Below are positions 1 to 64,000 of a DNA stretch of 64,000 nucleotides, piece after piece. The stretch is from Pseudomonadota bacterium. GTDB lineage: Bacteria > Pseudomonadota > Gammaproteobacteria > Halothiobacillales > Halothiobacillaceae. Position 1 is the first letter of the stretch; every line of letters starts with the position of its first letter. Position numbers and translations under genes: made by a program. The notes beneath the pieces were generated by a model, which made no database searches, was not told the origin of the DNA, and saw only the letters and a program-made list of their open reading frames with translations. The stretch lies in NCBI GenBank assembly GCA_021801265.1, contig JAJYYE010000010.1:310001-374000 (forward strand). Direction: 5' to 3'.

Positions 1-82
1 CACGCACAATCACGCAACCCACCCGGGGATTGGGTTGGGTTGTGGTAAGTCCCCGTCCTGCCAAGGCCAGAGCTTGCGCCAT
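1..82 (-). CDS. ribD: RibD N-terminus (partial, runs off the window)
   Basis: Minus-strand reading from position 82 gives about 27 residues starting MAQALALAGRG and continuing TTTQPNPRVGCVIV, the conserved N-terminal start of the riboflavin deaminase domain of RibD (diaminohydroxyphosphoribosylaminopyrimidine deaminase / 5-amino-6-ribosylamino-uracil reductase). The TxPNPxVG segment is the family signature. The rest lies beyond base 1. It follows nrdR on the same strand by about 70 bases, the usual nrdR-ribD order. The start is uncertain: family members often have a few residues before the Met-Ala-x-Ala segment, and the in-frame codons upstream (ending Cys-Trp) look coding, but no in-frame ATG, GTG or TTG is visible there, so the ATG at 82 is used. 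Confidence 0.8.
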   Translation of the reverse strand, partial: MAQALALAGRGLTTTQPNPRVGCVIVR

Positions 83-155
83 CCAGCACCCGTCTTCCGG
101 GGAAAACCCAGAAAAACCCCCAAGAGAAAATTTCGAGAAGGATTCGGGTGGGATG

Positions 156-653
156 CTAGGAATCATTCGATTTTTCGGCGTTGCCTGGGTCGGAAGAACC
201 CGCTTCCTGGGTTAAGCCCTCAATAGCGGCGCGGAAGGCCTCGACATTGTCGAAGCTTAAATATACCGAAGCGAACCGAATATAAGCCACTTGATCCAGT
301 CGCCGCAGGGCTTGCATAACGAAATCCCCAATGCGCCGTGCCGGGACTTCCTTATCACCCGAGGATTGCAGGGATTTTTTAATTTGATCAATTTCTTCAT
401 CAATTTTTTTGGTCGCAACCGGACGCTTTTCCAATGCCCGCATCATGCCGGCACGAAGTTTGTCTTCGTTGAAACTTTGCCGCGCACCGTTACTTTTCAC
501 GATGCGGGGTAAGCGAATATCTGCGGTTTCATAGGTCGTAAACCGCTGGTGGCAAGCCAAACACTCCCGACGGCGGCGAATAGATACGCCCCCTTCCGCC
601 ATGCGTGAGTCGATCACATGGGTTTCGGAATGCCCGCAGGCAATACAGTGCAT
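156..653 (-). CDS. nrdR: Transcriptional repressor NrdR
   Basis: 165 residues, close to the usual 150-170. The N-terminus has the NrdR zinc ribbon (CIAC near residues 3-6 and CLAC near 31-34, with an arginine-rich RRRRE stretch between), followed by an ATP-cone domain (about residues 48-138). NrdR senses ATP/dATP and represses ribonucleotide reductase genes by binding NrdR boxes. It starts 22 bases after the end of glyA and precedes ribD, so glyA-nrdR-ribD is probably one transcription unit, as in many gammaproteobacteria. The C-terminal tail after the ATP cone is short and polar. Confidence 0.95.
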   Translation of the reverse strand: MHCIACGHSETHVIDSRMAEGGVSIRRRRECLACHQRFTTYETADIRLPRIVKSNGARQSFNEDKLRAGMMRALEKRPVATKKIDEEIDQIKKSLQSSGDKEVPARRIGDFVMQALRRLDQVAYIRFASVYLSFDNVEAFRAAIEGLTQEAGSSDPGNAEKSNDS

Positions 654-675
654 AGGTTATCTAAGCCTCAGCCAC

Positions 676-1929
676 TCACCGGCCATAGACCGGAAAACGA
701 CGGCACAAGTCAGTTACCTGGCCACGCACTGTAGCAATCACGGCCACATCATCCAACGCGTCGATGACATCGCACATCCAGCCCGCCAATTGGGTGGCCT
801 CGGAGACACCAAAACCGCGCGTGGTAATGGCGGCGGTGCCCACGCGAATACCCGATGTAACAAACGGTGACTGAGGATCATTCGGCACGGCATTCTTATT
901 CACCGTAATGTGCGCTTGACCCAGTGCCGCATCCACCGCCTTGCCGGTTAAGCCTTTTTTAACCAAGCTCACCAAAAACAGATGATTGTCCGTGCCGCCA
1001 GACACCACATCCAGCCCACGGTCGACAAACACTTTGGCCATGGCGCGCGCATTATCAACAACTTGGTTCTGATAAATTTTGAATCCTGGCTCCAGCGCTT
1101 CTTTAAACGCCACCGCTTTGGCCGCAATGACATGCATCAATGGACCGCCTTGGATACCGGGAAATACCAAAGACTGCAGTTTTTTCTCAATGTCTGGGTT
1201 CGCTTTGGCCAAAATAATACCGCCGCGTGGACCGCGCAGCGTTTTGTGTGTCGTGGATGTGGTGACATCGGCAATTTGTACCGGACTGGGATAGACGCCC
1301 GCAGCGACCAATCCGGCCACATGCGCCATGTCGACCACGAAATAGGCACCAATTTCATCGGCAATCGCACGGAATCGTGCCCAATCCACCACACGTGAAT
1401 AAGCCGAAAAGCCCGCAATAATCATTTTCGGCTTGTGCTCACGCGCTAATTGCTCAACCTGTGCGTAATCAATATATCCATGCTCATCAATGCCGTACTG
1501 CACCGCGTTGTAAATTTTACCGGAAAAATTCACTTTGGCACCATGAGTTAAATGGCCACCATGCGCCAAGCTCATGCCCAGAATGGTATCACCCGGGTTA
1601 ATCAAGGCCATGAATACCGCAGCATTGGCTTGCGAACCCGAATGTGGCTGCACGTTGGCATAGTCGGCACCAAACAATTCCTTAGCCCGATCTATGGCCA
1701 GTTGTTCAGCCACATCGACATATTCACAACCGCCGTAATACCGTTTAGCGGGGTAGCCTTCGGCATATTTATTGGTCAGCACCGAACCTTGTGCTTCCAT
1801 GACGCGCGGGCTGGCATAATTTTCTGAGGCGATGAGTTCAACGTGATCTTCTTGCCGAACCACTTCATCGGCCATGGCCTGTGCCAAGACAGGATCAAAC
1901 TCGGCAATCGTCATGGATTTTGCAAACAT
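676..1929 (-). CDS. glyA: Serine hydroxymethyltransferase
   Basis: Interconverts serine plus tetrahydrofolate with glycine plus 5,10-methylene-THF; a cytoplasmic PLP enzyme. The motif [15 protein letters not shown] holds the PLP-binding lysine (about residue 229), and the N-terminal [17 protein letters not shown] segment is typical. I chose the ATG at 1929 (417 residues, the usual length) because GGAG lies about ten bases upstream; an in-frame ATG at 1953 would add eight residues with no good ribosome site. First gene of a likely glyA-nrdR-ribD operon. No folate or SAM riboswitch was recognised in the 276 bases upstream. Confidence 0.97.
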
Positions 1930-2205
1930 TGGGATGGATCTCCATAAAAACAAAGGATTAGCCTATTCCCTCACGAGAGCTGGCTGAAAAAATAAAACTT
2001 GAATTGATGCGAAGTTTACACGATACGTGGCAAACACGCTGCCATCGCAGTATCAGCCATGTCATAACATTAAAATATGGATACTTATTCAACGATAAGA
2101 TGAATACAACTGCAAATAGCGTGATACAAAAAAACGGCGCTCTTATGCATCCATCCATCGACAAATTGAGCCAACTTCAGGACAATCCACTAATCGATAT
2201 GTTTA

Positions 2206-2706
2206 ATGGATACCAACATGATTACCGACAAAGACCGCGACCAATTGGCCGAATTTTTAGGCAAATTCACCGACACCCAAATTTTCACCCAGCGGGAAAT
2301 CAACGCATTTCTCGATTTCTGCGATTTGATGGCCATCAACGCGGGCGACATCATTGCGGATATTGGTGAGGTGGGTGAATCTTTATATTTCCTGCTTGAA
2401 GGTGAAGCCCAACTGATCGTTGGCTCAACCCTGAATGAAATGGTCGTCGGGCAAATACCGGCAGGAGAAATGCTGGGCGAAATGAGTTTTTTTGATCGTA
2501 ACCCGCGCAATGTGCGCCTGCGCGCCAGCAAACCGACCCGGTTATTGCGCCTACCGCGCCAGATGTATAACCGCATGCGCCTGGAATACCCGGTTTTAAC
2601 CGTGCTCCTGCTGGAATACGCGGTAATCAGTTTAGACAACCTGTATCGCCGCACCAGCACCGATGTTGCGCAATTGAATCAATACATTTATAGCATCGGC
2701 AAATAA
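2206..2706 (+). CDS. Cyclic nucleotide-binding domain protein without DNA-binding domain
   Basis: 166 residues. Residues about 40-130 form a cNMP-binding (Crp-like) beta-roll: AGDIIADIGEVGESLYFLL, then a phosphate-cassette-like GEMSFFDRNPRNVRLRA. The rest is a short N-terminal helix region and a C-terminal helical tail; there is no helix-turn-helix and no kinase, channel or GGDEF domain, so it is not a Crp/Fnr regulator in itself. It probably acts as a stand-alone sensor or adaptor. It lies between divergent glyA and convergent ccoI; the proximity to the cbb3 locus is suggestive only. ATG at 2206 or 2218 could start it; neither has a strong ribosome site. Ligand unknown. Confidence 0.75.
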   Translation: MDTNMITDKDRDQLAEFLGKFTDTQIFTQREINAFLDFCDLMAINAGDIIADIGEVGESLYFLLEGEAQLIVGSTLNEMVVGQIPAGEMLGEMSFFDRNPRNVRLRASKPTRLLRLPRQMYNRMRLEYPVLTVLLLEYAVISLDNLYRRTSTDVAQLNQYIYSIGK

Positions 2707-2748
2707 TTGGGCGGGTGACCGGGCGCGGCTCGCCAAAACCGAAGCTCG

Positions 2749-5208
2749 TTAATCCCAGCGCAACCGCAGGGCATTGCCCACCACAATAATAGAACTCAGT
2801 GACATCCCGATTGCCGCTACCCAGGGTTGCACCAAACCCATTGCGGCGAGTGGGATGGCTACCACATTATAAGCCACTGACCAACCGAGATTTTGATGAA
2901 TATTGGCCAGTACCCTCCGCGCATAATTCAAGCCAAAGGGAATTTGCTGTAATTGGTCGTTGATGAGCACAATGTCTGAACTGTGGCGAGCAATGACCGT
3001 GCCGCCACCCATGGCCATCGAAACCTGTGCCTGCGCCAGTACGGGGGCATCATTAATCCCATCACCCACCATGAGCACCATAGCACCATCAGCCTGAAGC
3101 CTTTGTACAAATTCAAGTTTTTCAGCCGGTAACAAGCCCCCCTTCGCCAGGGTAATCCCCAAGATTTGTGCCATTTGAGCGACACGCGCCGGATGATCGC
3201 CCGACAATATCACCGGGGTCAAACCCAAGGCTTTGATTTCATCCACCGCAACCTTGGCATCATCACGCAAACTATCACTCAAGTGCACAGCGCCTGCCAA
3301 TCGGCCATCAACCAATATCCATACGGCCAGATCCGCCGTTGGCAATGGCTCAGTCGGCAGCGCAACGCCCAACTCCTCTAGCAGTCGTTCATTGCCAACG
3401 GCAATCTGATGCCCCTCCACCTTGCCCGCCATGCCGCGGCCGGGATAATTTCGCACCGCCTGTACGGGGCGTAAGTCACCGTTACGTGCTGCGGCATTGG
3501 CAATGGCACGCCCGACTGGATGCTCGGTTTGTTGCTCAAGCGAACCCGCCCACATCAATAACTCTTCGGTTGAAAATTCAGCCATCGCATGGGTGTGTTG
3601 CAACGTTAAATGGCCATCAGTTAGCGTACCGGTTTTGTCAAACACCACATGCGTTGCACGCGCTAAGCCTTCTAACGCATAACCGCGCGTCACCAACAAA
3701 CCAGAACGCGTCATTCGACCTACCGCAACCGCAATGGCAGCCGGTGTCGCCAGGGAAAGCGAACACGGACAGGTAATCGCCAAAATGGCTACCGCGACCC
3801 AAAAGGCTTTGGCCGGATCAATCCAGAGCCAGGCCAGTGTCACCAACAAGGTAATAGCCAGCAAGCCAATGACAAATTTTCGGGCGTATCGATCGGCCAG
3901 CTCTGCAATTTTCGGTTTTTGAGATTGCGCTTGATCAATCAACCGCACAATCGAAGAAACCATCGTGTCTTGACCCACTTTTTGCACAGTCATCACCAGC
4001 GGTGACTCGACATTGATCGTACCCGCGATCAAGGCCGTGCCAGGGTACTTGCCTTCCGGCACGCTTTCTCCGGTCAGCATGGCTGCGTTGACGCTACTTT
4101 CGCCTTCATAAACCTCACCATCGGCGGGAATGGCATCCCCGGGGCGGATTAAAACCCGATCACCTTCCAGCAAATCAAACGCAGGTATCACCGTAATTGA
4201 ACCATCGGGCTCAATGCGGTTGGCCACGGCAGGCACAAGACGGGTTAATGTCTCACTCATTTCGCCGGCTTTATGACGCGCAGAAAGCTCTAATAAGCGC
4301 CCACCTAAAAGCAAGGCGATAAACATGGTGACGGAGTCAAAATAGATATGACCGGAATTGGTCACAACCGCAAATACACTACCGGAATAAGCCAAGATAA
4401 TACTTAATGAAACCGGTAAATCCATGCCCACTTGCTTATTTTTCAAATCGCGCCAGGCAGGTTTAAAAAATGCCTGACCAGAATAAAAAACGATCGGTGT
4501 GGAAAGAATCAAACTCATCCACCAAAAAAAATATCGCAGCTGATCATTAATACCCAAATAATCGCCAAAATACAGCGACATGGAAATCATCATAATCTGC
4601 AAATAAACCAATCCAGCCACGGCCAATCGTTGCATCAGAATATGCCGCTCGCGCTTAAATACCCGATCCTGCCGATTTGGGTCATAAGGGTGTGCGCGAT
4701 AACCAATTCCCGCAATGGCGCGCAAAATTTCGCTTAAAGCAATCTCCCGATTATCCCAAGCCACTTGTGCACGATGTGTAGAAAAATTGACAGAAAAGGA
4801 AATCACGCCGGGTAGCTGACGTACCTGTTTTTCGGTAAGCCAGACACAGGCCGCGCACACAAGACCTTCCAGAATCAAGGACGCTTCACGAATATCACCT
4901 TCTCTATTTGCCACGAAGGTCCGCTGCATTTCAGGGCGATCAAATACGACCAACTCCTCCATCATCCGGGCTAATTCATCTGAAGGTCGAGACCCAAGTT
5001 CAGTGCGGTGGTGATAGTACGCTTCCATGCCATTTTGAACGATGGCCTCTGCCACAGCCTGGCAACCGGGACAACACATCGACCGATCGACGCCGAACAC
5101 CAGCGCGTGGCAGGTGCTACTCGGTGGTACGGACAGACCGCAGTGGAAACAAGGATCCGGGCTTTCTGCTCGTTCGACATTTGTCTCAAGGTCAGGTGTA
5201 GCAGACAT
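2749..5208 (-). CDS. ccoI: Cu(+)-exporting P-type ATPase CcoI (FixI)
   Basis: 819 residues. Order of domains: N-terminal Cys-rich region (CFHCGLSVPP, then MCCPGCQAVAE) typical of CcoI/FixI, a heavy-metal-associated domain with CAAC (about residues 118-121), membrane segments, the actuator loop (TGES), the metal-transport motif CPC in TCPCSLSLATP, the phosphorylation motif DKTGTLTD, and the hinge GDGINDAP. It moves copper across the inner membrane for building the CuB centre of cbb3 oxidase. A GGGAG sequence lies nine bases before the ATG. It is the last gene of ccoGHI, separated from ccoH by an inverted repeat (5257-5301). No ccoS gene follows. Confidence 0.96.
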   Translation of the reverse strand: MSATPDLETNVERAESPDPCFHCGLSVPPSSTCHALVFGVDRSMCCPGCQAVAEAIVQNGMEAYYHHRTELGSRPSDELARMMEELVVFDRPEMQRTFVANREGDIREASLILEGLVCAACVWLTEKQVRQLPGVISFSVNFSTHRAQVAWDNREIALSEILRAIAGIGYRAHPYDPNRQDRVFKRERHILMQRLAVAGLVYLQIMMISMSLYFGDYLGINDQLRYFFWWMSLILSTPIVFYSGQAFFKPAWRDLKNKQVGMDLPVSLSIILAYSGSVFAVVTNSGHIYFDSVTMFIALLLGGRLLELSARHKAGEMSETLTRLVPAVANRIEPDGSITVIPAFDLLEGDRVLIRPGDAIPADGEVYEGESSVNAAMLTGESVPEGKYPGTALIAGTINVESPLVMTVQKVGQDTMVSSIVRLIDQAQSQKPKIAELADRYARKFVIGLLAITLLVTLAWLWIDPAKAFWVAVAILAITCPCSLSLATPAAIAVAVGRMTRSGLLVTRGYALEGLARATHVVFDKTGTLTDGHLTLQHTHAMAEFSTEELLMWAGSLEQQTEHPVGRAIANAAARNGDLRPVQAVRNYPGRGMAGKVEGHQIAVGNERLLEELGVALPTEPLPTADLAVWILVDGRLAGAVHLSDSLRDDAKVAVDEIKALGLTPVILSGDHPARVAQMAQILGITLAKGGLLPAEKLEFVQRLQADGAMVLMVGDGINDAPVLAQAQVSMAMGGGTVIARHSSDIVLINDQLQQIPFGLNYARRVLANIHQNLGWSVAYNVVAIPLAAMGLVQPWVAAIGMSLSSIIVVGNALRLRWD

Positions 5209-5256
5209 TAATCGAGACTCCCAATCAGGAAAAGGACACTATTGAGCACGTATTAG

Positions 5257-5301
5257 CCGGCCAGTCTGTCGAACTCAACGCAGTCCGACAGACTGGCCCG
5301 G
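5257..5301. repeat. Inverted repeat, copy A of the AGCCTGTCGGACT family
   Basis: Arms 5257-5275 and 5282-5301 pair almost perfectly (one mismatch, one bulged base) around a 6-base loop. The core CAGTCTGTCGAACT / AGTCCGACAGACTG is a variant of the element seen at 25918, 31125 and 39270. Here the two arms are close together, giving a compact hairpin between ccoH and ccoI, where it could affect expression of ccoI. There is no T-run, so it is not a standard terminator. Confidence 0.7.
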
Positions 5302-5331
5302 TTCAATGTACAAATTCTTATTCACTGGAGG

Positions 5332-6135
5332 TCATTTGCTCAGGCCGATATTGGTTTGGCCATCCAACTCAAAATTAGCGGCACCTTTTTCAATGTGAAT
5401 AACCACTTCCCAAAGCCCTGGATTAGACATCGTCAAAGGAACCTGATAGACCCCAGGTTCCGACTCAGGCAATGACACAACAAAGTCTTGCCGTTTATCC
5501 GCCGGGCGCATGAAATGAATTTCGACAGCGGCCCCTGTGACCGGATGGTCGTCACGGTCAACAACAGAGATACGAAATAGTGAAGGGACATGTGTGATGG
5601 GTTGATCAACCCAACCCTTGTGTACCTTCCAACCCAGTTGGGTTTGCTCATCCAGGGCATCATTATATTGATTGAACATATCCAGTTTTTTTTGATAATC
5701 ACGTGACACCGTACCTGGGAAAAAGGAAGTCACCTGAGTGCCCTCATCGGGCTTAGGCAGCAATTCCCGAGCGGCGTTTTGCGATAAACCACTGGTGGCC
5801 AGGGTCACGAAAATCGAATCCAGCAATACCACCACCGAAAGAAAAATAATCACTGAGGCGGGTCCCCAATGAAACACCGTTTTAGTACCCTTGCTCTTTT
5901 TAGAAGGGAAAATCAAACCCAGGATAAAGGCCGTAACGATATAAATCACGACCGTTGCGGTCACGATATCTGATCCAGGCCAATGCGTAATACCATACGG
6001 CGCATACGCAGCCACCGATAAAATCGCCAGAATCGTTGCAATGGGTCTTCCTGCTTGCGGCCAACGCCATTTAAGCAAAAAAAACAAAATAACAAGAGAC
6101 ACAACACCAATACTTGCGGGTAATACCAAGTTCAT
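5332..6135 (-). CDS. ccoH: CcoH/FixH-like cbb3 oxidase assembly protein with extended membrane region
   Basis: 267 residues. The C-terminal part (about residues 120-267) looks like the periplasmic FixH domain: SLFRISVVDRDDHPVTGAAVE and a beta-rich end including NPGLWEVVIHIEKG. It is preceded by the usual single anchor (about residues 92-112) and, unusually, by three further hydrophobic segments (about 5-22, 31-48, 58-76). Standard FixH/CcoH is about 150-170 residues with one anchor. Its place between ccoG and ccoI supports a role in assembly or copper delivery for the oxidase. The function is assigned from position and the C-terminal domain; the extra membrane region is unexplained. Confidence 0.75.
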   Translation of the reverse strand: MNLVLPASIGVVSLVILFFLLKWRWPQAGRPIATILAILSVAAYAPYGITHWPGSDIVTATVVIYIVTAFILGLIFPSKKSKGTKTVFHWGPASVIIFLSVVVLLDSIFVTLATSGLSQNAARELLPKPDEGTQVTSFFPGTVSRDYQKKLDMFNQYNDALDEQTQLGWKVHKGWVDQPITHVPSLFRISVVDRDDHPVTGAAVEIHFMRPADKRQDFVVSLPESEPGVYQVPLTMSNPGLWEVVIHIEKGAANFELDGQTNIGLSK

Positions 6136-6227
6136 TATGGACCTTTAAAAACTAATTTAAAAAAAAGTAATGGCTGGTTATGAATTCAACGTAGAGCCAT
6201 ACCAGCAACATACCTAACTTGCTAAAA

Positions 6228-7649
6228 CTACTTAAAATTAAAGCTTGATTGACCAACAATCACCGGTACAAGGCCTGTCTTATCGGTTAACTTAAACGTA
6301 ATCAACTGACGACTGATACCCGATGTGCGCGGCGCACGCACATGAATTAAATAATTACGCGTTTCATCCGGCGGAATAACCAGGGTTGTAAAATCCCCAC
6401 CGATCGCAACGTGTGCGCCAGTGAGACCCTCAACCGTGAGCTCAAGTTCCAAAGCAGACTGCTCTTTATTATTAATTTTTAATTCATAATTATTTTGTAC
6501 CGACCCATCAGACATTAATACAAAAAGCGGTTGGCGAATTTGCTGGATCGAAAAATCCAGTGGTTTAATGGTAAGCACACCATATATCAACAAGGCAGAT
6601 GCCAGCGCAGTTGCAATGCCATAACCAATCGTTCGGAATTTGAGCAGACTCGGTTTTTCACCGGTTTCCAGCTCTTTCTCAGATGCGTAACGTATCAAGC
6701 CTTTTGGCCATCCTCGTTTTGTCATGATCTCATCGCAAGCATCAATACATAAGCCACAAGAAATACACGCCAACTGCAAGCCATCACGAATATCAATACC
6801 CGTAGGGCAGACTTGAACACACAACGTACAATCAATGCAGTCGCCCGTACCCGCCGAATGCCGCTCTTCTAAGGTCATCAAGCCCTTTTGCAAAGGTTTT
6901 CTGCCCGCCGAACCTTCACCCCGCAGCGCATCATAGCTAACCAACAAGGTTTCCTTATCAAACATCACTGCCTGAAACCGTGCATAGGGGCACATATAAA
7001 TGCACACTTGCTCACGGGCAAAACCCGCCGCCACCAAGGTGGTTACCGTTAAAATACCGGTCGTCATATAAGCTGCCGAAGCCGCAGTTCCGGTAAAAAA
7101 TGCCATAAATAGCCGCGGCGCATCAGCCCAGTAGGCGGTAAAAGTAAAGCCTGTCCAAAAAGCAATGAGCGTCCACACCAAGACAGTCAAGCCCTTCTTC
7201 AGAATTTTTTCGGGATTCCAGACTTGTTTCTCCAGTTTCATCCGTTTATTACGATCACCCTGAATCCAGTGTTCAACCTTCATGAACACATCGGTCCATA
7301 ACGTCTGAAAACAAAAATAACCACAGAATGCACGGCCAACCATGCCGGTCACAAAAAATAAAAGCCAGGCAGCAAGAATCAAAAAACCCGCCAAGAGAAA
7401 CATATCCTGCGGGTGAATAATTAAATCGAATAAATAGTAACGACGGGTCGGAATATCAAACATCACTGCTTGATTGGGCCCGACAACCCGTTCCCAGCGA
7501 ACCCACGGTAAAAGAAAAAAAATGGCATAAGCCAAAGCTAATACCACCGTTTTAAATGTACGGAATCGGCCTTTGATTGATTTGGGGTGAATCGGATCGC
7601 GCGCCTGATATAACTCTGGCTCTTGTTCGGTAAGATTAACTGACGACAT
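6228..7649 (-). CDS. ccoG: cbb3 oxidase maturation protein CcoG (FixG/RdxA)
   Basis: 473 residues. An inner-membrane iron-sulfur protein that reduces Cu(II) for cbb3 oxidase assembly. Visible are several membrane helices in the first half (including AYAIFFLLPW and CGYFCFQTLWTDVF), two 4Fe-4S cluster motifs (CIDCTLCVQVCP and CISCGLCIDACD, about residues 275-310), one further helix, and a C-terminal immunoglobulin-like FixG domain. A strong purine-rich ribosome site (GGGGGAGGG) precedes the ATG. It starts a second unit, ccoG-ccoH-ccoI, after the terminator that follows ccoP. Confidence 0.96.
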   Translation of the reverse strand: MSSVNLTEQEPELYQARDPIHPKSIKGRFRTFKTVVLALAYAIFFLLPWVRWERVVGPNQAVMFDIPTRRYYLFDLIIHPQDMFLLAGFLILAAWLLFFVTGMVGRAFCGYFCFQTLWTDVFMKVEHWIQGDRNKRMKLEKQVWNPEKILKKGLTVLVWTLIAFWTGFTFTAYWADAPRLFMAFFTGTAASAAYMTTGILTVTTLVAAGFAREQVCIYMCPYARFQAVMFDKETLLVSYDALRGEGSAGRKPLQKGLMTLEERHSAGTGDCIDCTLCVQVCPTGIDIRDGLQLACISCGLCIDACDEIMTKRGWPKGLIRYASEKELETGEKPSLLKFRTIGYGIATALASALLIYGVLTIKPLDFSIQQIRQPLFVLMSDGSVQNNYELKINNKEQSALELELTVEGLTGAHVAIGGDFTTLVIPPDETRNYLIHVRAPRTSGISRQLITFKLTDKTGLVPVIVGQSSFNFK

Positions 7650-7814
7650 GAATACCCTCCCCCTAAATCACGGCCCAATTTGGCATTGAGGTGATCGCTT
7701 TGATCTCAAGATAACTGGAAACGCTGGATTATCAATTCTTTATGCCGAATCCACAGTGAGACACTTTGAGCACCTCAACATAAACCCATCGGGATTTTCA
7801 TCATCACAATGATG

Positions 7815-7840
7815 AAAAAAAACACCGGCAAGCGCCGGTG
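7815..7840 (-). terminator. Rho-independent terminator after ccoP
   Basis: On the minus strand a 7-bp GC-rich stem (CACCGGC, 7834-7840, with GCCGGTG, 7823-7829) and a 4-base loop are followed by eight T residues (7815-7822). It lies 22 bases past the ccoP stop and before ccoG, separating structural from assembly genes. Confidence 0.9.
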
Positions 7841-7862
7841 CTTCTGATAGACCTTCTGTCGG

Positions 7863-8840
7863 TTAGGTTCCGCCTAATTGACGAACATAAACCGCTAACA
7901 ACCGAATTTGCTCTGGCGTTAACCGATCAGAAAATTTTGGCATTTTATGCTGTAGACCGTGATCAATAACACCTTCAACCAACTTAAGTTTGGCATCAAT
8001 GTTGGGGGCCCCCGACACGTCAACAAAGTCCCAAATCTTGTCTGTCAGGTTTGGCGCGCCAATCATTTGGTTACCTGTACCGTTGGCACCATGACACCCC
8101 GCACAGGTAGCAAATGAAGCCTTGCCCCGGTTTGCGGCCTCATCATTAACACCGGGCTGATGAGACAAACTCAAAACATATTGAGCGAGATCCGTGAGTT
8201 TTTCGCCCTGGAACAGTGCACCAAATGCAGGCATGTTACCTTGAATGCCGTTCGTCATATCCTGAACGATCTTTGCGTAATCACCACCATGAATCCAGGC
8301 ATTATCCGTCAGGTTCGGATACGAGGCCTCAGCGTTCATGGCCAATACACCTTGTCCTCCAGTGCCATGGCAGGCGGCACAGTGATCGCCAAACAAAGCA
8401 TGCCCTGCAGAGTTTGCAAAGTTTAAGGTATCGGGATTGGCAGCAATCTGCTCAAAACTCATACCCTTGACTTTGGCCAGCCATTCTTTTTGGGCGAGCG
8501 CAGAGGGACTGCTTTGCATTTCCTGATAGAACAGCGCACGACTGTTCCAATGCTCAGTTTTGGTTTCCATTTCCACGTTGCCATCCGGTCCTTTTACTGG
8601 CTTGCCAGCCTTGTCCAGCACAGGACTTTGGAAAGAAACAGTTGACACCCCTTTGGTGTACGTATCGGCATAAGGCCAAGCCGGGTATAAAATCCAGTAA
8701 ACCACGGCGAAGATGATCGTGCCGTAAAACCCCCATAACCACCATCGCGGCAATGGGTTGTTGTATTCGCGCAGATCACCATCCCACACGTGACCGGTGG
8801 TTTCAACCTGACCTTTCTTATTTTCTGGGCTCTGACTCAT
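7863..8840 (-). CDS. ccoP: cbb3 cytochrome oxidase diheme subunit CcoP
   Basis: 325 residues. N-terminal region with HVWDGDLREYNNPLPRWW and one membrane anchor (about residues 35-55), then two cytochrome c domains with heme motifs CAACH (about residue 155) and CAGCH (about residue 245). CcoP takes electrons from soluble cytochrome c and passes them to CcoO and CcoN. It overlaps the end of ccoQ by 23 bases, indicating translational coupling, and is followed by a terminator. The length and two-heme arrangement match the family. Confidence 0.97.
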   Translation of the reverse strand: MSQSPENKKGQVETTGHVWDGDLREYNNPLPRWWLWGFYGTIIFAVVYWILYPAWPYADTYTKGVSTVSFQSPVLDKAGKPVKGPDGNVEMETKTEHWNSRALFYQEMQSSPSALAQKEWLAKVKGMSFEQIAANPDTLNFANSAGHALFGDHCAACHGTGGQGVLAMNAEASYPNLTDNAWIHGGDYAKIVQDMTNGIQGNMPAFGALFQGEKLTDLAQYVLSLSHQPGVNDEAANRGKASFATCAGCHGANGTGNQMIGAPNLTDKIWDFVDVSGAPNIDAKLKLVEGVIDHGLQHKMPKFSDRLTPEQIRLLAVYVRQLGGT

Positions 8841-9051
8841 TTTTACTCACCTGCTCTTTATTGGCGTCGGTAGGAATATGCTCACGATCATCGAGGAATG
8901 GAATATCTTTGTAGGATTCCAAACGCTTACCGCGCTTTTTACTCGTAAATACATAAATCAGCACGATGATGAAGATCCCGAGCAGCAAGAACAATTCGAT
9001 TGTTTTTGCTATTTCTGGGCGGCCAATCCAATCAAAAAATTCGCTGATCAA
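8818..9051 (-). CDS. ccoQ: cbb3 oxidase small subunit CcoQ
   Basis: 77 residues with one hydrophobic segment (about residues 19-36, LFLLLGIFIIVLIYVF) followed by a basic KKRGKR stretch and a charged tail ending in Asn-Glu-Ser-Glu. This is the layout of CcoQ, a single-helix subunit that stabilises the oxidase. It is slightly longer than many CcoQ proteins (50-70). It sits between ccoO (33 bases away) and ccoP (23-base overlap). Assignment rests mainly on topology and position. Confidence 0.88.
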   Translation of the reverse strand: MISEFFDWIGRPEIAKTIELFLLLGIFIIVLIYVFTSKKRGKRLESYKDIPFLDDREHIPTDANKEQVSKNESEPRK

Positions 9052-9084
9052 AATATCTATCCCTCAAGGAAATTCGCTGACGAT

Positions 9085-9816
9085 CTATCGGAAGGTTGAA
9101 AAGTAACCCTGGTTATATTTCGAGAAATCAACCATGGTTCCCAACACCTGTAGATAGGCGACCAAAGCATCCATTTGCGTGATTTCTTTGGGATTACCAT
9201 CCCAGTTCTGGGCAGCTGCTTCTTGCTTAACCGATGCGACCCCATTTGATATCACAAACTGATCGGCCATTGCCTTGCCAAACTTCTGTACGTTGGCTTC
9301 ATACTCGGTTTGATTAATTGAGTAAGGTACACCTACATCCCGCAATGCCTTCATCCGAGCCTCAATGTCTCCGTACTGAAGCGGCTGCATCAACCAGGGA
9401 TAAGACGGCATGATCGACTCAGGAACCAGCGATTGGGGATGGATTAAATGCTGCGTCATCCATTCATTAGAATATTTGCCGCCCACGCGGGCCAAATCAG
9501 GCCCGGTCCGCTTTGATCCCCACTGGAATGGGTGATCGTATTGCGACTCTGCAGCTAAAGAATAATGGCCATAACGCAACTGCTCATCCCGGAATGGGCG
9601 GATCATCTGCGAATGACACAAATAACACCCCTCACGGGTATAGACATCCCGTCCTAATTGCTCAAGCGGGGTATAGGGGTGAATCCCATCCACCTTCTCA
9701 ACTGTTCCTTTAATATGGAATAAAGGAACGATCTCAACCAAACCACCAATACTAATCACGACCATGGTCAAAATGATGAGTAAGGCGGAGTTAATTTCTA
9801 TACTTTCGTGCTTCAT
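9085..9816 (-). CDS. ccoO: cbb3 cytochrome oxidase monoheme subunit CcoO
   Basis: 243 residues. N-terminal membrane anchor (about residues 10-32), then a cytochrome c domain with heme motif CYLCH in TREGCYLCHSQMIRPF (about residue 65) and the downstream segment KRTGPDLARVGGKYSNEW. The axial methionine is probably in ESIMPSYPWL. It transfers electrons from CcoP to the catalytic subunit. It begins 14 bases after ccoN. Confidence 0.97.
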   Translation of the reverse strand: MKHESIEINSALLIILTMVVISIGGLVEIVPLFHIKGTVEKVDGIHPYTPLEQLGRDVYTREGCYLCHSQMIRPFRDEQLRYGHYSLAAESQYDHPFQWGSKRTGPDLARVGGKYSNEWMTQHLIHPQSLVPESIMPSYPWLMQPLQYGDIEARMKALRDVGVPYSINQTEYEANVQKFGKAMADQFVISNGVASVKQEAAAQNWDGNPKEITQMDALVAYLQVLGTMVDFSKYNQGYFSTFR

Positions 9817-9830
9817 AGGTAATCTCCCGA

Positions 9831-11291
9831 TCAGGTACGTGATACGGCAATAGCAGACTGATCCGCCACGGGCAGGACTTCACGGCGCGTACCCCAAACA
9901 GTCATATAAAGGTTATAAGCCATCAGCAGCATACCTGAAAGGAACATCGCACCACCCAAGGCACGCACAACATAAGGAATATGCATAAAGGTTACCGTTT
10001 CAACAAAGGTATAAGCCAAGTTGCCGTATTGATCGAACGCGCGCAGCATCAAACCTTGACCAATACCCGCGACCCACATGGACACGATGTAGAGAACAAT
10101 ACCGATGGTCGCAATCCAGAAGTGAGTGAACACCAGCTTGGTTGAGTACAGTTTGGTTCCCCATAGGCGCGGCACCATGTGATAGAACGACCCGATGGTA
10201 ATCATCGCCACCCAACCCAAAGCACCGGAATGCACGTGACCAATGGTCCAATCCGTGTAATGCGAGAGGGCGTTCACCGACTTGAGTGACATCATTGGAC
10301 CTTCGAACGTAGACATACCGTAGAACGCCATCGCGGTGATCATGAACAACATGATGGGATCGCTACGGAGTTTCTCCCATGCGCCAGACAGGGTCATGAT
10401 GCCGTTAATCATCCCACCCCAGGAAGGCAGCAACAACAGAATGGAGAATGCAGACGCCAGCGAACCGACCCAATCAGGCAGTGCTGTCCAAAGTAAATGA
10501 TGACCGCCAACCCACATATAAAGGAAGGTCAAGGCCCAGAAATGGACGATCGACAAACGGTACGAATAAATGGGACGCTCAGCCTGTTTTGGCAGAAAGT
10601 AATACATCATCCCCAAGAATGCAGCCGTCAGAAAGAAACCTACCGCATTATGGCCGTACCACCATTGCGTCATGGCATCCTGTACACCAGAGAACAGGCT
10701 GTATGAATCCAGGCTATTCCAAGCAACCGGCACAGCCAAGTTATTAAAAATATGCAGGATCGCTGTCGCCAGGATAAAAGCGGAGTAAAACCAAAGCGCT
10801 ACGTAGATGTGCGGCTGGGAGCGGTTACGGATAGTCATAAAGAACACCATCGCGTACGCCACCCACGTGACCAGGATACCCAAATCCACTGGCCACACGA
10901 ACTCCGCGTACTCACGCGCCTCTGTGTAACCCATCATATACAGAATGACGCCGATACCGATGCTGAGCTGCCAGCCCCAGAAAGTGAACTCAGGTAACCA
11001 CTTCCCGCCCCAAAGGACGGTTTGACAGGTGCGTTGAACAACATAATATGAAGTCGCAAACAGGGCGCTGCCACCAAAGCCAAAAATAACCAGACTGGTG
11101 TGCACGGGGCGCAATCGGCCAAAGGTAATTTCTGCAATGTCAAAATTCATGAATGGCCATGCCAACTCGCTGGCGATATACAGCCCGGCCGACATACCGA
11201 GCAAACCCCACACCATTGCCATGATGGCAAACTTCTTGACAATGTCGTAATTGTACTGCTCTGCCGTAATGGCAACTGTGTTAGCAGACAT
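9831..11291 (-). CDS. ccoN: cbb3 cytochrome oxidase catalytic subunit CcoN
   Basis: 486 residues with about twelve membrane helices. Heme and CuB histidines appear in [38 protein letters not shown] and [12 protein letters not shown], matching the C-type heme-copper oxidase family. It reduces O2 to water at high affinity and pumps protons. First gene of ccoNOQP. The 257 bases upstream are AT-rich and would hold its promoter; a weak Fnr-like site is at 11511-11524. High-affinity oxidase suits life at low oxygen. Confidence 0.98.
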
Positions 11292-11510
11292 CGTGACCCC
11301 TCCGCGTTATGTTTATACCGACCCGAACCACACCGACTCGAATCTACTTTTTCAGGCCCGCTATATTAAAGCAATCTTAAATACACAAAAACCTACGATT
11401 TTGCTCATGTAATCATAAAGAAATCAACACAACCCCATGATATATAAATAGCTGACCCTCTACACAAGGGCGCTCATTTACAAAAAGCGCACTAAGATAA
11501 ATATATTCTA

Positions 11511-11524
11511 TTGATAAAAATGAC
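11511..11524. promoter_or_regulatory. Possible Fnr/Anr-like site upstream of ccoN
   Basis: TTGATAAAAATGAC matches the Fnr consensus TTGAT-N4-ATCAA at 8 of 10 fixed positions. It lies about 220 bases upstream of the ccoN start, far for a classic activator site. cbb3 operons are commonly Fnr/Anr-controlled, which is the only other support. Confidence 0.25.
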
Positions 11525-11548
11525 TCACTTCCAAGTCAAATGCCGCTG

Positions 11549-12361
11549 TTATCCCGAGTGAGGCACTGGGGAAATCCCGCTCCCCCATGCCAAACCATAA
11601 ACAAGCTCATAAGTTAACGGGATCCCTTGGGTTTGCCTTTGCGCCTCAAGTCCCGCACGAAAGTCTTGCCATTTCTGGCGTCCCGTCAAACCGCTTGTAC
11701 GATCGACTAACGTATTACCTACCCCAACGCCCCGCAACTCCTGCAACAGAAGATCAACGGTTGAGTAATACACGGTGAGCCGCTCCTGATCCATCACCGG
11801 ATCGGTAAAACAGCTACTGATCAAAGCATCACCCACATCATGCATATCAATAAACCCATGCACGTGCATTGTGTTGTCCAGTTCAGACCATGCTTGGCGG
11901 CATTCAAGCAAGCTATCCGGGCCCAAGGTACTGAAAACAAAAGCGCCACCCGAAGTCAAAACCCGCGCCACTTCTGCCATCACGAGTCGCAAATCATGGC
12001 TCCACTGCAGCGCAAAGTTTGAGACCACGACATCGAAACACCCCGCCGAAAATGGAAGTTGGTGCATATCGGCACATACCACCCGACGGTGTTTAAAAAA
12101 CCGGCCGATTTTTGGCACAGTGGTTAACATTTCCTCAGCCAGATCCAGCGCGATAATTTGCGCCCTGGGATAGCGCTGCTGCAGCAATTTAGTCATTTGC
12201 CCCGTGCCGGCACCTAAATCGAGAATTCGCCGTGGCGCCAATTTCAACCATTCAAAGCGTTCCCCCATCCGATTACCCACCTCTTGCTGAACAGCGGCAT
12301 ACTGATCGTAACTGCGATGCGCTTTGTTAAAGCGGTTGCGAACCTGAGCGTAATCAAACAT
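11549..12361 (-). CDS. bioC: Malonyl-ACP O-methyltransferase BioC
   Basis: 270 residues. SAM-dependent methyltransferase that caps malonyl-ACP so that the fatty acid machinery can build the pimeloyl chain of biotin. Motif I is ILDLGAGTGQMTKLL (about residues 46-60), with DLAEEML next and the typical NFALQWSHDL segment. The start at 12361 (MFDYAQVRNRF) overlaps the bioH stop by 8 bases; an in-frame ATG 42 bases upstream lies inside bioH and is unlikely. Its partner BioH is immediately upstream. Confidence 0.92.
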   Translation of the reverse strand: MFDYAQVRNRFNKAHRSYDQYAAVQQEVGNRMGERFEWLKLAPRRILDLGAGTGQMTKLLQQRYPRAQIIALDLAEEMLTTVPKIGRFFKHRRVVCADMHQLPFSAGCFDVVVSNFALQWSHDLRLVMAEVARVLTSGGAFVFSTLGPDSLLECRQAWSELDNTMHVHGFIDMHDVGDALISSCFTDPVMDQERLTVYYSTVDLLLQELRGVGVGNTLVDRTSGLTGRQKWQDFRAGLEAQRQTQGIPLTYELVYGLAWGSGISPVPHSG

Positions 12362-13133
12362 GGGTGTCTCTTGTTTTATTTTTGTGGGCGAGCAGTAATT
12401 CAATTAAAAAATTGCGGTGTGACCAAGGAATATCGTGCCCGCCCTCCGCAAGCACATCCCACCGATTAGCCGGGTTAGTCTGCAATTTTTCTGGCCAAGC
12501 CGACGCGCATTGGGGTAGGGGCAGCAATGGATCGTGCGTACCGCAAACCCAAGTTATTGGCACGGTTGAAGTTTCAAGCCAAACGCGCTGATCAATTGCC
12601 GCGAGCCAATCAAGGCCTCGAACCAAATCGGCCGAACCCCTTTGACAATCCCGCGTATCGGGCAAGCCCAGCCAGCGATCAAACTGCACCAGTGCCGCAT
12701 CAGAATCTCGCTGCACCTGATGCCTTAAAGCGCGCCAATTTTTTCGTGGCACACCCGGCCACGCCGCATTGCCCAAATCTTCTGCGAGAAACCTTGGCCA
12801 TGCGGAGACGATGATCGCCTGTGTCGGATGCAGTTGGTTACGCGCCATGGCCTCAAGCATTAAACTCCCCCCCAACGACCACCCCATCCAAATTACCTGC
12901 CCCGCTTGCAGAGATTCGGTAACGGGGCAAGGGGCTTTGTCGAACAGCCATCGGCCCATGTCGAACCAATCAACAACGGTAATCAGCGATTCCGGCAGCC
13001 CTTGACGCATACATTCATCTATCAGTCCCCGCCACATGCCCGCAGTAAACGACCAGCCAGAGACCAGAACAATGCCCTGAGGGATGGCTGGGGGGAGGGA
13101 TTGCGGGTCAGCCATTTGCGCTTTTACGCTCAA
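12354..13133 (-). CDS. bioH: Pimeloyl-ACP methyl ester carboxylesterase BioH-type alpha/beta hydrolase
   Basis: 259 residues with an alpha/beta-hydrolase fold: oxyanion region VSGWSF, nucleophile elbow GWSLGGS (about residue 85), likely catalytic Asp in CGTHDPLLP and His in GGHDIPWSH near the end. BioH removes the methyl group added by BioC, ending pimeloyl synthesis. Overlap with bioC supports this over other hydrolases. The sequence is rather diverged from E. coli BioH and could equally be called one of the functionally equivalent esterases paired with BioC, hence moderate confidence in the name. Confidence 0.8.
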   Translation of the reverse strand: MSVKAQMADPQSLPPAIPQGIVLVSGWSFTAGMWRGLIDECMRQGLPESLITVVDWFDMGRWLFDKAPCPVTESLQAGQVIWMGWSLGGSLMLEAMARNQLHPTQAIIVSAWPRFLAEDLGNAAWPGVPRKNWRALRHQVQRDSDAALVQFDRWLGLPDTRDCQRGSADLVRGLDWLAAIDQRVWLETSTVPITWVCGTHDPLLPLPQCASAWPEKLQTNPANRWDVLAEGGHDIPWSHRNFLIELLLAHKNKTRDTHV

Positions 13134-13194
13134 ACTCGTGATAATGCGTGCCTGTCACTGCGTGTCACCTTCGACTATTTAATAGGAATTTATT

Positions 13195-13812
13195 GTGGAT
13201 TTTTCATCTTGGCCGAGCTTGATCGGTATTGCCATTGCCAGTTATCTCATCGGTTCGATCGCCAGCGCCGTCCTCGTTGCGCGTATGTTCAAACTGCCCG
13301 ACCCGCGCCTTGCAGGCTCTGGCAATCCTGGGGCAACAAATGTATTGCGCTTGGGTGGCAAAAAAGCCGCTTTAATTACCCTTGCAGGGGATTTGAGCAA
13401 AGGCTTATTGCCCGTTTTAATCCTGCGCGCCTTAGGCGCACCGGAGATTGCCTTAGCGATTGCAGCATTATCCGCATTTTTGGGGCATATTTTCCCCTTA
13501 TTCTTTGGCTTTAAAGGGGGCAAGGGCGTGGCAACGGCGGCCGGAGCACTGTTGGCCTTAAACCCGGTGATTGGCCTTATCACGATCGGCACCTGGTTGG
13601 GCGTAGCATTTTTAACCCGTTATTCCTCACTCTCGGCAGTTGTTGCTGCCGTCGTTTCGGCATCTGCGGCACTCTATTTAACCCAAGCACCGTCTATGAT
13701 TGCCATCAGCGTGATGTCCTTCATCCTCATAGGGCGACATCAATCGAATATTCGTCGCCTGCTGCGCGGAGAAGAGACACGCATTGGGCAGAAAAAAACA
13801 CCGGCGCCCTGA
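13195..13812 (+). CDS. plsY: Acyl-phosphate glycerol-3-phosphate acyltransferase PlsY
   Basis: 205 residues, GTG start with TAGGA eight bases upstream. An inner-membrane enzyme that transfers an acyl group from acyl-phosphate to glycerol-3-phosphate, the first step of phospholipid synthesis. Family motifs: GSIASAVLVAR, GSGNPGATNVLR and GFKGGKGVATAAG; at least five membrane helices. It is divergent from bioH-bioC and convergent with tsaD, the familiar plsY-tsaD neighbourhood. Confidence 0.96.
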   Translation: MDFSSWPSLIGIAIASYLIGSIASAVLVARMFKLPDPRLAGSGNPGATNVLRLGGKKAALITLAGDLSKGLLPVLILRALGAPEIALAIAALSAFLGHIFPLFFGFKGGKGVATAAGALLALNPVIGLITIGTWLGVAFLTRYSSLSAVVAAVVSASAALYLTQAPSMIAISVMSFILIGRHQSNIRRLLRGEETRIGQKKTPAP

Positions 13813-13834
13813 GTCCCGTTTCGTGCAAACCCAT

Positions 13835-14842
13835 TTAAATCTGCGCCGACAACGCAACCAGCGGCCAGCGGGGCCGAACCTCAAATCCCGCCGACGCATC
13901 ACACTCACCTCGGCTCATACGCAAAGCGGCCACTAAGGCAATCATGGCTGCATTATCCGTACACAAAATGGGGGGTGGATAAAAAACTTCGCCGCCGCGT
14001 TCGGCCATCAGGGTTTTAAGCCGCGCCCGCAAGGGCTGATTGGCCGCCACGCCACCCGCCAGCACCAGTTGGGTGTAGCCGGTTTGCGCTAAGGCACGTT
14101 TAATTTTAATGACCAAGGTATCGATCACTGCCTGCTCAAACGAAGCGGCCACATCGGCATGATCATGGCCGCTGGCAACCGCAATGGACACTGCCGTTTT
14201 CAGACCACTAAAACTCAAATCCAACCCCGGTCGATCCACCATCGGGCGGGTAAAACGCAGGGCATCCCGTCTGCCCTGCTCAGCCAGTTTAGAGAGCGCC
14301 GCACCCCCGGGATACCCCAAGCCCATCAGTTTGGCTGATTTATCAAACGCCTCACCCACGGCATCATCAATACTTTCGCCCAATAAGGTATAACCGCCCA
14401 GGCGCTCGACGCCGATAAGCTGGGTGTGACCACCGGAAACCAGTAACGCCAAAAATGGAAAATCAGGCTGCGGTTGCTCGAGCAAAGGCGCCAAGACATG
14501 CCCTTCCAGATGATGCACGCCCAATGCGGGTCGATTCAGCACCCGCGCCAAACCTTTGGCAAAGGCAGCCCCGGTCATGAGCGCGCCTTGCAGACCGGGG
14601 CCTTGGGTATATCCCACCGCATCAATCTCGTGGCGACTCATACTCGCCTCTGATAATGCGGCCCTGAGCAACAGGGGGAGTTTGCGCACATGATCGCGTG
14701 CGGCCAGCTCCGGCACCACGCCGCCATAGCGGGCATGAACCTCTGTTTGCGAGTGAATTTGGTTCGCCAGCAAACCACGCTCGGTATCAAAAATCGCAAT
14801 CGCCGTTTCATCGCAAGAAGTTTCGATGCCAAGCACTCGCAT
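13835..14842 (-). CDS. tsaD: tRNA N6-adenosine threonylcarbamoyltransferase TsaD
   Basis: 335 residues. Transfers threonylcarbamoyl to A37 of ANN-decoding tRNAs, with TsaB and TsaE. Signature [15 protein letters not shown] at the N-terminus, the metal-binding HxxxH in HHLEGH (about residues 111-116), and the nucleotide-binding [10 protein letters not shown] and VLAGGVAAN segments. The ATG at 14842 is preferred over 14860 because family proteins start with MRVLGIETS and a GGTAGG lies just upstream. No rpsU gene is divergent from it, unlike in many gammaproteobacteria. Confidence 0.97.
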
Positions 14843-14982
14843 TGCGCCTACCTTATTCATAACTAAAGTAAGGAATCATACCCCAGAGGCCCGCCGCAGG
14901 GTGACCCACGAAAATCGCCCTGTTAAAAGTCACTCATGCACAATCGCGCGCAACGATCACGGTTCACGATGACTTACCACCA

Positions 14983-16329
14983 TCAGTGCACGGGCGGCTT
15001 GGCACCGGTTGATTCCTCGTGAATGATTTGATCAATCACGGCTTTCACTTTAGGCGTATCCCAATCAATGGAGGCATTGACCGAGTAGCGAATCCGCCCT
15101 TGCGCATCCACTAAAAATGAACTGGGGAAAGCAAACACGCCCCACTGCGCAGCGACGTCGCCTTGGCGGTCAATCAGCACCGGGAAAGGCACACCAAACT
15201 GCTTCATAAAATTAGCGACTTGATCGCGGGATTCTTTGAAATTAATCGATAACACCCGTAATTGGTTTGTGGGATAAGCCTCGGCCAAGGCTTTCATTGA
15301 GGGAATTTCCTCAATGCAATGCGGGCACCATGTCGCCCAAAAGTTAACCAAGGTCACCACCGGGCGATCACTGACTGCGCCATTGATGAGCCGGTGAATG
15401 TGACCGTTCAAATCAGGCAGTGCAAAGCGAGGCGCTGGCTTATCAGGGACAGCAACCAAGCCAAACTGTTGCTGAATCGGTTTTTCCAAGGTCTCGTTAA
15501 TCGGTAAAACCGCCGTAGGATGAACTGCCTGCGCCAGCAGTTTGCCGGACTGAAGAATCTCATCAGGCAGGGCTTGCATGGCTACTGCTTCTTGAGGCTT
15601 CATAAACTTTGCCAACTGCTTGAACGTCTCATTTTGCGGGGTGTGCAAGTGCAGCGGGAAATAGTCACGCACATTCGGAATAATTCGGGCAAACGTCGCA
15701 CTGCCTGCGCCCTGCAGCACATCTAATAGATCACCCAAGCGATTACGGTTCACGCCGCGTTCAGGTTCTAGAATCATCACGGGCATATTGGTGGCTGGCA
15801 CAATGCCCAGAAAGCTGGGGTCTTGACCCGCGACGGGTGTCCCACGATACAAATTCGGAAACAGCAATACCGCACCGGTGACCGCTTGAGTATGACTCAC
15901 CGTGGCTTGCCACTCGCGCAGGCCGCGCAGAATAGGCACGGCCATTCGATCCAATCCCACCACCGTTACCGGGCGACCGGTTTTTACCCCCGCCGCAATC
16001 AAAGCGGCTACACCGTGCCCATTCAAGTCCCGCACGGCATCATTCGAGCGCGGTAACAGCAGTGAATCAAGTAAATCCACCATCCAAACGGTCGCGCCGC
16101 GTCGCGCCAGAGCGTGCGCTAAGGCCTGCTCCCCAATCGTTTGACCATATTGATTACTCAGCCAAAGAAACAGCGGCCCTGGATTGTTGGCTTGGGTATT
16201 TTTTTCACCGATCACGGTGACATCTAATTCATTTCCTTGCGAACCATAGGGCAGAATGAAATCAGCATGGGCTGAAGAAAAACTGAAACTTAGCATCAAC
16301 CCAATCAAGATGTACAAACCCATTCGCAT
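14983..16329 (-). CDS. Exported fusion: degenerate alpha/beta-hydrolase-like domain plus TlpA thioredoxin domain
   Basis: 448 residues. Signal peptide in the first 22 residues (MGLYILIGLMLSFSFSSAHA). Residues about 25-250 resemble an alpha/beta-hydrolase fold (PLFLWLSNQYGQT, then VTVVGLDRMAVPILRGL), but the nucleophile elbow reads GLDRM and lacks the serine, so hydrolase activity is doubtful. Residues about 300-440 are a TlpA-like thioredoxin domain with VNFWATWCPHCIEEIPS and a cis-proline segment (FAFPSSFLVD). Probably a periplasmic disulfide reductase, perhaps for cytochrome or oxidase maturation. Start chosen for the GAGG eight bases upstream. The substrate of the N-terminal half is unknown. 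Confidence 0.8.
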   Translation of the reverse strand: MRMGLYILIGLMLSFSFSSAHADFILPYGSQGNELDVTVIGEKNTQANNPGPLFLWLSNQYGQTIGEQALAHALARRGATVWMVDLLDSLLLPRSNDAVRDLNGHGVAALIAAGVKTGRPVTVVGLDRMAVPILRGLREWQATVSHTQAVTGAVLLFPNLYRGTPVAGQDPSFLGIVPATNMPVMILEPERGVNRNRLGDLLDVLQGAGSATFARIIPNVRDYFPLHLHTPQNETFKQLAKFMKPQEAVAMQALPDEILQSGKLLAQAVHPTAVLPINETLEKPIQQQFGLVAVPDKPAPRFALPDLNGHIHRLINGAVSDRPVVTLVNFWATWCPHCIEEIPSMKALAEAYPTNQLRVLSINFKESRDQVANFMKQFGVPFPVLIDRQGDVAAQWGVFAFPSSFLVDAQGRIRYSVNASIDWDTPKVKAVIDQIIHEESTGAKPPVH

Positions 16330-16465
16330 ATCATCACCCTCTGAATTCATGAATTACGCCTACGGCATAAAGTAGACAAAGGAAACATCCAGAATCACCT
16401 CCCGGAATACCAAGCCGTCTATTACAATAGCCACTATCTCGCTTGAAAACATTAACAACCTAACA

Positions 16466-17413
16466 ATGATACTCGCCATGCATACAAACGCCATTCCCTT
16501 GCTCGAATCCCATATCAGTACGCTGACTCTGCTGCATCGCGGCAAAGTTCGGGATTTGTATGCCATTGACGCGGATCGTTTACTTATTGTGACCACCGAT
16601 CGCATTTCGGCGTTTGACGTCATCCTCCCCACGGCCATTCCAGATAAAGGCCGCGTGCTGACGGCGATCTCACAATTTTGGTTTGCCCGAACCCAAAAAC
16701 TGATACCGAATCAACTCCTTGCCGATCAGTCGCTCGCAGAAATCATCCCGAACCCCGATGAGCGCGCGCCGCTAGAGGGCCGGAGCCTGATCGTGAAACG
16801 CCTTAAAGCACTGCCCATCGAGGCGGTGGTTCGGGGCTACTTGATCGGCACGGGCTACAAAGACTACCAAGCGACCGGCGCCGTTTGTGGAATCACCTTA
16901 CCATCAGGATTGCCCTTGGCTGCCCGCCTGCCCGAGCCCATTTTCACGCCGGCAACCAAAGCCGCCGTGGGCGATCATGATGAGAATATTGATTTTGCGG
17001 CCACGGTAAATCTATTGGGTGTAGAACTCGCGGAACAGGTGCGTAGTATCGCGATTCACTTGTACGTCGAGGCCGCCGCCTATGCGCTTGAGCACGGCAT
17101 CATCATTGCCGATACCAAGTTCGAATTTGGGCTTGATAAGAACGGTCAGCTGTATTTAATCGACGAGGCACTCACGCCTGATTCATCACGCTTCTGGCCA
17201 GTCGATCAATACCAGCCGGGTATCAGCCCGCCGTCATTCGACAAACAATTTGTTCGTGATTGGCTGGAAACGCTGGATTGGAATAAACAGGCGCCGGGCC
17301 CGGAAATTCCGGCGGACATCGTTGAACAAACCCGCGCCCGTTATCTAGAAGCCGAACGTCGTCTCACGGGATGGTCAACCGGCGCCCGTGATCTGCCAGT
17401 GAATTGTCCGTAA
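16466..17413 (+). CDS. purC: Phosphoribosylaminoimidazole-succinocarboxamide synthase
   Basis: 315 residues, the longer PurC type. ATP-dependent joining of CAIR and aspartate in purine synthesis; cytoplasmic. Motifs: [46 protein letters not shown] and the [12 protein letters not shown] signature. The ATG at 16466 or 16478 could be the start; neither has a clear ribosome site. bioD follows after 27 bases on the same strand and may be cotranscribed. Confidence 0.97.
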
Positions 17414-17440
17414 TCCGAGAGAGCAAACGCAACCACACCC

Positions 17441-18208
17441 ATGCGCGACAAGCCGAATTCCCCGCAGCTATCCCCGCAACCATCCAAGGGCTGGGTCATT
17501 CTTGCCACTGATACGGGCGTAGGCAAAACCCTGATCGGATGCGCGCTCGCTGAGACACTGCGAGCTCAAGGTGCGTGCGTGCGCGTACGCAAACCCGTTG
17601 AAACGGGCTGCGCAGAAGATGAGGAGGAACTGGTGCCTGCCGATGCGATTGCGCTCTGGCAGGCCGCAGGAAAAATTGAACCGCTAGAAACGGTTTGCCC
17701 ATTGCGCTTTCGGGCGGCACTGGCGGCACCCCAAGCGGCCGCAATAGAGGGGAAAACACTCAAGTTTCAACGCGACATTGCGCCCCATTTACCATTTGCG
17801 CACAGCCCGGCCGCGTGTCTAACCGGCAACCAAAATCAGCACGAATATTGGATTATTGAAAGCGCGGGTGGGGTACTATCCCCTTTAACCGACGATACCC
17901 TTAACTGCGAATTGGCGCGCTACACGCGGCTTCCGGTTCTGCTGGTTGCACCAGATAAACTCGGAACGCTCAGCGGCTTATTTAGCGCGATTGAAGCACT
18001 GCATCAGCGCAATATCCCCCTGGTAGGCATTATCCTGAATCAATGCTCGGAAGCGCCAAACACACCTACCGAAACCCTGTTAAACAATCAAGCACTGCTT
18101 CAGGAGTGGCTACCCCGCCTGATGCCGAGCGTGCCGCCGCCTGATATTTTCGTCGTGCGATACAACGACTCCGCGCTCGACCTCGCCAACCGATTAATCG
18201 CCCAATGA
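17441..18208 (+). CDS. bioD: ATP-dependent dethiobiotin synthetase BioD
   Basis: 255 residues. Closes the ureido ring of 7,8-diaminopelargonate with CO2 and ATP. The P-loop ATDTGVGKT (about residues 27-35), the substrate lysine segment RKPVETGC and the ESAGGVLSPLTDD motif are present. N-terminal extension of about 20 residues before the first strand. It lies apart from bioC/bioH, 4.3 kb away; bioA, bioB and bioF are not in the window. Confidence 0.93.
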   Translation: MRDKPNSPQLSPQPSKGWVILATDTGVGKTLIGCALAETLRAQGACVRVRKPVETGCAEDEEELVPADAIALWQAAGKIEPLETVCPLRFRAALAAPQAAAIEGKTLKFQRDIAPHLPFAHSPAACLTGNQNQHEYWIIESAGGVLSPLTDDTLNCELARYTRLPVLLVAPDKLGTLSGLFSAIEALHQRNIPLVGIILNQCSEAPNTPTETLLNNQALLQEWLPRLMPSVPPPDIFVVRYNDSALDLANRLIAQ

Positions 18209-18245
18209 TCGATTTTTCGCCAACTGCACTCAGATCCATTTCGTG

Positions 18246-19889
18246 TCATTGGCTTGCGATAATCAAAATCTGCCCCGGTTTAAGTGCCTCAGAGGACTTG
18301 AGTCGATTCGTTGACGCAATTCGAGTCACCGTGGTGGAAAATTTCTGCGCCACGTTCCACAAGGTATCGCCCTTCCTTACGGTGTAGTGACTGGCGCTTC
18401 GTTTCGCATTCTTTTGCGCCACCAATTGGGTTTTGACTGGCGCATGCACTTCGCGCACGGTATGTTCCGTGCCCCGACGGGCCACGGCAGCCACCATCAA
18501 TTTTTGACCCGGCTTAATATCTTCTTGTTTCTTTAAGCCATTCATCCGTTGTAAATCGGCCAATTCCATATTAAATCGACGAGCCAATCCCCATAAAGAG
18601 TCGCCCGATTGGACCGTGTACAGACGGTCTGCCCCACTTGCTATGCGCGATTTCTCACCGCGGCCAAGGGGGACAATAATCGTTTGACCAGGGCGAACGT
18701 ACGCGGAACTCAGCCGATTAACCTTGATTAACTCATCCGCATCACACCCATAACGATAGGCAACTTTATGGAAACTATCCCCACGGCGCAACGTATAGCG
18801 CCCCCAATCAATCGCCGACTTTTCGGCTTCTTCCAAGGCGCCGGGCGTAAATTGATCCGCAAGACTTTTAGGCACCAGCAAATTAGCCGTTTTCGGGCCG
18901 GTAATGAGTTTATCGAATCCCGGATTAAGACGATACAGTTCCTCATGTGACACACCGGTCAAGGTTGCCAGCTTACTCAAATTAATGGGTTTGTTCAGCT
19001 TAATCTCAGTCAACACCGAAGCATTGGGAACCGGATAAGGATTAAACCCAAATTTCTCAGGATTACTGAATATAATAATCAATGCATAGAGTCTGGCGGG
19101 ATAATCCGCCGTTTCTTGACTTATTTTTGTCAAGCTCCAAAAATCGGGGGATAATCCTTTGGTTTGATTATAATCAATTGCCTTTTGCAAAGTACCTTCA
19201 CCCCCATTATAAGAGGCGATGATGACGGGCCAGTTATCGTTAAACATGACTCTCAGTCGAGAAAAATATTGCGCTGCGGCTTCAGTGGATGCTTTGATAT
19301 CACGACGACCGTCGTACCACGTGGTGCGCTGTAACCCAAAATGCGTGCCCGTACTGGGGATAAATTGCCAAATTCCTGCTGCATTACTGGTCGAAACCGC
19401 TTCGGGACGGTATGCGCTTTCGACAATTGGCAAGAGCGCCAACTCTAACGGCAGATTATTTTCCTGCAAGTCTGTGACAATCATGTGCAAATAAGGCTCA
19501 GCGCGTTCCGTCACGCGTTGCAAATAATCGATATGACTGGCATAAAAAGCCAATTGCGTTTGTATTCTGGCATTATTTGGAACAGGCAAGGTAAATCGTG
19601 CTGCAATGTAATGCCATAAATTGCCATCGTTCATCCACGCGACTCGGCGTTCGCTTTGCGCAGAAGAAGTGATCGCCGGTAAAATACCATAATCTACCGA
19701 ATCATCGGCCTCGACCGGGGTAACGGGTTTAACTGCTGCAGAAGATTCACTATCTGGCTTGGGCAAATTAGCGCAACCACTTAATGCCATCACAGCAGGA
19801 ATGAGTAAAATAAAAACTGCGCGCAATGAAAAATATTTGTACAAAGCAGAACATCCACGAGTATAAATTATGTCAGGAAAAAACTTCAT
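18246..19889 (-). CDS. mltD: Membrane-bound lytic murein transglycosylase D, lipoprotein with three LysM domains
   Basis: 547 residues. Lipobox LSGC after a hydrophobic stretch, indicating an outer-membrane lipoprotein. The SLT domain (about residues 110-250) has the catalytic glutamate in LPIVESAYRP. Three LysM peptidoglycan-binding repeats follow near residues 365-410, 430-475 and 500-545, each opening YT(L/V)xxGD. It cleaves glycan strands to 1,6-anhydro products. The annotated ATG puts 37 residues before the lipid cysteine; a TTG at 19844 would give a more usual signal peptide. gloB ends 8 bases after this start codon, the same gloB-mltD pairing as in E. coli. Confidence 0.94.
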   Translation of the reverse strand: MKFFPDIIYTRGCSALYKYFSLRAVFILLIPAVMALSGCANLPKPDSESSAAVKPVTPVEADDSVDYGILPAITSSAQSERRVAWMNDGNLWHYIAARFTLPVPNNARIQTQLAFYASHIDYLQRVTERAEPYLHMIVTDLQENNLPLELALLPIVESAYRPEAVSTSNAAGIWQFIPSTGTHFGLQRTTWYDGRRDIKASTEAAAQYFSRLRVMFNDNWPVIIASYNGGEGTLQKAIDYNQTKGLSPDFWSLTKISQETADYPARLYALIIIFSNPEKFGFNPYPVPNASVLTEIKLNKPINLSKLATLTGVSHEELYRLNPGFDKLITGPKTANLLVPKSLADQFTPGALEEAEKSAIDWGRYTLRRGDSFHKVAYRYGCDADELIKVNRLSSAYVRPGQTIIVPLGRGEKSRIASGADRLYTVQSGDSLWGLARRFNMELADLQRMNGLKKQEDIKPGQKLMVAAVARRGTEHTVREVHAPVKTQLVAQKNAKRSASHYTVRKGDTLWNVAQKFSTTVTRIASTNRLKSSEALKPGQILIIASQ

Positions 19890-19897
19890 TAATAATA

Positions 19898-20683
19898 TTA
19901 TTTAAACGACAAAGGAGGCAAACCATCAAACTCATCTTTCCAGCGACGCAATACCCCAAAGGCTTGCGCATCACTTAAGTATTGATGGGCGAATTTCTCG
20001 ATTGCCTGCCGTAATAGTGGCGTGCGAATCCGCAAAAATGGGTTGGTTTGTTTCTCTTCGGCCAGGGTGGCAGGAACGCTCGGCTCACCCCGCAACCGCA
20101 TGGGGGTCATCTGCGCTGCTCGCCGAGCGATTGACTGATTGTCAGGTTCCACAAATTGGGCAAACCGCAGATTGTCAGCGGTATACTCATGGCCGCAGTA
20201 AATGTAGGTTGCATCAGGCAAGGTTGCAATTCGATCCAAACTGGCCAACATTTGTGCGGCGGTGCCCTCAAATAATCGGCCACAGCCTGCCGTAAACAAA
20301 GTATCTCCGGTAAATGCAGCACCATCGGTGATGAAGGTGATGTGCCCACGCGTATGTCCGGGTGTTAACCAAACCTCAAAAGAACCCATGTGCGGTAAAT
20401 CAATGACCGCACCGTCTACTTGAGGATTCGTCACCCAAGTCTGTGCTTCGGTTGAAGGGCCATACACGGGCACCGGATAATGGGCTCGGAATGCGGCAAT
20501 CCCTTGAGTATGATCGGCATGATGGTGAGTGAGCAAAATCGCCTGGGGAATTAATCCCAACTCAGCGATTTTTGCTAATACCGGCTCCGTAGCACCGAGA
20601 TCGACCACCGCACACTGGCGTTGATCGCCCTCAATCAACCACACATAATTATCGGTCAGTACTGGTACTGCATGGATCCGCAT
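19898..20683 (-). CDS. gloB: Hydroxyacylglutathione hydrolase (glyoxalase II)
   Basis: 261 residues. Metallo-beta-lactamase fold with the metal motif THHHADHTQG (about residues 52-61), further ligands in LTPGHTRGH and FTGDTLF, and a C-terminal HAGH domain. Hydrolyses S-lactoylglutathione to lactate and glutathione in methylglyoxal detoxification. Upstream of mltD on the same strand with an 8-base gap, so probably cotranscribed. Confidence 0.96.
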   Translation of the reverse strand: MRIHAVPVLTDNYVWLIEGDQRQCAVVDLGATEPVLAKIAELGLIPQAILLTHHHADHTQGIAAFRAHYPVPVYGPSTEAQTWVTNPQVDGAVIDLPHMGSFEVWLTPGHTRGHITFITDGAAFTGDTLFTAGCGRLFEGTAAQMLASLDRIATLPDATYIYCGHEYTADNLRFAQFVEPDNQSIARRAAQMTPMRLRGEPSVPATLAEEKQTNPFLRIRTPLLRQAIEKFAHQYLSDAQAFGVLRRWKDEFDGLPPLSFK

Positions 20684-20826
20684 TGGGTTGAGTACCTCCG
20701 ACTGCTTAAGTGCGCGCTTTTAAGCTGACACAGCGCCAACTCATTGTGTAAAACCGATGACAGTGTACAAATAAGTCCGCCAAGATCAATCATTACCATT
20801 TTGCAATCAGGGTCAGGAGTTGGAAT

Positions 20827-21507
20827 TTAATGCCCCGTCAGACCCTGCATGAGTTTTTGCACATCAATCGATTGGTCTGGCAAGGCCAGAGCGCTGGCTG
20901 CGGGTGCCTGCGTGCTGACTGACTGCAGCTGGTACGCTTTGGCATAGCGTAAAACCCCCAAACCCCGATGCAATATTTCGGCGCTGCGTGCATCCCAGCC
21001 CTTGTGCGCCGCTACCCCGAGATTTTGCAAGGCGCGACTTAATTCCACCACGGTGGCGTTTTTGGTTAGAACAGCCTCATCGGTATGCGCTTTACCCTGT
21101 TCATCCCGCCAAGTCATGCGATAAATTTCACCCGGAACGCCAGCGACCGTTTCTAAACGCCCGGTCGCCTCAAACGCGGTGACGGATTTGGCGAGCTGCT
21201 TGTCAATTTGTCCACTGAATCCGCCGCCCTGGCCCAACGCGCGTGCCATCTGGTCCACATCAGCCACATTAGCCACAATTGGCATGCCGCCAATCTGGGT
21301 AATGGCAGAGAGTGCTCCATTTTGCAGGAGAATTTCGGCGGGTGGCCGCGTGATATCCATCCGCAATTGTTGATCGCTCAGCCAAGAAACCTGCACTTGC
21401 TCCGTCTGACCGTTGATGCTGGACTGCAATACCGCCTGCCCCGCTGCCCACACCGGCGCGGTAAATGCGGACAAACTCATCGTCATCAGGAGATATTTTT
21501 TCATCAT
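20827..21507 (-). CDS. Exported protein of unknown function
   Basis: 226 residues. Clear Sec signal peptide (MKKYLLMTMSLSAFTAPVWA). The mature part is beta-rich with a Gly-rich stretch near residue 95 (LGQGGGFSG) and no cysteines, so no heme or disulfides. The pattern of short strands (VQVSWLSDQQLRMDI, IYRMTWRDEQGK) recalls outer-membrane lipoprotein-sorting or DUF4412-like folds, but I do not recognise a family. Neighbours are gloB and rimI on the same strand, separated by 143 and 80 bases. Confidence 0.7.
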   Translation of the reverse strand: MMKKYLLMTMSLSAFTAPVWAAGQAVLQSSINGQTEQVQVSWLSDQQLRMDITRPPAEILLQNGALSAITQIGGMPIVANVADVDQMARALGQGGGFSGQIDKQLAKSVTAFEATGRLETVAGVPGEIYRMTWRDEQGKAHTDEAVLTKNATVVELSRALQNLGVAAHKGWDARSAEILHRGLGVLRYAKAYQLQSVSTQAPAASALALPDQSIDVQKLMQGLTGH

Positions 21508-21587
21508 CAGTTCCAGAGATAAAGGGTAAGTTGCCGTTGAGTTTTTCCCGTACCGTCTTTATCCGTAAAAACTCCATCGTCCAATCG

Positions 21588-22097
21588 TCAGAGGGCCGCG
21601 GCGGGTTTAAGTTCTCGCATCAGTACCAGCGCATCTTCGCGCCCATTCTTTGCCGGATAATAGCCTTTGCGAAATCCGACCTGTTCAAACGCATAGGCAG
21701 CATAAAGTTGGCGTGCAGCCGTGTTACCCACCCGCACCTCCAGCCATAAGCTGTCCATGCCCGATTGTTTGGCTTGATCGATGACAAACTCCAATAGTGA
21801 GCGCCCCACACCCCGGCGTTGCACCGAGGGATCGACGCACAAATTCAACACATGCCATTCGTCAAGAATCGGCATAACCACACTAAACCCAAGTAAACGC
21901 GGGCCACTAAATGCACCATCCAAGAAATAACCCGAGCGGATACAGTCATTGAATACCCGATCCGACCACGGATAGAGATGCGCCACCTGCTCAATGCGTT
22001 GGATTGCGGGTAAATCCTGTTCATCCAACCCTAAAATACGTACAGAGTCGCTCAGCAATTCCGGCACAGCCAGTAGCGGTTCGGATTCATGACTCAT
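21588..22097 (-). CDS. rimI: Ribosomal protein alanine N-acetyltransferase RimI
   Basis: 169 residues with a GNAT fold: CoA-binding signature VQRRGVGRSLLEF (about residues 89-101) and the C-terminal ARQLYAAYAFEQVGFRKGYY characteristic of RimI. Acetylates the N-terminal alanine of S18. The N-terminal 20-residue extension is not conserved. A probable holD lies just upstream on the same strand, the E. coli-like holD-rimI arrangement. Confidence 0.9.
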   Translation of the reverse strand: MSHESEPLLAVPELLSDSVRILGLDEQDLPAIQRIEQVAHLYPWSDRVFNDCIRSGYFLDGAFSGPRLLGFSVVMPILDEWHVLNLCVDPSVQRRGVGRSLLEFVIDQAKQSGMDSLWLEVRVGNTAARQLYAAYAFEQVGFRKGYYPAKNGREDALVLMRELKPAAAL

Positions 22098-22129
22098 GGC
22101 TCGTCAAACCTGACTCATGGGGAAAAGAC

Positions 22130-22591
22130 TCATTGCTCGATACCAACCAAGATTCGCCACAAACGTCTTTTTTCTGCGGGGTTTACCAACAAGGTACTGA
22201 ATCGCCATTCGTGATGGCCAATGTGGATCCGTGATTCAACCTGTGTGGCCGCCACCGCTTGCGTCACGTCTTGGGTGTTGGCAATACAGCGGCGAATGCC
22301 CGCCAGCAATGAAGCACATTCCGTCGAGGGGGAGACAAAGAGCTGAATCGTTGCCTGAGTCAGGTCTGAAGACAGGGGTTGCTCTGCGGGGAGAGGTTGG
22401 GGCTCAGGCGCACGCCAGGATTCAACGAATATGCTGGGTGTTATCGCTTGCTCGATCGGCGCGGGCGGACCAGGTTCAGCCAATGGCGGTGGAGCACCCC
22501 GTTGTAGCGCAGGCGCACGCACAAACCACTGATCGATCCCGAGCCAATCCAGTGCCATTGATCGACTGAGCGGATTATCCATTGTGACCAT
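22130..22591 (-). CDS. Probable DNA polymerase III psi subunit (HolD-like)
   Basis: 153 residues. The N-terminus (ALDWLGIDQWFVRAPALQRG) matches the pattern of E. coli psi (LQQLGITQWSLRRPGALQG), and the C-terminus (NPAEKRRLWRILVGIE) matches the psi end (NPTARAALWQQICTYE). The middle is proline-rich and diverged (PPPLAEPGPPAP). Psi links chi to the clamp loader and helps with single-stranded DNA-binding protein. Position directly before rimI is the E. coli order. Both ends were compared from memory and the family is fast-evolving, so this is a good but unproven assignment. Confidence 0.6.
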   Translation of the reverse strand: MVTMDNPLSRSMALDWLGIDQWFVRAPALQRGAPPPLAEPGPPAPIEQAITPSIFVESWRAPEPQPLPAEQPLSSDLTQATIQLFVSPSTECASLLAGIRRCIANTQDVTQAVAATQVESRIHIGHHEWRFSTLLVNPAEKRRLWRILVGIEQ

Positions 22592-22609
22592 TCATGCGCA
22601 GTAATCCGC

Positions 22610-24166
22610 TCACACATCCCCCATTTGCGGATGCGCACGTGCCACTGGCTTTTGCAAACGGTCAAGCGCATTAAGATAGGCCTTGGCCGATGCAACCACA
22701 ATATCCGTATCCGCACCCTGTCCCGTCACAATGCGCCCAGCCCGTTCCAGGCGGACATTCACTTCGCCTTGTGCATCGGTGCCACTGGTGATGTTGTTTA
22801 CCGAATACAGTTGTAAGGTAGCACCGGATTGCAACATGGTTTCAATACACACAAAGGCAGCATCCACAGGGCCTGCGCCTTGCGCGGTAGCGGTTTGCTC
22901 GGCGCCATCGACTGCAATTACCAAGATCGCAGTCGGAATTTCACCGGTTTCAGAGCACACTTTGAGCGAAACCAACTTAAGCCGTTCGATTTGTTCTTCA
23001 TGCACTTCTGAAACCAGCGCTTGAATATCCTCATCGAAGATTTCGCGTTTTTTATCCGCCAAATCCTTGAAGCGACGGAAGGCATCGTTTAACGCTTCTT
23101 CGCTCGCGAGTGCAATCCCAAGCTCGATCAATCGGCTGCGGAACGCATTCCGGCCGGATAATTTACCTAAAGAGAGCTTGTTGGTGGTCCAGCCCACGTC
23201 TTCAGCACGCATAATTTCGTAGGTTTCGCGATGTTTGAGCACGCCATCTTGATGAATACCGGACTCGTGCGCGAACGCGTTGGCGCCGACAATCGCCTTG
23301 TTCGGCTGCACCGGATACCCCGTGATGGTCGAAACCAACTTGGAAATCGGCACAATTTGCGTGGCATCAATACGCGTGTCCAACTTGAAGACATCGCGCC
23401 GCGTACGTACCGCCATCACAATTTCCTCAAGCGCGGCATTACCCGCTCGCTCCCCCAAACCATTGATGGTGCACTCAACCTGACGCGCTCCGGCCAATAC
23501 GGCAGAAAGCGAATTTGCGACCGCCATACCCAAATCATTGTGGCAATGCGTCGACCAAATCACTTTTTCCGACCCGCGCGTGCGTTCGATCAAGGTCGCC
23601 ATACGTCCTCCCCATTCGGCGGGAGTGGAATACCCAACGGTATCGGGCACGTTGAGCGTGGTCGCACCCGCCTCGATAGCGGCTTCGAACACCCGCACCA
23701 AAAAATCGATATCTGAACGCACCGCATCTTCGGCAGAAAATTCAACATCGTCCGTGTACGTGCGCGCCAATTTCACCGCTTTGACCGCATGCTCCACGAC
23801 TTGGTCAGGCGTCATGCGAAGCTTTTTTTCCATATGAATGGGGCTGGTGGCGATGAACGTGTGAATCCGTTTGCGGGCGGCGGGCGCAATCGCCTCACCG
23901 GCGCGCCGAACATCGCGTTCATTGGCGCGGGCGAGCGAACAAACCGTGCTGTTTTCGACCGTTTCGGCAATCGCACGAATCGCTGCGAAATCACCGTCAC
24001 TGGCGGCGGCAAAACCCGCTTCAATCACATCAACGCCCAGACGTTCCAATTGACGGGCAATGCGAAGTTTATCTTCGCGGGTCATCGCGGCGCCGGGGCT
24101 TTGTTCACCATCACGCAAGGTGGTATCGAAAATAATCAAGGAAGGGGTTTGTGCTGACTGATTCAT
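22610..24166 (-). CDS. leuA: 2-isopropylmalate synthase
   Basis: 518 residues. First committed step of leucine synthesis: acetyl-CoA plus 2-oxoisovalerate. Catalytic HMGL-like domain with [13 protein letters not shown] at the N-terminus and the metal-binding HxH in [11 protein letters not shown] (about residues 202-206); the C-terminal LeuA dimer domain senses leucine. The ATG at 24166 has GGAG upstream; the frame is open 138 bases further but that part has no family similarity. No leucine-rich leader peptide was seen upstream. leuBCD are not nearby. Confidence 0.97.
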
Positions 24167-24423
24167 AATTCTCGCTCCACAACGGGCTTTCAAAACAAGC
24201 TGTTGATGTAGATATATTTTGGATTTATTAGGTACGTTTTGCCTCGTCAGGCAGGTGGAATTATTTGCCGTAGGCCGGCAGTCGGAGCAAGCAGCAACGC
24301 ACACGAATATCCCGCTGAACGCGAACGTTCGGCGAAGGGAGATTGCGTGGCGTAACGGAGATAATCAACATAGTGGCGTAAAAATAGCCTGCGGACAGAA
24401 ATTGGTCAAGCAGCTTTGGCCGT

Positions 24424-24621
24424 TCAACGCGATAATAAACGACGGCGAATCCAACGCATTAACCCACCCAGCGCGGGCACACGGCTATACACCTGCTCCG
24501 CAGTATCCCAAAAATCAATATGTTCACGCACTAAACCACACTCATCAAACGCCACCCGACTCACCCTGGTGATGCAGCCAGCCCCAGCATCAAAATTTGT
24601 GTCAGAGCGCGCGCCATAAAA
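24424..24621 (-). pseudogene. Remnant of a SnoaL-like (NTF2-fold) gene, C-terminal part only
   Basis: In the 656-base space between leuA and the MerR regulator, the minus strand holds an open stretch of about 65 codons ending at a TGA (24424-24426). It reads TRVSRVAFDECGLVREH, then IDFWDTAEQVYSRVPALG, then LMRWIRRRLLSR, which is the C-terminal pattern of SnoaL-like proteins common in photolyase and LitR gene clusters. Upstream it meets an in-frame TAA (24622) with no start codon or N-terminal domain, so the gene is truncated. The rest of the space (24167-24423 and 24625-24743) shows nothing else I can name. Confidence 0.65.
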
Positions 24622-24743
24622 TTACGCTTGAGCACAGTCAATCACAGTACCGTCCCATTAAAATTGGGGTTCAAACCAAAAATCCTAAAAATAGACACTG
24701 AATCACTCACCAACCCAAGGCCATAAATCAAAAAAACGACTAC

Positions 24744-24759
24744 CCCCTGCATGCAGGGG
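24744..24759. promoter_or_regulatory. Perfect 16-bp palindrome upstream of the MerR regulator
   Basis: CCCCTGCATGCAGGGG is a perfect inverted repeat ending nine bases before a -10-like TACAAT (24769-24774). It would cover the -35 region of a promoter for the regulator gene whose ATG is at 24823. It is a plausible operator, for autoregulation or another factor. No consensus -35 is visible, so the promoter may need an activator. Confidence 0.45.
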
Positions 24760-24822
24760 AAAGCCTGCTACAATTTTCGATACAAAAGTTATACGCTTAG
24801 AACAATTCCCGACGAGACCCGC

Positions 24823-25893
24823 ATGAACGATCCCATTCAGCATGAATTCGATTCTGATTCGGCGCAAAACGATGTGCAGGCACAGGATGACCTCCAAGCG
24901 GCCAATCCATCAGACGGGCTGGAACCCGCTGAGCTGATCAACAGTGAAGAGGGGCTGTTCCCGATCCGCGCCGTGGCGCAGCTGACCGGCATTAACCCAA
25001 TTACCCTGCGCGCCTGGGAACGGCGCTATAAATTGATATGCCCGACACGAACGCCCACAGGGCACCGCCTGTACAGCACGACTGACATTCAACAAATTCA
25101 ACGGGTTCAATCATTATCCGCGCAAGGCGTGGGCTTTCCACAGATTGCCACCTTGCTTGGGCGTGAGTCGCGCAACACACAAACCAAACCACGATTCACC
25201 CAACCCTCGCCCTTTAACTCAGAGATCGACGATCAATCCGTACAAAATGGGCCGTTTGAAAAAACCCAAGAAACTGATTTTCAAGCGAAGAGTCTCATTG
25301 AGCGTTTGAAGCAGGCCGTCATGCACCTCGATCCGCTCGCGCTGCGAGCCGTTGAACAGCAAGCGCTCTTGTGGCTCCCACCCGAATTTGTCATGCGCGC
25401 GATTTTGATTGAAGGACTCAATCAGCTCGAACAACGGGAGGCATGGCCAGATCGTGATCTGAGCTTGCATTGGCTTGGCCACCATCTGCGTCAACGGCTG
25501 GAATGGTGGCTATTTCAACAAGCACGCAAACCCGAACCCGACCGACCGCTTACTCTCATCGACACACGGGAAGCGGATCGCCCCTTGAGAGCACAAGAAT
25601 TATTACTTGTTATGGGCCTAGCCCCAAATTTCACCGTAAAACTACTCCCCCCAACACTGTCTGAAGCGCAACGGGTGCGGCTCATTAACCGTTGGCAAGC
25701 GCGCCACTGGATTCGTCTGCTACAACCCACCGATGAGGCCGGCCCCGGTCCCGGCTCATTTTTATCCGGCACCACTCGCCTGCATTGGTGTCAATTACTC
25801 CCGGGCGAACACCCCTTGACCATCACCGCCGCCGGCGTGTGTCAAGGCGGCGTCATTCGATGTCAGCAATATTTGCTGAGACAATTGGCTTAA
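24823..25893 (+). CDS. MerR-family regulator of the LitR type with degenerate cobalamin-binding domain
   Basis: 356 residues. A MerR helix-turn-helix lies at residues 45-115 (FPIRAVAQLTGINPITLRAW, ERRYKL, PTGHRLYSTTDI). The C-terminal half (about 155-350) has the helical and Rossmann-like layout of the B12-binding part of LitR/CarH regulators (LTLIDTREADRPLRAQELLL), but the cobalamin histidine motif (E/DxHxxG) is absent. In LitR homologues lacking this motif, light sensing is reported in Pseudomonas putida to depend on a short LOV protein; such a LOV gene is the next gene here. Likely represses or activates photoprotective genes. Start chosen at the ATG after GACGAG. Specific name not given. 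Confidence 0.8.
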   Translation: MNDPIQHEFDSDSAQNDVQAQDDLQAANPSDGLEPAELINSEEGLFPIRAVAQLTGINPITLRAWERRYKLICPTRTPTGHRLYSTTDIQQIQRVQSLSAQGVGFPQIATLLGRESRNTQTKPRFTQPSPFNSEIDDQSVQNGPFEKTQETDFQAKSLIERLKQAVMHLDPLALRAVEQQALLWLPPEFVMRAILIEGLNQLEQREAWPDRDLSLHWLGHHLRQRLEWWLFQQARKPEPDRPLTLIDTREADRPLRAQELLLVMGLAPNFTVKLLPPTLSEAQRVRLINRWQARHWIRLLQPTDEAGPGPGSFLSGTTRLHWCQLLPGEHPLTITAAGVCQGGVIRCQQYLLRQLA

Positions 25894-25917
25894 GGGGTTG
25901 CGGCAGCTGAATGCTGA

Positions 25918-25976
25918 CCTGGCAGCCTATCGGACTTGCCCATCCGTTGCGAGACAAAGTCCGACAGGCTGCCAGG
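25918..25976. repeat. Inverted repeat, copy B of the AGCCTGTCGGACT family
   Basis: 20-base arms (25918-25937 and 25957-25976, CCTGGCAGCC..., one mismatch) around a 19-base loop. It lies between the LitR-like gene and the LOV gene and would form a strong hairpin that could reduce read-through. The core GGCAGCCTATCGGACTT / AAGTCCGACAGGCTGCC matches copies A, C and D. Confidence 0.8.
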
Positions 25977-26011
25977 CACAAACCATTACCCTAAAATCAG
26001 TCCGCAGATGC

Positions 26012-26020
26012 TGGTATGAT
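26012..26020 (+). promoter_or_regulatory. Extended -10 promoter candidate for the LOV gene
   Basis: TGGTATGAT contains the extended -10 TG dinucleotide followed by TATGAT (26015-26020), 40 bases before the ATG at 26060. No good -35 is present, as is acceptable for extended -10 promoters. It lies after the hairpin that separates the LOV gene from the regulator. Confidence 0.4.
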
Positions 26021-26059
26021 TCCTTTCGATTTAACTATTCGCACAGGGGTGGGATGACG

Positions 26060-26545
26060 ATGCTGGATTCCAAATTACTGCAAAAAGCAGTGGATGCATC
26101 CAACGATGGGATCGTCATCGCTGAACAGGAAGGCAGCGATAATATCCTGATTTACGCCAATGCCGCATTTGAGCACCTAACAGGCTTCACCGCAGACGAA
26201 ACCTTGTATCAAGACTGCCGTTTTCTACAGGGTGATGATCGAGATCAAATCGCGCTAACGGAAATTAAGACAGCCATCCGGGAAGGAAGACCGACCCGGG
26301 TTACCGTTCGTAATTACCGCAAAGATGGCAGTTTGTTTTGGAACGAACTCTCCATTACGCCCATTTTCAACGAGACCGACCAGATCACCTATTTTATTGG
26401 GGTGCAACGTGATGTGTCCGATCTGGTACGCCTCCAAGAAGAAAACCAACACCTCAGAGCCAGATTGGCACTGCTTGAAGCCAACACACCCCCAACACCA
26501 ACCGTTCAACCCCCACAAAACACTGTGGCACCTGCGAAGTTTTGA
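26060..26545 (+). CDS. Short LOV-domain blue-light photoreceptor
   Basis: 161 residues. A single LOV (PAS) domain: VDASNDGIVIAEQEG at the N-terminus, then YQDCRFLQGDDRDQ with the flavin-adduct cysteine at residue 53, NYRKDGSLFWNELSI, and FIGVQRDVS, followed by one C-terminal helix (about 125-145). It closely follows the pattern of the short LOV proteins of Pseudomonas putida, whose cysteine is also number 53. It has no kinase, GGDEF or HTH output, so it must act on a partner. The start at 26060 aligns with that family; ATG 26054 is an alternative. Neighbouring LitR-like regulator is the likely partner; pilB follows after 51 bases. Confidence 0.92.
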   Translation: MLDSKLLQKAVDASNDGIVIAEQEGSDNILIYANAAFEHLTGFTADETLYQDCRFLQGDDRDQIALTEIKTAIREGRPTRVTVRNYRKDGSLFWNELSITPIFNETDQITYFIGVQRDVSDLVRLQEENQHLRARLALLEANTPPTPTVQPPQNTVAPAKF

Positions 26546-26572
26546 CTATAGTATGAAACATTCGCCTATAAA
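26542..26572 (+). promoter_or_regulatory. Candidate long-spacer promoter for pilB
   Basis: TTGACT (26542-26547) and TATAAA (26567-26572) are separated by 19 bases (18 if CTATAA is the -10). A 19-20 base spacer is typical of promoters controlled by MerR-family regulators. An inverted repeat TATAG (26547-26551) / CTATA (26566-26570) spans the spacer. It begins at the end of the LOV gene and lies 25 bases before the pilB ATG. Confidence 0.4.
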
Positions 26573-26596
26573 CGGAATTATTGGTTACCCCACGCT

Positions 26597-28291
26597 ATGA
26601 CTCCTCCCGCCATTACAGGCCTGCTGGCCGCTTTAGTTAAAACCAACGTGATCGAGCCGCAGCGCGCGCTTGAAATTTTAGAAAAATCCCGCGCCAATAA
26701 AGAACCCCTGCTGCAAACTCTGATGGGCAATGGCGTTTCAGCGCTAAAAATTGCACGCGCCGCCTCTCAAAATTTCGGGCTGCCTCAAATAGATCTGGAT
26801 TCTTTCGATACAACCGATCTGCCGATTAATGTCGTTCCGGCGAAATTGTTAGAGAGTGGCAATGCACTCCCTTTGCGCAGACGGGGACGACGTTTAACCG
26901 TAGCGATGGCCGACCCCTCGGATTTAGGCATTCTGGAAAACTTCCGGTTCAGCACCAACCTCACCATTGAGGTGGTAGTGGCCGAGGCGACTAAAATTGC
27001 CCGCCTGCTCGAAGAGGCCGCGAATAATTCCATGGCCGGGTTGGCCGATCTGGACGATGATCTCGCCAATATTCAGATCGAGAGCGATAGTTTTGCCTCC
27101 GATGAAAAAAGTGACGATCCACTTCAAGATGACATTGTCGTCAAATTTGTCACCAAAGTACTCACCGATGCCATTCGCCGCAAAGCCTCCGATATCCATA
27201 TTGAACCCTATGAAAAACAGTTTCGGATTCGTGTGCGAATCGACGGGATCTTAACGGAAATCCCTCAGCCGCCCCGCCAATTGGCCGACCGCATTGTCTC
27301 TCGACTCAAGGTGATGAGCCGGATGGACATTTCCGAACGGCGCATTCCGCAAGATGGTCGAATTAAACTCAAATTATCAGCCGGCCGTTCCATCGACTTC
27401 CGGGTCAACTCCTGCCCGACGCTGTTCGGCGAGAAAATCGTGCTTCGAATTCTCGATCCCACCAGCGCCCAACTCGGGATCGACTCCTTGGGTTATGAAG
27501 AAGACCAGAAGCAGCTGTACATGAAGGCATTGAATCGCCCCTATGGCATGATTCTTGTCACCGGCCCCACCGGTTCGGGTAAAACCGTTTCGCTGTATAC
27601 GGGACTGAACATTCTCAACACAATGGATCGCAACATTTCTACCGCCGAAGACCCGGCTGAAATCGTGGTACCCGGCATCAATCAGGTGAATGTCAACGCG
27701 AAAATCGGACTCACGTTTGCTGCGGCACTGCGTGCGTTTCTACGTCAGGATCCCGATGTCATCATGGTCGGTGAGATCCGGGATTTGGAAACAGCTGAAA
27801 TTGCGATTAAAGCCGCCCAAACCGGCCACTTGGTGCTCTCCACGCTCCATACCAATGACGCGCCACAAACCTTGACGCGCTTGCTGAACATGGGTGTGCC
27901 GGGTTATAACATCGCATCATCCATCAACCTGATTATCGCCCAACGTCTGGCGCGGCGTCTGTGCAACACCTGCAAAACAGTGGACCATGTGCCGGATGAA
28001 GAACTCATCCGCGAAGGATTTAACCCGGCAGATGTACAAGCGGGCATGAAAATCTTCAAAGCGGTAGGCTGCGATCAGTGCACCAATGGCTACAAAGGCC
28101 GGATGGGCATTTATCAGGTGATGCCGGTCTCAGAAGAGATGGGACGTATTATCATGCGGGGCGGAAATTCGATGGAATTGGCCGAGCAGTCGGCCAAAGA
28201 AGGCATTAATGATTTAAGGCAATCCGGCATTCGCAAAGTGAAAGCCGGTATCACTAGCCTCGAAGAACTCAATCGGGTGACCAAGGATTAA
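26597..28291 (+). CDS. pilB: Type IV pilus assembly ATPase PilB
   Basis: 564 residues. N-terminal MshEN-type domain (about 1-150), then the secretion ATPase domain with Walker A GPTGSGKTVSLYTG (about residue 325), Asp box, Walker B VIMVGEIRDLETAE, His box STLHTNDAPQTLTR, and a zinc site made by CNTC and CDQC. It powers pilin polymerisation at the inner membrane. First gene of pilB-pilC-pilD, with 11- and 22-base gaps. A promoter candidate lies just upstream. Confidence 0.97.
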   Translation: MTPPAITGLLAALVKTNVIEPQRALEILEKSRANKEPLLQTLMGNGVSALKIARAASQNFGLPQIDLDSFDTTDLPINVVPAKLLESGNALPLRRRGRRLTVAMADPSDLGILENFRFSTNLTIEVVVAEATKIARLLEEAANNSMAGLADLDDDLANIQIESDSFASDEKSDDPLQDDIVVKFVTKVLTDAIRRKASDIHIEPYEKQFRIRVRIDGILTEIPQPPRQLADRIVSRLKVMSRMDISERRIPQDGRIKLKLSAGRSIDFRVNSCPTLFGEKIVLRILDPTSAQLGIDSLGYEEDQKQLYMKALNRPYGMILVTGPTGSGKTVSLYTGLNILNTMDRNISTAEDPAEIVVPGINQVNVNAKIGLTFAAALRAFLRQDPDVIMVGEIRDLETAEIAIKAAQTGHLVLSTLHTNDAPQTLTRLLNMGVPGYNIASSINLIIAQRLARRLCNTCKTVDHVPDEELIREGFNPADVQAGMKIFKAVGCDQCTNGYKGRMGIYQVMPVSEEMGRIIMRGGNSMELAEQSAKEGINDLRQSGIRKVKAGITSLEELNRVTKD

Positions 28292-28302
28292 GGGAGAACA
28301 CC

Positions 28303-29541
28303 ATGGCCGTTGCAGCAACCGCAAAGAAAAAACCCAAGGACGAAAAAACCGTCTTTGTTTACGATTCAAAAAATAAGGATGGCAAACTCGTTAAAGGTGA
28401 GATGAGCGCCCACAATGAGATGGTTGTTCGCGCCGAAGTCCGTCGTCTTGGGCTCACGGTGATCCGGGTCAAGAAAAAACCCAAACCCCTCTTTGCCAAT
28501 ACCGGCACGATCAACGCGAAAGACATTTCTGTTTTTGCTCGGCAACTGGCCACGATGATGACGGCCGGCTTGCCCATAGTTCAAGCGCTCGACATCATCG
28601 CGCAAAGCGCCGAAAAAGTGGCGATGCAAGAACTTATTACCACGGTAAAAAATGATCTGGAAAGCGGCTTAACCCTAGCAGACGCCTTGGACAAACATCG
28701 GCGCTACTTTGATGAGCTCTTCGTGAATCTTGTCCGCGCGGGGGAAAATTCTGGCTCGCTCGAGCTCGTACTCGACCGCATTGCCATCTACAAAGAAAAA
28801 AGTGAAAGCCTGAAAGGGAAAATCAAGAAAGCCTTGTTTTACCCGATCGCAGTCGTGGTGGTTGCGTTTATTGTGACAGCCATCTTGCTGATTTTCGTGA
28901 TCCCCCAGTTTAAAGAGCTGTTTGATGGCTTCGGCGCAACCCTCCCCGCCTTTACACTTTTCGTCATTGGGTTATCCGAAACCTTTCAAAAGAATTGGTA
29001 TTTTATTTTTGGTGGCATTGGCTTGGCCATCTTCCTGTTTGTGTATGTCAAACGGCGTTCCGATCCGTTCAATCACTTTCTGGATCGCTTGATTCTGAAA
29101 ATGCCAATTTTCGGTCCTCTGACAGAAAAAGCGGCGATTGCCCGCTTCGCTCGAACGCTGGGCACCATGTTTTCCGCTGGGGTTCCCTTGGTTGAGGCCA
29201 TGCCGCCAACTGCGGGCTCCACGGGCAATGCGATGTTCAAAGATGCCGTCATGAACATGCGCGATATCATCGCAGCAGGTTCGCCCCTCAAAGTTGCGAT
29301 GCAGCAATCCAAACTATTCCCGGTGATGGTGGTGCAAATGGTCGCAATTGGTGAAGAAACCGGTGCGCTCGACACCATGCTGGGCAAAGTGGCGGATATG
29401 TATGAAGAGGAAGTCGACAACATGGTCGATGCCATGTCGAGCTTGCTGGAACCGATGATTATGGCGTTTTTAGGGGTCGTTGTTGGCGGTCTGGTGATCG
29501 CCATGTACCTGCCCATTTTCAAACTCGGTTCCGTGGTTTAA
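28303..29541 (+). CDS. pilC: Type IV pilus inner-membrane platform protein PilC
   Basis: 412 residues with two GspF-type cytoplasmic domains (about 75-195 and 280-400) and three membrane helices (about 180-205, 230-250, 385-408). Conserved segments FARQLATMMTAGLPIVQAL and FARTLGTMFSAGVPLVEA. The N-terminus is Lys-rich (AATAKKKPKDEK). PilC couples the PilB motor to the growing pilus. A GGGAG ribosome site is eight bases before the ATG. Confidence 0.97.
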   Translation: MAVAATAKKKPKDEKTVFVYDSKNKDGKLVKGEMSAHNEMVVRAEVRRLGLTVIRVKKKPKPLFANTGTINAKDISVFARQLATMMTAGLPIVQALDIIAQSAEKVAMQELITTVKNDLESGLTLADALDKHRRYFDELFVNLVRAGENSGSLELVLDRIAIYKEKSESLKGKIKKALFYPIAVVVVAFIVTAILLIFVIPQFKELFDGFGATLPAFTLFVIGLSETFQKNWYFIFGGIGLAIFLFVYVKRRSDPFNHFLDRLILKMPIFGPLTEKAAIARFARTLGTMFSAGVPLVEAMPPTAGSTGNAMFKDAVMNMRDIIAAGSPLKVAMQQSKLFPVMVVQMVAIGEETGALDTMLGKVADMYEEEVDNMVDAMSSLLEPMIMAFLGVVVGGLVIAMYLPIFKLGSVV

Positions 29542-29563
29542 TCCCGGACTCAAAGAAAATTCA

Positions 29564-30460
29564 ATGATGACCCTCATCCCGACATGGGCAAGTTTTTTTG
29601 CAGAATATCCGCTGGCCTGGTTGATATTCGCCACGGTACTCGGTTTACTGATTGGCAGCTTTTTAAATGTCGTGATCCACCGCTTACCCATCATGATGGA
29701 ACACGGCTGGCGACAAGATTGCCGCGAATTACTGGAAGTTGCACCCACATCACCCGCGCCCGCAGTGTATAACCTCATAACACCGCGCTCAGCTTGCCCG
29801 AACTGTCAAACCCCGATTAAATCCTGGCAAAACATACCGGTCATTAGCTGGGTCGCATTACGCGGCCAATGCGCGCACTGTGGCCACAAAATCAGTATTC
29901 AGTACCCCATGATTGAATTATTGAGCGGATTGCTCACCGTACTCGCTGCCTGGAAATTTGGGGTATCGGCTACCACACTTGCCGCCTGGATATTTGGCTG
30001 GGTTTTGCTTACTGCAGCAGTCATTGATTTAAAAACCACGCTCCTCCCCGATGTTTTAACCCTACCCTTGATGTGGCTAGGAATTTTTCTGGCCTTAATC
30101 GGCTCTGGAACGATCATTTCGCTCAAGGAGGCCGTGATCGGGGCAATGGTGGGATATCTCGCCCTGTGGAGTGTGTATTGGTTATTTAAACTCGCCACGG
30201 GGCGGGAAGGCATGGGTTATGGAGATTTCAAACTTCTTGCCGCATTGGGTTCATGGCTGGGGTGGCAGCAGCTCCCTTTAGTCTTAATTATCGCAGCAGG
30301 TGTTGGCGCCTTGGTGGGTATGGGTATGGTTTTGTTTTTGAAACATGACCAACGCATCCCGATCCCATTTGGACCTTATTTGGCGAGTGCGGGGCTTCTG
30401 GGGTTTTATCTTGGCGAGCCAATCTTGCGGTTTTATTTGGGCAATGCGGGCCTAAATTAA
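29564..30460 (+). CDS. pilD: Prepilin leader peptidase / N-methyltransferase PilD
   Basis: 298 residues, polytopic membrane aspartyl protease. The cytoplasmic loop has the two Cys pairs ACPNC and CAHC of the methyltransferase half; catalytic aspartates are in VIDLKTTLLPD and MGYGDFKLLAALG. Removes the leader from prepilins and methylates the new N-terminus. Either of two adjacent ATG codons (29564, 29567) could start it. Last of pilBCD, with coaE following, as in Pseudomonas. Confidence 0.97.
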   Translation: MMTLIPTWASFFAEYPLAWLIFATVLGLLIGSFLNVVIHRLPIMMEHGWRQDCRELLEVAPTSPAPAVYNLITPRSACPNCQTPIKSWQNIPVISWVALRGQCAHCGHKISIQYPMIELLSGLLTVLAAWKFGVSATTLAAWIFGWVLLTAAVIDLKTTLLPDVLTLPLMWLGIFLALIGSGTIISLKEAVIGAMVGYLALWSVYWLFKLATGREGMGYGDFKLLAALGSWLGWQQLPLVLIIAAGVGALVGMGMVLFLKHDQRIPIPFGPYLASAGLLGFYLGEPILRFYLGNAGLN

Positions 30461-30530
30461 TCCACACCGTATTAATCCACACCGTGAAACATTCAGATGA
30501 CGGCTTATCTCATCGGGGTCAAAGAAGAAC

Positions 30531-31145
30531 ATGGGATTAATCATTGGCTTAACTGGCGGCATTGCCAGTGGCAAGAGCACGGTAGCGAGTTTTTTAGAAA
30601 CCCAGAATGTCCCCATTATCGATACTGATCAGTTGAGTCGGGAATTGGTTGAACCGAATCGACCCGCGCTGAAAGCCATCACCGATGCCTTTGGTCAAAC
30701 GATACTACAACCCAATGGGCAACTGGATCGAGCGGCGTTGCGGACCAAAATTTTTAGCAATGCGACATCGCGTAAAACGTTAGAAGCAATTTTACATCCC
30801 GCCATTCGAGCACTCGCTCAACACCGCGCCCTGGAAGCGGCGGCCCAATCGCCCTATGTGCTGGTCGTGATCCCTTTGCTCGCCGAACCCGGGGTGTATC
30901 CGAATTATCGCTGGCTAAACCGGGTTATTGGCATTCGAGCAACGCCGAATCTCCAACGACATCGTTTAATGCGACGCCCTGGAATGAATGCCGAACGCGC
31001 GGACCAAATGCTCGCTGCACAAAGCACCGATGAACTCCGCGCAACCATCGTGGACGATTGGCTCGACAACACCGGCGATCTGGCGCAACTCGAAGAGCAA
31101 ACGATGCGTTTGCACCAACGACTCCTGACAGCCTGTCGGACTTAA
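30531..31145 (+). CDS. coaE: Dephospho-CoA kinase CoaE
   Basis: 204 residues. Final step of coenzyme A synthesis. P-loop GLTGGIASGKSTVA (residues 6-19), IIDTDQLSREL, LHPAIRA and the VIPLLAEPG segment are typical. The usual pilBCD-coaE order holds, but yacG does not follow. The last codons (Leu-Thr-Ala-Cys-Arg-Thr-stop) are encoded by the left arm of repeat copy C, so the natural end of the protein may have been replaced. Confidence 0.96.
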   Translation: MGLIIGLTGGIASGKSTVASFLETQNVPIIDTDQLSRELVEPNRPALKAITDAFGQTILQPNGQLDRAALRTKIFSNATSRKTLEAILHPAIRALAQHRALEAAAQSPYVLVVIPLLAEPGVYPNYRWLNRVIGIRATPNLQRHRLMRRPGMNAERADQMLAAQSTDELRATIVDDWLDNTGDLAQLEEQTMRLHQRLLTACRT

Positions 31146-31292
31146 CGCAGTCCTGCTGCAGAAAAGCCGGGTTTGGTCCTGTCTCCCCCTCTTTTTCGTT
31201 CAATGGAACAACCATTCGCCTCAAAAGCGTGAACAATCCGCCTCAAACGAGTCTTCCCTTCGGGGCGGATGGTTAATCCGACAGGCTGCCAG
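31125..31292. repeat. Inverted-repeat element (MITE-like), copy C
   Basis: About 168 bases bounded by arms CTGACAGCCTGTCGGACTTA (31125-31144) and TAATCCGACAGGCTGCCAG (31274-31292). The inside (about 129 bases) codes for nothing recognisable and differs from copy D of similar size. The left arm overlaps the coaE stop. The rest of the space up to 31391 shows no gene. Confidence 0.65.
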
Positions 31293-31391
31293 ATACCGCC
31301 AAACTCGTCATTTAAATCCAGTGGGCTAAATACCCCTTTTGAATAATTTCAGACAAGTGACCCTAAAAACCCGTTGGACACATCAAACGAA

Positions 31392-31922
31392 TCAATGGGG
31401 AAATTCTGCCGCGCGCGTCACGCGCAACCACTGCTGCAATTGCCACCATGCGGTCGCCCCCACCCGAGATTGAGTCAACCATAACGCCACCCGTTGCCCT
31501 TCAACACTCACCAACTCCAAACCAACGAGGGATGTGCCCGTCCATAACCACCGCACTTCGCCTTCGATACGCGCGCCCGATGAATCCTGCCAATGAGCCC
31601 GCTCACCCCCCAAGGTTAAATACCCTGTGCCAAACCACGCAACAGGACGATTTTTTGCGAGAACCCATAAAAAAATAGCCGCCGCGAAACCGGCCGCTAT
31701 CGACATCCCGATCGGTAAATCCAGCGCAACCCCACACAACCCAATGGCCAACGCCGCCAAGCCCTGCATTAACCACCATAGACGGGTTAAGCCTTTATCC
31801 TGCCAAAGCACAGCCGACCAAACGGAAGGAATCATCATGAATAGTCCTATTGCATGCCTTGAGGTAAAAATATCGAACGCATGATCATCAGGCCAATCGA
31901 TCAGGAGCCGAACGGAATTCAA
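31392..31922 (-). CDS. YgfX-like membrane protein
   Basis: 176 residues. Two close hydrophobic segments (about 50-66 and 70-88, LAALAIGLCGVALDL and GMSIAAGFAAAIFLWVL) are followed by a beta-rich C-terminal part with GYLTLGGERAHWQD and VALWLTQSRVGATAWWQLQQWLRV, resembling the HLWLAxDSMxxxEWRDLRRIL end of E. coli YgfX. It is divergent from ygfZ, the same neighbourhood as in E. coli. The SdhE gene that usually sits between them is absent. YgfX has been described as a toxin-like or membrane partner of SdhE; function here is uncertain. Confidence 0.55.
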   Translation of the reverse strand: MNSVRLLIDWPDDHAFDIFTSRHAIGLFMMIPSVWSAVLWQDKGLTRLWWLMQGLAALAIGLCGVALDLPIGMSIAAGFAAAIFLWVLAKNRPVAWFGTGYLTLGGERAHWQDSSGARIEGEVRWLWTGTSLVGLELVSVEGQRVALWLTQSRVGATAWWQLQQWLRVTRAAEFPH

Positions 31923-32050
31923 GTGGCCGACATGAAATTTCGCCCCATGCGAATCCCGTACCGTTGAAACAAAATGCGTCGGTACGACTGTGCCACAACA
32001 CGCGTCAATGCTATCCTGTCAACCCTACCACTCAACTGAAAACTAATGCT

Positions 32051-33079
32051 ATGAACACCGCGTGGATCAATTTTCTGCACGCTCAATCGCCTGCTGTAGC
32101 GGAGTTTAATCCTGAAAACACAGGGTGGCTGGCCTTAAGCAATCGCGCCAGCATCCGCGTTTCAGGCAGTGATGCCGCAGACTTTTTGCAAGCCATGCTC
32201 ACGCAAGAAATACTTGCACTCACCCCATCCCACGCAGCGCGCAGTGCCCTGTGCAACGCCAAAGGCCGGATGCTGACCACGTTACTCATTCACCCGAAGC
32301 ACACCGAGCAAGGCAGCGAATATCACCTCACTGTGCCACAGGATTTGCGGGTTGATTTGCTCAAAACGTTAAAATTATATGTGTTGCGGCGACGCGTGAT
32401 GCTGGAACTCGTCGAAGACTGGGGGTTTATCGGCATACTGAACCCTCATCACACCCTGCTGCTGGCGGTGGGGATCGACGCCGAACCTGCTGAAACACTG
32501 GCACAACCGCAGTTGAATAACGGCCTGATTGCCACGTGGGAGCATCACGCTGCAACCCCTCGCCTATCACTCCAAGGTCCCCTGAGCGCCTTAATGGCGG
32601 TGGGGCAACAAATCGCATCACCCCGCAACGTATGGGTTGCGCCCGCCGTGTGGGATTGCGCCGAAATTCAAGACGGTATCCCTGAAATTCATCCAGGCAC
32701 CTGTCTGCACTTTGTACCGCAGTGGGTCAACCTCGATTTTTTAAATGCAGTCAGCTTCAACAAGGGCTGTTATCCCGGTCAGGAGATTATTGCCCGTCTG
32801 CATTATCTGGGGAAATCAAATCGGCGGATGATCATGGGGCGCATCACGCACTCGGCCCCACTGCAACCGGGCACGTTGATTCACGTACAGAACACACCGG
32901 ATACCGAAGCGGGGGAGATTGTACGCAGCGCGCCGTGTGAATCGGGCAATGAATCCGATCAACTATTTCTTGCCGTTATCCGTCTGAACCACGCACACGA
33001 TGCCCTAACTGTAGCGCAACACCCCTGCGTGCTGTATCCCAGCCCGTTCGTGGAAGCCGACCCGGTGCAAACCCATTAA
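32051..33079 (+). CDS. ygfZ: Folate-binding iron-sulfur assembly protein YgfZ
   Basis: 342 residues. Related to glycine cleavage T protein, with the YgfZ signature FNKGCYPGQEIIARLHYLGK (about residues 235-255). YgfZ/IBA57 proteins use folate and help with 4Fe-4S assembly or repair, including enzymes such as MiaB. N-terminal segment WLALSNRASIRVSG and DAADFLQAMLTQ are typical. ATG at 32051 is chosen; an upstream in-frame ATG at 31964 would add 29 residues unlike the family. Confidence 0.93.
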   Translation: MNTAWINFLHAQSPAVAEFNPENTGWLALSNRASIRVSGSDAADFLQAMLTQEILALTPSHAARSALCNAKGRMLTTLLIHPKHTEQGSEYHLTVPQDLRVDLLKTLKLYVLRRRVMLELVEDWGFIGILNPHHTLLLAVGIDAEPAETLAQPQLNNGLIATWEHHAATPRLSLQGPLSALMAVGQQIASPRNVWVAPAVWDCAEIQDGIPEIHPGTCLHFVPQWVNLDFLNAVSFNKGCYPGQEIIARLHYLGKSNRRMIMGRITHSAPLQPGTLIHVQNTPDTEAGEIVRSAPCESGNESDQLFLAVIRLNHAHDALTVAQHPCVLYPSPFVEADPVQTH

Positions 33080-33244
33080 CCCCTACATTTACTCTTAAAA
33101 TAATTTAACTCACCTCCCAGTTTGTGGACTTTATTAACACACACAAAACCACCAAGACCCCATTGGGTTGAGTTGAATTAAACATAGCGATGGCATAAGG
33201 TATCTTTCGCTATCAATCAAATTTATTGCAGAAGAAGTTAAGTC

Positions 33245-34033
33245 ATGACAACAAATCCAGACATCCTCACCATCGGCAGCCGTCAATTTCATTCCCGCCT
33301 GCTGACCGGTACCGGTAAATTTAAAGACATGGCCGAAACACAAGCCGCATCAGAAGCCGCTGGCGCACAAATTGTGACCGTGGCCATTCGTCGCAGCAAC
33401 ATCGGCCAAAATCCGGGCGAGCCGAATTTACTCGATATTCTGACCCCCGATCGGTACACCATCCTCCCGAATACGGCCGGTTGCTATACCGCTGAAGACG
33501 CCGTGCGTACCTGCAAACTCGCACGTGAACTGCTGGATGGTCACAACCTCGTCAAGCTCGAAGTCTTAGGCGATGCCAAAACCTTGTACCCCGACGTGGT
33601 CGCTACCCTGAAAGCCGCAGAAATCCTGGTGGCCGATGGCTTTGAGGTGATGGTGTACACCTCAGATGACCCCATCATCTGCCAACGACTCGAAGAAATT
33701 GGCTGCGTGGCCGTCATGCCATTGGCGGCACCCATTGGCTCAGGCTTGGGGATTCAAAATAAATACAACCTGCTGACGATCATCGAAAATGCAAAAGTAC
33801 CGATTATTGTTGATGCGGGCGTGGGTACCGCCTCTGATGCGGCGATTGCCATGGAACTCGGCTGCGACGGCGTGCTGATGAATACCGCGATTGCCGCCGC
33901 CAGAAATCCGGTATTAATGGCTTCCGCGATGAAAAAAGCGATCGAAGCCGGGCGCGAAGCCTTCTTAGCTGGGCGAATGCCGCGCAAACGATACGCCAGC
34001 GCCTCATCCCCTGTCGATGGATTGTTTTTTTGA
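33245..34033 (+). CDS. thiG: Thiazole synthase ThiG
   Basis: 262 residues. A TIM-barrel enzyme that forms the thiazole ring of thiamine from DXP, dehydroglycine and ThiS-thiocarboxylate. The Schiff-base lysine is in LVKLEVLGD (about residue 102); [13 protein letters not shown] and GVLMNTAIA are the phosphate-binding segments. No thiS gene precedes it: the 165 bases between ygfZ and thiG hold no matching small frame. trmB follows closely. Confidence 0.97.
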
Positions 34034-34041
34034 GCCCCCCC

Positions 34042-34764
34042 ATGATTGATCACCGAATACCGACCATACAACCAACAGAACAAGCACCACACCGCGCCAT
34101 CCGTTCGTTTATCCGCCGTGAAGGCCGACTGACCGTCGCGCAAACACGTGCCATCAATGAGCTATTTCCCCCCATGGCGCTTGCGGGCATGGGCACGGCA
34201 CTCGACTTATCGGCCGTATTTGGTCGAACTGCACCCCTGACACTCGAAATCGGCTTTGGCAATGGTGAAAGTTTGCTGACCATGGCCGCCGCCGCACCCG
34301 AGCAGGATTTTATCGGCATCGAAGTGCACCGACCGGGCGTGGGGCATTTACTGCTTGGCATCGAGCGTCTTGGGCTGACCAATATCCGCATTGTGGCGGA
34401 TGATGCGGTTCCTTTTTTACAACAGCGGCTTAACCCGCACAGTCTTGATCGCCTGTTGCTGTATTTCCCCGACCCATGGCATAAATCTCGCCATCACAAG
34501 CGCCGGATCGTTCAAACCGAATTTGCCGATCTCGTGGCCGACCGGCTCAAACCCCGTGGCCTGTGGCATTTGGCCACCGATTGGGCGCCGTATGCCGAAC
34601 ATATGCGTGCGGTGCTGGACGCGCATCCTGCATTTAAACCAGAGCACAGGGATATCGGTGAGGCAGCGCGCCCCAACTGGCGCCCCGAAACTAAATTTGA
34701 GCGACGTGGCATCCGCTTAAATCATGCGGTTTTTGATCTGCTCTATCGGCGTACCGCCCGATAA
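34042..34764 (+). CDS. trmB: tRNA (guanine-N7-)-methyltransferase TrmB
   Basis: 240 residues. SAM-dependent methylation of G46 in tRNA. Motifs: LEIGFGNGESLLTMA (SAM loop, about residues 68-82), YFPDPWHKSRHHKRR, TDWAPYAEHM and TKFERRGIRLNH. The ATG is at 34042; a TTG at 34030 overlapping the thiG stop is another possible start and would give translational coupling. thiG-trmB is a common gene pair in gamma- and betaproteobacteria. Confidence 0.96.
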   Translation: MIDHRIPTIQPTEQAPHRAIRSFIRREGRLTVAQTRAINELFPPMALAGMGTALDLSAVFGRTAPLTLEIGFGNGESLLTMAAAAPEQDFIGIEVHRPGVGHLLLGIERLGLTNIRIVADDAVPFLQQRLNPHSLDRLLLYFPDPWHKSRHHKRRIVQTEFADLVADRLKPRGLWHLATDWAPYAEHMRAVLDAHPAFKPEHRDIGEAARPNWRPETKFERRGIRLNHAVFDLLYRRTAR

Positions 34765-34810
34765 ACACACCTAAATTGGAACCAAGTGCCAAATTTTGCA
34801 TCGGTTTGGC

Positions 34811-34839
34811 TTGTTCGACCGTCTATAAACGCCTAATAT
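34811..34839 (+). promoter_or_regulatory. Candidate sigma-70 promoter of phosphoribulokinase gene
   Basis: TTGTTC (34811-34816) and TAATAT (34834-34839) are spaced by exactly 17 bases, 109 bases before the ATG. Matches are 3 of 6 and 4 of 6. It lies in the otherwise empty 183-base space after trmB. Confidence 0.4.
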
Positions 34840-34947
34840 CGCCATGCTAAGTGAGAAATCCCCGAGTCGCATTTGATCAGCTCTCGCCGCCCCGCGATGG
34901 CCTGATCCAATGTGATTCTTTTTTTGTCTTTGAGTTTAGGAGCAGCT

Positions 34948-35841
34948 ATGTCCGTTAAGCATCCCGTCGTTGCCGTGACCGGTTCATCAGGCGCAGGTAC
35001 CACCACCGTTAAGCGCGCGTTCGAGCAAGTTTTCCGTCGTGAAAACTTAACCCCCGTTGTGATTGAAGGCGATAGCTTTCACAGTCTCTCCCGGATGGAA
35101 TTTCGCGAAGCGGTAAAAAAAGCCGAAGCAGCAGGTAATTTCTCGTTCTCGCATTTTGGCCCTGAAGCCAACCATTTCGATAAACTCGGCGAGTTGTTTA
35201 AAACTTATGGGGAATCCGGCACCGGGAAAAAGCGCTATTACATTCATAGCGATCAAGAAGCCCTTGAGCATAATGCCCGCCTAAACACTAGCCTCAAACC
35301 GGGCGAATTCACCCCATGGGAAGATATTCCCAGTGGTACCGATTTACTGTTCTATGAAGGCCTGCACGGCCTGGTCAAAACCGATGCCGTTGATGCTTCC
35401 GCACACGTTGACTTAGGGGTCGGTGTTGTACCCATCATCAACCTGGAGTGGATTCAAAAAATCTTCCGCGATAACGCCGAACGCGGTTATTCCGCTGAAG
35501 CCACAGTGGATACTATCCTGCGTCGGATGCCAGATTATATTAACCACGTCACCCCGCAGTTTTCGCGCACCGACATCAACTTTCAGCGCGTACCCACGGT
35601 AGATACCTCAAACCCATTCATCACGCGCGATATCCCAACCCCTGATGAAAGTTTAGTCATTATCCATTTCAGTCGACCAACCAAAGTCGGGACGGATTTC
35701 CCCTTCCTGCTCTCGATGATCCCCGGCTCGTTCATGTCGCGCTACAACACCATCGTGGTACCCGGCGGCAAAATGAGCTACGCCATGGATTTAATTTTAA
35801 CCCCACTCATTCATCAAATGATTGAAAAACGTAATGGCTAA
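34948..35841 (+). CDS. prkB: Phosphoribulokinase
   Basis: 297 residues, the proteobacterial type (PrkB/CbbP). Phosphorylates ribulose 5-phosphate to ribulose 1,5-bisphosphate, the CO2 acceptor of the Calvin cycle. P-loop-like GSSGAGTTTVKRAFE (about residues 12-26), the IEGDSFHSLSRMEF segment with the catalytic aspartate, HFGPEANHFD, and FYEGLHGLV are all present. AGGAG lies before the ATG at 34948. It stands alone, with its own promoter candidate and a strong terminator; Rubisco and carboxysome genes must lie elsewhere. Strong evidence for autotrophy. Confidence 0.96.
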   Translation: MSVKHPVVAVTGSSGAGTTTVKRAFEQVFRRENLTPVVIEGDSFHSLSRMEFREAVKKAEAAGNFSFSHFGPEANHFDKLGELFKTYGESGTGKKRYYIHSDQEALEHNARLNTSLKPGEFTPWEDIPSGTDLLFYEGLHGLVKTDAVDASAHVDLGVGVVPIINLEWIQKIFRDNAERGYSAEATVDTILRRMPDYINHVTPQFSRTDINFQRVPTVDTSNPFITRDIPTPDESLVIIHFSRPTKVGTDFPFLLSMIPGSFMSRYNTIVVPGGKMSYAMDLILTPLIHQMIEKRNG

Positions 35842-35894
35842 ACGTCGTTCATGGCGGGGTGAACACACGGCCCCCACTCAGGTTTAATCAAACG

Positions 35895-35932
35895 AAAAAT
35901 CCCCGCGAAGTGCTTACTTCGCGGGGATTTTT
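35895..35932. terminator. Strong bidirectional terminator after phosphoribulokinase
   Basis: A perfect 17-bp stem (35895-35911 with 35916-35932, core ATCCCCGCGAAGT) closes a 4-base loop and is flanked by A and T runs, so it can work on both strands. It ends prkB transcription. Confidence 0.93.
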
Positions 35933-36243
35933 TTGGTCAATAAAAACTCATTCGTACCCAAAACCCTGCTCACAGCGTACATGATTTAACATGCCCTTTA
36001 TGGTGCCCCCCAACCCAAGAATCGACCCAATGCCGCGCTGACACGCGCATCACCGTGTTAAAAACACCCTCAAAACGCGCCCATACCGCGCCCAGCGCAA
36101 GCCACCCCAAAGGCCTAAACTCAAATGGCAAAGCCTGTTCACTCGTCGTGATGCCGATCTCACACAAGCCTGTTCGGTATTTGGCTGAGTGAGTCACCGT
36201 GTTCAGACCAACTCAATGCGGCGTTACTTTCCAGTCATTAAAA
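35933..36243. other. Non-coding stretch between prkB terminator and DUF2789 gene
   Basis: About 310 bases without a recognised gene. The minus strand has an open frame of 75 codons (35970-36197) with two tryptophan-rich stretches but no ribosome site and no family I know; it could be a gene remnant. I see no RNA gene here. Confidence 0.3.
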
Positions 36244-36477
36244 TCAGCGACGTAACATGGCATCCAAATGATCAACTGCCTCGGCCCAATCGGCATCTTG
36301 CTCAAGTGATTCCTGCAAAAATTGAGTTTGTGCCGGCGTCCAGAATGGCGCATCCACCAGAGCTATTCCAGAGATCAGCCCACCGTGCCCAGCGATAAAG
36401 CCATCGATTTCAGCGGCGGCATTGGGTAACCCCAGTTGAGCAAACAAATCGGATAAGGGATGGAAAATGGCGTCCAT
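36244..36477 (-). CDS. DUF2789 family protein
   Basis: 77 residues with the pattern of DUF2789: LSDLFAQLGLPN near the N-terminus, then ALVDAPFWTPAQTQFLQESL and DADWAEAVDHLDAMLR at the end. A small cytoplasmic all-alpha protein of unknown function found in gammaproteobacteria. It begins 51 bases after sohB on the same strand and may be cotranscribed with it. Confidence 0.85.
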   Translation of the reverse strand: MDAIFHPLSDLFAQLGLPNAAAEIDGFIAGHGGLISGIALVDAPFWTPAQTQFLQESLEQDADWAEAVDHLDAMLRR

Positions 36478-36528
36478 AATGACTCCTTCAATTAAATTTT
36501 AATTATCCAGAAAACACTTAGCGCGATT

Positions 36529-37572
36529 CTATAACCGTTCTTGCGGATCAAGGGATTTTTGGCGCAATTGATCAAAAAAACGCGTCAGTATCCGATTTGC
36601 GCTCTGCTCGACTGAACCGCGCAACCGCTTGGCCAGACTTTGCGGCGGCATCTTGCGCACTTCAATAACCTTGCGCTGAGAAAATTGCGCCTCAATCCAC
36701 GCATCACTCGTCGCGATCTCGTCAATTAATCCCAGCTTCAACGCGGTCGTACCAAACCAATACTCACCCGTTGCCACCACAGATAAATCTAAATCGGGGC
36801 GATATTCCTGCAGAAAATCCTTGAATAGCTCATGGGTATCATTCAATTGCGCCTGAAATTTCTCACGGCCTTCGTCTGTATTTTCCCCCAGAATCGTCAA
36901 GGTACGCTTATATTGACCTGCGGTGAGTAGCTCAATATCGACATCATTACGCTGCAACAAACGATGAATATTCGGGATTTGCGCCACGACCCCAATCGAA
37001 CCCACAATGGCAAACGGCGCAGCCACAATGCGTTCGGCGACCGCTGCCATCATATAGCCACCGCTCGCCGCGACTTTATCAATTGCCACCGTGAGCGAAA
37101 TACCCGCCGTCCGCACGCGCGCGAGCTGGGCCGCAGCCAATCCATACGAAGTGACCAAGCCACCGCCACTTTCCAAGCAGACCAGCACCGCATCAACCCC
37201 AGGCCGGGCGATCGCCAACACCGTTGAAATTTCTTCTCGCAGGCTCGTAACTTGGCTCGCGCGCATGTCTCCGGTGAAACGGAGCACATAGGTACGTAAC
37301 GCGTCCTGGGTATGACTTTTTTCGGCCGATTTTTTCTCCTTTTGGCGCTGTTTTTGTATTAGGCGGAATTGCTTAGCGGGTAATATCGCCTGCTCCAAAT
37401 GCGCTTGATTCTCAAGATAGCGCGTATTGAGCTCGGTAATTTTAAAATTTCCCGCTGCCTCCCCGCGCTGACGCAACCGCAGGGCAACCATACCCCCGGC
37501 CACGATCAATAGGGCGATGACAACAGTCAGCGTTTTCGCTAAAAACAAACCATAGTTGGTCAAAAAATCCAT
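36529..37572 (-). CDS. sohB: Inner-membrane protease SohB (S49 family)
   Basis: 347 residues. N-terminal membrane helix (about residues 10-30), a SohB-specific N-terminal region with KKSAEKSH, then the signal-peptide-peptidase-A-like domain. The catalytic serine is in DKVAASGGYMMA (about residue 172), and the general-base lysine is expected in the segment around AGQYKRTLTILGE. It degrades membrane or periplasmic proteins. Length matches E. coli SohB (349). Confidence 0.95.
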   Translation of the reverse strand: MDFLTNYGLFLAKTLTVVIALLIVAGGMVALRLRQRGEAAGNFKITELNTRYLENQAHLEQAILPAKQFRLIQKQRQKEKKSAEKSHTQDALRTYVLRFTGDMRASQVTSLREEISTVLAIARPGVDAVLVCLESGGGLVTSYGLAAAQLARVRTAGISLTVAIDKVAASGGYMMAAVAERIVAAPFAIVGSIGVVAQIPNIHRLLQRNDVDIELLTAGQYKRTLTILGENTDEGREKFQAQLNDTHELFKDFLQEYRPDLDLSVVATGEYWFGTTALKLGLIDEIATSDAWIEAQFSQRKVIEVRKMPPQSLAKRLRGSVEQSANRILTRFFDQLRQKSLDPQERL

Positions 37573-37787
37573 ATATTCCTCAATTCAAACCCAAAAACAT
37601 TAATTTAAGTATAACCAGACAAGAACATTCCCAACTGATTCAATTTATATGGCACTTGCTCCGTTTAAATCCTCAATGCGTGCTTGGAAAATTGAATACA
37701 CAAGCTATTTGAAAGTTAGCAGTTTAACGTGCAAGTGGAGAATTCAACCTCTAGAATGATGCTCCCATTCATGTGCAGGATCGTTTG

Positions 37788-38702
37788 ATGTTCACCAAAA
37801 AAATCACTGTCTTATTCACCGTTGCTCTCGTCAGCCTCGGGCTGATGTTTGCCTTAGGCTTACAAACAGCCGAAGCAAAACGTATTGGCTCAGGTGGAAG
37901 CATGGGTCAACAAAAACAGAGTTTTAGCCGTGAAGCAACACCCCCCGCCGCGGCCACACCGGGGCGGGCAGCAGCAGTGGCCGCACCCGCTGCTACCGGC
38001 GCCGGTAAATGGCTTGGCCCTCTGGCAGGGTTGGCTGCGGGTGGCATGCTGGCCGCCTTATTCTTTGGTGGTGCATTTGATGGCTTGAAACCGATGGACT
38101 TTTTGCTCATCGCCTTGCTCGTGATTGGCGCATTCCTGATTCTCCGTGCCCTGCGCAAACCCGCTCAACCTGCACAGAGTCCTTATGCCTCTGCGGGCGG
38201 GCCCCCTTCAAGCAATACGACACCAAATCATGCCGGCATGGTCAACGCACAGTCAGCTGCGGCAGGTTACTCGCCCAGCGCCTTTATGCGCTCATCTCCC
38301 GCGGCGCTTTCGGAAGCGCCGAGTTGGTTTGATGAAGCCACTTTTGTGAACGGTGCCAAAAATCACTTCACCAATCTGCAAAAATCCTGGGATGCCAACG
38401 ATTTAGCAACCATGCGGGCGTACTTCACTCCGGAGCTGTTTGCAGAACTCGCGGCAGAGCGTGCACGAATTGGCAATGAAAACAACGTCACTGACATACA
38501 AAGTCTTGATGCGCAATTGTTGGATTTAAGCCGTGAAAATGACTATGTGATTGCCTCCGTCTTGTTCCAAGGGCAGGTTCGCGAAAATTATGGTCAACCT
38601 GAGGCCATCGCGGAAATCTGGCACGTTCGCCATGCGGCGGATACGGCCCAAGGTGATTGGTTGATTTCAGGCATTCAACAATACAATCAAATCATTCACT
38701 AA
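37788..38702 (+). CDS. Tim44-like domain membrane protein
   Basis: 304 residues. A signal or anchor segment at residues 6-28, ending QTAEAKRIG, then GSGGSMGQQKQSF, a pattern typical of bacterial Tim44-like proteins. An Ala/Pro-rich linker, two membrane segments (about 70-90 and 100-118) and a C-terminal Tim44-like domain (about 175-304, FVNGAKNHFTNLQKSWDAND). Function in bacteria is unknown; the family may bind membranes. AGGA seven bases before the ATG at 37788 supports this start. A terminator follows directly. Confidence 0.85.
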   Translation: MFTKKITVLFTVALVSLGLMFALGLQTAEAKRIGSGGSMGQQKQSFSREATPPAAATPGRAAAVAAPAATGAGKWLGPLAGLAAGGMLAALFFGGAFDGLKPMDFLLIALLVIGAFLILRALRKPAQPAQSPYASAGGPPSSNTTPNHAGMVNAQSAAAGYSPSAFMRSSPAALSEAPSWFDEATFVNGAKNHFTNLQKSWDANDLATMRAYFTPELFAELAAERARIGNENNVTDIQSLDAQLLDLSRENDYVIASVLFQGQVRENYGQPEAIAEIWHVRHAADTAQGDWLISGIQQYNQIIH

Positions 38703-38726
38703 GCGCTCTAGCGGCAATGTGAGATC

Positions 38727-38750
38727 GCCCGGAAATTTCCGGGCTTTTTT
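38727..38750 (+). terminator. Rho-independent terminator after the Tim44-like gene
   Basis: A perfectly symmetrical stem GCCCGGAAA/TTTCCGGGC (38727-38744) followed by six T (38745-38750), 24 bases after the stop codon. Confidence 0.92.
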
Positions 38751-38883
38751 ATTGCAGATCCAATATGAATAAACAGTCATATGCGGGTAAGGACCTCGTT
38801 AAGCGGTGGCTCGCATTGTGGGCACTCAGTCAACAGCAGAGACATTCATCGACCCCACACAAATGAGACATGAGGACATTGCA

Positions 38884-39203
38884 ATGAAAAATCGTTTAGT
38901 CATTCCCCTGATCGGTGGTTTAATTTTAGGCACTGCGGCCATCGTTCCCAGCATGGCACAAACCCCTGGCACTGCAAGCTGAGCCAGGCACTGTGCATGA
39001 AATTGATCTTGAACACGAGCAAGGCGCCCCAGTTTGGTCGATCGCCATTCAAACCCAAGCAGGTAAAAAAGAAGTACTGGTCGATGCGCAGAGCGGTGCC
39101 ATTGTGGCGACCACAGTCGACAATGAGCGTACTGAACACGAAGGGAAGGACGAACAAAGAAAATGACGATCATGGACAAGGAGATAGCGCTTCAGACAAA
39201 TAA
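38884..39203 (+). pseudogene. Frameshifted exported PepSY-domain protein
   Basis: The ATG at 38884 opens a signal peptide (MKNRLVIPLIGGLILGTAA, then IVPSMAQ) that stops at a TGA after 32 codons. From about 38970 the +1 frame continues as LQAEPGTVHEIDLEHEQGAP, then VWSIAIQTQAGKKEVLVDA and SGAIVATTVDNE, a clear PepSY domain, to a TGA at 39164. A further frame change near the A-rich run at 39155-39163 would add an acidic tail (NDDHGQGDSASDK) ending at 39203. The helix that normally links signal peptide and PepSY strands is missing, and the direct repeat CCNGGCACTG flanks the junction, which suggests a small deletion. Probably inactive, unless a sequencing error. Confidence 0.7.
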
Positions 39204-39224
39204 TTCCGTTTGCCCCCTCAGTAC

Positions 39225-39252
39225 AAAGCCCGATGGTAAACATCGGGCTTTT
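39225..39252 (+). terminator. Terminator after the PepSY gene
   Basis: Stem AAAGCCCGATG (39225-39235) pairs with CATCGGGCTTT (39241-39251) around a 5-base loop, followed by a short T-rich run. Confidence 0.85.
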
Positions 39253-39269
39253 CTTATGTGAAGAACCAT

Positions 39270-39434
39270 CTAGCAGCCTGTCGGACTTAAGGAGGCGAAG
39301 CGATGTCGGCTGGTTGAGGCCAGATTTTGACGATTTTTTTGGTCAATAGAGCTATTCTATTGACCAAAAAATCGGTGGAATATGAACCAAGCACGGATTT
39401 ACAGCCGATTTCTTTCAGTCCGACAGGCTGCTAG
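39270..39434. repeat. Inverted-repeat element (MITE-like), copy D, with nested palindrome
   Basis: 165 bases bounded by CTAGCAGCCTGTCGGACT (39270-39287) and AGTCCGACAGGCTGCTAG (39417-39434), a perfect 18-base inverted repeat. Both ends carry CTAG, which could be a target duplication or part of the arms. Inside, 39333-39372 holds a second long palindrome (TTTTTTGGTCAATAGA / TCTATTGACCAAAAAA). The right end overlaps the pssA stop codon. No transposase gene. Confidence 0.75.
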
Positions 39435-40219
39435 TGGTGACGCAAACGCCAGCGTAGCAATCGACGCCACGTAGACCATACCGGGGCAGATAAAGCATAA
39501 ACCAACGCAATCAACCATAACGTCAGGGCGAAATCTTTTAAGGCGAGTACAAAGACAAGAATTAAAATCGGCACGCTCAAAAACGAGACCCGCAACCGAG
39601 GGCTCACACTCTTAAAGCTGTAATACGGCAAACTTGAGACCATCAAAAGCCCGGTCACTACGGTCATTACCCAAACCCAACCAATATTTTGGTAAAAAGG
39701 AACCCCGTGCTCTTCGAATACCCACACCATGCCCATGAGCACGGCGGCAGCGGCGGGTGAGGCCAAGCCAACGAAATATTTTTTATCCACCGTTTCAACT
39801 TGAACATTAAACCGGGCCAAGCGAATGGCCGCAGCGGCTACAAACACAAACGCGCCCAGCATGCCCCAGCGATCGCCAATGCCATATAAACTCCACAGGA
39901 ACACAATGACCGCAGGCGCCAGGCCAAAAGAAATGACATCGGCCAAGGAATCATATTGCACACCGAAATCAGATTGGGTATTCGTCAGACGGGCTACCCG
40001 CCCATCCAGCCCATCCAGAATCATCGCAATAAAGACCGCAATCGCTGCCTGTTCAAAATCGCCTTGAATACCACGAAGAATCGCAAAAAAACCGGCGAAT
40101 AACGCACCGGTCGTAAACAAGTTTGGCAACAGATAAATGGCTTTGCGGCGCTGTTTAGGTGTTTCTTTAGCCCCATGATCATCTGCGATGCGGGAAATAT
40201 CATCCGATTGTTGATCCAT
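39431..40219 (-). CDS. pssA: CDP-diacylglycerol-serine O-phosphatidyltransferase
   Basis: 262 residues, membrane enzyme of the CDP-alcohol phosphatidyltransferase family, making phosphatidylserine. The signature DGLDGRVARLTNTQSDFG and the following DSLADVISFG hold the metal-binding aspartates (about residues 68-95); about eight membrane helices. The stop TAG lies in the right arm of repeat copy D, so the tail (RRLLRWRLRHH) ends in the element. It follows ilvC, as in Pseudomonas, but a terminator lies between. Confidence 0.95.
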   Translation of the reverse strand: MDQQSDDISRIADDHGAKETPKQRRKAIYLLPNLFTTGALFAGFFAILRGIQGDFEQAAIAVFIAMILDGLDGRVARLTNTQSDFGVQYDSLADVISFGLAPAVIVFLWSLYGIGDRWGMLGAFVFVAAAAIRLARFNVQVETVDKKYFVGLASPAAAAVLMGMVWVFEEHGVPFYQNIGWVWVMTVVTGLLMVSSLPYYSFKSVSPRLRVSFLSVPILILVFVLALKDFALTLWLIALVYALSAPVWSTWRRLLRWRLRHH

Positions 40220-40333
40220 TGTTGCCTCTCGAACGTGGGGTTAATGGGTATCCATTGTATGCATGGATCATGACGCAGGTGCGAATCTTGATGCGCTCAA
40301 TCAAAAAATACAGGAAGACTCAATGCCGAAAAA

Positions 40334-40361
40334 TAAAAAACCCAAACCATTCGTTTGGGTT
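40334..40361 (-). terminator. Terminator after ilvC
   Basis: On the minus strand AACCCAAAC (40361-40353) pairs with GTTTGGGTT (40347-40339) around a 5-base loop and is followed by T residues (40334-40338 region). It ends ilvB-ilvH-ilvC before pssA. The remaining bases of this 219-base space show no gene. Confidence 0.85.
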
Positions 40362-40438
40362 AAATCCTACCCCGAATACAATGCGGGGCGCCCATCTCAA
40401 AAGCCTTCGCTTCAAGGGAAAACGATCACATACGGTGA

Positions 40439-41479
<1,041 letters not shown>

Positions 41480-41515
41480 TCACGAAAGTAGATTCACTCA
41501 GTGAAATTGAAAAAA

Positions 41516-42016
41516 TTATGCATCCGGTACAGTCATGCCGCGGGGGCCACGTGCAACGCCCAAAGCCCCAGACCGGACAATCTCCACCACGGGAATTGCG
41601 CCAAGCGCGGTAACGAACGCATCCAGTTTATGACCAGGCCCCACCATTTGAATGGTATAGCTTGATTCACTCACATCGATAATTTGGCCACGGAAGATTT
41701 CAGCAAGGCGGTAAACCTCATTCCGGGAGCCCTCCAGCGCCTGCACTTTAATGAGCATCAGTTCGCGCTCAATGTGGGGTGCATCGGCCATATCCTGCAC
41801 TTTGACGACATCAATCAACTTGTTGAGCTGCTTGATGATTTGCTCGATGATTTGTTCATCACCGCGTGTCACAAGGGTCATCCGCGATAAGGTTTCATCA
41901 ACGGTAGGCGCTACGCACAGAGACTCGATATTGTACCCGCGGGCGGAAAATAATCCGGCTACCCGCGACAAAGCACCCGCTTCGTTTTCAATCAAAATTG
42001 AGATGATATGCCGCAT
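41516..42016 (-). CDS. ilvH: Acetolactate synthase small subunit
   Basis: 166 residues. N-terminal ACT domain RHIISILIENEAGALSRVAG and NIESLCVAPT, which binds valine for feedback control, plus a C-terminal regulatory domain. It starts 3 bases after the large subunit gene ends, so the two are translationally linked. Confidence 0.97.
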   Translation of the reverse strand: MRHIISILIENEAGALSRVAGLFSARGYNIESLCVAPTVDETLSRMTLVTRGDEQIIEQIIKQLNKLIDVVKVQDMADAPHIERELMLIKVQALEGSRNEVYRLAEIFRGQIIDVSESSYTIQMVGPGHKLDAFVTALGAIPVVEIVRSGALGVARGPRGMTVPDA

Positions 42017-42019
42017 GTT

Positions 42020-43720
42020 CTATACCAGGATCATTTCGTTCAAACCAGCGCCGGCAGGCACCATCGGATACACGTTTTCGGTCGGGTCGGTCTGGAAATC
42101 CATAAACACCAACCGATCACGCATCGCAAACGCCTCTCGCAGCGCAGCTTCGACGTCGGAGGCTTTTTCGATCCGCATCCCAACATGTCCATACGATTCG
42201 GCCAGTTTGACAAAATCCGGTAGCGCTTCCATGTAACTCATGGCGTAGCGACCGGAATAGAAAAACTCCTGCCACTGACGAACCATGCCAAGATAACGAT
42301 TATTCAAGCTGACCACCTTAATCGGCAGGTGATACTGCAACGCCGTCGAAAGCTCCTGAATACACATCTGGATACTGCCTTCGCCAGTCACGCAAACCAC
42401 TTCTTCTTCGGGATAAGCGAATTTCACACCGAGCGCCGCAGGCAGGCCGAAGCCCATCGTGCCAAGGCCGCCGGAGTTAATCCAACGATTAGGTTTATCA
42501 AAACCGTAATACTGCGCTGCCCACATTTGATGCTGGCCCACATCGGAGGTGACATAGGCATCGCCATGGGTAATTTCCCACACTTTCTGCACCACATATT
42601 GCGGCTTGATCACCTCACCGTTGGTTTTGAAATCAAGGCAACGCATATCGCGCCACTGGGCAATTTGTGCCCACCACGCGGCGAGTGCCTCAGGCTGTTT
42701 TGCACCGCCCGCATCTTCAATCAAGGGCAACATTTCTTCGAGAACCGATTTAACGGATCCGACAATCGGCACGTCCACCACGACATTTTTAGAAATCGAA
42801 GCCGGATCAATATCGATATGGACAATTTTTGCGGTGGGACAGAATTTAGCGAGATTGCCCGTCACCCGATCGTCAAAGCGCGCGCCAATTGCAATGAGCA
42901 CATCACAGTGGTGCATCCCCATATTGGCTTCATAGGTACCGTGCATCCCCAGCATCCCCAGAAATTGGCGATCACTGGCAGGATAAGCCCCCAAACCCAT
43001 TAACGTATTGGTGATCGGGTAATTGAGCAGTCGCGCGAATCGTGTCAACTGTTCGGCCGCCCGGCCAATAATCACACCACCGCCTGAATAAATCATCGGA
43101 CGTTCCGCGTTAACAATCAGATCAATCGCTTTGCGAATCTGACCACTATGTCCTTTTACCGTGGGATGATATGAGCGAAGTGATACACTCGCAGGATATT
43201 CAAAGGGCACGATAACACGCGGATCGGTCACATCTTTTGGAATATCCACCACGACCGGCCCCGGGCGACCCGTGGTAGCAATATAAAATGCTTTCTTCAT
43301 CGTAGCAGCGATGTCACGCACGTCTTTAACCAGAAAATTATGCTTCACGCAGGGCCGGGTAATCCCGACACTATCGACTTCCTGGAATGCATCATTACCA
43401 ATCAAGCTGGTTGGCACTTGCCCTGTAATCACAACGAGCGGAATGGAATCCATATGCGCCGTTGCAATACCCGTAATTGCATTCGTCGCGCCGGGGCCAG
43501 AGGTAACCAGTACCACACCAGGCTTGCCCGTCGCGCGCGCATAGCCATCGGCCATATGCACTGCGCCCTGTTCGTGCCGCACTAAAATATGCTTTACCTG
43601 CTCTTGCTGGAAGAGGGCATCGTAAATATGCAGAACTGCCCCACCGGGGTAGCCGAAAACTGCATCGACCCCTTCCGCCTTGAGGCATTCCACCAGGATT
43701 TGACCACCGGACAATTCCAC
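42020..43720 (-). CDS. ilvB: Acetolactate synthase large subunit
   Basis: 566 residues. ThDP-dependent enzyme forming acetolactate. [13 protein letters not shown] at the N-terminus with the catalytic glutamate in [16 protein letters not shown] (about residue 50), FAD-binding middle domain, and the ThDP motif [15 protein letters not shown] with [13 protein letters not shown] in the C-terminal domain. First gene of ilvB-ilvH-ilvC. The 271 bases upstream have a hairpin (43824-43848) but no branched-chain-rich leader peptide that I can see. Could be named ilvI by its pairing with ilvH. Confidence 0.97.
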
Positions 43721-43991
43721 GCGTTTTCTCTCTATTTAAGTTTTATTGAGCTAAAAAAGCACCGCAGTCCGCGCTACTCACTGCGCCAAAGTGATGGCTA
43801 ACGCGGATCTGATGCCTAAAGAAGAGCGCTTGGCCGAGCCAAACGCTCAAGATATTCAATCCAAGCCGGGTAATATAGCTGGATATGCGGAAAATTGCAC
43901 CGACGCGATCCAGCCGAGACTCGCCATGAGCAGGTGGCCTAGCCAATTTCACCTGTTCACTTTTCGGGAAAATCAAGCACACCCTGTTAAT

Positions 43992-44933
43992 TTAAAATGA
44001 ACCAAAACCGTTGCTTGAACCCGTTGAATCGCTGACAACCGTGCCGCCCAATGCTTTGCGCAATATACTTTTGATGGCGTCGGGCGAATTGCGCAACTTA
44101 AAGAAAGACGCATCCCCACCCATCATGGGCAAATCCGGAAAAAAAAGCGCCAAACAAAACCGGAGATTAAGCGCTTCAGCGTTTTTATCCTTCAGCAATA
44201 CCTCATAAGGTAAAAACGCGTACCGATGCGGCTTTCCATTGTCGATAGAGTCCACCAAATGCAGACCGTTTGCATCGCCATTCTTTGGCGCGAGATCGAC
44301 CCCATAAATGACTTCGTTTTTACCCGGGATTTTGATTTTATACACAAGACCGACACCATCTTTGCCCGCCTGGAGTCGACTCGTTATCTTCTGTTCGGCA
44401 TCCTGGAACCCTGGAAAATTCCCTAAATCCACAGGATCAGTGAACGTTTCCATACCAAACGCGTACTGAAAATGGCGCAGCTGCTCCACCGTTCGAGGCT
44501 TGGCACCAAAGGATTTTTCAGCGCCTAAAATAGTGGCCAAAGTTTTGGCCACATCAGCATTATCTGAAGCCATTTGGTACCCATTGGCAACGTAAACCGG
44601 ATTCATATAAGTCACAAAGGTTTTCCCCTCCAGCGCCTCTAAAGCAACGCTGAGGGTGGCACCATAAGCCCCCCGATCAGTCGCCGCTGCATTTTTTAAC
44701 ATGCCGGGACTGGTGGCGGACACAATGATCACATTTTTTTGGGGGGAATAATGCCCCACCACCTCAAACCCTCCTTTCGAGAGCGCCGCCTGAACCGTTT
44801 TATCCGCATCGGCGAGTGAAGCACTCAGGCCAGTCCCTTCAATAAAGGGCTGCAAACCCGGCGCCTCTGCGTGAGCGGGCATAATCCCGCTCATCAATGG
44901 AATAACAATCAACAAACGCATGAATTTCAGCAT
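43992..44933 (-). CDS. Exported protein of unknown function in a sulfur-transfer cluster
   Basis: 313 residues. Signal peptide (MLKFMRLLIVIPLMSGIMPA, cleaved near HAEA). The first half (GGFEVVGHYSPQKNVIIVSA and YGATLSVALEALEGKTFVTY) has the strand-helix spacing of small DUF302-like domains, but I cannot assign a family. The second half carries a single cysteine (about residue 262). The tail is Ser/Gly-rich (DSTGSSNGFGSF). It is last in a minus-strand series rhodanese-tusA-dsrE-this gene, starting 90 bases after dsrE, which suggests a periplasmic role in sulfur metabolism. ATG at 44933 follows GGGGTGG. Confidence 0.65.
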   Translation of the reverse strand: MLKFMRLLIVIPLMSGIMPAHAEAPGLQPFIEGTGLSASLADADKTVQAALSKGGFEVVGHYSPQKNVIIVSATSPGMLKNAAATDRGAYGATLSVALEALEGKTFVTYMNPVYVANGYQMASDNADVAKTLATILGAEKSFGAKPRTVEQLRHFQYAFGMETFTDPVDLGNFPGFQDAEQKITSRLQAGKDGVGLVYKIKIPGKNEVIYGVDLAPKNGDANGLHLVDSIDNGKPHRYAFLPYEVLLKDKNAEALNLRFCLALFFPDLPMMGGDASFFKLRNSPDAIKSILRKALGGTVVSDSTGSSNGFGSF

Positions 44934-45022
44934 CGAACCACCCCGGTTTTTTTCATTATCAATATCAGGCCAAAAGCAAATTTTCACCGAGCTCCAAGCC
45001 TCATACCCTTATCAAATGACAA

Positions 45023-45397
45023 CTAAAGATACAGCGACACCGTCACTTCTCGTGCTAACAAATAAAATCGAGCAGCGCCCGCCAGCTCAGCTTGCGGGAT
45101 CAAATCAGCCACAGTAAGTAACGATGAATCGAGTGAATCTGCGCAGGCAATGAACAGCACCCCGTCACACAAACAGAGCGCGCGCAATTCAGCCAACTCA
45201 GGATCAACCCCTTCAGCACGCAACCAATTCAAACCGCCCTGGGTAAAAAAAATCCCAGCAGAATCACCCACTGCCACTGCGGTCAGCGCCAAAGAAAAAG
45301 CGGTTCTCGCGGCATCATGCGTCCCTTTGGAAAGAATCAGCGCAAGGCCATGACGCACCAAAGATTGCTGGTTCTTCATGATGTCGTCGTTAATCAC
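45023..45397 (-). CDS. DsrE-family sulfur-transfer protein
   Basis: 124 residues. DsrE/F-like fold: GLALILSKGTHDAARTAFSL, AGIFFTQGGLNWL, and a cysteine-bearing segment ALCLCDGVLFIACADS where a persulfide-carrying cysteine is expected. The GTG start overlaps the tusA stop by four bases (GTGA), so translation is coupled; an ATG at 45379 is an alternative. In sulfur oxidisers, rhodanese, TusA and DsrE proteins hand sulfane sulfur to each other in the cytoplasm. The exact DsrE subclass cannot be told by eye. Confidence 0.82.
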   Translation of the reverse strand: MINDDIMKNQQSLVRHGLALILSKGTHDAARTAFSLALTAVAVGDSAGIFFTQGGLNWLRAEGVDPELAELRALCLCDGVLFIACADSLDSSLLTVADLIPQAELAGAARFYLLAREVTVSLYL

Positions 45398-45624
45398 AGA
45401 CCACGCGCCAAGGTGATTTTCAAAAACATGGGAATTTCATTCTCTTGCTCAATGCCAATGAGCGCATGGCCCGTTTGAGCGCAATAGGCTTTAAAATCTG
45501 CAGGCGCACCCAAATCAGTCGCCCATATCTGAATACGCGCATCGACTTCCATGCCGGCCAGCGCTTTACGCGCACGCAGCAAAGGTAAGGGACAACGTAA
45601 CCCACGTGCATCAATCACATCCAC
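45394..45624 (-). CDS. tusA: TusA-family sulfur carrier protein
   Basis: 76 residues. The family signature ARGLRCPLPLLRARKAL has the sulfur-carrying cysteine at residue 11 in CPLP (the CPxP motif). A small two-layer alpha/beta protein. Between rhodanese (14 bases) and dsrE (4-base overlap). In chemolithotrophs such TusA proteins are tied to sulfur oxidation rather than tRNA thiolation. It is annotated as TusA-like; functional class is inferred from neighbours. Confidence 0.92.
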   Translation of the reverse strand: MDVIDARGLRCPLPLLRARKALAGMEVDARIQIWATDLGAPADFKAYCAQTGHALIGIEQENEIPMFLKITLARGL

Positions 45625-45638
45625 AAATGAGGTCCCCG

Positions 45639-45956
45639 TTACTCAGGAGAGACGAGCGGCAAACCTGAACCTGCCCAGTACATCACGCCGCCTTCGAGAT
45701 TGTATAAGCCAGTCACACCTTGCCCAGCCAAAAAATGACAGGCTTGAGCAGAGCGCGCACCACTGTGGCAATAAATCACCACATCCCTATCGGACTTAAA
45801 CTGATCAAGACTGAGCGGAACCAAATGCAAGGGCACCAATTTTGCCCCTTTGATCACACCTCGCGAGGTCTCGGATGGACCGCGCACATCGATAAGCATC
45901 ACTTCGTGTAAACGCCCGTGTAATTCATCCGGACCAATATTTTGAAAACTCGACAT
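45639..45956 (-). CDS. Single-domain rhodanese-like sulfurtransferase
   Basis: 105 residues. Rhodanese fold with MLIDVRGPSETSRGVIKGA (CH2A) and the active-site loop CHSGARSAQA, cysteine at about residue 66. Six-residue active loop points to sulfane sulfur substrates. The start at 45956 (MSSFQNIGPDEL) is preceded by GGTGGG. The frame stays open upstream to 46070 with a hydrophobic stretch, but this is probably untranslated. First gene of the sulfur-transfer set. Confidence 0.92.
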   Translation of the reverse strand: MSSFQNIGPDELHGRLHEVMLIDVRGPSETSRGVIKGAKLVPLHLVPLSLDQFKSDRDVVIYCHSGARSAQACHFLAGQGVTGLYNLEGGVMYWAGSGLPLVSPE

Positions 45957-46499
45957 CCTCAATACCCACCACCAAATCAATTGAAAAACTAAAAGAACAA
46001 AATTCGGGGCATAAATTTTGAGCCGGTTGCAGCAAGTACCAGCCACTTGAACAACCGAAAACGGCATCAATCAAAAATAATTGACGCATTAATAACATAC
46101 CCGCCAAAAACACCCCATCCAAAAATTCTTCACCCTCATCAAAAAAATCTCAATACGCTCCATCAAAGTCCATTGGGATGGAACGCCGAAACTTTTTTTG
46201 AAAAATTGTGTACTTCAAAAACGCACCACGTCAAGAACACAGTACATAACTTATGGCATAACAAGACCAAAACAGACTAAAAAATTGTAGTTGAATTGAA
46301 TTTTGCAATAGCAGAATGGTTAAACGATGACAAAAGTGCTTACAATCATTACCTAATATAAGAGAATCAAACCATGGCGCCATAAAAAAAATTTTATTGT
46401 TTCAAAATCCAAGCGCACTAAAGTATGCAGGGTCGAATGACAATAAAAGGCCACCAAGCCAACTTGGCGCGATACGCGTCCGAAGAGGAGAGGATGATA
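45957..46499. promoter_or_regulatory. Divergent regulatory region between rhodanese set and soxXA
   Basis: 543 bases without a believable gene, clearly AT-richer than its surroundings. It must hold the promoters for both directions. Visible are a 10-base palindrome ATGGCGCCAT (46374-46383) followed by an A/T run, and a small hairpin CCAAG/CTTGG near 46455. I could not pick out a confident sigma-70 or sigma-54 promoter. Short plus-strand open frames here lack ribosome sites and family similarity. Confidence 0.5.
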
Positions 46500-46892
46500 A
46501 TGACACCAAAGATCAGAACGTTAACCACAACAAGCGCAGCCGTCTTTCTGGCGATCAGTTTTGCATTTGCAGGTTCAGCCGGCGCCGCGGAGGCTTCTGC
46601 CAAGCCCACGCTAACCCAGGATCAACAGGCAGGTAAAGATATCGCCTTCAGCAAAAGCGAGGGCAACTGCCTTGCCTGCCACGCCATTGCCAATGGTGAA
46701 TTACCCGGCAATATTGGTCCAATGTTGGTTGCCATGAAAATTCGTTATCCTAACAAGGAAGACTTATTCAAAGTCATCTGGGATCCGCGCGAGAAATTCG
46801 GGAAAGGCATCATTATGCCGCCCTTCGGCGATCATAAAATCCTGACCAAAGAACAGATCGACCAAGTGGTTGATTACCTGTACACCCTCTAA
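46500..46892 (+). CDS. soxX: Sulfur-oxidation cytochrome c SoxX
   Basis: 130 residues. Signal peptide (residues 1-28, ending SAGAAEA) and one heme motif CLACH in GNCLACHAIANGELPGNIGP, the SoxX pattern; the distal methionine is likely in GIIMPPFGDH. SoxX pairs with SoxA to attach thiosulfate to the SoxY cysteine in the periplasm. Start at 46500 fits a GAGGAGAGG ribosome site; ATG 46494 is possible. soxA follows after 43 bases. Confidence 0.95.
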   Translation: MTPKIRTLTTTSAAVFLAISFAFAGSAGAAEASAKPTLTQDQQAGKDIAFSKSEGNCLACHAIANGELPGNIGPMLVAMKIRYPNKEDLFKVIWDPREKFGKGIIMPPFGDHKILTKEQIDQVVDYLYTL

Positions 46893-46935
46893 GCGCAGCG
46901 AAAATCTGGCTATCAACAACGAGGAGCTCGTTAGA

Positions 46936-47820
46936 ATGAAAAAAATTGTACCCACCCTTTTAATTGTCGGGCTAATTGCGGGCATTGGCAGCGCCGTGGC
47001 TGCAGATGCAAAGTTCAACCCATTGAACAATCCCAGTAATCCCGAAGAATTTGCCAAGGAATTCCGTAACTATTTTTACCAGAATTTCCCGCAAATCAAG
47101 CATGACGAATACAACATGGGCACATATGGCTTTGATAAAGATGCCTACTCCCAATATAAAGACATGATGGAGTTCCCACCCCAGGATGATTACATTGCCA
47201 AAGGCAAGAAAATTTGGAACGAGTATCGCTTGCCAGACGGCAAACCCCTTTCTTCTTGCGTGGGCGATGCTAAGGGACTTCGGGCTAAATATCCCTACTT
47301 CAACCCGAAAGATGGCCAAGTGCACAACTTGGAGCTCGATCTGATCAACTGTCAGAAAAATGCGGGTGTACCGGCGGACAAGGTTTGGGGACCCAAGCAG
47401 GGCTATGCTGATTTGGCTGCTGTTTCTGCCTACCTGTCTAGTGAATCAGATGGCATGAAGGTTGATGTTCAGATCCCGAAGGATCCCCGCGCTACTGAAG
47501 CATTTAATAATGGGAAAGAGATGTTTTTCCGCAAAACAGGGCAACTCAACCTCTCCTGTGCAGACTGCCACATGTATCACGCCACACAACGTACTCGCGC
47601 AGAAATTCTGCATACGGGGATTGGCAATACCTCTGGGTTCCCCGTGTATCGCTATAGCAAACAAAACATGGTTACTCTGAATAATCGTTTGTTTGGCTGC
47701 ATGCGCGATACGCGAGCCATACCGTTCCCGCAGTATTCTGAGCAGTTCCGTGACTTGGAATACTTCCTTGCCTATATCGATAACGGCCAAGTGATCAATG
47801 GGCCTGCATTACGCAAATAA
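46936..47820 (+). CDS. soxA: Sulfur-oxidation cytochrome c SoxA
   Basis: 294 residues. Signal peptide (MKKIVPTLLIVGLIAGIGSA). One heme motif CADCH (about residue 190) and the conserved C-terminal FGCMRDTRAIPF whose cysteine is the persulfide heme ligand. The N-terminal half has CVGDA and NCQK cysteines instead of a second CxxCH, so it is the monoheme form with a probable disulfide. With SoxX it forms the L-cysteine S-thiosulfotransferase. A terminator follows. soxY and soxZ are not in the window. Confidence 0.96.
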   Translation: MKKIVPTLLIVGLIAGIGSAVAADAKFNPLNNPSNPEEFAKEFRNYFYQNFPQIKHDEYNMGTYGFDKDAYSQYKDMMEFPPQDDYIAKGKKIWNEYRLPDGKPLSSCVGDAKGLRAKYPYFNPKDGQVHNLELDLINCQKNAGVPADKVWGPKQGYADLAAVSAYLSSESDGMKVDVQIPKDPRATEAFNNGKEMFFRKTGQLNLSCADCHMYHATQRTRAEILHTGIGNTSGFPVYRYSKQNMVTLNNRLFGCMRDTRAIPFPQYSEQFRDLEYFLAYIDNGQVINGPALRK

Positions 47821-47844
47821 TTTTCATTAATTATCAGACTCACC

Positions 47845-47868
47845 AGCCAGCGAAAGCTGGCTTTTTTT
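47845..47868 (+). terminator. Terminator after soxA
   Basis: Stem AGCCAGC / GCTGGCT (47845-47851, 47856-47862) with GAAA tetraloop and seven T residues; 25 bases after the soxA stop. Confidence 0.95.
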
Positions 47869-47900
47869 GTTTCCGGCTTGTGCAGTTAGTCAGAGGCTCG

Positions 47901-48665
47901 CTAACGAACCGCATAAATTAGATACAAAATACCCAAGATAAATCCAGCGATAATCAACACGGCCACACCAAAATGGCGACCGATAAATTCAATAATCTCC
48001 GCTTCAGTTCTCTGTACCTGACCACGCCAGTCAAAATATCGCCGAATCACAAGAAAGGCGCCCACAACACACATAAAAATCAGGCCGATAACCAACCCAT
48101 AGCGATGCAACCAATCAATAATCATATGAATATAGTTACCAAAAAAATATCCTAGAATAATAAATTCACTAATACCAATAATAACAGCGGGCGTATTAAA
48201 GCGTAAAAAAACACCATAATTAAGTTTAAAAACTCCGGCCATTGCCGGAGTAACCCAAGACAAGGGGCCACTGAGACGCGCAATAAATACAGCAAAAGCG
48301 CCACGTTTCTCGAAAAAAACCACCCCTTTCTCGTAGTTTTCACGGTGAATCAATCGACCGATCATCGGCCAATGTTGCAGCCGATCAAATAATCCTATGC
48401 CATAACGCCGCCCCATCCAGTAGCTTAAGTTATCGCCTAAAATCCCGCCCGTATACAAAACAGTCATTACAATCCACAGTTCAAGCACCTCCATCCCTGC
48501 AAGAATAGCGCCCGCAAGAAAGAAAAACTCACCGAACACAATGAGTGAAAAAGGGATAACTGTTTCAAAAAAAGAACCTAAAAATAAAATGGAATAAGCG
48601 TAACTACGGTGCTGCTGTAAAAATGGGATTATTTGCTCAAAAGACGAAAAATTAGCGAATGACAT
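47901..48665 (-). CDS. DedA-family membrane protein
   Basis: 254 residues, about six hydrophobic segments. DedA (SNARE-associated/VTT) features: ETVIPFSLIVFGEFFFLAGA, GDNLSYWMGRRYG and FIARLSGPLSWVTPAMAGVF. Family members are lipid scramblase- or flippase-like and matter for membrane homeostasis; some flip undecaprenyl phosphate or phosphatidylethanolamine. It overlaps the end of the glycosyltransferase gene by 14 bases and may act with it. Codons are more AT-rich than in neighbouring genes. ATG at 48665 or 48674. Confidence 0.9.
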   Translation of the reverse strand: MSFANFSSFEQIIPFLQQHRSYAYSILFLGSFFETVIPFSLIVFGEFFFLAGAILAGMEVLELWIVMTVLYTGGILGDNLSYWMGRRYGIGLFDRLQHWPMIGRLIHRENYEKGVVFFEKRGAFAVFIARLSGPLSWVTPAMAGVFKLNYGVFLRFNTPAVIIGISEFIILGYFFGNYIHMIIDWLHRYGLVIGLIFMCVVGAFLVIRRYFDWRGQVQRTEAEIIEFIGRHFGVAVLIIAGFILGILYLIYAVR

Positions 48666-50550
48666 CGTATCCACGCAGTTTTTTCATACGCATGGGCATT
48701 AAAGACTCGACGAGCCAACGGAGCCCTTGCCTGAAATAACCCCTGGCCTCAAAACGACGCACCGAAGTAGCGACTTGATTACTGGGAATAAAGAAGAATC
48801 GACCATACCGGCGACATTCACGGATAAATACCAAATCTTCAGAAAACCTCAATTCCGGGTCAAAACCAATACCCCGAGCGATTGGGGTTCGTGCCACCTG
48901 AACTGCATAAGAACTTCGCGTCACACGATGAATAATATCGTAAATAATAAACCACCAGCGGGCATAAAGCCGAGCGGGTTGTGCGGGCAAAACCCGCGTT
49001 GTCCCGACACTGAGCCCCATCGAACCATGTCGATTAATCCAGGTATTAATCTGATGCAAGGCATGCGGTGCCAGTTGTGTGTCCGCATCGCAAAAAATCA
49101 CCCATTCAGAATGAATTGATACCCTGCTTAACCCTGCGTTTTTTGCGTTAGAAACGCCCAGCTCGCTGCGTAATACCTGTAGCGATACGGGTGAATCTGA
49201 ACTCACGGCGTAACGCTCGGCGATTTCCCACGTGGCATCCGTAGAGCCGTTTTCCACTATGATGACCTCAAAACGATCGGCGGGATATCGCTGCGCTAAA
49301 ACCGCATCTAAGGTTCGGCCAAGCTCCGCTGCTTCATTGTGGGCAGGAATGATAATGGTGAAAAAGTTTTTATATAACAATCCGGATATCGACTCTAAAA
49401 TATGCTCAACCGACTCCTCAGTGCGCCAAGGAGGTGAAAACAACTGGGTCTCCGTAATCTCATGTAATGCTGCAGTTAAATCAAAACCTTCTTTCTGTTC
49501 ACGGGTAACAAAATGCTTCAAACTATCAAGATAATAGCCCAGATATTCTTGCTCAGTTTGATTTGGTGTAGGAATAAGCAGCGCCTGTTTACTATGCTCG
49601 ACTAAATCCATGACAGTGGTGTAGCCTGCCCGAGAGATAATACATTTGGCACGACCAAACAACTCCTGCCTAAGCTGGCCACTGGCCAGGGGATGAATGA
49701 TCAGGTTATCTTTCTGAAACTCTGCATATTGTTCTATATTAGCGGCAGGATCTCCCAAAATAAAAACCTTAATACCGGGAAGATAGCGGGCTTGTAATAA
49801 TAAGTTTTTAACAAATGTTTCCTTGTGTTCCTGTAAATAGCCACTAATTACAAACAGGTAATCGATATCCTGATTCATCTCTAAATGAGGATAAGATGAT
49901 AGAATTCCGATATATTGATTTTTTGCGTCATTGAGGACAGGTGTGTGTGACAAATTACCGGTCAAATTACTACTGGGACAAGGATAATCCGGAATAAAGA
50001 TTTGATCGAACTTTTTCAATGCGGCAGCATTCAAATGATCACTTAACCAACTTATTTCCTGCAATCCTTTCGGTGGTATAAAAGCGATTTGATGAGAGAG
50101 TATAAACGAGGGCGTCCAGCGACTATAAAACCCGTATCGGCCATCACTAAATACAAAATCATATTCTGTGGCGGAGTGCTCAAACTGGCGATGCTCTTTC
50201 TGAATTAAAACCCAGGTTTTAAATAAATCAAAAATCAAAAATCGATAAAACCGCCAGCCAGTGCCGCGCTCTAGTGGGGGATAATCTTCCCTGTCTTGCC
50301 AGTCTATTGCGGGATTATCCGCCAGCTCTAAGCGTAAAAATGCCAATGCATTACCCGTGGACACGATGGTAATCTGATAACCTTGCGCCAAAAAAGCGTT
50401 AATTAATACCAAACTGCGCGTCGCATGCCCCAAACCCAGCGAACTCACCGCAAACAAGGCTCGGGGGCTGATTACAGTGGGTTTCAAGGCATTGGGGGTG
50501 GCTGGCTCAGTGGGAAAATTCACTGACTTATTTGATAAATACTCTAGCAT
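48652..50550 (-). CDS. Two-domain glycosyltransferase (GT28-like N-terminus, GT2 C-terminus)
   Basis: 632 residues. Residues about 30-370 resemble MurG/GT28-like enzymes: ALFAVSSLGLGHATRSLVL at the start and a donor-site pattern CIISRAGYTTVMDLVEHSKQ, with PTPNQTEQEYLG. Residues about 390-630 are a GT2 (GT-A fold) domain: FFTIIIPAHNEAAELGR, VIIVENGSTDATWE, a metal-binding DAD in IFCDADTQLAP, and LRFSEDLVFIRECRRYG. Such a fusion is unusual. Predicted to build a glycolipid or surface glycan. It starts on the moaB stop (TAATG) and overlaps dedA. AT-rich relative to its neighbours, hinting at acquisition by transfer. Confidence 0.85.
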   Translation of the reverse strand: MLEYLSNKSVNFPTEPATPNALKPTVISPRALFAVSSLGLGHATRSLVLINAFLAQGYQITIVSTGNALAFLRLELADNPAIDWQDREDYPPLERGTGWRFYRFLIFDLFKTWVLIQKEHRQFEHSATEYDFVFSDGRYGFYSRWTPSFILSHQIAFIPPKGLQEISWLSDHLNAAALKKFDQIFIPDYPCPSSNLTGNLSHTPVLNDAKNQYIGILSSYPHLEMNQDIDYLFVISGYLQEHKETFVKNLLLQARYLPGIKVFILGDPAANIEQYAEFQKDNLIIHPLASGQLRQELFGRAKCIISRAGYTTVMDLVEHSKQALLIPTPNQTEQEYLGYYLDSLKHFVTREQKEGFDLTAALHEITETQLFSPPWRTEESVEHILESISGLLYKNFFTIIIPAHNEAAELGRTLDAVLAQRYPADRFEVIIVENGSTDATWEIAERYAVSSDSPVSLQVLRSELGVSNAKNAGLSRVSIHSEWVIFCDADTQLAPHALHQINTWINRHGSMGLSVGTTRVLPAQPARLYARWWFIIYDIIHRVTRSSYAVQVARTPIARGIGFDPELRFSEDLVFIRECRRYGRFFFIPSNQVATSVRRFEARGYFRQGLRWLVESLMPMRMKKLRGYDVIR

Positions 50551-51068
50551 TATTGTTCATTCAGTCGCGGCATGAGCTCCACCATGTTGCATGGTTGGGT
50601 CCGATGATCGAGCTGCTTTTGGATGATTTGATCCCATGCGTCCCGGCACGCACTGGTCGATCCGGGTAATACGAATAGGTAGGTCCCATTAGCAACGCCT
50701 GCTGTCGCGCGGGACTGCAGGGTAGATGTGCCAATCACTTGCCACGACACCCAACGAAAAATCTCGCCGAACCCTTCAATTTCCTTATCCATGAGCGGCT
50801 TGAGTGCTTCAGGCGTGCCATCGCGCCCCGTTAACCCCGTACCACCGGTCGTAATGACGACCTGACAGGCCGTTTGATGAATCCAGTGAGACACAGTTGC
50901 GCGAATTGCATATTTATCATCCCGCACGATCTGCCGATCAAAGATTTGATGCCCCGCTTGGGTGATTAACGCTTTCAAAAGATCCCCAGAACGATCATCG
51001 GCTAGAGAGCGGGTATCTGAAATCGTGAGCACAGCTATATTGAGTGGGATAAAATCACGCGATGTCAT
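50550..51068 (-). CDS. moaB: Molybdenum cofactor biosynthesis protein MoaB
   Basis: 172 residues, MogA/MoaB fold. LTISDTRSLADDRSGDLL and the MPT-binding TTGGTGLTGRDGTPEAL segment with VLPGSTSACRDAWDQI. It binds or adenylylates molybdopterin; E. coli MoaB itself is non-essential. It ends on the start of the glycosyltransferase gene. No other Mo-cofactor gene is nearby. Confidence 0.93.
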   Translation of the reverse strand: MTSRDFIPLNIAVLTISDTRSLADDRSGDLLKALITQAGHQIFDRQIVRDDKYAIRATVSHWIHQTACQVVITTGGTGLTGRDGTPEALKPLMDKEIEGFGEIFRWVSWQVIGTSTLQSRATAGVANGTYLFVLPGSTSACRDAWDQIIQKQLDHRTQPCNMVELMPRLNEQ

Positions 51069-51112
51069 TGCGCATCTCCTAACCTATTGATAAATAATTG
51101 AATTTCATGATG

Positions 51113-51364
51113 TCAATCATGGTCCAATCGGAGCAGCTCATCTTGTGGTGAAGCAACTGCGCATTTTATACACGTTAAATGCTGCCCTAACATGACCATT
51201 CGACCGAAACTGCTTTCTATCCAGCTTCGATCAATCCACGGAGGATTATGCCGGACATGTTGATGATGGCCGCACTCAAGCCGGGCAAACCAATCCCCGT
51301 GGTTATCCCTGTGAAATGAACGAATGGCGCGTTCCGGTGCGCAGTCATTGACAGATGCCGTCAT
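51113..51364 (-). CDS. DUF3565 family protein
   Basis: 83 residues with the DUF3565 pattern: IRSFHRDNHGDWFARLECGH, then HVRHNPPWIDRSW and the C-terminal LTCIKC. Cys and His residues (CGHHQHVRH and CIKC) suggest a small zinc-binding protein. Function unknown. 22 bases after rimO on the same strand. Confidence 0.85.
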   Translation of the reverse strand: MTASVNDCAPERAIRSFHRDNHGDWFARLECGHHQHVRHNPPWIDRSWIESSFGRMVMLGQHLTCIKCAVASPQDELLRLDHD

Positions 51365-51386
51365 GGCCCTACTCGGTTTCGCCCCA

Positions 51387-52742
51387 TTATTCTAGCGGTA
51401 CCGCCCATAAATCATGTTCGTCTGCATCCGTAATTTCGACTTCAACAAAATCACCCGGCCGCACATCTGTGATATCGGGTAAATAAACCACGCCATCAAT
51501 TTCCGGGGCGTCACCGGCACCCCGGCCAATCGCGCCCGACTCATCGACCTCATCAATCAAAATCGCCATCGTTTGGCCAATTTTACCGGACAATTTCGCC
51601 GCACTAATGGCCGCCTGTTTTTCCATAAATCGCGCCAATCGCTCCTGCTTGAGTGATTCGGGCACTGGATTCGCTAATTGATTCGCAGGCGCCCCATCGA
51701 CGGGTGAGTAGGTAAACGCCCCAACCCGATCAAGTTGTGCTTCATCAAGAAAGTCGAGCAATTGAGAAAAGTCATCTTCCGTTTCGCCCGGAAAACCCAC
51801 AATAAAGGTCGAGCGTAACGTTATTTCCGAACAAATCTCTCGCCAGCCACGAATTCGCTCAAGGACATTTTCACTGGATGCCGGGCGTTTCATTGCTTTA
51901 AGAATGCGGGGGCTGGCGTGCTGGAATGGGATATCCAGGTAAGGCAGCACCAACCCTTCGGCCATTAAGGGAATCACCTCATCCACATGCGGATAAGGGT
52001 ATACATAATGCAGGCGAATCCACGCATCCATCTGGCCCAATTCCGCAGCTAATTCTTTGAAGCGCGTTTTAACGGGCTTACCACCGAAGAAATCGAGTTT
52101 ATACCGGGTATCCAAGCCATAAGCGCTGGTATCTTGCGATACGATCAGCAATTCACGCACGCCCGCATTAACGAGATTTTGCGCCTCGGTCAGCACGTCA
52201 CCGATGGGCCGACTCACCAAATCCCCACGCATACTGGGGATAATGCAAAAACTACAGCGATGGTTGCAGCCTTCGGAGATTTTGACATAGGCATAATGAC
52301 GGGGTGTTAGCTTGACGCCGACTTGGCTTTCGAAACGGGAAAGCCCGCGCGGAGCAGGCATTAAATCGGTGAACGGATCGTGACGGGGCGGTACGTATTG
52401 ATGCACTAACCCCATCACTTCGCTATACGCCTGAGGCCCGGTAATCGCCAATACATTGGGATGCGCCTGTTTAATCAGGGCTCCACCATCACGTGCGCCG
52501 AGGCAGCCCGTCACAATCACTTTGCCATTTTCGGCCAAGGCTTCACCGATGGCATCGAGTGATTCTTCAGTGGCCGAATCAATAAAACCGCAGGTATTAA
52601 CAATCACTAAATCCGCATCTTGATAGGCGCTGGACAGCTCATAGCCTTCAGCGCGCAGTTGCGTCAAAATACGTTCGGAATCGACTAATGCCTTGGGGCA
52701 ACCCAAGCTGACAAAACCGACACGCGGCACTGATGAATTCAT
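51387..52742 (-). CDS. rimO: Ribosomal protein S12 methylthiotransferase RimO
   Basis: 451 residues. Radical-SAM enzyme adding a methylthio group to Asp88 (E. coli numbering) of S12. N-terminal domain with three cluster cysteines ([34 protein letters not shown]), radical-SAM CNHRCSFC (about residues 155-162), and a C-terminal TRAM domain ([12 protein letters not shown]). Length is typical. Followed by DUF3565 and moaB on the same strand. Confidence 0.97.
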
Positions 52743-52805
52743 AAAACAATGACTCGAGAGTTAGGGCAATTGGAACTGGAGCGATGGGCGTTAGCGTAAA
52801 CGGCG

Positions 52806-53144
52806 TTATTCAGTTGGGCTGCCCTGGGTGGGCGCGACCATCTCGGTATACTCTTCCAAACGACCGTCTTCATGCTGGACATGCACTTTTAAATTATTTC
52901 GTTCAGCAAACTGCAGGATTGAATCAAACATCGCCAGATTTTCAGTGCGAAGATCGGGTTCAATTGCCAGCACTTTTTGCCCGTCGAGCACGGCTGGATG
53001 CAATCGACCCGAGAACACCAAACGATGCTGGTCAAACGTGGCATCCCAGCTGGCCAGCCGATCAATCCAATCGCTAGGGCGGAACCGTGCTCCGGATTTA
53101 GTCACGGATTCAATGAGATAACGATAAGACATGAGATTACTCAT
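52806..53144 (-). CDS. DUF3579 family protein
   Basis: 112 residues. YRYLIESVTKSGARFRPSDW matches the N-terminal pattern of DUF3579, a small family known mostly from beta- and gammaproteobacteria, including sulfur and ammonia oxidisers. No cysteines, soluble, mixed alpha/beta. ATG 53144 or 53129 could be the start. Function unknown. 63 bases before rimO on the same strand. Confidence 0.8.
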   Translation of the reverse strand: MSNLMSYRYLIESVTKSGARFRPSDWIDRLASWDATFDQHRLVFSGRLHPAVLDGQKVLAIEPDLRTENLAMFDSILQFAERNNLKVHVQHEDGRLEEYTEMVAPTQGSPTE

Positions 53145-53302
53145 AATGAATTCTAGTGGGGGTACATCAATCTCCTGATTCGCATCAAGAAATCGAGTAA
53201 ATTGGCTTGCATTCTAAATTAATTAAGCAATAAAAGCACTTGGCGGAATGCAACCGCTCGCCTAAAAGTCAGTTACATCAGTCTAATCGGAGTATTTTTC
53301 TT

Positions 53303-53836
53303 ATGTCGCCCCCGGTCGCGCAACCCAAGTTTCCCGTGGTTATCATCAACACGGGCGGTACACTGAACAAGCGTTATAACCCAATCACGGGGGCGTTGGT
53401 GGTACCCGCTGATGAACGAGCAATTACCCATCTTTTACAGTCTGCCTTACCCAATCTTGATCTTCATCTGATTGGACTCATTCACAAAGATAGTCTTGAT
53501 TTAACCAAAGAAGATCGCAGGCTCTTGGCCGCAGCCATTCACGCATTACCGAGCAATCTGAACAACGCGCCCATCGTGATCGTACATGGAACGGACACGC
53601 TGCACCTCACTGCTGAGTTCCTCAATAGTGGCGTGCTTAATCGGGTCGTGATTCTTACAGGGGCCATGCGCCCGGTCGAAATCGAGCCGATCGAAGCTGC
53701 TGTTCATTTAGGGCTCGCCCTAGGGTTTGCCGCAGCGCGACCACTGCCTGGGGTATATGTCGCTATGCATGGGCGGATTCTACCCTACCAACAGCTCGTT
53801 AAAAACCGGGATATCGGCGTTTTCCAAGCGGTTTGA
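53303..53836 (+). CDS. Half-length asparaginase-like protein (N-terminal domain only)
   Basis: 177 residues, against about 330 for true L-asparaginases. The N-terminal asparaginase signature is present (VVIINTGGTLNKRYNPITGA, with the first catalytic threonine) as is the second (IVIVHGTDTLHLTAEFL, with the Thr-Asp pair). It stops after RILPYQQLVKNRDIGVFQ, so the C-terminal domain that completes the active-site dimer is missing. Such short proteins occur as intact genes in several proteobacteria, so it is kept as a CDS; activity as asparaginase is doubtful. ATG at 53303 follows CGGAG. Confidence 0.75.
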   Translation: MSPPVAQPKFPVVIINTGGTLNKRYNPITGALVVPADERAITHLLQSALPNLDLHLIGLIHKDSLDLTKEDRRLLAAAIHALPSNLNNAPIVIVHGTDTLHLTAEFLNSGVLNRVVILTGAMRPVEIEPIEAAVHLGLALGFAAARPLPGVYVAMHGRILPYQQLVKNRDIGVFQAV

Positions 53837-53843
53837 CGCGCCA

Positions 53844-53866
53844 TAAAAAAACCCCGCAATCGCGGG
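53844..53866 (-). terminator. Terminator after soxB (minus strand)
   Basis: Minus-strand stem CCCCGC / GCGGGG (53861-53866 with 53851-53856) with 4-base loop, followed by seven T residues (53844-53850), 37 bases after the soxB stop. The plus strand has a weaker T run after the stem, so it may also serve the asparaginase-like gene. Confidence 0.9.
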
Positions 53867-53902
53867 GTGGGTTTTATCGTTCAACTCGAGATCAAATCAC
53901 GA

Positions 53903-55711
53903 TTATGCCTTGCAGGTGGTGATCCCCGGATTGCCCGTCATACCAATGAGTTTTGGCTCATTGATTTTAACCGGCTTGATATGCTTCTTGTCTTTCAACC
54001 AAGTTTCCACTTGATCCCAGATCATCTTGCCGGTATCGCCCGGAATTTCGCCCGGTTTTTGTATCGACGCCCAGCCAGCCACTTTGTATTTCTTGCTGGG
54101 ATCAAGCGGTTTTCCGCCCAATTCCATTTCTGAAATACGCTTGCCTTTACTTTCATTCGGCGCACAGGCGTAGGTCATGCCACCGACGCGCACCATGTCA
54201 CCACCTTGCTGATAGTACGGGTCTTTATTGAAAATGTTGTCGCACACATCCTCGAGAATCCCTTTAATCTGCTCACCCGTGAATTCATTTACGGTGACGT
54301 TCGGGTAGGTCAAGCCGACTTCGGTCATCAAATCTTCGTAGCGAATCGGTTCACCCGGAATCAAGCTGGTACCCCAACGCACGCCTGGCGAGAAGGAAAT
54401 CTGGCAATCATTGGCATCAATCAGCGATTGGCAAATCAATTGATCCCAAGAACCGGTGAAGTTGCCGCGACGATAGAGCAAGCCTTCGTTGGTAGCAACG
54501 ACTTCATCAAGCCGCTTTTTCGCATTAAAGGTTTTACCTTGGAAAGTCACGTCTTGATTGGTCATCTTCTCGATCAGTGCCGCCATTTCTTTATCGGGTT
54601 CGATGAAGTCAGCGAATACCGGCAGCAGGTGATATTTGAAATCCTGCATTTTGCCATTTTTGAAGTCCATATCCAGCACACCGAGGTATTTGCTGTTGGA
54701 ACCGGCGTTCGTGACGATGGTTTTGCCGCCCGGATTTTTAACAATGGTAGGGTAAGGAATCGCATCATGGGTGTGACCGCCCAGAATCGCATCAATGCCG
54801 CTCACTTGTGAAGCCAGCTTCAAATCCACATCCATACCGTTGTGCGACAACACAACCACACACTCGGCACCTTCTTTGCGCGCCTTGTTGACCACATCCT
54901 GCATATCTTCGGGATTAATCCCGAACGTCCAACCTTCCACCATCCAACGCGGGTTGGCAATGGGTGTGTAGGGAAATGCTTGGCCGACAATCGCGACCTT
55001 GACGCCATTTTCTTCGCGGATAATGTAGGGCTTGAATACGCGCTCTTCGAAATCTTCGCTGCGGATGTTTTGCGCGACGAAGGTCATGTTGCCGGCGGCT
55101 TCGAGCTGCTTGATGCCATCCATCATGCGGTCTTTGCCATAGGTGGCTTCCCAGTGCGACGTAAATGCATCGAGGCCAAACAGTTTTTGCGCATCAATTT
55201 GGCATTGGGCATTGGTCCAAAGTGCCAGACCTGTGCCCTGCCAGTTATCACCACCATCCAGTACGAGTGCGCCCGGACGCTGCGCCTTCATATGCTTAAC
55301 CAAGGTCAGCAGATATGCGTAGCCGCCCACTTTGCCGTATTTTTTTGCAGCCTCAACATAGTTCAAACAAGTAAACGCGTGGGCTTCTGGGGTATTGGGT
55401 TTCAAACCGAAATGCTTGAGAAATGCTTCACCGACCAAGTGCGGTGGATTACCTTCCATCGTGCCAATACCCAAATTGATGCTGGGTTCGCGGAAATAAA
55501 CGGGATTCAACTGAGCATGAATATCGGTGTAATGCAGGATATGCACGTTACCAAATTTAGGGATTTCATACATATTGCCCGAGGCACGATTCACCTTGAC
55601 GGTGTTCGCAACAGTTTGATTACCCGTCCCCGCCTGCGCGGTTTCAAGGTTGATGCCGGCCGCCGAAGCAACTGCCAGCATTTGCAAAAATTCCCGACGA
55701 GATAAATTCAT
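53903..55711 (-). CDS. soxB: Thiosulfohydrolase SoxB
   Basis: 602 residues. A Tat signal at the N-terminus (NLSRREFLQMLAVASAAG). Dimanganese 5'-nucleotidase-like fold: LHYTDIHAQLNP, LDGGDNWQGTG, LSHNGMDVDL and LGGHTHDAIPYP supply metal ligands; the C-terminal domain follows. SoxB releases sulfate from SoxY-bound S-thiosulfonate in the periplasm. GGAG eight bases before the ATG. It is alone, unlinked to soxXA (about 6 kb away), with its own terminator. Confidence 0.98.
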   Translation of the reverse strand: MNLSRREFLQMLAVASAAGINLETAQAGTGNQTVANTVKVNRASGNMYEIPKFGNVHILHYTDIHAQLNPVYFREPSINLGIGTMEGNPPHLVGEAFLKHFGLKPNTPEAHAFTCLNYVEAAKKYGKVGGYAYLLTLVKHMKAQRPGALVLDGGDNWQGTGLALWTNAQCQIDAQKLFGLDAFTSHWEATYGKDRMMDGIKQLEAAGNMTFVAQNIRSEDFEERVFKPYIIREENGVKVAIVGQAFPYTPIANPRWMVEGWTFGINPEDMQDVVNKARKEGAECVVVLSHNGMDVDLKLASQVSGIDAILGGHTHDAIPYPTIVKNPGGKTIVTNAGSNSKYLGVLDMDFKNGKMQDFKYHLLPVFADFIEPDKEMAALIEKMTNQDVTFQGKTFNAKKRLDEVVATNEGLLYRRGNFTGSWDQLICQSLIDANDCQISFSPGVRWGTSLIPGEPIRYEDLMTEVGLTYPNVTVNEFTGEQIKGILEDVCDNIFNKDPYYQQGGDMVRVGGMTYACAPNESKGKRISEMELGGKPLDPSKKYKVAGWASIQKPGEIPGDTGKMIWDQVETWLKDKKHIKPVKINEPKLIGMTGNPGITTCKA

Positions 55712-56065
55712 TCGTTGATCTCCGTTATTGGATGTTCTAAGTACACACACGCAGGGTTGATTGCTAGCCCAAGTTTATTGCTGAGTGCGAACCGCTTAAT
55801 TGTTTCAAAACCTATGGATCAGGCGAAACCGCAGCCCATAATTTAACCACACTGCCAGAAAGGACGACAACAAAGTTATTTATGCGCATAAAAGCAAATT
55901 AAGAAAACGTTAAAATAGCGTGCCTTAGCGCCTGTTCAAGGCCTTCATGATCTGAGGCCATACACGACAAAAATCAAGGAGGGGCAGCATACCCAAGGCA
56001 TGTGCGCCCTTTTGAAGCGGCTTTAGCACCACGCCATGCGCTTGCCCAGGCACTTAAACGGATTT
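55712..56065. other. Non-coding region upstream of soxB, after holB
   Basis: 354 bases. It should hold the soxB promoter, but I see no clear -10/-35 pair. No pilZ gene follows holB here, although pilZ is common at this place in relatives. No RNA gene recognised. Confidence 0.4.
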
Positions 56066-57142
56066 TTAGGCGAGTCGATGGGGCAATGTCGGATCGATTA
56101 AATCGAGCGCCAAACGCGCTAAAGCCAGCTCATCGTTCAGAGGGTGCGTAGCAGTTTGCAGGAATTCGAGTAACACCCGATGCAGTTTGAGCCAATGTTC
56201 GCCTGAATCATGCTGAGCCAAACGTCGAATCAAGGGGGCGAGCGTCACGGGCGCCTCGCTTTGGAGCCCCGAATGCAACCGCATCACATCCACCCAAAGC
56301 CGAAGCAGCCACCGTGCGAGGGTGTCGCGCTCGATACCTTGCCAACAGTGTACTGTCGTCAAGACGGCACCGTCATCCGTCATCAGTTCAACCAAAGCTG
56401 CGGTGGCCGCTTGCCAATCCCATGTCGGCAACTGCCCCTTCATGAGTTGCTCGTCATTCATAAACCAAAGCAATTCGGCATCGGTTTTTGCCACACTTTG
56501 GGTATCGCACAGCCAGCCGAGCAATGCCGAACGACTGGGCATGGTGACACTGAGCCGTTGTACCCGTGAGCGAATGGTCGAGGGCAATAAATCTGCCCGC
56601 TCGGCGGTCATCAGAAACAAACTCCCCGACGGCGGCTCTTCAAGCAACTTGAGTAAACTGTTGGCCGCATTGCGATTCATCCGTTCAGCTTGCTCAACGA
56701 AAGCAATGCGCAGGGGCCCATAGCGGGTGAAGCTAAATGTCTCGATCAGCGTCCGAATCTCATCAACAGAAACCCCGTGTGCCGAGGCAGCCTGGCTAAC
56801 GCCTGTGCGGGTGAGCAAGTGAATATCGGGATGCGTGCCTGCGAGACGCAAACGGCAGGTGGAGCAGACGCCGCAAGCGCTTTCCTTCCCGGGCGTGGCA
56901 ATGGGATCGTTACAGAGTAAATACGCCATGATGTTGCGCGCCAGACCCAATGTACCCAAGCCACGAGCGCCCGTAATCAGCAAGCCATGCGGTAACCGGC
57001 CTTGTTGCTGCATGGCAAGAAATCGCTGCCAGGGTGCGCGCAACCAGGGCGTTTCTTGCACAGGTATAAGTTCCTCCGGCCAAGCGGCGTCGGTGACAGA
57101 GGGATCGGCAGGCTGTTTTTTCTTCGGCGCGGCTTTAGCCAT
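56066..57142 (-). CDS. holB: DNA polymerase III delta-prime subunit
   Basis: 358 residues. Clamp-loader subunit with an AAA+ fold: PHGLLITGARGLGTLGLA (a non-canonical P-loop, as expected for delta-prime), a zinc module (CNDP, CGVCSTCRL, about residues 80-105), and NRNAANSLLKLLEEPP with the SRV/SRC-like TIRSRVQRL. The ATG at 57142 overlaps the tmk stop by 8 bases; the N-terminal 15 residues are Lys-rich. Confidence 0.93.
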   Translation of the reverse strand: MAKAAPKKKQPADPSVTDAAWPEELIPVQETPWLRAPWQRFLAMQQQGRLPHGLLITGARGLGTLGLARNIMAYLLCNDPIATPGKESACGVCSTCRLRLAGTHPDIHLLTRTGVSQAASAHGVSVDEIRTLIETFSFTRYGPLRIAFVEQAERMNRNAANSLLKLLEEPPSGSLFLMTAERADLLPSTIRSRVQRLSVTMPSRSALLGWLCDTQSVAKTDAELLWFMNDEQLMKGQLPTWDWQAATAALVELMTDDGAVLTTVHCWQGIERDTLARWLLRLWVDVMRLHSGLQSEAPVTLAPLIRRLAQHDSGEHWLKLHRVLLEFLQTATHPLNDELALARLALDLIDPTLPHRLA

Positions 57143-57800
57143 GGGCGACACCGACTTGAGGGGCAATGAACGGGAACCGTGCGTGCAATACCGCCTGAAT
57201 GTGTGCCTGAACCTCGGCCAATGGGGCTGCGGCATCAATCACCGCAAAGCGGGAATTTAGCGCCGCCAATCGTAAAAACTCAGCACGCACCCGCTCAAAA
57301 AAATCCCGCTGCTCACGTTCGAAGCGATCGTGATTGTCTATGCCGCGGCGCGCCGCAGCGCGCGCCAGGCCAATTTCGACGGGCAAATCAAGCAACACCG
57401 TGAGTTGCGGTTCAAGCCCGTGCTGTGCGGCCTGCGCGAGCGTTTCAATCAACCCCCGATCCATCCCCCGCCCGGCCCCCTGATAGGCACGCGATGAATC
57501 TGTAAAACGGTCACAAATCAGCACCTTGCCTGCAGCCAGTGCAGGTTTAATCCGGCTGGCCACATGCTGCGCCCGTGCGGCAAACATCAACATGAGTTCG
57601 GTCGACTCGGCCAATTCTTCAGTCGCCGGGGTCAGTAAAATATGCCGAATTGATTCCGCCACCGGTGTGCCACCCGGCTCCCGGCTGCAATCAACCACCC
57701 GCCCGCGTTGGCTAAACCAATCGGCCACACCCGTAACGGCAGTTGATTTTCCGGCGCCTTCCACTCCTTCGAGGGTAATAAAAATCCCAGGATGATTCAT
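57135..57800 (-). CDS. tmk: Thymidylate kinase
   Basis: 221 residues. dTMP to dTDP. P-loop LEGVEGAGKSTAV (residues 10-22), DR(F/Y) motif in ICDRFTDSSRAYQGAGRG and lid segment RAAARRGIDNHDRFE. Overlaps mltG by four bases (ATGA) and holB by eight, so pabB-pabC-mltG-tmk-holB are translated as a tightly linked unit. Confidence 0.97.
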   Translation of the reverse strand: MNHPGIFITLEGVEGAGKSTAVTGVADWFSQRGRVVDCSREPGGTPVAESIRHILLTPATEELAESTELMLMFAARAQHVASRIKPALAAGKVLICDRFTDSSRAYQGAGRGMDRGLIETLAQAAQHGLEPQLTVLLDLPVEIGLARAAARRGIDNHDRFEREQRDFFERVRAEFLRLAALNSRFAVIDAAAPLAEVQAHIQAVLHARFPFIAPQVGVAHG

Positions 57801-58897
57801 TTGTTATTCACTACGGGTGGTGGAATCGATGGTGCGGTCTGAGTGTCATTGCGACTGCTCTCAACCCGACGCCACGTTTGTACCGCTTGATTATGCCCCT
57901 GCAAGGTATGGGAAAAGGTATGCCCGCCAGTACCATTCGCCACGAAATAGAGCGCATCGGTGGCATCTGGGTGGGTCACCGCCTGCAATGCCGCCTCGGA
58001 CGGCAGGGCAATGGGTGTCGGCGGCAATCCGGCCCGGATATAGGTGTTATAGGGCGTATTGGCACGCAGCTGGGTGACCGTTAGGCTGCGTGGTGCAGTC
58101 AGCTCGTCGACCTGTCCCTTGGCAGCATCCGCCACGCCATAAATCACCGTGGGATCGGTTTGCAAGCGCATCCCCATTTTTAAACGATTAATAAACACAC
58201 CTGCTACCTTGGCGCGTTCGCCCGGCAGTCCGGTTTCTTTTTCCACGATTGAGGCAAGAATGAGTGCGTCATAGGGTGTTTTAAACGGCAAATCTGGAGC
58301 CCGGGTTGCCCAAACCGCTTCCAGGTGCGTTTGCATGGCACGATACGCTTCCCGCAAAATTTTCCGGTCGGTTGTACCGCGCGTAAATACATAGGTGTCC
58401 GGGAATAACCAACCTTCCAAACTGTGCACGGGTAAATTCAACGCCTTAATCATCTGCGCGGAGTCCATGCCGTGCAAGGTGTGCTGAATGACAGGCTCGG
58501 CGGCTAAGGCATTCAAGAAATCTTGCGCCGTATTGCCTTCCGGAATGGTGAGGCGATAGCGCACGACGTCCCCGGCAACCAACCGATCCAGCCAACTCAA
58601 TAAATGATCCTGCGGGGTTATTCGATACTCACCGGCTTTGATGTCCCGAGCCTGACCCCGCAGCCGTGCGACCCAGGTAAATAACGTCGGGTTGAGCTGC
58701 ACACCCGCCGCATCGGCAATGCGCGCAATACGTTGAACATCGGCACCGCTCGGGATTTCAATCGTGATGGGCATAGCATCAGGCGGAAGCAACGGCCGCA
58801 TGAAGCTGGATCCGAGAAACCCTACGCCCAGGAGAATCCCTAACAATAGGCCAAGGGTAGCTAACCACACCAACAAGAATCCGAGAATGCGCTTCAT
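57797..58897 (-). CDS. mltG: Endolytic murein transglycosylase MltG
   Basis: 366 residues. One N-terminal membrane helix (residues 5-30), a LysM-like subdomain (DVQRIARIADAAG) and the YceG domain with the catalytic glutamate in LASIVEKETGLPGE and RLQTDPTVIYG. It cuts nascent glycan strands at the inner membrane, ending their growth. Short C-terminal tail (APSIPPPVVNNK). One base separates it from pabC. Confidence 0.96.
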   Translation of the reverse strand: MKRILGFLLVWLATLGLLLGILLGVGFLGSSFMRPLLPPDAMPITIEIPSGADVQRIARIADAAGVQLNPTLFTWVARLRGQARDIKAGEYRITPQDHLLSWLDRLVAGDVVRYRLTIPEGNTAQDFLNALAAEPVIQHTLHGMDSAQMIKALNLPVHSLEGWLFPDTYVFTRGTTDRKILREAYRAMQTHLEAVWATRAPDLPFKTPYDALILASIVEKETGLPGERAKVAGVFINRLKMGMRLQTDPTVIYGVADAAKGQVDELTAPRSLTVTQLRANTPYNTYIRAGLPPTPIALPSEAALQAVTHPDATDALYFVANGTGGHTFSHTLQGHNQAVQTWRRVESSRNDTQTAPSIPPPVVNNK

Positions 58898-58898
58898 T

Positions 58899-59798
58899 TT
58901 AAATCATCACCCCCGTTAAAAATGCTTCTTGCTGCAGGGTGGATACCCACGCCGTTTGTGTCCACGATGGCATGGTATCGGGCCGATCTTGCGCAGCAGA
59001 TAATACCTGCCACCGCGTGGCCAGTTGCCTTGCTGGCGCAAGTTCCAGCATCTGCCCCGCCCATGCGCCACCCAAATTCCCTTTAATCCGCCCCACGGGC
59101 AGTACGCCCCACACGGCATTGGTTAGCACCGCTGCCCGCGCCAAAGCCAAACGTCCCACGGCCAATGGCACAACCTTAACCCCTAAATGGGCGTTCAACA
59201 CCCCACGCACTGTCCCCGCAATGGCCGAACCGCGAATCGGAGGGGTGAACCAGCAATCACCTTCCAGCCAACAAAAATTGCTTTGCGTGCCCCCTAAAAT
59301 TAGCCCAGATTCATCCTGAAGCAAACATTCATCAACCCCGGTCGGCCAAGTTGTGCGCGCCATCACCTGCGGCAAGCGGTTCAAATGCTTGAGCCCCGTG
59401 AGCGTGGGCATGCCGCCTGCGAACGGTACGGGCAACACGCCCAACACTAATCCGTGCGCGTACCAGGCGGGATTAACCTCGGGCAAATTGTCGACCAATA
59501 CGGTCAGACTCGGCTGAACCGAATCCGGGCGCCGATAACCCCGCTGTCCCGCACCCGCCGTATAAATCAGCTTGACCACAGCATCGGTTTTACCGCTCAT
59601 CAAAACGGCGGCATCAATGGATTGACGCAAGTCTGTGTCGCAAGGATCAGACAAACCCAGTACACGGCAACCCACGGTCAAACGTGCGAGGTGCTCCGGC
59701 CACCATGCCAGCCGCCCCGCCGCTAGCCGTACGGTCTCAAACAAGCCATCGCCATAGGCCAATCCCCGATCTTGCGGTGAGACGTCAGCAAAATTCAT
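58899..59798 (-). CDS. pabC: Aminodeoxychorismate lyase PabC
   Basis: 299 residues. PLP enzyme of fold type IV that releases p-aminobenzoate and pyruvate. RGLAYGDGLFETVR near the N-terminus and the PLP lysine in LTGLKHLNRL (about residue 149) are characteristic; LLQDESGLILGGTQSNFCWL follows. Overlaps pabB by four bases (ATGA type). Part of folate synthesis. Confidence 0.94.
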   Translation of the reverse strand: MNFADVSPQDRGLAYGDGLFETVRLAAGRLAWWPEHLARLTVGCRVLGLSDPCDTDLRQSIDAAVLMSGKTDAVVKLIYTAGAGQRGYRRPDSVQPSLTVLVDNLPEVNPAWYAHGLVLGVLPVPFAGGMPTLTGLKHLNRLPQVMARTTWPTGVDECLLQDESGLILGGTQSNFCWLEGDCWFTPPIRGSAIAGTVRGVLNAHLGVKVVPLAVGRLALARAAVLTNAVWGVLPVGRIKGNLGGAWAGQMLELAPARQLATRWQVLSAAQDRPDTMPSWTQTAWVSTLQQEAFLTGVMI

Positions 59799-61297
59799 TG
59801 CGGAACCGAATCCGTTGGCTCGGTTAAAGCCAGTAACAGTCCCCGGGCTTTTTCTTCGGTTTCGGCGGTTTCACGCAGCGGATCACTATCAATCACAATC
59901 CCGGCGCCGGTGCGGAATTCACCCACGCCATCGGCGGCTAAAAATACGGTACGAATCAATATATTACTATCCATCCGCCCATCTAAACTCACATAACCCA
60001 CGCTACCGGTATACGGACCGCGCCCGGTTTGTTCCAATTCAGCCAGAATTTCCATGCAGCGTACTTTGGGGCAACCCGTAATTGTGCCACCGGGAAACAC
60101 TGCCGCGAGCAAATCAAACACCGAATGAGAAGGATGTAATTGCCCCCGCACGTTGGAAACTAAATGATGCACATGCGCAAACGATTCCAGCACCATGAAT
60201 TCATCCACCTGCACGCTGCCCGGCTGACACACGCGCCCCAAATCGTTGCGCTCCAAATCAATCAGCATCACGTGTTCGGCACGCTCTTTCGGATGCGCGC
60301 GTAATTCTGCCTGCAAGGCGTGATCACGCACCGAATCGGCATCCCGCCTTCGTGTACCCGCAATGGGTCGAGTGGACACACTACCGGCGATGTGATCGGC
60401 CAAACGCTCTGGCGAGGAGCTGATAATCTGCCCCTCGGCCAAACGATACCAAGCCGCGAATGGGGCTGGATTGTACTGCGCTAACCGCTGAAAAATCCGT
60501 TCTCCGGCATCCACTTGAGGCGCATAGAATCGCCAGGCACGTGATAAATTAGCTTGAAACACATCGCCCGCGCGCAGGTAATCCAAAATCTGCTGCACGC
60601 CTGCCTGATACCGTGCGGAATCATCCGCTTGCAAGCCTTCAATGACCAGTTCGCCCACAGCCATCGGTGCAGGGGAGAAACCCAGAATCGCCGCTTTAAT
60701 GGCCGCCACCGTGGCGGGGTGGCGGCCATCATGGACGAGATAGGTGGTAGCCATTTGATGATCGAAGAGTAGCGCAGCGGCATGATACTGCGCCATCGCC
60801 ACCGGGAACCCCACCCGATCGGCCGGGGCAAAATGAGGTAAATGCACACTCGGCTCGATGTGTTCGGCCAGTTCGTAGGAAAGATAAAAGCTCCAGCCCC
60901 CCACAAAGGGCAGCTCGGTTGAAAAATCCGACGCCAACCCGGGGTGCTGCGCCACCCACTGTGCCCATGCCCCAAGAAAATGAGTATTGGGAAAACTCAT
61001 ACCCGAAATATTCAATCCAGGAACATTCGCGGCAATCGGTTTCAACGCCGCACCGCCCAGCACGCCATCCCCGCTTAAACGCAGCTCGGATTCCGGTGCC
61101 GCCAGTAAAATTGACCAGCGCGCCGTATTTTTACCCGTATCGGCTGAATCACGCCCTGCCGCCGCGAGACTGGCGAATAAATGCGCGAATTGAAGCGGCG
61201 CTTGTGCCATTAACGCAGGGAAATCATTGGCGCCAATACCCTCAATCACCTCGATCTGCGGGCGAGTGTCGCGGGATTGTGCCGTGTTAATCGACAT
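59795..61297 (-). CDS. pabB: Aminodeoxychorismate synthase component I PabB
   Basis: 500 residues. Chorismate-utilising enzyme: FQANLSRAWRF, STRPIAGTRRRDADSVRD, MLIDLERNDLGRVC, FPGGTITGCPKVRCMEIL and the C-terminal GAGIVIDSDPLRETAETEEKA. It aminates chorismate with ammonia from PabA; the lysine in TGCPK is the PabB-type marker rather than a TrpE one. Upstream is fabF, 24 bases away, so the fab and pab genes may share transcripts. Confidence 0.95.
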   Translation of the reverse strand: MSINTAQSRDTRPQIEVIEGIGANDFPALMAQAPLQFAHLFASLAAAGRDSADTGKNTARWSILLAAPESELRLSGDGVLGGAALKPIAANVPGLNISGMSFPNTHFLGAWAQWVAQHPGLASDFSTELPFVGGWSFYLSYELAEHIEPSVHLPHFAPADRVGFPVAMAQYHAAALLFDHQMATTYLVHDGRHPATVAAIKAAILGFSPAPMAVGELVIEGLQADDSARYQAGVQQILDYLRAGDVFQANLSRAWRFYAPQVDAGERIFQRLAQYNPAPFAAWYRLAEGQIISSSPERLADHIAGSVSTRPIAGTRRRDADSVRDHALQAELRAHPKERAEHVMLIDLERNDLGRVCQPGSVQVDEFMVLESFAHVHHLVSNVRGQLHPSHSVFDLLAAVFPGGTITGCPKVRCMEILAELEQTGRGPYTGSVGYVSLDGRMDSNILIRTVFLAADGVGEFRTGAGIVIDSDPLRETAETEEKARGLLLALTEPTDSVPQ

Positions 61298-61321
61298 AAT
61301 GAGAAGTGTAGATGAACACCG

Positions 61322-62563
61322 TTAAAACCGCCGGAAGATCAGCGTGCCATTCGTGCCGCCAAAACCGAATGAATTCGACATCACCACATCAAGATCCTTT
61401 ACTTGACGTGCCGTATGGGGCACGAAATCCAAATCGCAGCCGACAGAGGGTTGATCCAGGTTGATCGTGGGCGGCAAAACCTGATCGCGTAACGCAAGCA
61501 GGGAAAATACCGCTTCAATGCCCCCCGCCGCGCCCAGCAAATGCCCGGTCATCGATTTGGTTGAACTCACCGGACAGTGCTTCGCATATGCACCCAAAGC
61601 GGCATGCAGAGCGGCGACTTCCGCGCCATCGCCTGCCTGTGTAGATGTGCCGTGCGCATTGACATACCCAATTTGCTCGGGGTTGAGCTTTGCATCGCCC
61701 AGTGCCGCCAACATGCAGCGCCGCGCGCCATCACCATCGGCAGAGGGGGATGTCATATGGTAGGCATCGGCGCTCATCCCAAAACCGATTAATTCACCAT
61801 AAATAGGTGCCCCGCGCGCGATGGCATGCTCGAGTGATTCCAGCACCAATATGCCTGCGCCTTCCCCGAGCACAAACCCATCTCGATCTTGATCCCAGGG
61901 GCGAGAAGCCAACTCGGGCGCATCGTTACGCGTCGAGAGCGCCCGTGCTGCCGAAAACCCGGCCACACCCAGCGGCGACACGGCACATTCCGTGCCGCCC
62001 GCAATCATCACATCGGCATCACCATAAGCGATTAAACGTGCGGCCTGACCAATACTGTGGGTGCCTGCCGCACAGGCGGTGACTGTCGCCAAATTGGGGC
62101 CCCGAAACCCATACCGAATCGAAAGCTGGCCTGACACCATGTTCACAATCGCACCGGGCACGAAAAAAGGCGAAACCCGCCGCGCACCCTGGTTTTCTAA
62201 TGTGAGGGTATTGCGCTCAATACCCTCTAGCCCGCCGATACCGGAACCAATCAGTACGCCCACACGGTCGTAATTTAACGCGTCGCTAATGAGCCCTGCG
62301 TCTTCAATGGCCTCAATGGACGCGGCAACACCGAAATGAATGAACGGCTCCATTTTTTTGACATCTTTGACTGCGATAAAGGTGCAGGGGTCAAAATTTT
62401 TCACCATGCCCGCGATTTGGGACGCCATGGTGCTCACATCAAAACGTTCAATCCGGCTGACACCCGAGCGTCCGGCCACAATACCCGACCACGTCGCTGC
62501 AACCGTGTTACCTAAAGGCGTAATCGCCCCCAGTCCCGTCACTACCACCCGTTGCTTACTCAT
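61322..62563 (-). CDS. fabF: 3-oxoacyl-[acyl-carrier-protein] synthase II
   Basis: 413 residues. Condenses malonyl-ACP with acyl-ACP. Catalytic cysteine in [12 protein letters not shown] (about residue 164), histidines in [12 protein letters not shown] and [14 protein letters not shown] at 62563 ([18 protein letters not shown]) fits the family; the open frame extends 39 bases further. A hairpin terminator lies between acpP and fabF, so read-through would set their ratio. Confidence 0.98.
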
Positions 62564-62663
62564 GCATTCAAACCTATCTTCCTTCCCTGTGAACTCGATC
62601 AAAGTCTCACTGAAGTGCGCATCACTCAGGAATCTTCGATCGAGTCTTTGAACAGGTTCTATG

Positions 62664-62696
62664 AAAAAGCCGCGCTCGGAATCTCCGAAACGCGGC
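62664..62696 (-). terminator. Terminator between acpP and fabF
   Basis: Minus-strand stem GCCGCG / CGCGGC (62691-62696 with 62669-62674), extended by imperfect pairing inside (CGGA/TCCG), followed by five T (62664-62668). It probably lets only part of transcripts pass from acpP to fabF, since ACP is needed in large excess. Confidence 0.85.
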
Positions 62697-62747
62697 CTTT
62701 ACTCAATCAACGATTAAAACAGCCCCAGATGAAACTGGGAATGATAA

Positions 62748-62987
62748 TTATGCGTCTTTGTGGGCGTTGATGTAATCGATGGCCAATTGCACAGTCGTGA
62801 TTTTTTCGGCTTCTTCATCGGGGATTTCGCACTCGAATTCCTCTTCCAGCGCCATCACTAATTCGACGGTGTCCAGTGAATCAGCACCCAAGTCGTCAAC
62901 AAAAGACGCCTCGTTGGTGACTTCTTCTTCCTTAACGCCTAGCTGCTCAACAACAATCTTCTTCACGCGCTCGTCAATAGTGCTCAT
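62748..62987 (-). CDS. acpP: Acyl carrier protein
   Basis: 79 residues, highly acidic. The phosphopantetheine serine is in [19 protein letters not shown] (about residue 37). Starts [18 protein letters not shown], the canonical AcpP N-terminus. Carries acyl chains for fatty acid, lipid A and biotin (BioC) synthesis. It has its own promoter candidate (63048-63076) and a terminator downstream. Confidence 0.99.
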
Positions 62988-63047
62988 AACGGCTCAACCT
63001 CATTAAAAATAAATTGGTTCCAGGGTTGGCTACCCAAGATGGCAGGC

Positions 63048-63076
63048 ATTCTAGTGAAAACCGGCCGAAGCACCAA
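63048..63076 (-). promoter_or_regulatory. Candidate sigma-70 promoter of acpP
   Basis: On the minus strand TTGGTG (63076-63071) and TAGAAT (63053-63048) are spaced by 17 bases, about 60 bases before the acpP ATG. It lies in the 177-base space between fabG and acpP. Confidence 0.45.
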
Positions 63077-63164
63077 ATAAAAATCATCATCGAGCCGATT
63101 TTTCATCTGGCACGTCCGGCGCGAATGGCCAAAGAAAACCATTAAAACTCAAGTGTTAGCACCA

Positions 63165-63923
63165 CTAGCTCATGTACATCCCACCGTTGACGTGCAGGGT
63201 ATGGCCTGTGACGTATCCGGCGGCATCGCTCGCCAAAAATCGAACACAACCGGCAATTTCCGCCGGATTCCCCAACCGACCCAGCGGCACATTGGCTAAC
63301 AGGGCGGTTTTATGCGCTTCGGACAAATCGCGAGTCATATCGGTATCGATAAAGCCAGGCGCGACCACATTAACGGTGATATTCCGCCCACCCACTTCCC
63401 GCGCCAGTGATTTTGAAAAGCCCATTAAGCCCGCTTTGGCAGCGGCGTAATTGGTTTGCCCCGCATTCCCCATCGAGCCCACCACGGAGGCAATCGAAAT
63501 AATCCGTCCCCAGCGCGCTTTGGTCATGCCACGCAATACTTTTTGGGACAAGCGAAACACAGACGTCAAATTCGTGTCGATAATGGCAGACCAGTCATCC
63601 TCTTTCATCCGCAGCAGCAAAGTATCGCGGGTAATACCGGCGTTGTTCACCAGGATGGACACCGGGCCAAATCGGGTTTCAATATCCGCCAAAACTGTGT
63701 CGATTTGTGCCACGTCGGTCACATCCAAACTCATGCCAGCACCACCGAGTGGTGCCAAGCGGGCATCAATTGCCGCAGCACCATTGGCTGAAGTAGCGGT
63801 ACCCACCACAATGGCACCTGCTGCCGCGAGCTGCTCAGCAATCGCAGCACCAATGCCACGCGATGCGCCGGTAACCAACGCCACTTTGCCTGTTAATTCA
63901 CCAGGATTTAATTCAGTTGTCAT
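63165..63923 (-). CDS. fabG: 3-oxoacyl-[acyl-carrier-protein] reductase
   Basis: 252 residues, short-chain dehydrogenase. NADPH motif TGASRGIGAAIAEQL (about residues 19-33), NNAG, catalytic Ser-Tyr-Lys in SVVGSMGNAGQTNYAAAKAG, and C-terminal GHTLHVNGGMYM. First reductive step of chain elongation. The N-terminus is about eight residues longer than typical. Only 77 bases remain upstream before the window end; the usual fabD gene would lie beyond. Confidence 0.97.
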   Translation of the reverse strand: MTTELNPGELTGKVALVTGASRGIGAAIAEQLAAAGAIVVGTATSANGAAAIDARLAPLGGAGMSLDVTDVAQIDTVLADIETRFGPVSILVNNAGITRDTLLLRMKEDDWSAIIDTNLTSVFRLSQKVLRGMTKARWGRIISIASVVGSMGNAGQTNYAAAKAGLMGFSKSLAREVGGRNITVNVVAPGFIDTDMTRDLSEAHKTALLANVPLGRLGNPAEIAGCVRFLASDAAGYVTGHTLHVNGGMYMS

Positions 63924-64000
63924 AGTTGGGATACACTCTTTAAATTACGTTTAAATGGGTTGATTTAAGAAACCTCAGATCAACGCCCCGACTCGGCCAC

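Follow-up and report, generated by a model that had tools for sequence, protein, structure and literature searches.

What does a MerR-type regulator gene do beside the gene of a short LOV photoreceptor in a member of the Halothiobacillaceae? We analyzed a 64,000-nucleotide stretch of such a genome (the window), with the features listed in Table 1. The window encodes SoxX, SoxA, SoxB, and phosphoribulokinase, which suggests a sulfur-oxidising autotroph as host and supports the chemolithoautotroph proposed in the initial annotation. We consider it likely that the two genes, litR and lov, act together as an anti-repressor switch for blue light, of the class II LitR/short LOV kind.

Table 1 Features of the litR-lov locus, in window coordinates.
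Feature	Position	Strand	Basis
Extended −10-like element of litR, TGCTACAAT, which the operator overlaps	24766..24774	+	Direct reading
Putative LitR operator of three TACA-type repeats with spacings of 12 and 11 bp (TACAATTTTCGATACAAAAGTTATACG)	24769..24795	+	Conservation in front of litR across the family
litR, MerR/LitR-CarH-type regulator, 356 aa, without E/DxHxxG cobalamin motif	24823..25893	+	ORF list, domain searches, profile comparison, predicted structure
Inverted repeat in the litR-lov spacer, with arms of 20 nt (95% complementary) and a loop of 19 nt	25918..25976		RNA fold z −3.8
Possible lov promoter, extended −10-like TGGTATGAT	26012..26020	+	Direct reading
lov, 161-aa short LOV photoreceptor with adduct Cys53; no effector domain found	26060..26545	+	ORF list, domain and PDB searches, alignment
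−10-like TATAGT between lov and pilB	26547..26552	+	Promoter-like sites of the region not above shuffle expectation
pilB, type IV pilus assembly ATPase, T2SSE and MshEN domains, 51 nt after lov	26597..28291	+	ORF list, domain search
pilC, T2SSF domains	28303..29541	+	ORF list, domain search
pilD, prepilin peptidase, Peptidase_A24	29564..30460	+	ORF list, domain search
coaE-type kinase, end of the compared downstream block	30531..31145	+	Name by reading alone

The initial annotation had placed the start of the regulator at 24424, which was wrong, and the longest litR frame opens at 24751. The start codon is most likely the ATG at 24823, because the conserved operator and −10 element occupy 24766–24795 and near relatives begin with MNDP, MNNP, or MSNP. 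The N-terminal HTH was recognized by Pfam (MerR_1, PF13411, E = 1.4e-14, residues 47–112), and the NCBIfam CarH model matched residues 42–109 (E = 1.1e-14, under the model's cut-off). The Pfam B12-binding_2 match was also under its cut-off (E = 0.047), and a four-helix bundle of this type is kept in the predicted structure (four helices at 148–234). The best structural fits of the model were the CarH/LitR proteins 5c8f (Z = 15.1) and 3whp (Z = 14.5, rmsd 3.0 Å, 181 aligned residues), the LitR match with Z = 14.5 running over 154–354.

A search of the window regulator for [ED]xHxxG, the mark of the AdoB12 photosensors CarH and class I LitR, found no such motif, and residues 241–265, in the region of the alpha/beta domain's first strand, contain no histidine. 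Among named loci, 51 had a litR-type match, and in the best one of each the motif was likewise absent; the same search found it in L043 and L048, both without a short LOV in the fetched flanks. The C-terminal profile gave a modest match to that of Pseudomonas-type LitRs whose genes lie near a short LOV gene (hhalign E = 5e-6, Prob 86), and full-length identity to the aligned Pseudomonas-type relatives was 21–26%. A PDB sequence search with the Halothiobacillus/Guyparkeria LitR C-terminal profile alone returned nothing. The C-terminal half is predicted to have a LitR/CarH-type fold that has lost the cobalamin motif. The initial annotation's description of a MerR HTH joined to a B12-type fold without E/DxHxxG was thereby borne out, and a C-terminal half from an unrelated MerR subfamily, which it had named beforehand as a refuting outcome, did not occur.

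The same results bear on whether LitR itself could sense light, through cobalamin or another chromophore in its CarH-like C-terminal domain, with the LOV protein as an accessory. This reading draws on the retained fold and on class III LitRs, which change their spectrum in light despite having C-termini unlike any known functional domain (PMC9758184). However, it has to contend with the missing motif and histidine, with the finding that B12 is not needed in P. putida (PMC9758184), and with the short LOV gene that adjoins litR in every family genome having one, and we regard it as decidedly unlikely. Compared with CarH/class I LitR of Thermus thermophilus (5c8d–f, 3whp), the window regulator agrees in domain order and in predicted fold (Z = 14.5–15.1) but lacks E/DxHxxG, light sensing being apparently delegated to a separate flavoprotein.

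This flavoprotein is, by its sequence, a short LOV photoreceptor with putative flavin binding and photocycle. Pfam reported PAS_9 over residues 15–121 and no other kind of domain in the 161 residues. The best PDB sequence matches were short LOVs of the PpSB1-LOV type (E down to 7.8e-57), which align over residues 1–135 or more. Cys53 sits in YQDCRFLQG and the gene begins 166 nt after the litR stop, as the initial annotation had it. Cys53, Q57, N85, N95, and Q116 were invariant in all 14 aligned rows, the latter four being what we take to be flavin-pocket residues. Residue 66 is Leu in the window protein and Arg in the aligned 7r4s and 29lw. An Arg at this position presumably slows dark recovery, and because the window protein has Leu there, its photocycle would be expected to be faster than that of PpSB1-LOV. 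Among the Pseudomonas putida proteins PpSB1-LOV and PpSB2-LOV, the former (3sw1 and 5j3w, as named in PMC6047819) is among the best PDB sequence matches, is of the same length class, and shares YQDCRFLQ, but differs at residue 66, where the variant name R66I in that paper gives Arg.

A short LOV was found in 23 of the 27 Halothiobacillaceae genomes searched. In all 23, litR immediately precedes lov and shares its strand, so the linkage exceeds chance. In 21 of them pilB comes next on the same strand; in G011, lov lacks this linkage. More widely, flanks of 10 kb or less were fetched around named short-lov loci, with families taken from record titles. Many gammaproteobacterial loci carry a related pair: a litR-type match was present near the short lov in 51 of the 80 loci kept, and the nearest one is opposite in strand to lov in the 43 such loci outside the Halothiobacillaceae. 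The other 29 comprise 13 loci of Halomonadaceae, 12 of Ectothiorhodospiraceae, and 4 others. ORF clustering for conserved partners of the litR-less short LOVs (Halomonas, Thioalkalivibrio) gave no result, being too noisy in GC-rich DNA.

These counts could also be read as neighbourhood by ancestry only, with the LOV protein acting on another partner (for example the pilus ATPase PilB) or on none, and LitR answering elsewhere. The litR-less loci and the frequent pilB neighbour would fit, as would the promoter-like element of lov's own: TATGAT occurs in nine of ten Halothiobacillus litR-lov spacers and TATCAT in the tenth. Yet every family genome with lov has litR linked to it, which does not hold for pilB, and litR and short lov adjoin in Pseudomonas too, where interaction was shown (PMC9758184). 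We consider separate functions unlikely. The inverted repeat in the same spacer was rejected as a dispersed element, being single-copy in the genome at three or fewer mismatches, and could not be made out by eye in the corresponding spacers of relatives.

Upstream of litR, GCTACAAT is present in 18 of 22 readable rows, and GCTACACT occurs in one more. The core GATRCAN4TTRTAC has a single match in the window's own genome (24779–24794, at litR), and this strict core precedes a litR-type gene in 19 of the 27 genomes. Its total number was not enriched (26 places in the 27 genomes, with 29 for the control), and the weight of this evidence lies in where the matches fall, not in their number. The litR operator was also the only window match above 9 bits in a scan with a matrix built from 21 sites, litR sites of relatives included. 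The own genome gave no signal for the Pseudomonas operator TRTACA-N12-TGTAYA at two or fewer mismatches (129 matches per strand versus 125 for the reversed control), nor any match to strict TNTACA-N5-TNTACA (control 0 and 1). CarH likewise has TACA-type repeats about 11 bp apart over a promoter (PMC9304148), but only some of the repeats described here fit its TnnACA strictly.

The position of the operator bears on the sign of regulation. MerR-family proteins can activate from promoter spacer sites, and LitR might be an activator or dual regulator, with light lowering expression. However, the putative operator covers the −10-like element and continues past it, rather than lying in the −35/−10 spacer. 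PmlR2 of Pseudomonas mendocina, moreover, is a repressor in vitro (PMC9758184), and we find activation highly improbable.

Similar repeats point to apparent targets in relatives. A three-repeat pattern had 46 matches over the 27 genomes against 30 for the reversed control. It was composed after viewing the upstream regions of litR and the bdlA-like genes, so that matches there are partly by construction: the nine exact ones fall upstream of litR (3) and bdlA-like genes (6). The bdlA-like find came from the litR-derived core, and those at BLUF and FAD-oxidoreductase genes from the three-repeat pattern, outside the sequences from which the patterns were drawn. The BLUF gene is mostly followed by a photolyase-type gene, the FAD-oxidoreductase mostly lies beside a photolyase-related gene, and the BdlA-like PAS-PAS-chemoreceptor genes with repeats belong to Guyparkeria and one Halothiobacillus. 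Among seven BLUF loci, one had degenerate repeats and another none, and the BdlA-like gene of G010 had none. The window's own genome gave no BLUF match and no visible operator before its one PF00875 photolyase gene. Photoprotective and sensory genes are apparently under a LitR-type operator in relatives.

Of the 46 places, surroundings were read for the recurrent ones and some singles; L203–L206, L210, L216, L219, and some unlisted ones were compared with BdlA-like only. The one own-genome match to the three-repeat pattern, C7:131771 (L213), was dropped, as it lies inside a PilZ-like ORF (named by eye) and recurs with that coding sequence in G001 and G003. A repeat match common to G001, G002, and G009 stands beside a divergent response-regulator operon (L227–L229) with no light link, and the remaining core matches (L167, L168, L172, L177, L184) shared no visible gene.

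The closest known system is PmlR2/PmSB-LOV of P. mendocina, in which the LOV, once lit, attaches to the repressor and impairs its binding to DNA, as established biochemically in 2022; PmlR2 is a class II LitR and PmSB-LOV a short LOV, "adjacently encoded" and clustered with PME15565 (PMC9758184). Both systems have neighbouring genes, a MerR HTH with a degenerate B12-type C-terminal half, a LOV of 148–161 aa with Cys53 and no effector domain, and a TACA-containing operator. SDR, FAD-oxidoreductase, CMAS/UfaM-like, and photolyase-type genes are neighbours or apparent targets in Halothiobacillaceae members; as in the Pseudomonas light cluster, an SDR gene is divergent from litR in G011 and Guyparkeria, and a CMAS (UfaM-like) gene lies nearby in G011. 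In contrast, the window pair is in tandem on one strand and precedes pilBCD, its repeats are about 11 bp apart instead of TGTACA-N12-TGTACA, and in relatives BLUF and BdlA-like genes join the apparent targets. The window litR also seems to have an operator of its own, whereas the change of pmlR2 RNA in light was only 1.4–1.5-fold (PMC9758184).

By analogy with P. mendocina, a LitR-type repressor would in the dark occupy the TACA repeats that overlap the −10 element of the litR promoter; in relatives it would also occupy the promoters of genes for photoprotection and sensing. Under blue light a Cys53-FMN adduct would form in a LOV dimer, the light-state LOV would bind LitR and take it off the DNA, and the targets would be transcribed until the adduct decays. 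The blue-light switch proposed in the initial annotation is supported, with function assigned by homology, by the predicted fold, the motif loss, the Pseudomonas-type profile match, and the short-LOV PDB matches. Its remark that such systems are little described in a chemolithoautotroph stood as to the host, but the pair itself has precedents in P. mendocina and many gammaproteobacterial loci.

The BluF photoreceptor of Escherichia coli is a BLUF protein, which sets BluR/BluF apart from this LOV-based system. Going by description, the two are alike in placing a MerR-family protein under a separate blue-light receptor (PMC9758184).

Regulation of pilB by a LitR operator was rejected, as the matrix scan of the lov-pilB spacer gave no match above 9 bits, and pilB may be transcribed from a promoter of its own. 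With no operator seen there, control of the pili by light is still speculative. A tentative and rather doubtful reading is that the switch was re-aimed at surface behaviour in the Halothiobacillaceae, with litR-lov before pilBCD and the operator on BdlA-like and BLUF genes. As the strict core of the own genome lies only at litR, the route would be light-raised litR-lov transcription reading into pilBCD, with pilus assembly and attachment following light.

The LitR/short-LOV switch is already known from Pseudomonas; what sulfur-oxidising autotrophs add are the operator repeats at the litR promoter, the apparent targets in relatives, and the pilB linkage. With a conserved version, an operator that can be read, and predicted targets in relatives, the question of why light is sensed by bacteria that draw no energy from it becomes open to test. 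A BLUF gene under a repressor controlled by LOV would, if true, be a hierarchy of two blue-light receptors, and the pilus-gene link offers a hypothesis that may tie light to biofilm formation.

The lov product is 161 residues long and carries its adduct cysteine at residue 53, in the motif YQDCRFLQG; the gene lies on the same strand as the MerR-type regulator gene litR, 166 nt past its stop, as the initial annotation had described. The regulator start proposed there, at 24424, was wrong: the open frame runs only from 24751, and this longest frame contains a promoter-like element and a putative operator that are conserved in relatives. Because of these elements, and because the regulators of near relatives begin at the equivalent position, the start is most likely ATG 24823, giving 356 residues. 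The best PDB matches of the LOV protein were short LOV proteins (7r4s, 7r5n, 3sw1; E down to 7.8e-57). A second LOV domain, 47-50% identical to that of the window, occurs in Guyparkeria-group genomes (loci L073-L077) within a very large open frame of 1347-1385 codons. The litR-lov spacer holds a near-perfect 20-nt inverted repeat, strong as RNA (z -3.8), which is single-copy in its own genome and not apparent in the litR-lov spacers of relatives.

Features of the litR-lov locus, in window coordinates
Feature	Position	Strand
Palindrome CCCCTGCATGCAGGGG	24744-24759	
Promoter-like element and putative operator	24766-24795	
Operator-core match	24779-24794	
litR (MerR/LitR-CarH-type regulator)	24823-25893	+
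Inverted repeat	25918-25976	
lov (short LOV)	26060-26545	+
lov-pilB spacer, with block AAACGGAATTATTGG	26546-26596	
pilB	26597-28291	+

Pfam recognized the MerR HTH of the regulator (PF13411, E 1.4e-14) and, weakly and below the cut-off, its four-helix B12 domain (E 0.047), while a phmmer search against PDB ranked CarH first, with the match on the HTH. An AlphaFold2 model built on an alignment of 33 regulators (mean pLDDT 83, pTM 0.62) predicts that residues 148-234 form a four-helix bundle and residues 243-355 an alpha/beta domain. With this model, Foldseek placed T. thermophilus CarH at the top (E 2e-12), and VIA-align gave Z 15.1 for 5c8f (rmsd 12.4 over 253, whole chain) and Z 14.5 for the LitR C-terminal domain 3whp (rmsd 3.0, 181 aligned); the first row of unrelated name was AerR (12.9), followed by photocobilins (12.5). 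On these matches, the C-terminal half of the regulator is, in its predicted form, a member of the CarH fold group, bearing out the B12-type fold first proposed. The reported loss of the cobalamin motif also held, as a motif search found no [ED]xHxxG in the C-terminal half of the window regulator, nor was it present in 51 examined regulators of named loci. In comparisons of C-terminal profiles, Halothiobacillus/Guyparkeria regulators matched the Pseudomonas-type ones (E 5e-6, Prob 86); the Pseudomonas-type profile matched CarH in PDB at 2.6e-13, and the Halothiobacillus/Guyparkeria profile had no PDB match. From these comparisons, the window regulator appears to be related to the Pseudomonas class II LitRs but diverged from them.

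Of the 57 genomes searched (own included), 25 gave a LOV match with an E of 1e-15 or better; 23 of these 25 belong to the Halothiobacillaceae, where 27 genomes were searched, and have the short LOV. All 23 encode a litR-type gene directly upstream of lov on the same strand, at a distance of 4-166 nt in 22 measured rows; at L036 the litR frame stays open, leaving no measurable gap. The wider survey covered the best 80 named loci of a contig scan for short LOV, beyond which more loci exist. A litR-type match was present in the fetched flank of 51, and in all 43 of these that lie outside the Halothiobacillaceae the match nearest lov was on the opposite strand. The other 29 (13 Halomonadaceae, 12 Ectothiorhodospiraceae, 4 others) had no such match in the fetched flank, an absence that is not always informative, as some contigs are short. 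Short LOV genes of this kind in Halomonas and Thioalkalivibrio include L098, L105, L108, L126, L136 and similar loci.

The region upstream of litR contains a -10-like element, which reads TGCTACAAT in the window, and TACA-type repeats that overlap it, spaced 11-13 and 11 bp in the family comparison; this scheme fits poorly at L031, L041 and L042, and L037 was unreadable. The putative operator resembles the CarH operators, tandem 11-bp repeats according to PMC9304148, although a strict TnnACA is present in only some of the litR units. Across the 27 genomes, the core GATRCAN4TTRTAC had 26 matches and its reversed control 29, so that its position, not its number, carries the evidence: 19 matches, in 19 genomes, lie upstream of a litR-type gene, two (G016 and G020) lie 67-70 nt ahead of a PAS-PAS-MCP (BdlA-like) gene, and five lie elsewhere. 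The window's own genome has a single match. The Halothiobacillus genome G005 carries two partial litR-type genes at contig ends (L037 and L185), similar but not identical, and its core precedes the second one, L185. The palindrome in the window lies just upstream of the litR -10 and scores as a terminator-like site on the minus strand as well.

BdlA-like genes were found in 11 of the 27 genomes (E 1e-60). Three 11-bp-spaced repeats precede the gene in 9 of 9 Guyparkeria-group loci, with 0-2 mismatches; among 2700 shuffled upstream regions, none reached 1 mismatch and 2 reached 2. The match is exact in G002, and G010 has no three-repeat site ahead of this gene. Scanned family-wide at one mismatch or fewer, the pattern occurred at 46 places versus 30 in the control. 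Recurrent sites stand ahead of a BLUF gene in five genomes (G001, G002, G004, G006, G009), followed by a photolyase-type gene in all except G004, where the stretch fetched held none, and ahead of an FAD-dependent oxidoreductase gene in four (G014, G023, G024, G026), with a photolyase-related gene close by in G014, G023 and G024. These gene names come from Pfam for L208, L217 and L226 only, and otherwise from similarity judged by eye. BLUF was above the cut-off in 7 of 10 Halothiobacillus genomes and was not found above it in the own genome; the repeats upstream of it are degenerate in G003 and absent in G007. The own genome encodes one PF00875 photolyase, with no visible operator at its gene. 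Beside litR in G011 lie genes for a CMAS (UfaM-like), DUF3833, a chalcone-isomerase-like protein, SnoaL and an SDR, a set recalling the light cluster of Pseudomonas mendocina, which includes SDR, FAD-oxidoreductase and UfaM (PMC9758184). Separately, three Halothiobacillus genomes share a conserved TACA-repeat site adjoining a response regulator/sensor operon (L227, L228, L229).

Downstream, lov is followed by pilB in the same orientation in 21 of the 23 family genomes (window included). Of the two exceptions, G011 has other genes in this place (L246), and in G026 the contig breaks off 1.25 kb past lov (L247). Of the 19 lov-pilB gaps measured, 16 span 51-142 nt and the others are -4, 389 and 468 nt. 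Ahead of pilB lies a promoter-like sequence, and the lov-pilB spacer yielded no LitR-type operator; co-regulation of pilB with litR-lov therefore stays speculative. Blocks like the one in this spacer are strongly conserved in Halothiobacillus and could possibly be a 5′ leader element. Upstream of the pair lies leuA in the window and at L023, L024, L025, L027 and L078, or a divergent SDR with a SnoaL-like gene at L083, L247 and L246.

The window encodes SoxX, SoxA, SoxB, phosphoribulokinase and cbb3 oxidase, genes that fit a sulfur-oxidizing autotroph and agree with the chemolithoautotrophic host assumed at the outset. As reported in PMC9758184, lit PmSB-LOV of P. mendocina binds the LitR of that species, PmlR2, and acts as an anti-repressor by inhibiting the binding of PmlR2 to DNA; the gel-shift and SPR results differ there, and the authors favor SPR. 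By homology with this pair, light-state LOV would bind LitR and block its binding to DNA, likewise as an anti-repressor; we infer flavin binding, LOV-LitR contact and a light response at litR-lov. Unlike PmlR2, the window litR appears to repress itself. The LitR/short-LOV switch is already known as a kind. Among the matches listed in the literature searched, where subscription journals are thinly covered, none dealt with this locus. To the extent of these searches, what is new in the Halothiobacillaceae is the family-wide tandem litR-lov arrangement, together with its operator and apparent targets.
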